DNA of 22,572 nt from a virus, in the IMG/VR virus record IMGVR_UViG_3300032282_000391, positions 1 through 22,572 of that record; one strand, given 5' to 3'. A model generated the notes under the pieces. It searched no databases and was not told where the DNA came from. It was given only the letters and a program-made list of their open reading frames with translations. Numbering within the stretch: the stretch's first letter is position 1; every line of letters starts with the position of its first letter. Below are positions 1 through 22,572 of the stretch, piece after piece. A program made the position numbers and the translations under genes.

Positions 1-1
1 C

Positions 2-43
2 TGGCACGAAGAGAAGCAAAGCACACTAGAGGATTTCTTTTAA
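2..43 (+). CDS. 43: C-terminal end of probable DNA polymerase gp43 (partial)
   Basis: Only the last 13 codons are in the window, ending at TAA 41-43, in the frame starting at base 2. The tail reads WHEEKQSTLEDFF. Its last eight residues, QSTLEDFF, are a canonical sliding-clamp binding peptide (QxxLxxFF). T4-type DNA polymerases end in such a peptide to dock on the gp45 clamp. The stop is immediately followed by the next gene's ATG. The downstream order (small protein, membrane protein, UvsX, gp41) is what follows gene 43 in many marine T4-like phages. The tail is seen directly. The polymerase identity is inferred from the tail and the gene order. Another clamp-binding replication protein is the alternative. 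Confidence 0.6.
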   Translation, partial: WHEEKQSTLEDFF

Positions 44-334
44 ATGGCAATCAAAGTACCACAGGAATATGCTGACTTCGACTTCGGATTTACGGGTGTA
101 GACGAAGATGAAATTAAGTCTGATGTTCTTCTAGAGCTTGATGCGAAAGGTCAAGCTCTTACCGAAAAAGAAGAAGAGCTTGCTCATAAGATTAAAGTTC
201 TAGAGGGCATCATTGTTCCTCTGTTGAACAATCTCATCAAGACTTCAGACAAAGCGTATATCCATTGGCCTAATCGTAAGGATAAGTGTCAGGAAATGCT
301 TGAAAAAGTATTGACGACAACAAGAGGTCTATGA
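44..334 (+). CDS. Conserved small protein between gp43 and UvsX, function unknown
   Basis: A 96-aa acidic protein with no signal peptide or membrane segment. Residues 24-65 are predicted strongly helical (DEIKSDVLLELDAKG followed by a Lys/Glu-rich stretch) and could form a short coiled coil. The tail carries W-P-N-R-x-D-K-C-Q. Small proteins of this kind sit between gene 43 and uvsX in many marine T4-like phages, so a replication or recombination accessory role is plausible, but none is shown here. The start follows AGAGGA about ten bases upstream. The stop overlaps the next gene's start (ATGA at 331-334), indicating translational coupling. I do not recognise a named family. Confidence 0.8.
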   Translation: MAIKVPQEYADFDFGFTGVDEDEIKSDVLLELDAKGQALTEKEEELAHKIKVLEGIIVPLLNNLIKTSDKAYIHWPNRKDKCQEMLEKVLTTTRGL

Positions 335-1149
335 CATTAAGTTTCGATAGAATACTAATAATGACGACGGGGATAGCACTCTCCGTCGTTTCTGCTTGGT
401 ACTCCGTAACAGGATTGACAGCTATCTTTGCTGGAGCATTCTGGGCAATCATAATTCTAGGAAGCACGTTAGAGTTTGGTAAGATTGTTCTCGCTTCATG
501 GCTCTACAGGAACTGGAAACATGTTCCATTCCTCATGAAGTCGTATTTCACTTCTGCGCTTATCATTCTTATGCTTATTACGAGTATGGGTATCTTCGGA
601 TTCCTATCGAAAGCGCATCTTGAGCAGACTGCTCCTAGTGGAGACGTAGCTGCTAAGATTGAACGTATAGATAGTTCGCTCACACGCGAGCGCATGCGTA
701 TCACTAAGTCCGAGCAGCAACTTGCTCAGATGGACAAAGCAATCGACGCCATTATCGAAAAGAATAATCGCGCTCAGACAGCTTTGCAATTACGTTCTCA
801 ACAGAAGAAAGAACGTGATATGATAGCAGTTGATATCAAGGCTGCTCAGGCTGCAATCGAGAAGCTATTAGATGAGAAAGCTCCATTAGCCGCACAAACT
901 CGCGCAATGAGATTAGAAGTAGGCCCTATTCGTTATGTCGCAGAGTTGATGTACGGAGAAGGAAACGAAAAAGATTTAGAGTCGGCTATTCGCACGATGA
1001 TTCTAATGCTCGTGCTAGTCATCGATCCCCTTGCTGTTCTTATGATTATCGCAGCCAGCAAAGAAATGAAGCTAGAAGTCGATAGCATAGATGCTGTGAC
1101 AACCAACGGTGACTTATGGGATGACATTGTAATAGAAAAGAAGTCTTGA
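331..1149 (+). CDS. Four-helix membrane protein with central coiled coil, function unknown
   Basis: A 272-aa protein. Hydrophobic segments lie at about residues 8-26, 27-46, 71-93 and 221-242. Between the third and fourth is a long charged helical region (about 105-185, rich in Lys, Glu, Gln and Ala) that should form a coiled coil. Similar proteins with a well conserved membrane part (for example LITSMGIFGFLSKAH near residues 82-96) occur next to uvsX in marine T4-like phages, from memory. The shape suggests an inner-membrane protein holding a soluble coiled coil, perhaps anchoring replication or altering the host envelope. That role is inference. The start overlaps the previous stop by four bases. 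The stop TGA at 1147-1149 lies inside the -35 box of the uvsX promoter. Confidence 0.8.
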   Translation: MTLSFDRILIMTTGIALSVVSAWYSVTGLTAIFAGAFWAIIILGSTLEFGKIVLASWLYRNWKHVPFLMKSYFTSALIILMLITSMGIFGFLSKAHLEQTAPSGDVAAKIERIDSSLTRERMRITKSEQQLAQMDKAIDAIIEKNNRAQTALQLRSQQKKERDMIAVDIKAAQAAIEKLLDEKAPLAAQTRAMRLEVGPIRYVAELMYGEGNEKDLESAIRTMILMLVLVIDPLAVLMIIAASKEMKLEVDSIDAVTTNGDLWDDIVIEKKS

Positions 1150-1174
1150 CAACTGATACGTAATATGATACTAT
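1146..1174 (+). promoter_or_regulatory. Sigma70-like promoter for uvsX
   Basis: TTGACA at 1146-1151, a 17-base spacer and TACTAT at 1169-1174 just before uvsX. Predicted initiation near 1181 puts the start directly ahead of the GGAGGTG ribosome site at 1182-1188. The -35 box is embedded in TCTTGACAAC, a context shared with three other promoters in the window. No MotA box is visible. Confidence 0.7.
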
Positions 1175-1192
1175 TGATGATGGAGGTGAAAT

Positions 1193-2257
1193 ATGTCGCT
1201 TAAAGATAAACTTATTAAGAATTCAACTATCGCATTTACCGCTACACTCGAAGATTCAAAAATCTTCACTAAGAAGGATATGATTCCGACTTCTGTGCCT
1301 ATGATTAACGTAGCTCTTTCGGGTAGCGTTGATGGAGGCATTACTCCTGGACTAACTATGCTTGCTGGTCCTTCGAAGCACTTTAAGACTGGCTTCGCAT
1401 TGCTCTTGGCGTCAGCGTTTCTCAAAAAGTATGATGATGGAATTATCCTGTTCTACGATTCCGAGTTCGGAACACCACAATCCTATTTCAACACATTCGG
1501 TATCGCTTTCGATAAGGTAGTTCATACGCCTATTATGGACGTCGAAGAACTCAAGTTCGATATCATGAAGCAGCTGACTACTATCGAACGCACTGATCGT
1601 GTTATGATTATCATCGACTCGATTGGTAATCTTGCTTCTAAGAAAGAAGTTGAAGACGCTCTGAACGAAAAGTCTGTAGCGGATATGTCTCGCGCGAAGC
1701 AGCTCAAGTCGCTGTTCCGTATGGTAACTCCGTATCTCACGATGCGCGATATTCCTATGGTCGTAGTCAATCATACATATAAGGAAATCGGTCTGTATCC
1801 AAAGGATATCGTTGGAGGTGGAACTGGTTCCTATTACTCATCGGACGCTATTTGGATCCTTGGTCGTCAGCAAGATAAGGACGCTGATGGCATACAAGGT
1901 TATCACTTTGTGATTAACGTGGAGAAATCAAGATATGTCAGAGAAAAGTCAAAGATTCCAATCACCGTATCATTCGAGGGCGGTATTAACCGCTGGAGTG
2001 GTTTGCTTGATGTTGCTCTTGATGGTGGTTATATCGTAAAACCAAAGAATGGTTGGTATGCAACAGTTGATAAAGAAACTGGAGAAGTGAAACAACCTAG
2101 TATGCGTGCGGGTGACATTGTGGATAACAAAGAGTTCTGGCTGAAGATGTTCAAAGAAACAGATTTTGGCAAATATATCAAAGATAAGTATTCTATGGCA
2201 CATGGAGCAATTCTCGATGAGAGTACAGAGATCGGATACAATGATGACGCTGAGTGA
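1193..2257 (+). CDS. uvsX: UvsX, RecA-like recombinase
   Basis: A 354-aa strand-exchange protein. The family coats single-stranded DNA, pairs homologous strands and drives recombination-dependent replication and repair, working with UvsY and UvsW in T4. The Walker A loop GPSKHFKT lies at residues 59-66 and closely matches T4 UvsX. A Walker B strand (RVMIIIDSIGNL) follows around residue 136. The GGGTGSYYSSD stretch near residue 205 matches the RecA-type loop L2 region. Length is slightly below T4 UvsX (391 aa). The start is set by GGAGGTG at 1182-1188, and its own promoter sits directly upstream. The last 17 bases overlap the following small gene. Confidence 0.95.
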   Translation: MSLKDKLIKNSTIAFTATLEDSKIFTKKDMIPTSVPMINVALSGSVDGGITPGLTMLAGPSKHFKTGFALLLASAFLKKYDDGIILFYDSEFGTPQSYFNTFGIAFDKVVHTPIMDVEELKFDIMKQLTTIERTDRVMIIIDSIGNLASKKEVEDALNEKSVADMSRAKQLKSLFRMVTPYLTMRDIPMVVVNHTYKEIGLYPKDIVGGGTGSYYSSDAIWILGRQQDKDADGIQGYHFVINVEKSRYVREKSKIPITVSFEGGINRWSGLLDVALDGGYIVKPKNGWYATVDKETGEVKQPSMRAGDIVDNKEFWLKMFKETDFGKYIKDKYSMAHGAILDESTEIGYNDDAE

Positions 2258-2438
2258 GTTTTGGAGTGATGATAAGAGTAAGACTGCTACAGTCGTAAAG
2301 GACGCAAATGCGTTTGGCGTAGAATTCTACGAGAATAACGAACTCGTAGAATATCGAGTATTTCCCGATAAGTCTATGCGATACGCTGAAGACGCAGCCG
2401 AGAACTTTACGTTGGGTATCCTGAGGTTCGACACATGA
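2241..2438 (+). CDS. Small conserved protein downstream of uvsX
   Basis: A 65-aa protein beginning MMTLSEFWSDDKSKTATV; either Met at 2241 or 2244 could be used. The frame stays open back to 2166, but starting there would overlap uvsX by 92 bases, so the late start is preferred. It is acidic and soluble, with alternating residues that suggest a small beta-rich fold, and has no cysteines or membrane segment. It sits in a chain of overlapping genes (17-base overlap with uvsX, ATGA overlap at 2435-2438 with the next gene). This implies co-translation with recombination and replication proteins. Small proteins with a similar LxEFW...KTATV opening occur near uvsX in related phages, from memory. Function unknown. 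Confidence 0.7.
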   Translation: MMTLSEFWSDDKSKTATVVKDANAFGVEFYENNELVEYRVFPDKSMRYAEDAAENFTLGILRFDT

Positions 2439-2779
2439 AAGTTCTTGACAATCCAGTCGCTCCGAAGTATACTACTGTAGATAGAGTAGACGTACCAAAT
2501 TTCATTTGCTTTCGAATCGAAGATGGCGAGTTCGAAGGTGTAGTTTTTCATTATGAGAATTTGAAGATTACAGAGGAAGTCGACGATAGCGACGAACCTT
2601 GGATGAAATTTAATTATCATGTTGTCGAATCTTTTTGGGCTGACGATATGTTTACTGAGAAGCTGAAAGAAAGCTTCGAAGATACTGTTGCGTGTATTCT
2701 ACAAGATATTTTAATCAAACAAGTGGGAAGAATCGGTAATGAAGATGGAACTGACGATTCTAAAGAATCTAGTTCATAA
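2435..2779 (+). CDS. Acidic small protein upstream of gp41, function unknown
   Basis: A 114-aa acidic protein with the core FRIEDGEFEGVVFHYENLKI (residues about 26-45), which suggests a small beta-barrel-like fold, and a long C-terminal helix from about residue 72. The last dozen residues are Asp/Ser/Glu-rich and probably disordered. The start overlaps the previous stop (ATGA). The last 41 bases overlap the gp41 start, so it is likely co-translated with both neighbours. The first codons carry an internal sigma70-like promoter (2445-2473), so this gene's 5' end also works as regulatory DNA for gp41. I do not recognise a characterised family. A replication accessory role is only suggested by context. 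Confidence 0.75.
   Translation: MKVLDNPVAPKYTTVDRVDVPNFICFRIEDGEFEGVVFHYENLKITEEVDDSDEPWMKFNYHVVESFWADDMFTEKLKESFEDTVACILQDILIKQVGRIGNEDGTDDSKESSS
2445..2473 (+). promoter_or_regulatory. Internal sigma70-like promoter upstream of gp41
   Basis: TTGACA at 2445-2450, a 17-base spacer and TATACT at 2468-2473, inside the first codons of the preceding small gene. Predicted initiation near 2480 would give gp41 its own transcript with a leader of about 260 bases. The -35 context GTTCTTGACAAT matches the other three promoters in the window. Confidence 0.6.
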
Positions 2780-4130
2780 CGAAGATTTTGCCCGTAAGAC
2801 GCTGCCTTTTTTGAAGGAAGAGTATTTCAGTGATTCCAGTGAGCGCATTGTGTTCAAGCGCATCCACGAGTTCATGCTGAAATATAATAGTCGTCCTACT
2901 CGTGAAGCTATCGGTATTGATATTGAATCTACTTCCACTCTTTCTGAAGAAGAACATAAGCGTTCGATGGCTCTCGTTCATGATCTAGTTGATCCTGAGC
3001 CATCGGACATGGCTTGGTTGTTGGAAAACACTGAGTCGTTCTGTCAAGAGAGAGCAATCTACAACGCCGTTATGGATAGCATTACTATCCTTGACGGTAA
3101 AGATAAAGTTCGCACGAAGAACTCTATCCCCGAAATCCTGTCTGAAGCACTTGGCGTATCTTTCGATAGTCACATTGGACATGATTTCATCGAGGACTAC
3201 GAAGAGAGATTCGATTTCTATCATCGAGTCGAGGAGAAGTTGCCTTTCGATCTTGAGCTGATGAATAGTATCACTCGTGGAGGATTGTCACGCAAGTCAC
3301 TCAATATCATTCTCGCTGGAACTGGTGCGGGTAAGACTTTGATGATGTGTCATCTTGCAGCAGCTAATCTCACGCTCGGGAAGAACGTTCTCTACGTCAC
3401 TATGGAAATGGCTGAAGAGAAGATCGCAGAACGTATCGACGCTAATCTTCTTAATATCGCGCTCGAAGATCTAGGTCAGATGCCACACGATTTGTATCAA
3501 AATAAAATCAATCGTGTGAAGGCTAAGACTTCTGGTAAACTAATTATCAAGGAGTATCCTACAGCGTCTGCTCACGTCGGACATTTCCGTCATCTATTGA
3601 ACGAACTCAATCTGAAGCGCAGCTTTATTCCCGACGTAATCTATATCGATTATCTAAACATCTGTTGTTCTTCTCGTATCAAGGCTGGCTCTAATGTCAA
3701 TAGCTATACCTATATCAAGTCTATTGCTGAAGAGCTTCGTGGACTAGCCGTCGAACGTAATCTCCCTATCGTATCTGCTACTCAAACAACTCGTTCTGGA
3801 TATTCTTCCAGCGATCCTGGTCTGGAGGATACTTCGGAATCATTCGGTTTGCCAGCTACAGCTGACTTTATGATCGCTCTTGTTCGTACAGAAGAATTGG
3901 ATCAGCAAAGTCAAGTCATGGTCAAGCAGCTAAAGAATCGCTATTCTGATCCTGCCACAAACAGGAAGTTCGTGCTGGGTATCGACAGAACAAAGATGCG
4001 CCTTTTTGACGCCGACGAAAGCGCCCAAGCTGGATTGTCTGATGGCCCCGTTATGGATAACACCAAATTCGGAAATGAAGATCGTGAAAGATCAAAGCCT
4101 AAACCCAAGTTCAATAACTTCAAGTTCTGA
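2739..4130 (+). CDS. 41: gp41, DnaB-like replicative DNA helicase
   Basis: A 463-aa hexameric helicase of the T4 gp41 type (T4: 475 aa). It moves 5' to 3' on the lagging strand and partners with primase gp61. The N-terminal domain (about 1-120) includes TLPFLKEEYF, typical of the family. The RecA-like core has Walker A GTGAGKT at residues 194-200, a TMEMAEEKIAERI segment matching DnaB motif H1a around 221-233, and a Walker B strand PDVIYIDYLNI near 300. The LPIVSATQTTRSG segment fits motif H3. The C-terminus is basic and probably disordered. The start at 2739 (MKMEL) has GGGAAG nine bases upstream; the Met at 2745 is an alternative. It overlaps the preceding gene by 41 bases. Confidence 0.95.
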   Translation: MKMELTILKNLVHNEDFARKTLPFLKEEYFSDSSERIVFKRIHEFMLKYNSRPTREAIGIDIESTSTLSEEEHKRSMALVHDLVDPEPSDMAWLLENTESFCQERAIYNAVMDSITILDGKDKVRTKNSIPEILSEALGVSFDSHIGHDFIEDYEERFDFYHRVEEKLPFDLELMNSITRGGLSRKSLNIILAGTGAGKTLMMCHLAAANLTLGKNVLYVTMEMAEEKIAERIDANLLNIALEDLGQMPHDLYQNKINRVKAKTSGKLIIKEYPTASAHVGHFRHLLNELNLKRSFIPDVIYIDYLNICCSSRIKAGSNVNSYTYIKSIAEELRGLAVERNLPIVSATQTTRSGYSSSDPGLEDTSESFGLPATADFMIALVRTEELDQQSQVMVKQLKNRYSDPATNRKFVLGIDRTKMRLFDADESAQAGLSDGPVMDNTKFGNEDRERSKPKPKFNNFKF

Positions 4131-4150
4131 CGGGCTAAATAAAAGAGTTC

Positions 4151-4179
4151 TTGACAACTTAGACACATTAGAGTATGAT
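4151..4179 (+). promoter_or_regulatory. Sigma70-like promoter for the metalloprotease-like gene
   Basis: TTGACA at 4151-4156, a 17-base spacer and TATGAT at 4174-4179. Predicted initiation near 4186 gives a leader of about 18 bases that contains the strong GAGGGAGAAG ribosome site. The -35 sits in GTTCTTGACAAC, the context shared with three other promoters here. Confidence 0.7.
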
Positions 4180-4203
4180 AGTCCAATAAGCGAGGGAGAA
4201 GCT

Positions 4204-4740
4204 ATGGTCCCAAAAGCATTGGAGTACGCCAAGAATAAGGCGGAAATTCATATCACTGGCGGAAATGCGCGAAAGCGCAATTTCGTTAAGAAAGCTGCGA
4301 GATGGATGCTCGGTTACTCACTGGGTAACCGTCTTGCGAATAATATTCAATTAAAGATTAGTTTAAGAGAAGATCTACGGGATACACGATTCTATGGTTC
4401 TGTCATATGGGAAGACGACAATCAGCGGCCTCGTGAGTATGATATGGAACTATGCAACTATCTACGAGATCGTATGCTATATCGCGTGCTCGCGCATGAA
4501 GTATCGCACATTAGACAATATGCAATAGGTGATCTCAAAGATCTAGCTACCCACGCCAATTTCTGTAAATGGAAGAACGAAATGATCCTTTCCGAAGGAT
4601 ACGGTAGCGGTTCGTATTTCAATCTGCCTTGGGAGATTGAAGCTAGAAAAGAGCAGGAAGTTATTCTAAGTGCTTGGAAGAAAGCACACGGATATCATTT
4701 TAGACAAAAGACTGGAGAACTATATAATGATAATCTATAG
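4204..4740 (+). CDS. HExxH metalloprotease-like protein
   Basis: A 178-aa protein starting MVPKALEYAK. The open frame extends back to 4006, but a strong ribosome site (GAGGGAGAAG) and the promoter at 4151-4179 fix the start at 4204. The helix YRVLAHEVSHIRQ holds the zinc-binding HEVSH motif at residues 98-102. LPWEIEAR (141-148) downstream supplies a candidate third ligand, Glu144 or Glu146, as in glu-zincin-type phage peptidases. This suggests a small soluble zinc peptidase, possibly acting on host or phage proteins early in infection, since it has an early/middle-type promoter. Substrate unknown. The final 14 bases overlap the glutaredoxin gene. Motifs are seen directly; activity is inferred. 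Confidence 0.75.
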   Translation: MVPKALEYAKNKAEIHITGGNARKRNFVKKAARWMLGYSLGNRLANNIQLKISLREDLRDTRFYGSVIWEDDNQRPREYDMELCNYLRDRMLYRVLAHEVSHIRQYAIGDLKDLATHANFCKWKNEMILSEGYGSGSYFNLPWEIEARKEQEVILSAWKKAHGYHFRQKTGELYNDNL

Positions 4741-4972
4741 TAAAGCGGATTGCCCTTGGTGCGATAAAGCAAAGGCTCTTCTGAATCAAATGGATGAACA
4801 CTACGAAGAAGTGATGATCGGACGTGATATCACTAAAGAAGAATTCGTAGAGAAGTTCCCTGATGTCAAAACAGTCCCATATACGATCGTTGGTTCTATC
4901 GTATATCCTTCCTACGAAACTCTTGCTGAATGGCTTAACAATCCAGTTCGCAAGAAAACTCATAATTTTTAA
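4727..4972 (+). CDS. Glutaredoxin
   Basis: An 81-aa thioredoxin-fold protein beginning MIIYSKADCPWCDKAK. The CPWC redox pair is at residues 9-12. The cis-proline loop TVPYT is at about 49-53, and the usual glutaredoxin tail (ETLAEWL) follows. Phage glutaredoxins supply electrons to ribonucleotide reductase. A class II RNR with C-terminal redox cysteines lies further along the window and is a plausible partner. The start at 4727 is chosen because GGAGA lies at 4714-4718 and the fold begins at this Met; the frame upstream to 4670 lies inside the previous gene. It overlaps that gene by 14 bases, so it is probably co-expressed with the metalloprotease-like protein. Confidence 0.9.
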   Translation: MIIYSKADCPWCDKAKALLNQMDEHYEEVMIGRDITKEEFVEKFPDVKTVPYTIVGSIVYPSYETLAEWLNNPVRKKTHNF

Positions 4973-4978
4973 TGAATC

Positions 4979-5053
4979 GGGCGTGTAGCTTAAAGGTGAA
5001 GCCGGCCGCTCATAACGGTCTGAGTGTGTGTTCGAGTCACACCACGCTCACCA
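4979..5053 (+). tRNA. tRNA with CAT anticodon (Met or Ile2)
   Basis: A 75-base cloverleaf can be drawn in full. The acceptor stem is GGGCGTG with CACGCTC (one G-T pair), then A and an encoded CCA. The D stem is GCTT/AAGC. The anticodon stem GGCCG/CGGTC carries loop CTCATAA with CAT at 5011-5013. The T stem is GTGTG/CACAC with loop TTCGAGT. G1-C72 pairs normally, so it is not an initiator. Elongator Met and lysidine-modified Ile (reading ATA) cannot be told apart by eye. It sits alone between glutaredoxin and the RlpA-like gene. Confidence 0.92.
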
Positions 5054-5058
5054 AAATC

Positions 5059-5066
5059 CCTAAATA
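5059..5066 (+). promoter_or_regulatory. Candidate variant late promoter (CCTAAATA)
   Basis: CCTAAATA resembles the T4 late box TATAAATA and is followed five bases later by the ATG of the RlpA-like gene. If used, the transcript would start at about the ATG itself. The match is imperfect and AT-rich runs are common, so this is tentative. Confidence 0.35.
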
Positions 5067-5070
5067 AAAA

Positions 5071-5442
5071 ATGCGCAAAATTTTAGTCGCGATATTCGCC
5101 TTGATAATGATAGGCGGCTGTTCAATAAAAACTCTTGACGCCGCTCATTATCCCGAAGCATATTATGTTAATGCGTCTTGGTATTCTGTAGGCACGTTAA
5201 CCGCTTCAGGTGAACAATTTAACCCCGACGGGGCCACTGTAGCTCACAAATCGTATCCATTCGGAACGAAGCTGAGACTAACTAATCCTAACAACGGCAA
5301 ATCTGTTATTGTCAAAGTTAACGATCGTGGTCCTTTTACGAAAGGTGTTGAGCTAGACATTTCCCGAGGAGGTGCCCAAAAATTAGGGATAATCAAACAA
5401 GGACGAGCGAAAGTTCGTGTGGAGTTATTAACGTCTAGATAG
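5071..5442 (+). CDS. RlpA-like lipoprotein (double-psi beta-barrel)
   Basis: A 123-aa protein. The N-terminus is a lipoprotein signal peptide: MRK, a hydrophobic run, then the lipobox IGGC with Cys17. Residues 35-120 match the RlpA double-psi beta-barrel domain: ASWYS, TASGE, the VAHKSYPFGTKLRLTNP stretch, VNDRGPF and ELDIS. RlpA proteins bind, and in some bacteria cleave, stem-peptide-free (denuded) peptidoglycan; the Asp of NDRGPF and the conserved His are the catalytic-type residues. No SPOR domain is present, so this is a minimal form. It lies next to a secreted cell-wall hydrolase, which suggests a lysis or envelope-remodelling role from the outer membrane. The ribosome site is weak, and a late-type box lies just upstream. 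Confidence 0.85.
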   Translation: MRKILVAIFALIMIGGCSIKTLDAAHYPEAYYVNASWYSVGTLTASGEQFNPDGATVAHKSYPFGTKLRLTNPNNGKSVIVKVNDRGPFTKGVELDISRGGAQKLGIIKQGRAKVRVELLTSR

Positions 5443-5491
5443 ATTTGTTATGAATCTTCCTTTCGTAGCGAAAGCAAAAATAGGAGATAAC

Positions 5492-6394
5492 ATGAATAAA
5501 ATAGTAATGGCACTACTAACAACGATGCTTCTTAGCGGAGCTGCTATGGCTGAACCTGTAAGGGGATATGGCGATAGTCAACCAAAGAAGAAGATATCCG
5601 CGAAACAGGCTGAAAAATATTGCAACATGAGCGCTCAAACGAAATATGCTCACTATGCAAAATACTGTAAGCAACTACAATCGAAGAAAGTGACACCGAA
5701 GATCGAAGAACCTATTATGGCTTCTTCTAGTTCCGACGAGTCATCAGGAGAATACTTTAGAAAAGCTTCTCAAGTCTCTTCAACTAAATTCTTCGCAGGA
5801 TGGCAAGAGCTGCCAGCTGCGCCGATTGAGTCTACAAAAAGAAAAGAGTCAGCACCCAAGAAGATGGCTATTATCGACCTGAACACAAATGTTCCAGGCG
5901 GGCCTCTAACTCTGTCTCAACCTTCCCCACATCCAGATAAAGCTCGTCGTGGACGAACACCAGCTCCGATATTTGCGCCAGAACCTGTGCGTATCGCGAG
6001 GGAGTGGGAAGGATATAGCATCTTCAAGAATAGGGGTGACTTGATTAAGTTGCTCTCTGAGGGTAACGAAAAGAAAATCGATCCATCAAGAATTCCTTGG
6101 TGCGCTGCTTTCGCTAATGCAATTCTAAGTCAAGCGGGATATGAAGGGACTGGATCTCTACTAGCTAGAAGCTTTTTAGGATACGGTATTCCTACTACAT
6201 ATCCAGCAGAAGGTGACATCGCTGTGTTTTCTCGTGGTAGAAATCAAGTCGCAGGTCATGTTGGATTTTATGTAGGTGAGGAAACCGTAGAAGGCGTTAA
6301 ATACATCAAAGTGTTGGGTGGAAACCAACGCAAAGGTGTCAGCGTAGCTTACTATCCTGCAGGTAGACTGTTGGGATATCGCAAGATTGGCTGA
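5492..6394 (+). CDS. Secreted NlpC/P60-type cell-wall hydrolase (TIGR02594-like), probable endolysin
   Basis: A 300-aa protein with a Sec-type signal peptide (MNKIVMALLTTMLLSGAAMA, then EPV). Next come a short Cys-containing region (CNM and YCK around residues 44-55) and a long low-complexity linker (about 65-170). The C-terminal peptidase-like domain (about 170-300) has catalytic-type Cys in PWCAAF, His in GHVGFYVG, and the closing block VLGGNQ...VSV..YP..R.LGYR. These match the TIGR02594 family of amidase/endopeptidase proteins. Export by a signal peptide means lysis would not strictly need a holin for its release. The start at 5492 is set by TAGGAGATAAC; an upstream Met at 5450 has no ribosome site and would mask the signal peptide. 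A terminator follows. Confidence 0.82.
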   Translation: MNKIVMALLTTMLLSGAAMAEPVRGYGDSQPKKKISAKQAEKYCNMSAQTKYAHYAKYCKQLQSKKVTPKIEEPIMASSSSDESSGEYFRKASQVSSTKFFAGWQELPAAPIESTKRKESAPKKMAIIDLNTNVPGGPLTLSQPSPHPDKARRGRTPAPIFAPEPVRIAREWEGYSIFKNRGDLIKLLSEGNEKKIDPSRIPWCAAFANAILSQAGYEGTGSLLARSFLGYGIPTTYPAEGDIAVFSRGRNQVAGHVGFYVGEETVEGVKYIKVLGGNQRKGVSVAYYPAGRLLGYRKIG

Positions 6395-6426
6395 TGACTA
6401 AGGAGGTGCTTTTTTGTCATGAGTCA

Positions 6427-6454
6427 GGGGAGAGCAATCACGCTCTCCCCTTTT
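6427..6454 (+). terminator. Rho-independent terminator after the lysis genes
   Basis: The perfect nine-pair stem GGGGAGAGC/GCTCTCCCC with loop AATCAC is followed by TTTT. It ends the lysis transcript immediately before the late promoter at 6461. Confidence 0.85.
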
Positions 6455-6460
6455 GCATTT

Positions 6461-6468
6461 TATAAATA
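6461..6468 (+). promoter_or_regulatory. T4-type late promoter (TATAAATA) for the HAD phosphatase gene
   Basis: Exact TATAAATA box. T4 late transcripts begin about six bases after the box, near 6474 here. That leaves only about three leader bases before ATG 6477, so this mRNA would be nearly leaderless. The AGG at 6468-6470 would not be transcribed from this promoter. Confidence 0.8.
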
Positions 6469-6476
6469 GGATTATA

Positions 6477-7085
6477 ATGATAAAGTTCAAGGAGTTTATC
6501 GCAGAAGACGTTAGTGGTAGCTTGTCGGTATTCGATATCGACGACACACTATTCAGCACAACAACGCAAGTCCTGGTTAAAAAGGACGATAAGGTTGTAG
6601 AAAAGCTAACTCCAGCAGAATTCAACGTATACAAGCTAAAGGACGGTGAGGAGTTCGACTTCGCTCAGTTTCGTTCGTCAAAAGTGTTCGCAGACACAGC
6701 AAAGCCAATTGATACTGTATTCAAGACCGCTAAGAAGATGATTAATCGTTTTCGTGCGCATCCGAATAAGCGCATTATAATTTGCACTGCGCGAGCAGAT
6801 CTAGACGACAAACATCTTTTCCTTGATACGTTTCGTAAGTATGGATTTGACGTCAGTCAAGTACACATCTATCGCGCAGGGAATATCAAAGCTCCTGGCG
6901 CAGAAGCAAAGAAGCAGATTGTTCGCGATCAGCTCAAGGCTGGTAAGTATCAGGTAGCTAGAATGTTCGATGACGCTAAGGCTAATCTAGATAAGTTCAT
7001 TGAGCTTCATCTAGAGTTTCCTAAAGTGAATTTCGAAGCATTTCTGATTCACGAAGACGGACGCATCACGAGGTATAATGGCTAA
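6477..7085 (+). CDS. HAD-superfamily phosphatase with capsid-targeting-like N-terminus
   Basis: A 202-aa protein. HAD motif I is FDIDDTLF at residues 19-26 (nucleophile Asp20, Asp22). Motif II is IICTAR at 101-106. A Lys-rich helix around 135-148 can supply motif III, and motif IV is MFDDAKAN at 163-170. The small or absent cap fits nucleotide or 3'-end phosphatases, such as the phosphatase half of T4 polynucleotide kinase, but the substrate is not determined. The first ten residues, MIKFKEFIAE, closely match the T4 internal-protein targeting peptide MKTYQEFIAE, with Glu10 at the expected gp21 cut site. The late promoter and terminator upstream place it in the virion-stage programme. The frame extends upstream to 6453, but the motif and promoter set the start at 6477. 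Confidence 0.88.
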   Translation: MIKFKEFIAEDVSGSLSVFDIDDTLFSTTTQVLVKKDDKVVEKLTPAEFNVYKLKDGEEFDFAQFRSSKVFADTAKPIDTVFKTAKKMINRFRAHPNKRIIICTARADLDDKHLFLDTFRKYGFDVSQVHIYRAGNIKAPGAEAKKQIVRDQLKAGKYQVARMFDDAKANLDKFIELHLEFPKVNFEAFLIHEDGRITRYNG

Positions 7086-7091
7086 TTTTTT

Positions 7092-7099
7092 TATAAATA
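7092..7099 (+). promoter_or_regulatory. T4-type late promoter (TATAAATA) for the 391-aa gene
   Basis: Exact TATAAATA between the HAD gene and the His-rich gene. Initiation near 7105 gives a leader of about 28 bases with an AGGT ribosome site at 7124-7127. Confidence 0.8.
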
Positions 7100-7132
7100 G
7101 GATAAGTCGTTTCACAGGCCATTAGGTAAATA

Positions 7133-8308
7133 ATGATTTCTTTCAAAAGATTCATAATCGAACAACAAACGAGCGAGGACCCTGATCCTACTCGTCATCA
7201 CGTCGAAATGTATATGTCTCCACAGGGACATAGAGTTATTCGCGTTATGAAATCAGATTCATCTGAACGACCAGACGATTACGAGCAGAGCTATCATCCT
7301 ACAGAAGATAAAGATAACCCCGACGAACCTACTGATGATTCTACACCTCCAGATGATTCAGGACCTGATAGAGAACAGGATCCAAATAATGGTGAAACTA
7401 AGATCGGCTTGAGAAAAGAACCTATCGAAATAAATCCTAAGCTCAGAGAACAAAAAGAAGTAATCGTAGAAGGTAAGCCTTACAATCCGAACGAACCTCA
7501 AGACACGCTCGGTGGTGATTCACATAAGATGTTATCACAATTTCATCCATCTTCGTGGGATCATCATACGATAGCTAAAGAGTTCCATAAGCATTTACAT
7601 AAGAACGGATACTATATGCATACGCCAACTCATCCTCTTGTGATGAGTCCAAAAGATCAGGCGTTTAAAAGCGGATTCAAAAGAAAACAAAGAGAAGTTA
7701 AGGGTTTACCTCCAGATCCTACTCATGAAGTTCCGCATCACGACGGTTCTATTAATAGAAAAGTTGACCCTAAGTCTAAAGTAGGAACAATGGGTAAGTT
7801 TGTTGCTCTGTGGAGTTCACAGAAACATCTTCCTAGTGAAAAGCAAAATCCGTCAGGAGTATCTACTAAGATATACACTAAAGATAAAAAAGAAATAGGC
7901 AAGCAGCACGAAAGAGATAGTCATGTAGTCGTGAACAACGATTCTGAAACTAAACACTCAGCTGGACCAGAACACAATCGTTGGTTCATTCGCGCGGGCG
8001 AAATCCGTAAAATTCCTCCTGGAGGAATAAGCGCACCTACGGGAACGAAAGGCGCCATAAAACATTATGGCAACGATTACGATTCCTATATCAAAGACAG
8101 ATATCATAACGTGCCTCAGCATCATAAAGACATTGTAGATTATCATAACGATAAGACTTCAAATTCTACACCAGAACAGAAGAAAAAGGTTATGGATTTT
8201 GTTCAAAAAAGCCATCCTGAATTTCACGATTTGCATCAATCGGGTAAGTTGACAACAAAGAAAAAAGTAGCAGGCGAAAAGAACCAACAACCTCATTTTG
8301 TGAAGTGA
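7133..8308 (+). CDS. His- and Pro-rich protein with capsid-targeting-like N-terminus, function unknown
   Basis: A 391-aa, very hydrophilic protein. It starts MISFKRFIIE, matching the T4 capsid-targeting pattern with Glu10. Residues 45-90 are an acidic Pro/Asp-rich linker. KEPIEINPKLRE at 95-106 reappears almost unchanged at the C-terminus of the 489-aa EF-hand protein; it ends in LRE, a gp21-type cleavage pattern. The rest (about 120-391) is rich in His and Lys with no motif I can assign, though GPEHNRWFIRAGEIRKIPPGG (about 280-300) looks like a folded core. The late promoter, targeting peptide and position next to HAD and ligase-like genes suggest a packaged internal protein. DNA becomes more AAA/AT-rich towards its end. 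Confidence 0.75.
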   Translation: MISFKRFIIEQQTSEDPDPTRHHVEMYMSPQGHRVIRVMKSDSSERPDDYEQSYHPTEDKDNPDEPTDDSTPPDDSGPDREQDPNNGETKIGLRKEPIEINPKLREQKEVIVEGKPYNPNEPQDTLGGDSHKMLSQFHPSSWDHHTIAKEFHKHLHKNGYYMHTPTHPLVMSPKDQAFKSGFKRKQREVKGLPPDPTHEVPHHDGSINRKVDPKSKVGTMGKFVALWSSQKHLPSEKQNPSGVSTKIYTKDKKEIGKQHERDSHVVVNNDSETKHSAGPEHNRWFIRAGEIRKIPPGGISAPTGTKGAIKHYGNDYDSYIKDRYHNVPQHHKDIVDYHNDKTSNSTPEQKKKVMDFVQKSHPEFHDLHQSGKLTTKKKVAGEKNQQPHFVK

Positions 8309-8315
8309 TAGTAAA

Positions 8316-9647
8316 ATGTCAACATTAGCAGCAGGAGAATTACTTAAACACGATTATCGTATTGCAGCTTTTCTGCTGAAATACAAGAAAGGTGACGCAT
8401 TCGAAACGGTCAGCGGTAAAAAGGTGAAATTCATGTATGATGAAGATATCGCTGCAGCTGTCAAAAAGAAAAATTCTAAAGTAATAAGTGCTTCATTTCT
8501 AATAGCAACGAATAAAAAAGACAGATATAAATTCAGTGACCTAAAGAAAACTGATGATTTCAAACCTGTAACCAAAAATCCGAAGAAAACAGAAACAGGC
8601 GATAAAGTTCCACCACTTGGTTATGTTGCTGAAGGCGTAATTATGGCTTCTATGTTGGCAAGATTTGTTAACAAAGCACAGGCAATAAGCGACTCTGACG
8701 TTGTTACTATGATAAAAGCAATCAAATCAGCTCCTGATAAAGGTGATCAAAAATCTGTACTTAAAGTAGTGAAAATGCAATCAGCAAACAAAAATCCAAA
8801 ACTGTTTGATACAATCATAGCAGAAGTAGGTTTAGCTAAAAACTATTATAAATTTTTGGTTGATCCTAAAAGCTTAACAGTTCTTAAGCCTTATATATCT
8901 GGTGCTGTCACGTTTGCGAACAGCATTACAGTTAGAAAATGGGCTGATTTGTTTTATGAAAACGACCAAGAAAACAAAATTGTAATCATGGGAACAGGTA
9001 TTTCTGGTCAGTCTGAAACGAAAGCCGACGTAGAAGTTTATGCTGGCTTGATAAGAGATATAGAACTGAATAGAATAAACCTAGACGTTTCTGTCAAATC
9101 TAATGACATCAAACAATTTGGTCAAGTATCTGGATCTGAGTTTGAAAAACAGTTATATCTATGGGAATCATTATTATCCATAAACATAAAGAGTAAACAA
9201 AAAGAATACAACAAATTTGCTGCTGAAGCCAAACTTGATGAAGCGATCACTCTTGCATACGAATACGCAGCTGCAGAATTCAATAAGCAAACGAAAGCTT
9301 TAAAAATTAAAAATGTTGTTGATGGGTTGGTTTTCCATGCAACGAAAAATCGCGAAACAACAACAGTCAGTCTTAATAAAACAGGTGCATCATTATATAA
9401 ACCATCAGAATTAAAAATGAGATTTGCGAACTATAAACCGAAAGATATAACTGCTGATGTTTGGATGGGTGTAGATAAGAATGATCCAACTAGAAAACTA
9501 CCTAGATTGGTTATCTATGTTGACGGAGAAAAACTATTACAAGTTAGAAATGGCAGCACGGCTAAATCTAATGGTGAACGATATGTTCGAAACTATATAG
9601 AAGGTGAAAGCTTATACTTTTCAATTATTGCTGAAGATTTCAAATAA
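8316..9647 (+). CDS. 443-aa protein, possible PD-(D/E)XK nuclease-like
   Basis: No certain family. Residues 100-120 (GYVAEGVIMASMLARF) form a helix with Glu107. Around 230-275 the pattern SGQSETKADVEVYAG, then LDVSVKSN, then KQFGQVSG resembles the strand-turn-strand core of PD-(D/E)XK nucleases: Asp238, then SVK ending in Lys261, with Gln267 and Gln270 after. The usual acidic residue two before the Lys is Ser, which is atypical, so activity is uncertain. Its base composition is clearly more AT-rich than its neighbours and most lysines are AAA, hinting at later acquisition. It starts eight bases after the 391-aa gene with only a weak ribosome site, so it probably shares that late transcript. 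There is no targeting peptide. Confidence 0.7.
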   Translation: MSTLAAGELLKHDYRIAAFLLKYKKGDAFETVSGKKVKFMYDEDIAAAVKKKNSKVISASFLIATNKKDRYKFSDLKKTDDFKPVTKNPKKTETGDKVPPLGYVAEGVIMASMLARFVNKAQAISDSDVVTMIKAIKSAPDKGDQKSVLKVVKMQSANKNPKLFDTIIAEVGLAKNYYKFLVDPKSLTVLKPYISGAVTFANSITVRKWADLFYENDQENKIVIMGTGISGQSETKADVEVYAGLIRDIELNRINLDVSVKSNDIKQFGQVSGSEFEKQLYLWESLLSINIKSKQKEYNKFAAEAKLDEAITLAYEYAAAEFNKQTKALKIKNVVDGLVFHATKNRETTTVSLNKTGASLYKPSELKMRFANYKPKDITADVWMGVDKNDPTRKLPRLVIYVDGEKLLQVRNGSTAKSNGERYVRNYIEGESLYFSIIAEDFK

Positions 9648-9677
9648 TAAGCACACCACTATAAAGAGGAGATAACA

Positions 9678-9803
9678 ATGATTGAATCACTATTCTGGCT
9701 TGCAGTAGGAACGTTCGTAGGATGGAACTTCCCTCAACCTAACTTCGCTAAGAAGATCCAAGGATGGGTTGTAGAACTATACAAAAAGAATCCTACTAAC
9801 TGA
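9678..9803 (+). CDS. 41-aa conserved hydrophobic peptide
   Basis: A short gene with a strong ribosome site (AGAGGAGATAACA) directly before ATG 9678, ending at TGA 9801-9803. The product begins MIESLFWLAVGTFVGWNFPQP. That is a short membrane-compatible helix with the FW...G.F.GWN..PQP pattern, followed by a basic amphipathic tail. Peptides with this pattern recur in marine T4-like phages, from memory. A single-span or membrane-associated role is likely; a holin or anti-holin function is possible but unsupported. A weak late-type box (TATAAAGA, 9660-9667) lies just upstream. Confidence 0.75.
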   Translation: MIESLFWLAVGTFVGWNFPQPNFAKKIQGWVVELYKKNPTN

Positions 9804-9857
9804 CCCCTGCGCACATTTGCTATTATATGGTGTAAAAGCAGATTTGTCAAGACTTAT

Positions 9858-9865
9858 TATAAATA
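9858..9865 (+). promoter_or_regulatory. T4-type late promoter (TATAAATA) for the ligase-like gene
   Basis: Exact TATAAATA. Initiation near 9871 would give a leader of about 73 bases. That leader contains the second copy of the 18-base repeat but starts inside the 5' arm of the first hairpin. Confidence 0.8.
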
Positions 9866-9866
9866 A

Positions 9867-9898
9867 GAGAGCAGTTAGGCTACGGCAATCCTGCTCTC
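9867..9898 (+). other. RNA hairpin in the ligase-gene leader
   Basis: A perfect eight-pair stem, GAGAGCAG (9867-9874) with CTGCTCTC (9891-9898), encloses a 16-base loop TTAGGCTACGGCAATC. There is no T run, so it is not an ordinary terminator. The same loop sequence recurs 37 bases downstream. Confidence 0.7.
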
Positions 9899-9928
9899 GA
9901 ACTATTTGCGGTTAGGCTACGGCAATCC
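9874..9928 (+). repeat. 18-bp perfect direct repeat, two copies
   Basis: GTTAGGCTACGGCAATCC occurs at 9874-9891 and 9911-9928, 37 bases apart. The second copy can also sit in a hairpin loop: TTTGCGG before it pairs with CCCACAAA after it, with one mismatch. The unit is conserved exactly while the flanking stems differ, suggesting the loop is the functional part. Confidence 0.85.
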
Positions 9929-9943
9929 CACAAAGGAAGTATT

Positions 9944-11125
9944 ATGAAGGGTTTCAAGACGTATATGAGGGAAGCTGCGTTCTCTGCTGAAGAGGATAAG
10001 TCCCACTATACGCATATCGAAGATGAGATCTACGTTTTAGGCGTAGGATCCATCAGAAAGATTAGCGAATACTTTCATGACCTGATTAAGGGCATTCCTG
10101 AAACTGTAAATCAAACTAAGATCGACGGCGCTCCAAGTATCTTCTATGGATATCAGAACGGCAAGTTCTTCGTAGCAACTAAGTCTATCTTTAACAAAGA
10201 TCCGAAGATCAATTTTACGAACGAAGATATTGATGTTAATCACGGACACGCTCCTGGGCTTGTAGCTAAACTAAAGCTCGCTCTAGAGTATCTTCCCTCA
10301 ATCACAAACAACAAAAACGAAATCCTTCAAGGCGATATGATGTTCGCCAAGGTTGATCTGAGAAAGACCAATATCGAAGGAATCCCTCACTGGTTGTTCA
10401 AGCCAAACACAGTGACAAACGCAGTTCCCGTCAATTCTGATTTGGGTCGCGAGATCGCTCGCGCTGCTATTGGATTCGCTCCTCATACGAAATACAACGC
10501 ATCTGGTAGCCGTGTCACGATTCAAGCTCGCGATATGAAAAAGAACGCTCATGTGTTCCTAATGCCTATTGATGCTCCTTCGCTTGGAGACGTAGGACAT
10601 CTACAGACGTTCATCGGTCAGATCGATAAGCTTCTCGCTTCACTTTCGAAAGATGATCTTGGATACGTCTCTACGCCTGAGATGAATCCTCACTTCCTTG
10701 CTTATGCCAACTATGTCATTCGTAACAACAGCATTCAGTCTTATTCTGGATTCGTTGATTATATGAAACAGAAGCTTCAAAAGGAAGTCGACAAGGCTAA
10801 GAGCGTAGATGGTAAAGCTAAGAAGCAAAAGATTCTAGACGACATGATTAGCGGCGTTGAATCAAACAAAACGATTATCAATAACGTTCTTTCTGTTCAC
10901 AACAAGATTGGTGATATCAAGGATAAGATTATCGACGAACTTGATACGTATCAGCCTATTCGCAGATACTTCGAAAATGAGTTTGGTGGATTAGTAAAAA
11001 CAAATCCAGAAGGATATGTGCTTCTCGGTAAACATGGTACTGCAAAACTTGTGAAGCGTCGCGTCTTCAGTATGCAGAACTTTGCTGCTGGAGCATTCAG
11101 AAAGGCGGCAGCGAAAGATGAGTAA
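9944..11125 (+). CDS. Ligase-like covalent nucleotidyltransferase (KxDG) with capsid-targeting-like N-terminus
   Basis: A 393-aa protein beginning MKGFKTYMRE, which fits the targeting pattern with Glu10. The ordered motifs resemble ATP-dependent DNA/RNA ligases. Motif I is KIDGAPSIF at residues 59-67, with Lys59 as candidate adenylated residue. GKFFVATKS (73-81) follows, a motif III-like LQGDMM lies at 128-133, a motif IV-like EGYV at 356-359, and a motif V-like KLVKR at 368-372. Residues 270-340 form a helical insertion rich in Lys. Marine T4-like phages carry homologues usually labelled only as unknown, from memory. Enzyme activity is inference from motif order. The start has AAAGGAAG upstream, and the stop overlaps the next gene by eight bases. 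Confidence 0.72.
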   Translation: MKGFKTYMREAAFSAEEDKSHYTHIEDEIYVLGVGSIRKISEYFHDLIKGIPETVNQTKIDGAPSIFYGYQNGKFFVATKSIFNKDPKINFTNEDIDVNHGHAPGLVAKLKLALEYLPSITNNKNEILQGDMMFAKVDLRKTNIEGIPHWLFKPNTVTNAVPVNSDLGREIARAAIGFAPHTKYNASGSRVTIQARDMKKNAHVFLMPIDAPSLGDVGHLQTFIGQIDKLLASLSKDDLGYVSTPEMNPHFLAYANYVIRNNSIQSYSGFVDYMKQKLQKEVDKAKSVDGKAKKQKILDDMISGVESNKTIINNVLSVHNKIGDIKDKIIDELDTYQPIRRYFENEFGGLVKTNPEGYVLLGKHGTAKLVKRRVFSMQNFAAGAFRKAAAKDE

Positions 11126-13865
11126 GTCTGTTGTAGTTCTTCCTCTAGGTAGATTTCAACCTCCGCACAAGGAGCATAAGAATCTCGTTGATGCTGTGCT
11201 GAAACTAGCAAAGCAAACACACAGTGACGCCAAGATATTCGTTTCGCGCACAGTCGATAAGAAAAAGAATCCGCTGACTCCACAGGAAAAGATTAAGTAT
11301 CTGAACAAGATGTTTCCTGGACACAAGGGTCTGTTCGATATGCCGCCCGCTTCTACTCCTACTATGATTGGTTCTCTCGCTGAACTATCTGGTAAGTACG
11401 ACACGGTTCATATCGTATTGGGTGACGACAGAGTTGATGCTACAGAAACGCTCGTTAACAAGTACAATGGAAAAGATTTCACGTTCGAAAAGATTGTTGT
11501 TCATTCGCGTCATTCGATTATCAATACTCGTGTTGGTGATGCTGACGGCGTACACGCTTCGGATATTCGTAAGTGGGCTCAAGAAGGCGACTTCGATAAA
11601 GTTCGAGCCGAGATGCCTGAGAATATGTCAGATGCAGACGTAAAAGGAATTATGCGTTTGATTCAGACACGACTAGGAAAGAAGGAAATGAAGGAAGAAG
11701 TAAATCCTCTCGATGAAGTCTTTGCTCAACTCATGTTCGAAGAAGCAGATGAAACTGATTTAGACATCACTCTTCCTTCCGACGCAGAAATCAAAAAGCA
11801 ATTAGATCGTATGTCTAATGATGAATTAGATATGCAAGATGACGACTGGATGGTAGCTGATCTTATCGCTGGTCCAGAAGTCTGGGACGAAAAGGGTGAG
11901 AAAGTAGATGCGCATGAAGCTTTGTCTATTCAAACTCGTCAGAAACGTTCACAGCGTTTTAAAGCTATGTCAAAGCGTTTGGCTAAGATGCGTCAAATCA
12001 AATCGAAGCAAATGCCACAGGGTCAACGTCTTCGTATGAGAGCCCGCAAAGCTGCTCTTATGATGCTTCGCGCACGTGCTACTGGTAAGAAGAACTTGGA
12101 TTATGCTTCTTTGTCTCGTGGACAAAAAATTGCAGTTGATAATGCTCTTATGCAGCGTTTCGGAAAGCGTCTCAAAAACACTGTAGATGCTTATGCCAAA
12201 CGCATTCTCCCTAGAATCCGCTCGAAAGCTCAGGATTCAGTTAAAAAGGCTCGCGATATGAAAGAATCATACGTCAACGAAATATTTTCTCAGAGCATTT
12301 TCAGCGATAAGAAGAAGAGCAAAGAAGGTACGCCACAAGATGTTGCTAACGATAAAATTCAAGCAGCACAGCGTGGCGTTTCCGTAAAAGACTGGGAAAA
12401 GACTAAGGCTGATAAGAAACACGATTCTCCGTTGAATGTTGATGGACAGAAGTTGGATACCTTAGATACTGATCCTATGCTGAACGATCGCCTTGCGCCA
12501 AATCCAAAGCAAGGACACCTTAATGTCCACATGAAAAAGACTCACGTCTACGGTAAAGCATTAGACGATTCATATAATCCTTCGATAGAAGAAGGTCGTA
12601 AGTCTGCTTCCGATAAAGATGCTCGCGATGCTGGTGACACGAACATTATCTATCAGATGCGTAAGACTATTAACTCTCGTGGCGAACACGAAACTGTTTT
12701 TGCTGATGGACATAAAGCGCATATCTCAATCAACGACGCAAAGAAACTTCTTGCTAAGTTCGAAGCACTTCGTTTGCCTGCTGATAAGCATAAGTTCACT
12801 ATCGCTGCTGGTGCTAGTGCTAAGAGTTTCCACGACGTAATGGCTCACGGTATTCCAAAGGATAAGCCTAAGATCAGTCTTGGCGGAAAGACATTCAAAG
12901 AATTCTACACAGCTGGAGGCAACACTCGCGCTGTATCTCCTTATGATAAGGATGAGCCTCCTGGTGTTCGTAACATCGGCGAAGTTGCTAAAGACGAAGA
13001 TCGTCCTACTGATCCAAATCAATCACGCCCACTGAGTCAGAAGATGGATTTGCTTCTTCGTCTTGGTCTCGTAGATCAGGAAGAACTACAGAAGTATCGT
13101 CGTGCGTTGCGTTCTAGCAAGAAATTTGCTCTCCAGAGTCCTCAGATGCGCGAGAAGCTTGCTGATTTGCTAGACAAGCTGATTGATCTAACAACTAAGG
13201 ATGCCGCAACTTACTCTCGCGTGCGATACAACGTAACAACGAAAGAAGCTGTATCGCTTATGCGTAAGGCTGAATATTCAGGCGTTGATATCGAAATCAT
13301 TCAGGAAGTATTCGCACGTGGTCTAGAAGAAAACGATGATGTCAATAAAGCATTCGCTCGTGTGAACTCGTTCATCGCTGGTGGATTCGCAGCTAAGTTG
13401 GATGAAGATCTAACGGAAGACGGAAAAGGTTACAAGAACCCAACTGGTGGCTTGACTCAAAAAGGTCGTGATCATTATAATAATCAAACAGGCGGTCATT
13501 TAAAGGCGCCAGTTACTACTCCTCCATCAAAACTAAAAGCTGGTAGTAAAGCGGCTGGTCGTCGTAAGTCATTCTGTGCTCGTATGGGTGGCGTCGAAGG
13601 ACCAATGAAGAAGCCTAACGGCGAACCAACTCGTAAGGCACTAGCATTGCGTAAATGGAACTGTCGCAGCGAAGATACTCAGGTTGATGAGAAGCGTGGA
13701 TTGTGGGATAATATCCATGATAAGCAAAAGCGCATCAAGAGCGGTTCTGGTGAGCGTATGCGTAAGCCTGGATCTAAGGGCGCACCAACTGACGCAGCTT
13801 TAAAAGCTTCACAAACTGAAGAACTCGATCGCGCATTCGAAGCTCATATTGATTCAATTAAATAA
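11118..13865 (+). CDS. 915-aa multidomain protein: N-terminal HxGH nucleotidylyltransferase plus virion-type modules
   Basis: Residues 1-185 form a nucleotidylyltransferase domain of the NMNAT/cytidylyltransferase type. GRFQPPHKEH at 11-20 matches GRFQPxHxGH, except that Glu replaces the Gly before the last His, and HASDIRKWA (146-154) fits the ISxxxxR site. Next come an acidic linker (about 190-260) and a strongly basic helical domain (about 270-395). A middle region is followed by a helical domain (about 640-780). Near the C-terminus, KGYKNPTGGLTQKGRDHYN and RRKSFCARMGG match a phage domain of unknown function (I recall DUF6321; not certain). The start at 11118 overlaps the ligase-like gene by eight bases, so the two are coupled. 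Likely a large virion or core-associated protein. Confidence 0.8.
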   Translation: MSKSVVVLPLGRFQPPHKEHKNLVDAVLKLAKQTHSDAKIFVSRTVDKKKNPLTPQEKIKYLNKMFPGHKGLFDMPPASTPTMIGSLAELSGKYDTVHIVLGDDRVDATETLVNKYNGKDFTFEKIVVHSRHSIINTRVGDADGVHASDIRKWAQEGDFDKVRAEMPENMSDADVKGIMRLIQTRLGKKEMKEEVNPLDEVFAQLMFEEADETDLDITLPSDAEIKKQLDRMSNDELDMQDDDWMVADLIAGPEVWDEKGEKVDAHEALSIQTRQKRSQRFKAMSKRLAKMRQIKSKQMPQGQRLRMRARKAALMMLRARATGKKNLDYASLSRGQKIAVDNALMQRFGKRLKNTVDAYAKRILPRIRSKAQDSVKKARDMKESYVNEIFSQSIFSDKKKSKEGTPQDVANDKIQAAQRGVSVKDWEKTKADKKHDSPLNVDGQKLDTLDTDPMLNDRLAPNPKQGHLNVHMKKTHVYGKALDDSYNPSIEEGRKSASDKDARDAGDTNIIYQMRKTINSRGEHETVFADGHKAHISINDAKKLLAKFEALRLPADKHKFTIAAGASAKSFHDVMAHGIPKDKPKISLGGKTFKEFYTAGGNTRAVSPYDKDEPPGVRNIGEVAKDEDRPTDPNQSRPLSQKMDLLLRLGLVDQEELQKYRRALRSSKKFALQSPQMREKLADLLDKLIDLTTKDAATYSRVRYNVTTKEAVSLMRKAEYSGVDIEIIQEVFARGLEENDDVNKAFARVNSFIAGGFAAKLDEDLTEDGKGYKNPTGGLTQKGRDHYNNQTGGHLKAPVTTPPSKLKAGSKAAGRRKSFCARMGGVEGPMKKPNGEPTRKALALRKWNCRSEDTQVDEKRGLWDNIHDKQKRIKSGSGERMRKPGSKGAPTDAALKASQTEELDRAFEAHIDSIK

Positions 13866-13905
13866 ACTACATATCAATGGAAGACAATGTTAAGGAGAAA
13901 TGAAT

Positions 13906-14208
13906 ATGTCTGATGAACTGATTACCATTATTGCTTTTGTCGTTGTTGCTTTAGGTATCGGATGGTATATGTGGCCTAAGCAAAAGATAGAGGAACCAAA
14001 GCTAGATCCTGTTTTGGAACCAGCCCCTACTCCTGTTGTTGAGGAAGTAAAGCCTGCGCCAGTTGCTTCACTAGAACCAGTTGTTGCTCCTGAGCCAGTT
14101 GTTGAAGCTCCGGCTCCGGCTCCAGAACCAGTCAAGGTCGAAGCTCCAGTAGCTGCACCAAAGGCAAAAGCAAAGAAAGCGCCAGCTAAGAAAGTTACAA
14201 AGAAATGA
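13906..14208 (+). CDS. Single-span membrane protein with Pro/Ala-rich stalk and Lys-rich tail
   Basis: A 100-aa protein: MSDEL, one membrane helix (about 6-24), then a 55-residue Pro/Val/Glu/Ala stalk with repeated EPV and APAP units, ending in a KAKAKKAPAKKVTKK tail. The stalk resembles TonB-like extended spacers and the tail resembles histone H1 or HU-type tails that bind nucleic acid. The ATG at 13906 is preferred because AAGGAG lies eight bases before it; the ATG at 13900 is too close. The stop overlaps the Dps-like gene (ATGA), so the two are made together. Function unknown. Tethering DNA or polyanions to a membrane, or minor virion DNA binding, are possibilities. Confidence 0.75.
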   Translation: MSDELITIIAFVVVALGIGWYMWPKQKIEEPKLDPVLEPAPTPVVEEVKPAPVASLEPVVAPEPVVEAPAPAPEPVKVEAPVAAPKAKAKKAPAKKVTKK

Positions 14209-14645
14209 ACGACGAACTCGTAGAATCACTCAAGAAAGCTCAAGCGACTAGCTTTGCGTTTTATCTAAAAGCGCATAACTATCACTGGAATGTGGAAGGA
14301 CCTGACTTCGCACAGTATCATGATTTTTTGAGTGATCTCTATGCGGAAGTGTTTAGCGCAGTAGATACTATTGCAGAGTTGATTCGTACTCTAGATGCGT
14401 ATGTTCCTGGATCATTTTCACGTTTCCAGGAGCTATCAACTATCGAAGATGAGTTATCTGTTCCTAAGACATTAGTTATGATGTCTAGACTTTATACCGA
14501 CAATCAACGTGTTCTTGCAACTCTAAATGGCGCTTATCGTATCGCAGAAGCTGCTGATAAGTTTGGTATTTCTAATGCTATACAAGATCGTATCACCGCA
14601 CACGAAAAGCACGGATGGATGCTCCGTTCATTCACTAAGGAGTAA
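14205..14645 (+). CDS. dps: Dps-family ferritin-like protein
   Basis: A 146-aa helical-bundle protein. The Dps ferroxidase signature is present: HNYHWNVEGPDFAQYHDF at residues 24-41, then VDTIAELIR at 53-61. This gives ligands His27, His39, Asp54 and Glu58 in the expected spacing; HEKHGWMLRSF (133-143) matches the family's final helix. Dps dodecamers oxidise and store iron and shield DNA from hydroxyl radicals. Length is slightly below bacterial Dps, and there is no Lys-rich N-terminal tail for DNA binding. The co-translated neighbour, however, ends in a Lys/Ala-rich tail. It lies inside a virion-gene run with ATGA coupling upstream and two bases to the next gene, so packaging or late expression is plausible. 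Confidence 0.88.
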   Translation: MNDELVESLKKAQATSFAFYLKAHNYHWNVEGPDFAQYHDFLSDLYAEVFSAVDTIAELIRTLDAYVPGSFSRFQELSTIEDELSVPKTLVMMSRLYTDNQRVLATLNGAYRIAEAADKFGISNAIQDRITAHEKHGWMLRSFTKE

Positions 14646-14647
14646 TA

Positions 14648-14884
14648 ATGACTTATCGTAGTTTAGAAAACACAATACGTTTCAGAACAGTAAAAGAAGA
14701 AGCTGACTACGAAGGTCAGATGGCTCGCGCACAGTTGCAGATGATTGCACAGCGCGCCTCTGCTCTTGCTGATATGATGAAAGACGATATGCAGCTAGAA
14801 GCGTGGGTTCAAAGTAAGATTACCACAGCAGAAGATTATGTCACAACAGTTCACGACTACATGACTACTAGAAAGGGAAAGTAA
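14648..14884 (+). CDS. Small helical conserved protein
   Basis: A 78-aa all-helical protein. The central part, MARAQLQMIAQRASALADMM, is followed by the block LEAWVQSKITTAEDYVTTVHDYM. This pattern recurs in T4-like phages of marine bacteria and in some bacterial proteins, from memory. It has no membrane segment or cysteines. It starts two bases after the Dps-like stop and ends one base before the next start, so all four genes from 13906 to 16355 form one unit. A helical packing or scaffold role in the virion is possible but not shown. Confidence 0.75.
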   Translation: MTYRSLENTIRFRTVKEEADYEGQMARAQLQMIAQRASALADMMKDDMQLEAWVQSKITTAEDYVTTVHDYMTTRKGK

Positions 14885-14885
14885 A

Positions 14886-16355
14886 ATGTCATCTATTGAT
14901 AAAAAAGCATTTGGTCTTAGCGATTCGCTAATCAATGCAGTAAACGAAGCACTAAAAGGTGGTCAGGTCAAGATTGACAAGAATCACAACGGCAAGATTG
15001 ATGGTCAAGACTTCAAGATGCTCCGTAAGGAAGAAGTGCCTCCTGGCTCTGTAGAAAAGCAGAACTATGATCACAAGATGATGAAAGAAGGCAATCCTGC
15101 TAATAAGGAAAAGAAGAACGCAGCCGCAGCTGCTGTAGGTGCTAAGAACAGAGATAGTCAGTACCTAAGCAGAATTAATCCAAGCGTTGCTGATAAGATT
15201 CGTGGTCGCGAAAAGATGTCAGGTAACGATCGTCAGCAGCACGAAGAAGTAGAGCAGGTAGACGAGATTTCTTCAACACTCCTTCACAAAGCTAAACAAG
15301 TTGCTCAGAAAAAAGCAGGTTGGTTGATGCCAGGTGATGGCGGTAAGGGTGACAAAGCATGGAATAGAGTTAGAAAATTCCGCGATGCTGGTGTAGCAAA
15401 AGAAAAGCAGGAAAAGGCTGTCAAGGAAGAAGTCGTTGACGAAGAAAGAATGTCAAAAGGTAGAAGAGATGCTCTTGCTAGAAAGACTTCTTTCACTGCA
15501 GATCCTCCAAGAAGACTTGAACCAGAACAAAAAAAAACTAAATCCGACAAGATGAAAGCATATCGTGCTGATCGCGATAAGCACATGGAAGAAGAAGTCG
15601 AACAGATCAATGAAATTGGTGATACAAAGCGTGGGCAGAAACTTATTAATAAGGTCCATAAGAGAGCATCTGAACGACTAGGTAAGGCTGTTGCTAATAA
15701 AGATCCTAAAAATGCTAGAAAGTATCAAGAGGTTGGTCATCAAGCTTGGGATAGGATGCCATCCAATAAGTATGAAGAAGTCGAGCATATGGAAGAAGCT
15801 TACGATGATAACAGTTCTAATGTCAGTGATTGGTCAGATAAGAAGCTAAAGTGGCACAAGGAAAAGCTATCTTCATCTTCTGCTAAGGCTCACTCTGAGC
15901 TTGTTCGTCGTTCGAAGACTGGTCAAGCAGCGCCTAAGAAGACTAATGAAGAAACTGATCCAGGATTCGTAGCTGAAGTTCAGCGCCGCGCTGATGTGAA
16001 TATGGTCAAGGTTCGTATGCCTGACGGCAGTATCAAATACAAGAAAGTTAGAGCACATACTGCCATCCAGCACGAAGCTAATGATGCAGTGTCTAATCAA
16101 ATTGCAGCTAAGAAAGATGCGTTCAAAACTCAGCTCCAACAGAAAATTGCTTCCAAGCAAATGAATGTAATGCAAGCTAAGGCTAATAAGCGTCTATCCA
16201 ATATCAATGCGAGCAACGATAAGTGCACTTGTCAAGAAGGCAAAGGCAAGAGCATGACTTGTGAGATGCATGGTGATACTAAGAAGCTGAAGGGTGGCAA
16301 AGAACCAATCGAGACTAATCCTCCGCTTCGCGAAGCACAGGTCAAGACTAAATAG
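14886..16355 (+). CDS. 489-aa modular virion-type protein with EF-hand loop and repeated EEVEQ modules
   Basis: LSDSLINAVNEALKGG (11-26) leads into a near-canonical EF-hand loop at 31-42 (D-K-N-H-N-G-K-I-D-G-Q-D), predicted to bind calcium. The EEVEQxxEI motif recurs at about 119-129, 235-245 and, degenerate, 297-304. Each copy is followed by a small basic helical module, giving a beads-on-a-string layout. CTC..C..H at 447-462 could bind zinc. The C-terminal KEPIETNPPLRE (472-483) is shared with the 391-aa internal-protein candidate and ends in a gp21-like LRE|A site. The protein is highly charged with no membrane part. This suits a prohead core or scaffold-like role with processing. That function is inference. 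Confidence 0.75.
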   Translation: MSSIDKKAFGLSDSLINAVNEALKGGQVKIDKNHNGKIDGQDFKMLRKEEVPPGSVEKQNYDHKMMKEGNPANKEKKNAAAAAVGAKNRDSQYLSRINPSVADKIRGREKMSGNDRQQHEEVEQVDEISSTLLHKAKQVAQKKAGWLMPGDGGKGDKAWNRVRKFRDAGVAKEKQEKAVKEEVVDEERMSKGRRDALARKTSFTADPPRRLEPEQKKTKSDKMKAYRADRDKHMEEEVEQINEIGDTKRGQKLINKVHKRASERLGKAVANKDPKNARKYQEVGHQAWDRMPSNKYEEVEHMEEAYDDNSSNVSDWSDKKLKWHKEKLSSSSAKAHSELVRRSKTGQAAPKKTNEETDPGFVAEVQRRADVNMVKVRMPDGSIKYKKVRAHTAIQHEANDAVSNQIAAKKDAFKTQLQQKIASKQMNVMQAKANKRLSNINASNDKCTCQEGKGKSMTCEMHGDTKKLKGGKEPIETNPPLREAQVKTK

Positions 16356-16411
16356 TAATCTATATCATGCCGAGTAGTCGCATTTAACGAAAAGCGGAAA
16401 GGAAAAGACAA

Positions 16412-17158
16412 ATGGCACTTTGGGGATTCAGTAGAGAAAGCACACAGGTATCATCTGGTGCAAACACAGTAGCAGGTATTCTAAAAGGATATCGTCCACT
16501 TCCACAATCATCTGGTATTGCTCACTCATTTGACGATGCTGGAGGAGGACAGGCTAATAAGCGCAACGTAATTGCAACCACTAAGGGTTGGGTTCGTCGC
16601 TCCAATCGTACGAAGACAGAAGCACCAACAGTTAATGTTCAGTTCGACGAAGTTCTAGTCGCAGCTGCTCCCGGTAGTGGTTTTTATTACACTTCTAACA
16701 ACTATCTAGGTAACGCAGACATTGTAGAAATTTACGTCAAGCTAAATGCTAACGGCGTCATCTCTGCCAATGCGACTAGCTCTAATCTATATGTTGTGTT
16801 CAATTCGCCAGTTCATAAGCGTCCATCTGGTAATCTTATGTCGATATTGATTGCTAACACTGTTGGTGGAAATCATGCAGTTGCTCGTATCGCTGCAGCA
16901 ACTGCTGCTCGCGCGAACGTTGCTAACAACGTAATGGTATTCACAATGCCTCCACTACGAGGTGGTGTTGGTTCAGCAAGAGCAACGTATCACGTTAATG
17001 CGCAGTCAATTACTGTTACAGGTAATCCACTTTACAATCCTGAAATCGGTATCACTGCTGCTGCGAATCTTGTTATTACTGGTGCTGTTGCTAACAATCT
17101 TTCTCGTTTCAACGGCATTCGTATCACAAACTTCCAGGTTTCACCTAAGGGCGTTTAA
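16412..17158 (+). CDS. Probable virion structural protein
   Basis: A 248-aa protein opening MALWGFSRES. Low-complexity Ala/Asn/Val/Thr-rich composition and many beta-type segments are typical of phage structural proteins. The internal GWVRRSNRTKTEAP...FDEVLVAAAPGSG (about 59-90) matches a pattern seen in T4-like marine phage structural proteins that begin MALWG, from memory. The final part is Ala/Val/Asn-rich and ends NFQVSPKGV. Expression is supported by a GGAAAGG ribosome site. It is the first gene after the modular protein and is followed by another structural-type gene 18 bases on. Which part of the particle it belongs to cannot be told from the sequence. Confidence 0.65.
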   Translation: MALWGFSRESTQVSSGANTVAGILKGYRPLPQSSGIAHSFDDAGGGQANKRNVIATTKGWVRRSNRTKTEAPTVNVQFDEVLVAAAPGSGFYYTSNNYLGNADIVEIYVKLNANGVISANATSSNLYVVFNSPVHKRPSGNLMSILIANTVGGNHAVARIAAATAARANVANNVMVFTMPPLRGGVGSARATYHVNAQSITVTGNPLYNPEIGITAAANLVITGAVANNLSRFNGIRITNFQVSPKGV

Positions 17159-17176
17159 TAGAATTGGAGTCGCATA

Positions 17177-17557
17177 ATGGCCGACAAGAAAGTAACACAA
17201 CTTACAGCATTGACGACGCCAACGGCTCCAGATCTGTTGCTAATCGTTGATGATCCAAACGGAACACCAGTATCGAAGAAAATTACTCTTAAGAGTCTCT
17301 TCGGTGCTGTTACTTCGAATACGGTGTTCAGTGCAAACGTGACTGTGAGCGGTAATCGCGCACAGTTCGCTTCAAACGTCAACATCACTAAAACACTTAC
17401 AGCTAATACATTTAAGATTACGTTAGGTTCTACTCCAGCTTCTAACAATGCAACAACTGTAGGTATGTCAGTCGGTGAACTACGTTTTACTAACACGTAT
17501 CTTTATATTGCTGTTAACGCAACCACGATTAAGCGTGTCGCGCTTAACACATTCTAA
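17177..17557 (+). CDS. Structural protein with fibre/head-decoration-type N-terminus
   Basis: A 126-aa protein starting MADKKVTQLTALTTPTAPDLLLIVDDPNGTPVSKKITLKSLF. That opening is found on many phage fibre and decoration proteins as a virion-attachment segment. The middle has NVTVSGNRAQF and NVNITKTLTANTF, short repeated beta units. It ends GELRFTNTYLYIAVNATTIKRVALNTF, a common closing motif of such proteins. It is probably a trimeric beta-structured surface or fibre protein. A GGAG ribosome site lies just upstream. The family opening and ending are seen directly; the location on the virion is inferred. Confidence 0.65.
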   Translation: MADKKVTQLTALTTPTAPDLLLIVDDPNGTPVSKKITLKSLFGAVTSNTVFSANVTVSGNRAQFASNVNITKTLTANTFKITLGSTPASNNATTVGMSVGELRFTNTYLYIAVNATTIKRVALNTF

Positions 17558-17566
17558 GGATCAATT

Positions 17567-17899
17567 ATGGCAATCGAAACTGCAGGATTTGCAGCAGCAA
17601 AACTAGCTTCAGCAGCCGGAGGACTTTTTGGAGGACTCTCTATGTTCGCGTTTATGAGACCGCATACAGTTATGGATGCGACTATTAGAGGTGGTGTTTG
17701 TACTGGATCAGCAATTATCGGTGCTCCGGTTCTTTTGGAATATGCGGAACTTGCATTAAATATCGATCATTTCATGTTCGCAGGAGCAGTAATTGGATTC
17801 TTATCATGGGGCGTGCTATCTATGATAGCACGTTTTTTTATTAAAGCGGACGCAACAAATAAAGACGTTGTGGAGGCCATACAGGAAATTAGAAAGTGA
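17567..17899 (+). CDS. Three-helix small membrane protein, holin candidate
   Basis: A 110-aa protein with hydrophobic segments at about 8-30, 40-61 and 68-92, and a charged cytoplasmic-type tail (KADATNKDVVEAIQEIRK). Size and topology fit a class I holin. It sits between structural genes and the spanin pair, consistent with a lysis role, though the cell-wall hydrolase is far upstream at 5492-6394 and carries its own signal peptide. The loop FMRPHTVMDATIRGG resembles small membrane proteins of rhizobial phages whose function is not assigned. The start has AAGGATC just upstream. It ends one base before the next gene's ATG. Holin is the best guess from shape only. Confidence 0.6.
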   Translation: MAIETAGFAAAKLASAAGGLFGGLSMFAFMRPHTVMDATIRGGVCTGSAIIGAPVLLEYAELALNIDHFMFAGAVIGFLSWGVLSMIARFFIKADATNKDVVEAIQEIRK

Positions 17900-17900
17900 A

Positions 17901-18290
17901 ATGAAGGGTAAATTGGACGAATCGAATTTCTTTCTTTATGCGGCACATCATTATTTGAACCCGTGCGTAGACGAACAAGAATTTTTAGATGATCTCAGTA
18001 GGATCAAAAATGTTCGCAGATTGTTCAGTCGCTATGAGCGTCGAGGTGAGTTGAAAGAGAGACTTATAATTAATCATCTGATGATTCTATATAACGTCTT
18101 TGAGCACAGAGCTTTAACGCGAATGCTTACTTTTAAGTTATACGATTATCTTCATCTTCTCAAGCCATTCCTCATGCTCATGAACTATTGGCCAGAGAGG
18201 ATCGAGAACATAGGTACAGAATCTATTACGATTATCAACACTGATGTTATGATGGACATGCGAGTTGTAGAAGCATTAAGGAAAATCTAA
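17901..18290 (+). CDS. Conserved T4-like phage protein (DUF7207-like), function unknown
   Basis: A 129-aa helical protein. MKGKLDESNFFLYAAHHYLNP opens it, followed by a strongly conserved-looking core FLDDLSRIKNVRRLFSRYERRGELKERLIINHLMILYNVF (about 28-67) and helical LLKPFLMLMNYWP. The core matches a protein seen across T4-like phages of marine and alphaproteobacterial hosts; I recall the label DUF7207 but cannot confirm it. No enzyme motif is visible. The start at 17901 is chosen over an upstream Met at 17868 that lies within the holin-like gene. Stop and next start share one base (TAATG). Arg/Glu-rich helices suggest protein or nucleic-acid contacts. Confidence 0.75.
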   Translation: MKGKLDESNFFLYAAHHYLNPCVDEQEFLDDLSRIKNVRRLFSRYERRGELKERLIINHLMILYNVFEHRALTRMLTFKLYDYLHLLKPFLMLMNYWPERIENIGTESITIINTDVMMDMRVVEALRKI

Positions 18291-18634
18291 TGTCAGAGCT
18301 TAAAGAATTATCTCCTGCTCTTGTGGGTAAAGTCAACAAGGCTAGAACTCTTGGCGATAAGAAAAGTAAAACTCCTGAAGGAGATAAGACTCGTTCGATT
18401 GCAGTTCGCAAAGCTTGGCTCAAAGCAAAGGTGGGAGTAGTCAAAGAAGACGGAGAAGCTCCAGCTAATCACGCTGGACCAGCGACTAGTACTTCAGACG
18501 TACACTGGAGTAAGAAGCAACCAAAGGTGGGCCTTAAAGGGAAGGTCAAGAAGTACGGCCAGCCAATGGCATTCAAAGCTATTATGCGTCGTAAAGGTAT
18601 CGCAGAAGCAACTGTGTACTACAAAATTCTATAG
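18290..18634 (+). CDS. Small basic protein, probable minor virion component
   Basis: A 114-aa basic protein. The opening MSELKELSPALVGKVNKARTLGD is a phage-type segment (LSPxLVGKVNKAR) that recurs at the start or middle of T4-like virion proteins, from memory. The rest is Lys/Gly-rich (KKQPKVGLKGKVKKYGQP) and probably partly disordered, ending in a short AFKAIMRRKGIAEATVYYKIL helix and strand. Its start overlaps the previous stop by one base, giving translational coupling. High positive charge suggests nucleic-acid or acidic-protein binding. No catalytic motif is visible. Confidence 0.7.
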   Translation: MSELKELSPALVGKVNKARTLGDKKSKTPEGDKTRSIAVRKAWLKAKVGVVKEDGEAPANHAGPATSTSDVHWSKKQPKVGLKGKVKKYGQPMAFKAIMRRKGIAEATVYYKIL

Positions 18635-18655
18635 TTCAAACAAAGGGTGAGTTTC

Positions 18656-19123
18656 ATGGGAATAGGTATTAAAGTCGCTATCGCAGCGATTCTATTTTCG
18701 ATCATATCAGGCGGATATTTCTATATTCAAGCACTAGAAGGAAAGCTTGAAGCAGCTGCAGAAGTTCAGCAGCGTATGGAAGGTGTTATCACGCAACAAA
18801 AAGCACAGATGGATCGTCAGAACGAAGATCTGAAAAAGATGCAAGCTATTAACGTTCAGATAGCAGATAAAGTCCAGAAGGCACAGCAGGACGTAACAGA
18901 ACTCAATCGTAAGTTCCAGAAGCGTGATCTAGTAATGCTTGCTGGTAAGAAGCCAGACGAAGTTCAGATGCGTGTTAATCGTGGCACGAAAGATGCTCTA
19001 CGCTGCAATGAGTTGGTAACAGGTTCACCCTTGACAGCGGACGAATTAGCTGGTAAAGTGACTAACAATATCTGTAGTGATTTAATTGCCTCACAGATTC
19101 CTAAGAAGGAGGGTGCGAAGTGA
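18656..19123 (+). CDS. i-spanin (Rz-like inner-membrane spanin subunit)
   Basis: A 155-aa protein with an N-terminal membrane helix (about 4-22, VAIAAILFSIISGGYFYIQ). Next is a long periplasmic coiled coil (about 26-95, Gln/Glu/Lys-rich) and a Cys-containing end (LRCNELVTG, NNICSDLI). This is the layout of Rz-type i-spanins, which join an outer-membrane lipoprotein to fuse the two membranes at lysis. ATG 18656 is chosen because AAGGGTGAG lies just upstream; the GTG at 18647 in the same frame lies within that site. The next gene, a short lipoprotein, starts within its stop (GTGA). That arrangement is the hallmark of Rz/Rz1 pairs. Confidence 0.85.
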   Translation: MGIGIKVAIAAILFSIISGGYFYIQALEGKLEAAAEVQQRMEGVITQQKAQMDRQNEDLKKMQAINVQIADKVQKAQQDVTELNRKFQKRDLVMLAGKKPDEVQMRVNRGTKDALRCNELVTGSPLTADELAGKVTNNICSDLIASQIPKKEGAK

Positions 19124-19458
19124 AACATATTGGTGTCCTCGTTCTAGGTCTGCTTTTAGCCGGTTGTAATCAGACAACCAAAGTATTTGACAAGCCCGTT
19201 CTTGTAGATCGCACTGAACTCATGGTTCCGCCTGTGCAGCCAGTTGTTCAGAACGATATGAGCTGGATTGTTATCACTCCAGAAAACTACTCTCAGAAAA
19301 TTGAAGAACTTAGCACCAAAGGCAACGTGGTCTTATTCGCGTTGACCCCTCAGGGCTATCAAACACTAGCCATGAATTTGGCTGAAATGCGTAAGTTCAT
19401 TCAGAGCCAAAACGCAACTGTAATAGCCTATAAAGATTATTACAAGAACAGAGAATAA
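19120..19458 (+). CDS. o-spanin (Rz1-like outer-membrane lipoprotein)
   Basis: A 112-aa protein starting at GTG (GGAGGG six bases upstream). The signal peptide KHIGVLVLGLLLAGC has a perfect lipobox LAGC with Cys16. A Pro/Val-rich stretch (VPPVQPVVQ) and a helical end follow. Lipobox, Pro-rich segment and four-base overlap with the i-spanin gene fit an o-spanin. At about 97 mature residues it is longer than Rz1 of lambda, and its C-terminal half (about 45-110) looks like a small folded domain, which is unusual for o-spanins. Together with the i-spanin it would complete outer-membrane disruption after peptidoglycan is cut. Confidence 0.8.
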   Translation: MKHIGVLVLGLLLAGCNQTTKVFDKPVLVDRTELMVPPVQPVVQNDMSWIVITPENYSQKIEELSTKGNVVLFALTPQGYQTLAMNLAEMRKFIQSQNATVIAYKDYYKNRE

Positions 19459-19461
19459 GTC

Positions 19462-19490
19462 TTGACAACCTTCCTTGAGCTGATTATAAT
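19462..19490 (+). promoter_or_regulatory. Consensus sigma70 promoter for primase
   Basis: TTGACA at 19462-19467, a 17-base spacer and TATAAT at 19485-19490: a perfect consensus with the shared TCTTGACAAC context. Expected initiation six to seven bases downstream falls on the A of the primase ATG (19497), so transcripts from it would be leaderless. Confidence 0.8.
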
Positions 19491-19496
19491 GAACCT

Positions 19497-20501
19497 ATGT
19501 CTACTATCACTGATCATAAATTTGCGAACATGATTGGCCACAAACTTCTGCTGTTCAAGCGGAAGTCAGAGCGAGTCTACAATTTCCGCTGTCCTTTCTG
19601 CGGCGATTCACAAAAGAATAAATTAAAAACCCGTGGCTATCTGTTCGAGAAATCGGGCGGACTAATTTATAAGTGTCATAATTGCGATGTGGGTACTAAT
19701 CTCGGTAAACTTATTGATCTCGTTGATCCTAGTCTCTCAAAAGAATACAGACTAGAATCATACAGAGATCGTGTTGCTGCAGGGAATGAAGACAATTTCA
19801 TTATCCCTCGCACGGAAGTTCCTAGGCCTAAAATTATTTTAGATGAGATGCTGCCGCGACTTGACGAGTTGCCGCCGCATCATCGTGCCGTGGAATATGC
19901 TAAGTCTCGTAAGATACCTAAAGAACGATTCAACGATCTTTATTATGCTCGAGATATGAAAGTTCTCGAAGCACTGAATCCTGCATACGAAGGACGTTTG
20001 GCTTCCGATGAACGACTGGTCATACCTTTCCGTGGAGAAGACGGAACGTTGACTGGCGTCTCTGGTCGTGCAATGGGCAATTCAACATTACGCTATGTAA
20101 CTATTCGTATCACTGAAGATCCTTTGATCTACGGTCTCGATCGCGTGGCCAGAGGGAAAACTATATACGTTGTAGAAGGTCCTATCGACAGCATGTTTCT
20201 TGACAACGCTATCGCTGCTGGTGGAACTGACTTCAGTCGTGCGCTCTACAATGTTTCTGGAGAAAACGTCGTGCTTATCTTCGACAATCAGCCCAGAAAC
20301 AAACAGGTTGTTAAGCGTGTGGAATCATTTGCTGCTCGTGGATATTCAATGGTCATCTGGAATTCGTCATGGATTTGGAAAGATATTAATGATGCGTTCA
20401 TGAACGGAGCAAGCAAATCAGAAGTCGATCTCATACTAAATAAATCCACGTTCAAGGGGCTTGCCCTAAGACTTGCCATCCGAGACTGGAAGAAATGTTA
20501 A
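19497..20501 (+). CDS. 61: gp61, DNA primase
   Basis: A 334-aa primase of the T4 gp61 type (T4: 342 aa). It makes short RNA primers for lagging-strand synthesis with helicase gp41. The N-terminal zinc finger has Cys32, Cys35, Cys60 and Cys63 (RCPFCGDS...YKCHNC). The TOPRIM-type catalytic core has VVEGPID with Glu227 (225-231), IFDN at 261-264 with Asp263, and KDINDA at 295-300. The start at 19497 leaves a normal-length leader to the zinc finger. No ribosome site precedes it; the consensus promoter directly upstream would make a leaderless mRNA. Met12 (19530) is an alternative start. It is separated from gp41 by about 15 kb. Confidence 0.92.
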   Translation: MSTITDHKFANMIGHKLLLFKRKSERVYNFRCPFCGDSQKNKLKTRGYLFEKSGGLIYKCHNCDVGTNLGKLIDLVDPSLSKEYRLESYRDRVAAGNEDNFIIPRTEVPRPKIILDEMLPRLDELPPHHRAVEYAKSRKIPKERFNDLYYARDMKVLEALNPAYEGRLASDERLVIPFRGEDGTLTGVSGRAMGNSTLRYVTIRITEDPLIYGLDRVARGKTIYVVEGPIDSMFLDNAIAAGGTDFSRALYNVSGENVVLIFDNQPRNKQVVKRVESFAARGYSMVIWNSSWIWKDINDAFMNGASKSEVDLILNKSTFKGLALRLAIRDWKKC

Positions 20502-20567
20502 ACTCAAGCGCAATGCTTGAGAACGATGATCTATTGCCCGAAAAAAAGAAAAATGGAGTTACCATCT

Positions 20568-22475
20568 ATGTCGAACGCACTTCCTACGTTGTACCAGCAA
20601 TTTATCCACCTATCACGCTATTCAAGATTCTTGTGGAATGAGGGACGACGAGAAAGTTGGCAGGAAACAATCGGGCGTTTCTTTGACTTCTTTGAAGCTC
20701 ATCTAAAAGAAAATCATAATTATGATATCGCTGCGTTGCGTGCAGAACTCGAAGATGCAGTTCTTTCTCAGAAGGTAATGCCTTCTATGCGTTGTGTTAT
20801 GACTGCTGGCGAAGCGCTCAAGCGCGAGAACATCGCCGCATACAATTGCTCTTATGTTGCTGTGAATAGCCCTCGTTCATTCGATGAGATTCTTTATATC
20901 CTCATGAACGGAACTGGCGTTGGCTTCTCTGTAGAAGCGAAAGACGTTGAGCAGCTTCCTATCGTCAACGAAGATTTCCATCCTTCCGACACAACTATCG
21001 TCGTAGCAGATTCTAAGCTTGGTTGGGCTAAAGCGCTCAAAGAATTGCTCGGTATGCTATACATCGGTCAGATTCCTCGTTGGGATCTATCTAAGGTTCG
21101 TCCTGCCGGCACTCCTCTTAAGACTTTTGGTGGACGTGCTTCTGGTCCAGAGCCACTCGATGCGCTATTCAAGTTCTGCGTTGATATCTTCAAGAGAGCG
21201 GCTGGTCGTCGTCTAAACACATTGGAAGCACATGATATTGTTTGTAAAATTGCTGATATTGTTGTTGTGGGTGGTGTTCGTCGTTCCGCTCTTATTTCTT
21301 TGTCTGATCTGTCTGATGATCGTATGCGTGTTGCTAAGTCTGGTCAGTGGTGGATGGATCAATCGCAAAGAGCACTAGCTAACAACTCTGCTATCTATAA
21401 GGAAAAACCAGACATCGGTTTGTTCATGGAAGAGTGGAAGTCGCTGTACGAGTCTAAGTCTGGTGAACGCGGCATCTTCAATCGTGCAAGCGCGAAGGCC
21501 ACAGTTATCAAGCATGGTCGTCGCAACCCTGATTATGATTTCGGTACCAATCCATGCTCTGAGATTATTTTGCGCGATAAGGAATTCTGTAATCTATCGG
21601 AAGTTGTTATCCGTGATACAGACACGATGGAAACTCTTAAGGAGAAAGTCTACTGGGCAACTATCCTAGGTACATGGCAGTCAACTCTCACCAATTATAA
21701 GTATCTCTCTTCTGCGTGGAAGCGCAATTGTGAAGAAGAGCGTTTGCTTGGTGTATCTATGACAGGAATTATGGACAATGACCTCACAAACGGAAAACTC
21801 CCAGGAATTGAAGGACGCTTGGCAGAGCTTCGTGAAATTGCAGTCGCCACTAATGCAAAGTTTGCTAAGGAATTGGGTATTCCGCAATCTGCTGCTATTA
21901 CCTGTGTTAAGCCTTCTGGGACTGTTTCTCAGCTTACTGATGCTGCTTCCGGTATTCATGCTCGTCACAATCCTTACTATATCCGCACCGTTCGTGCTGA
22001 TAAGAAAGATCCACTGGCTGCTCTCATGATTGACGCTGGTGTACCAGTTGAAGATTGTGCGATGCGTCCGAACAATGTGTATGTGTTCTCCTTCCCAATG
22101 AAAGCTCCCGCAAACGCTGTGTTCCGTACGGATATGTCTGCTATCGAACAGCTTGAACTGTGGGTCACTTATCAGGATCATTGGTGCGAACATAAGCCGT
22201 CGGTCACTATCTCTGTCAAGGAACACGAATGGCTCGATGTTGGTGCTTGGGTTTATAAGCACTTTGATAAGATGTCGGGTGTTTCGTTCCTCCCATTCTC
22301 TGATCACGTTTATAAGCAAGCTCCTTATCAGGATTGCACGAAAGAAGAATACGAAGCGTTCGCTGCTAAGATGCCGAAGTATATCGATTGGAACAGACTC
22401 GGGGATTATGAGAAGACAGATAATACTACGGGCGCTCAAGAACTAGCGTGTGTCGCTGGTGGATGTGAGATTTGA
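20568..22475 (+). CDS. Adenosylcobalamin-dependent class II ribonucleotide reductase, monomeric type
   Basis: A 635-aa enzyme like Lactobacillus leichmannii ribonucleoside-triphosphate reductase (739 aa). It converts ribonucleotides to deoxyribonucleotides with coenzyme B12. The active site is in GTNPCSEI: Asn328, Cys330 (thiyl radical site) and Glu332. The redox pair is Cys94 (YNCSYVAVN) and Cys341 (FCNLSEV). The C-terminal swinging cysteines are Cys628 and Cys633 (LACVAGGCEI), with the same five-residue step as in the Lactobacillus enzyme. The N-terminus LSRYSRFLWNEGRRESW is typical of the family. The start at 20568 has GGAG nine bases upstream; earlier in-frame starts (20553, 20526) are less likely. 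The class implies a B12-supplied host. The glutaredoxin at 4727 may re-reduce it. Confidence 0.93.
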   Translation: MSNALPTLYQQFIHLSRYSRFLWNEGRRESWQETIGRFFDFFEAHLKENHNYDIAALRAELEDAVLSQKVMPSMRCVMTAGEALKRENIAAYNCSYVAVNSPRSFDEILYILMNGTGVGFSVEAKDVEQLPIVNEDFHPSDTTIVVADSKLGWAKALKELLGMLYIGQIPRWDLSKVRPAGTPLKTFGGRASGPEPLDALFKFCVDIFKRAAGRRLNTLEAHDIVCKIADIVVVGGVRRSALISLSDLSDDRMRVAKSGQWWMDQSQRALANNSAIYKEKPDIGLFMEEWKSLYESKSGERGIFNRASAKATVIKHGRRNPDYDFGTNPCSEIILRDKEFCNLSEVVIRDTDTMETLKEKVYWATILGTWQSTLTNYKYLSSAWKRNCEEERLLGVSMTGIMDNDLTNGKLPGIEGRLAELREIAVATNAKFAKELGIPQSAAITCVKPSGTVSQLTDAASGIHARHNPYYIRTVRADKKDPLAALMIDAGVPVEDCAMRPNNVYVFSFPMKAPANAVFRTDMSAIEQLELWVTYQDHWCEHKPSVTISVKEHEWLDVGAWVYKHFDKMSGVSFLPFSDHVYKQAPYQDCTKEEYEAFAAKMPKYIDWNRLGDYEKTDNTTGAQELACVAGGCEI

Positions 22476-22477
22476 TC

Positions 22478-22572
22478 ATGGCGGAAAAAGATCTTTCCTG
22501 TCCTTGTGGAGAATACGACTACACAGTTATCTATGAAAAGCGTGGTAAAAAGGCAACTCCAGTGTTCTGCCC
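22478..22572 (+). CDS. Start of a zinc-ribbon protein (partial)
   Basis: Runs off the window after 31 codons: MAEKDLSCPCGEYDYTVIYE, then a KRGKKATPVFC end. The first knuckle is CPC and the last visible residue is the first Cys of the next knuckle, so it is a probable small zinc ribbon. It starts two bases after the RNR stop and is likely on the same transcript. Function unknown. Confidence 0.6.
   Translation, partial: MAEKDLSCPCGEYDYTVIYEKRGKKATPVFC

Follow-up and report, generated by a model that had tools for sequence, protein, structure and literature searches.

Three proteins encoded in a viral genome fragment of 22,572 nucleotides (the window; IMG/VR record IMGVR_UViG_3300032282_000391, positions 1 to 22,572) share a ten-residue N-terminus which, on our analysis, is very probably a T4-type capsid targeting sequence that would load a HAD-fold phosphatase, a His-rich protein and a DUF6267 ligase-like protein into the prohead. 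The T4 internal proteins IPI-IPIII bear such a sequence (Mullaney and Black, 1996, as cited in PMC9026906). The genetics of IPIII assigns capsid targeting to positions 4 and 7 and gp21 processing to positions 8 and 10, and gp21 cleaves by the rule L/I-x-E. The positions shared by the three tags of the window are these same four, named independently by T4 genetics.

6477..7085, + strand: HAD-fold phosphatase with an FDIDDT motif, 202 aa; matches PHROG 415 (polynucleotide kinase), E 1.8e-9
6477..6506, + strand: tag 1, MIKFKEFIAE; fits gp21 L/I-x-E, with the cut expected after Glu10
7133..8308, + strand: His-rich protein (30 His), 391 aa; no known family
7133..7162, + strand: tag 2, MISFKRFIIE; fits L/I-x-E
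9944..11125, + strand: DUF6267 ligase-like nucleotidyltransferase, 393 aa; Pfam E 4e-73
9944..9973, + strand: tag 3, MKGFKTYMRE; the Met preceding the predicted cut is non-consensus

Three tagged proteins in the window

The initial annotation had reported a shared start on three otherwise unrelated proteins, and both parts of that statement are borne out. Each decapeptide begins at an ATG preceded by a plausible ribosome-binding site (codons ATG ATA AAG TTC AAG GAG TTT ATC GCA GAA at 6477, ATG ATT TCT TTC AAA AGA TTC ATA ATC GAA at 7133 and ATG AAG GGT TTC AAG ACG TAT ATG AGG GAA at 9944), and no homology among the three proteins was detected past the decapeptide. Large aromatics occupy the targeting positions of all three (F4, with F, F and Y at position 7). 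The HAD and His-rich proteins have I8 and E10, the IAE of tag 1 being the same as in T4 IPII and IPIII, and the DUF6267 protein has M8 and E10, with V8 in its close orthologues. A gp21-type cut site, earlier proposed for all three proteins, is present with I8 at 6477 and 7133, while Met8 places the 9944 protein outside the strict L/I-x-E rule. The likeness to IPI-IPIII extends to the length of the tag, to aromatics at 4 and 7 and Glu at 10, to an aliphatic residue at 8 in tags 1 and 2, and to mature parts that are mutually unrelated. Unlike IPI-IPIII, which are small basic proteins with one repeated peptide, the window has diverse tags on cargo that looks enzymatic (the HAD phosphatase and the ligase-like protein).

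At the DNA level the three tags agree pairwise at just 17-18 of 30 positions, and conservation is therefore at the level of the protein; a recombination cassette conserved as DNA was rejected on this ground. The same figure bears on the idea that the tag is a functionless mark of shared ancestry at a recombination hot spot, carried by enzymes that are packaged otherwise or contaminate virions. The T-even internal proteins, which vary yet have a common tag, lend this idea some colour, but we consider it very improbable: the positions lying between the key ones are free to vary in aligned DUF6267 and HAD homologues, whereas F4 and E10 are kept in homologues as distant as 38-47% and are invariant across 16 aligned HAD homologues with identity down to 38%.

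Occurrence of the tag in related phages

The pattern M..[FY]..[FYMWLH][ILMV].E was scanned across ~1 Mb of related sequence. It was derived from the window's own three tags, its positions coinciding with those of T4 genetics, and it constrains only about six residues, set after the fact, which leaves room for chance resemblance. Internal methionines matched in only 6 of 10,046 cases, a rate from which ~0.017 matches are expected among the window's ~28 genes (three by Poisson, ~1e-6), and N-termini were enriched 32-fold over internal methionines (P ~1e-24, DUF6267 left out). Pair-coupling statistics computed without use of the motif ranked the residue pairs 7+10, 4+10 and 4+7 strongest, with 8+10 fifth. 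The motif search recovers IPII and IPIII in the T4 control and finds no match in lambda or T7. T4 gp61.1 has a start of this kind too, MKTFKEFIKE. These comparisons refute chance, to which we give almost no weight.

A search of related genomes for the same start on unrelated proteins, suggested in the initial annotation, was strongly positive, with the tag heading ~30 unrelated families. Tagged genes can be neighbours: one relative (L221) has as many as five in a row, and in another (L213) four are packed into 3 kb. The tag is not universal, since strict searches for the motif in G002, HTVC008M and S-PM2 yielded few convincing tagged genes or none at all; a G002 match at 9515 is the start of uvsX and was treated as a chance match. 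A distant blastn search (6-12 kb against phage records) returned a sole match of 80 bp, in cyanophages. We recognised no report of the tag outside T-even phages in the literature searched, which lay mostly outside subscription journals.

Two neighbours of the tagged genes were searched for a tag and none was found on either, and a third protein downstream contains possible internal sites:

8316..9647, + strand: PHROG 3560 protein, 443 aa, by PHROG match; untagged in the window
11118..13865, + strand: cytidylyltransferase/NMNAT-like protein in fusion with both DUF6321 and a GLWDNIH module; untagged N-terminus
13680..13691, + strand: internal QVDE site, with the predicted cut after the Glu, just upstream of the GLWDNIH module, from comparison of GLWDNIH contexts
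14886..16355, + strand: basic protein in which EEVEQ-type linkers, with xxE at their end, recur (VDE 127, INE 243, MEE 304)

In L047/G003 a 444-aa protein, alike in length to the window PHROG 3560 protein, is tagged MFKFKDFLTE, and homologues of the window cytidylyltransferase carry an N-terminal tag in relatives and cyanophages. The basic protein is a candidate multi-site protease substrate; S-SCSM1 proteins with similar EEVExVDE-type linkers carry a virion-protein annotation.

Virion proteomes, late promoters and processing

Published mass spectrometry places tagged proteins of other families in virions. These are T4-GC190 of S-SM1 (MKKFSAFLNE, the only ATG-started tag match in the whole S-SM1 genome), the NMNAT of S-SCSM1 (MKSFLQFLKE), the SAM lyase (MKDFDSFLEE), kinase (VKRFDAFLTE) and cytidylyltransferase (MKNFSSFLTE) of S-CREM2, the cytidylyltransferase of S-SZBM1 (MRFRQFIIE) and, reportedly, the kinase of S-CRM01 (MISFDQFLSE). 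Tagged NMNAT/cytidylyltransferases are virion proteins in four isolates. In these sources, 6 of 9 pooled tagged genes appear in virion lists against 1.6 expected (P 0.0016), a test that scores the 9-residue S-SZBM1 tag as a match and mixes studies of different depth. The small tagged proteins SSCSM1_30, SSZBM1_191 and SSZBM1_192 (105-165 aa) are absent from the virion lists of their phages. The authors of the S-CREM2 and S-SCSM1 papers raise the possibility of contaminants in CsCl-purified particles, and some virion proteins of the same gene cluster, such as SSCSM1_90, lack the tag, both of which would suit enzymes that are packaged by other means or contaminate the preparations. The window proteins share their tag with the virion enzymes of S-SCSM1, S-SZBM1, S-CREM2 and S-CRM01; unlike those enzymes, the cytidylyltransferase of the window is untagged at its N-terminus.

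The initial annotation had counted against targeting any homologues that lack this start in phages with the gp21 protease. Such homologues occur for DUF6267, which is untagged in S-PM2, S-SM1, Syn9, P-SSM2, S-SZBM1 and S-CRM01. We read them as a removable tag that changes the cargo rather than as a refutation; the untagged S-SZBM1 protein is absent from the main text of that paper, the part that holds the virion list, where its tagged neighbour is listed.

Exact matches to TATAAATA, the T4 late promoter, occur three times in the window, one upstream of each tagged gene and nowhere else:

6461..6468, + strand: late-promoter-like TATAAATA ahead of the HAD gene, also conserved in its close orthologues
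7092..7099, + strand: late-promoter-like TATAAATA ahead of the His-rich gene, exact match
9858..9865, + strand: late-promoter-like TATAAATA ahead of the DUF6267 gene, at a similar position in G001

Within 110 nt the box precedes 39/134 tagged genes versus 154/3840 others (odds ratio 9.8), and in relatives it also precedes gp18, gp22, gp23 and gp3. With these boxes and their enrichment in relatives as proxy, the three tagged genes would be expressed late. The window, a genome fragment, is without its own gp21; a gp21-family (Peptidase_S77) protease is present in four relatives, including the 154-kb G001, whose DUF6267 protein is 80% identical, and in the isolates S-CREM2, S-SZBM1, S-SCSM1 and S-CRM01. 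In the 154-kb relative, gp23 carries SLLGE at residue 62, with the predicted cut after the Glu.

The tag might instead be a docking peptide, possibly uncut, for the baseplate, neck, replisome or membrane. The DUF6267 model has a short helix at its N-terminus (predicted at residues 2-13), of a kind that could bind many partners, several tagged genes sit among replication genes, and the cut is a prediction from sequence. Against this, conservation falls on the positions of the T4 tag, those of the L/I-x-E cut among them, and late promoters lie upstream of the tagged genes. Moreover, [ILVMF]xE lies 1-3 residues upstream of the GLWDNIH module in 14/14 distinct contexts, whether at an N-terminal tag or internally, as expected for cutting and not for docking. 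We therefore regard docking as unlikely, though the least improbable of the alternatives.

Late promoters, the protease of relatives and the virion mass spectrometry of homologues concur with the re-use of the tag and support the earlier view that all three would be internal capsid proteins. In the mechanism we favour, they would be made late in infection and residues 4 and 7 would draw each into the prohead scaffold core; targeting to the head is the step we hold with most confidence. The phage gp21-family protease would then cut after Glu10, releasing the ten residues, which is likely overall and rather less secure, though still probable, for DUF6267. The mature proteins would stay with the packaged DNA and could enter the next host cell, injection being somewhat better than an even prospect.

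Candidate enzymatic cargo and its meaning

The HAD protein retains D20, D22 and T24 (DxDxT) invariant in its aligned homologues. Its predicted fold (pLDDT 87, residues 1-10 being the least confident block) best matches the Lem4 HAD domain and T4 Pnkp in the PDB (Foldseek 6cgk, E 2.4e-4; 2ia5, E 3e-3), and a phmmer search gave no convincing match; among phage families it is nearest to the Pnkp phosphatase, a distant similarity. The DUF6267 protein has the ligase-type motifs KIDG (59-62), EGYV (356-359) and KLVKR; in 17 homologues K59, D61, G62, E356, G357 and V359 are invariant and KLVxR nearly so. Its similarity to T4 RNA ligase, through the KxDG, EGxV and KLV motifs, is likewise distant: Foldseek matches to the model (pLDDT 82.5) are mostly RNA/DNA ligases at the top but weak (best E 0.04, TM ~0.2), and an HMM search against PDB sequences found no ligase and no convincing match. 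The His-rich protein is narrowly distributed, with copies in only two contigs, 98% identical. We know of no head-loading of T4 Pnkp or the T4 RNA ligases. The T4 ADP-ribosyltransferase Alt, a head-carried enzyme that gp21 trims and that reaches the host cell, is a parallel to what is proposed for the window proteins; unlike the window tags, its N-terminal propeptide has 7 residues, and Alt is also cut at its C-terminus.

NMNAT, kinases and SAM lyase recur in cyanophage virions, and the papers, in the parts available, leave real cargo versus contaminants undecided and draw no link between virion presence and a targeting sequence. A ten-residue rule readable from sequence would explain why these enzymes are found there and would predict the virion cargo of uncultured T4-like phages. 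As a Pnkp-like phosphatase and a ligase-like protein are among the putative cargo, and NMNAT is tagged in relatives, we tentatively suggest that in this T4-like lineage the tag marks swappable, enzyme-rich cargo with which the virion delivers a nucleic-acid end-repair and NAD-handling kit that acts before phage genes are expressed. If so, host nucleases or NAD-depleting defences may be among the targets of the kit, and the tag would point to candidate counter-defence proteins. The tag probably marks the proteins of these phages that enter the cell alongside the DNA, and the first-delivered proteins of a phage would thereby become findable by genome search.

Tagged genes and late-promoter boxes

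The T4-like phage window, which at 22,572 bp is the entire IMG/VR fragment, carries uvsX, gp41 helicase, a cluster of hypothetical proteins, gp61 primase and a gene for ribonucleotide reductase; S-PM2, S-SM1 and S-SCSM1 share this gene order. The three T4-type N-termini (tags) that the initial annotation claimed at 6477, 7133 and 9944 are present as described, each with an ATG start codon and a plausible ribosome-binding site ahead of it. Features of the region are:

5450-6394, CHAP-domain relative of baseplate hub/tail lysozyme, immediately upstream of the tagged cluster
6477-7085, plus strand, HAD phosphatase, MIKFKEFIAE
7133-8308, plus strand, His-rich protein, MISFKRFIIE
9874-9927, two direct copies of GTTAGGCTACGGCAATCC, located in the leader that separates the late promoter from the DUF6267 start
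9944-11125, plus strand, ligase-like DUF6267 protein, MKGFKTYMRE
14205-14645, Ferritin/Dps-like protein of the same gene run (Pfam Ferritin, E 3.6e-22)
14886-16355, protein with three EEVE(Q/H)xxE linkers; a different protein from the His-rich one, with which it has the segment KEPIE(T/I)NP(P/K)LRE(A/Q) in common

Exact copies of the T4 late-promoter box, TATAAATA, number three in the window, both strands counted; they lie at 6461, 7092 and 9858, and each tagged gene has one of them upstream. Over all loci, 39/134 tagged genes have the box within 110 nt, against 154/3,840 others. In two related genomes it is present on the main coding strand and on the other 20 times and once (the 154-kb G001) and 14 times and never (G002), and gp18, gp22, gp23 and gp3 are each preceded by it in at least one of the two. 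The box of the HAD gene is just 8 nt from the ATG, so either a transcript from it would have almost no leader or the HAD gene is also read from upstream.

Non-randomness and portability of the tag

In a sample of about 1 Mb, comprising loci around DUF6267 homologues and several whole genomes, the motif M..[FY]..[FYMWLH][ILMV].E was found at 39/2,029 distinct N-termini (DUF6267 excluded) compared with 6/10,046 internal methionines, a 32-fold enrichment (P 1e-24). When every pair of positions from 2 to 13 was scanned for coupling without use of the motif, the strongest three pairs were aromatic-7 with Glu-10, aromatic-4 with Glu-10 and aromatic-4 with aromatic-7, and aliphatic-8 with Glu-10 ranked fifth. 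Published T4 IPIII genetics assigns residues 4 and 7 to targeting and 8 and 10 to processing, so positions 4, 7, 8 and 10 are recovered independently. No gene start of this type was found in the lambda and T7 genomes, and the matches in T4 are IPII, IPIII and gp61.1. The last (54 aa; NC_000866 18966-19130, minus strand) starts MKTFKEFIKE, a full match, and is a candidate further T4 internal protein; gene 61.1 adjoins gene 61, as does the tagged cluster of the window.

The same start was sought on unrelated proteins of related genomes and was found: when tagged proteins are compared without their first 12 residues, they form roughly 30 groups unrelated to one another. Their genes cluster (five consecutive in L221, four in 3 kb in L213, five in 5.5 kb in L072), and the tagged gene between CHAP and DUF6267 varies: G001 has HAD there and L013 His-rich, L017 has another protein of 180 aa, and the window has both HAD and His-rich. 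HAD homologues of 38-47% identity retain Met1, Phe4 and Glu10 while the intervening residues vary. Among 66 distinct DUF6267 cores, recovered by core motif, 41 are tagged and several more carry a nine-residue variant, M.F..[FY][ILMV].E; no cyanophage member among these cores is tagged. The tag is an optional, not a fixed, attribute of each family.

A second stretch of about 35 residues, A..LGL..DGHG.W.D..G..., lies downstream of the tag in otherwise different proteins, namely a kinase, an NMNAT, a Cas9-like protein and DUF6267. Carriers are S-CREM2 (OR473000) ORFs 12 and 14, S-SM1 T4-GC190, S-SCSM1_91, P-SSM2 158143, L034 3747, and S-CRM01 128c and 130c.

Predicted proteolytic cutting

Relatives encode a gp21-family S77 prohead protease, and their gp23 retains a site of the same type (SLLGE|TAPTN at 62 in G001). 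The GLWDNIH module provides an independent test of cutting: [ILVMF]xE ends 1-3 residues upstream of it in 14/14 distinct contexts, which are partly interrelated and do not represent 14 independent events. In five of these the upstream element is an N-terminal tag or tag-like start, and in the rest it is internal to a larger protein, as in the window cytidylyltransferase (11118-13865; QVDE|KRGLWDNIH). In structure models, residues 1-10 are among the least confident (pLDDT 47 for HAD, 59 for DUF6267), and the predicted HAD fold begins with a strand at residue 14.

Virion data and putative cargo

T4-GC190, the sole gene of the S-SM1 genome with an ATG-started tag match, was detected in virions in published work. 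The published virion list of S-SCSM1 has one of two matches, the NMNAT (MKSFLQFLKE), and lacks the 106-aa SSCSM1_30; that of S-CREM2 includes all three (SAM lyase, GTG-started kinase and cytidylyltransferase). The S-SZBM1 cytidylyltransferase (MRFRQFIIE) is listed in virions, while the main text of that paper makes no mention of the tagged SSZBM1_191 and SSZBM1_192 (105 and 165 aa), nor of the untagged DUF6267, SSZBM1_141. Pooled, 6/9 tagged genes appear in virion lists against 1.6 expected (P 0.0016). The three misses are weak but real counter-evidence, as they are small proteins in data sets of shallow or moderate depth. A virion protein of S-CREM2 annotated as Cas9-like (OR473000 7704-10313, minus strand) has a displaced motif, PLRFASFMAE at residues 15-24, and S-CRM01 128c is similarly arranged.

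The proposal that the three tagged proteins are internal capsid proteins is supported, with two corrections: the residue preceding the predicted cut in the window DUF6267 is non-consensus, and the tag is optional within families. The HAD protein is closest to Pnkp-type phosphatases, and no relatives of the His-rich protein were found outside two contigs. Motifs of ligase type are present in DUF6267, and mostly RNA and DNA ligases match its predicted fold, but with weak scores, so "ligase-like" is an inference at the superfamily level. Purely as a hypothesis, the three proteins might constitute an injected end-repair kit.
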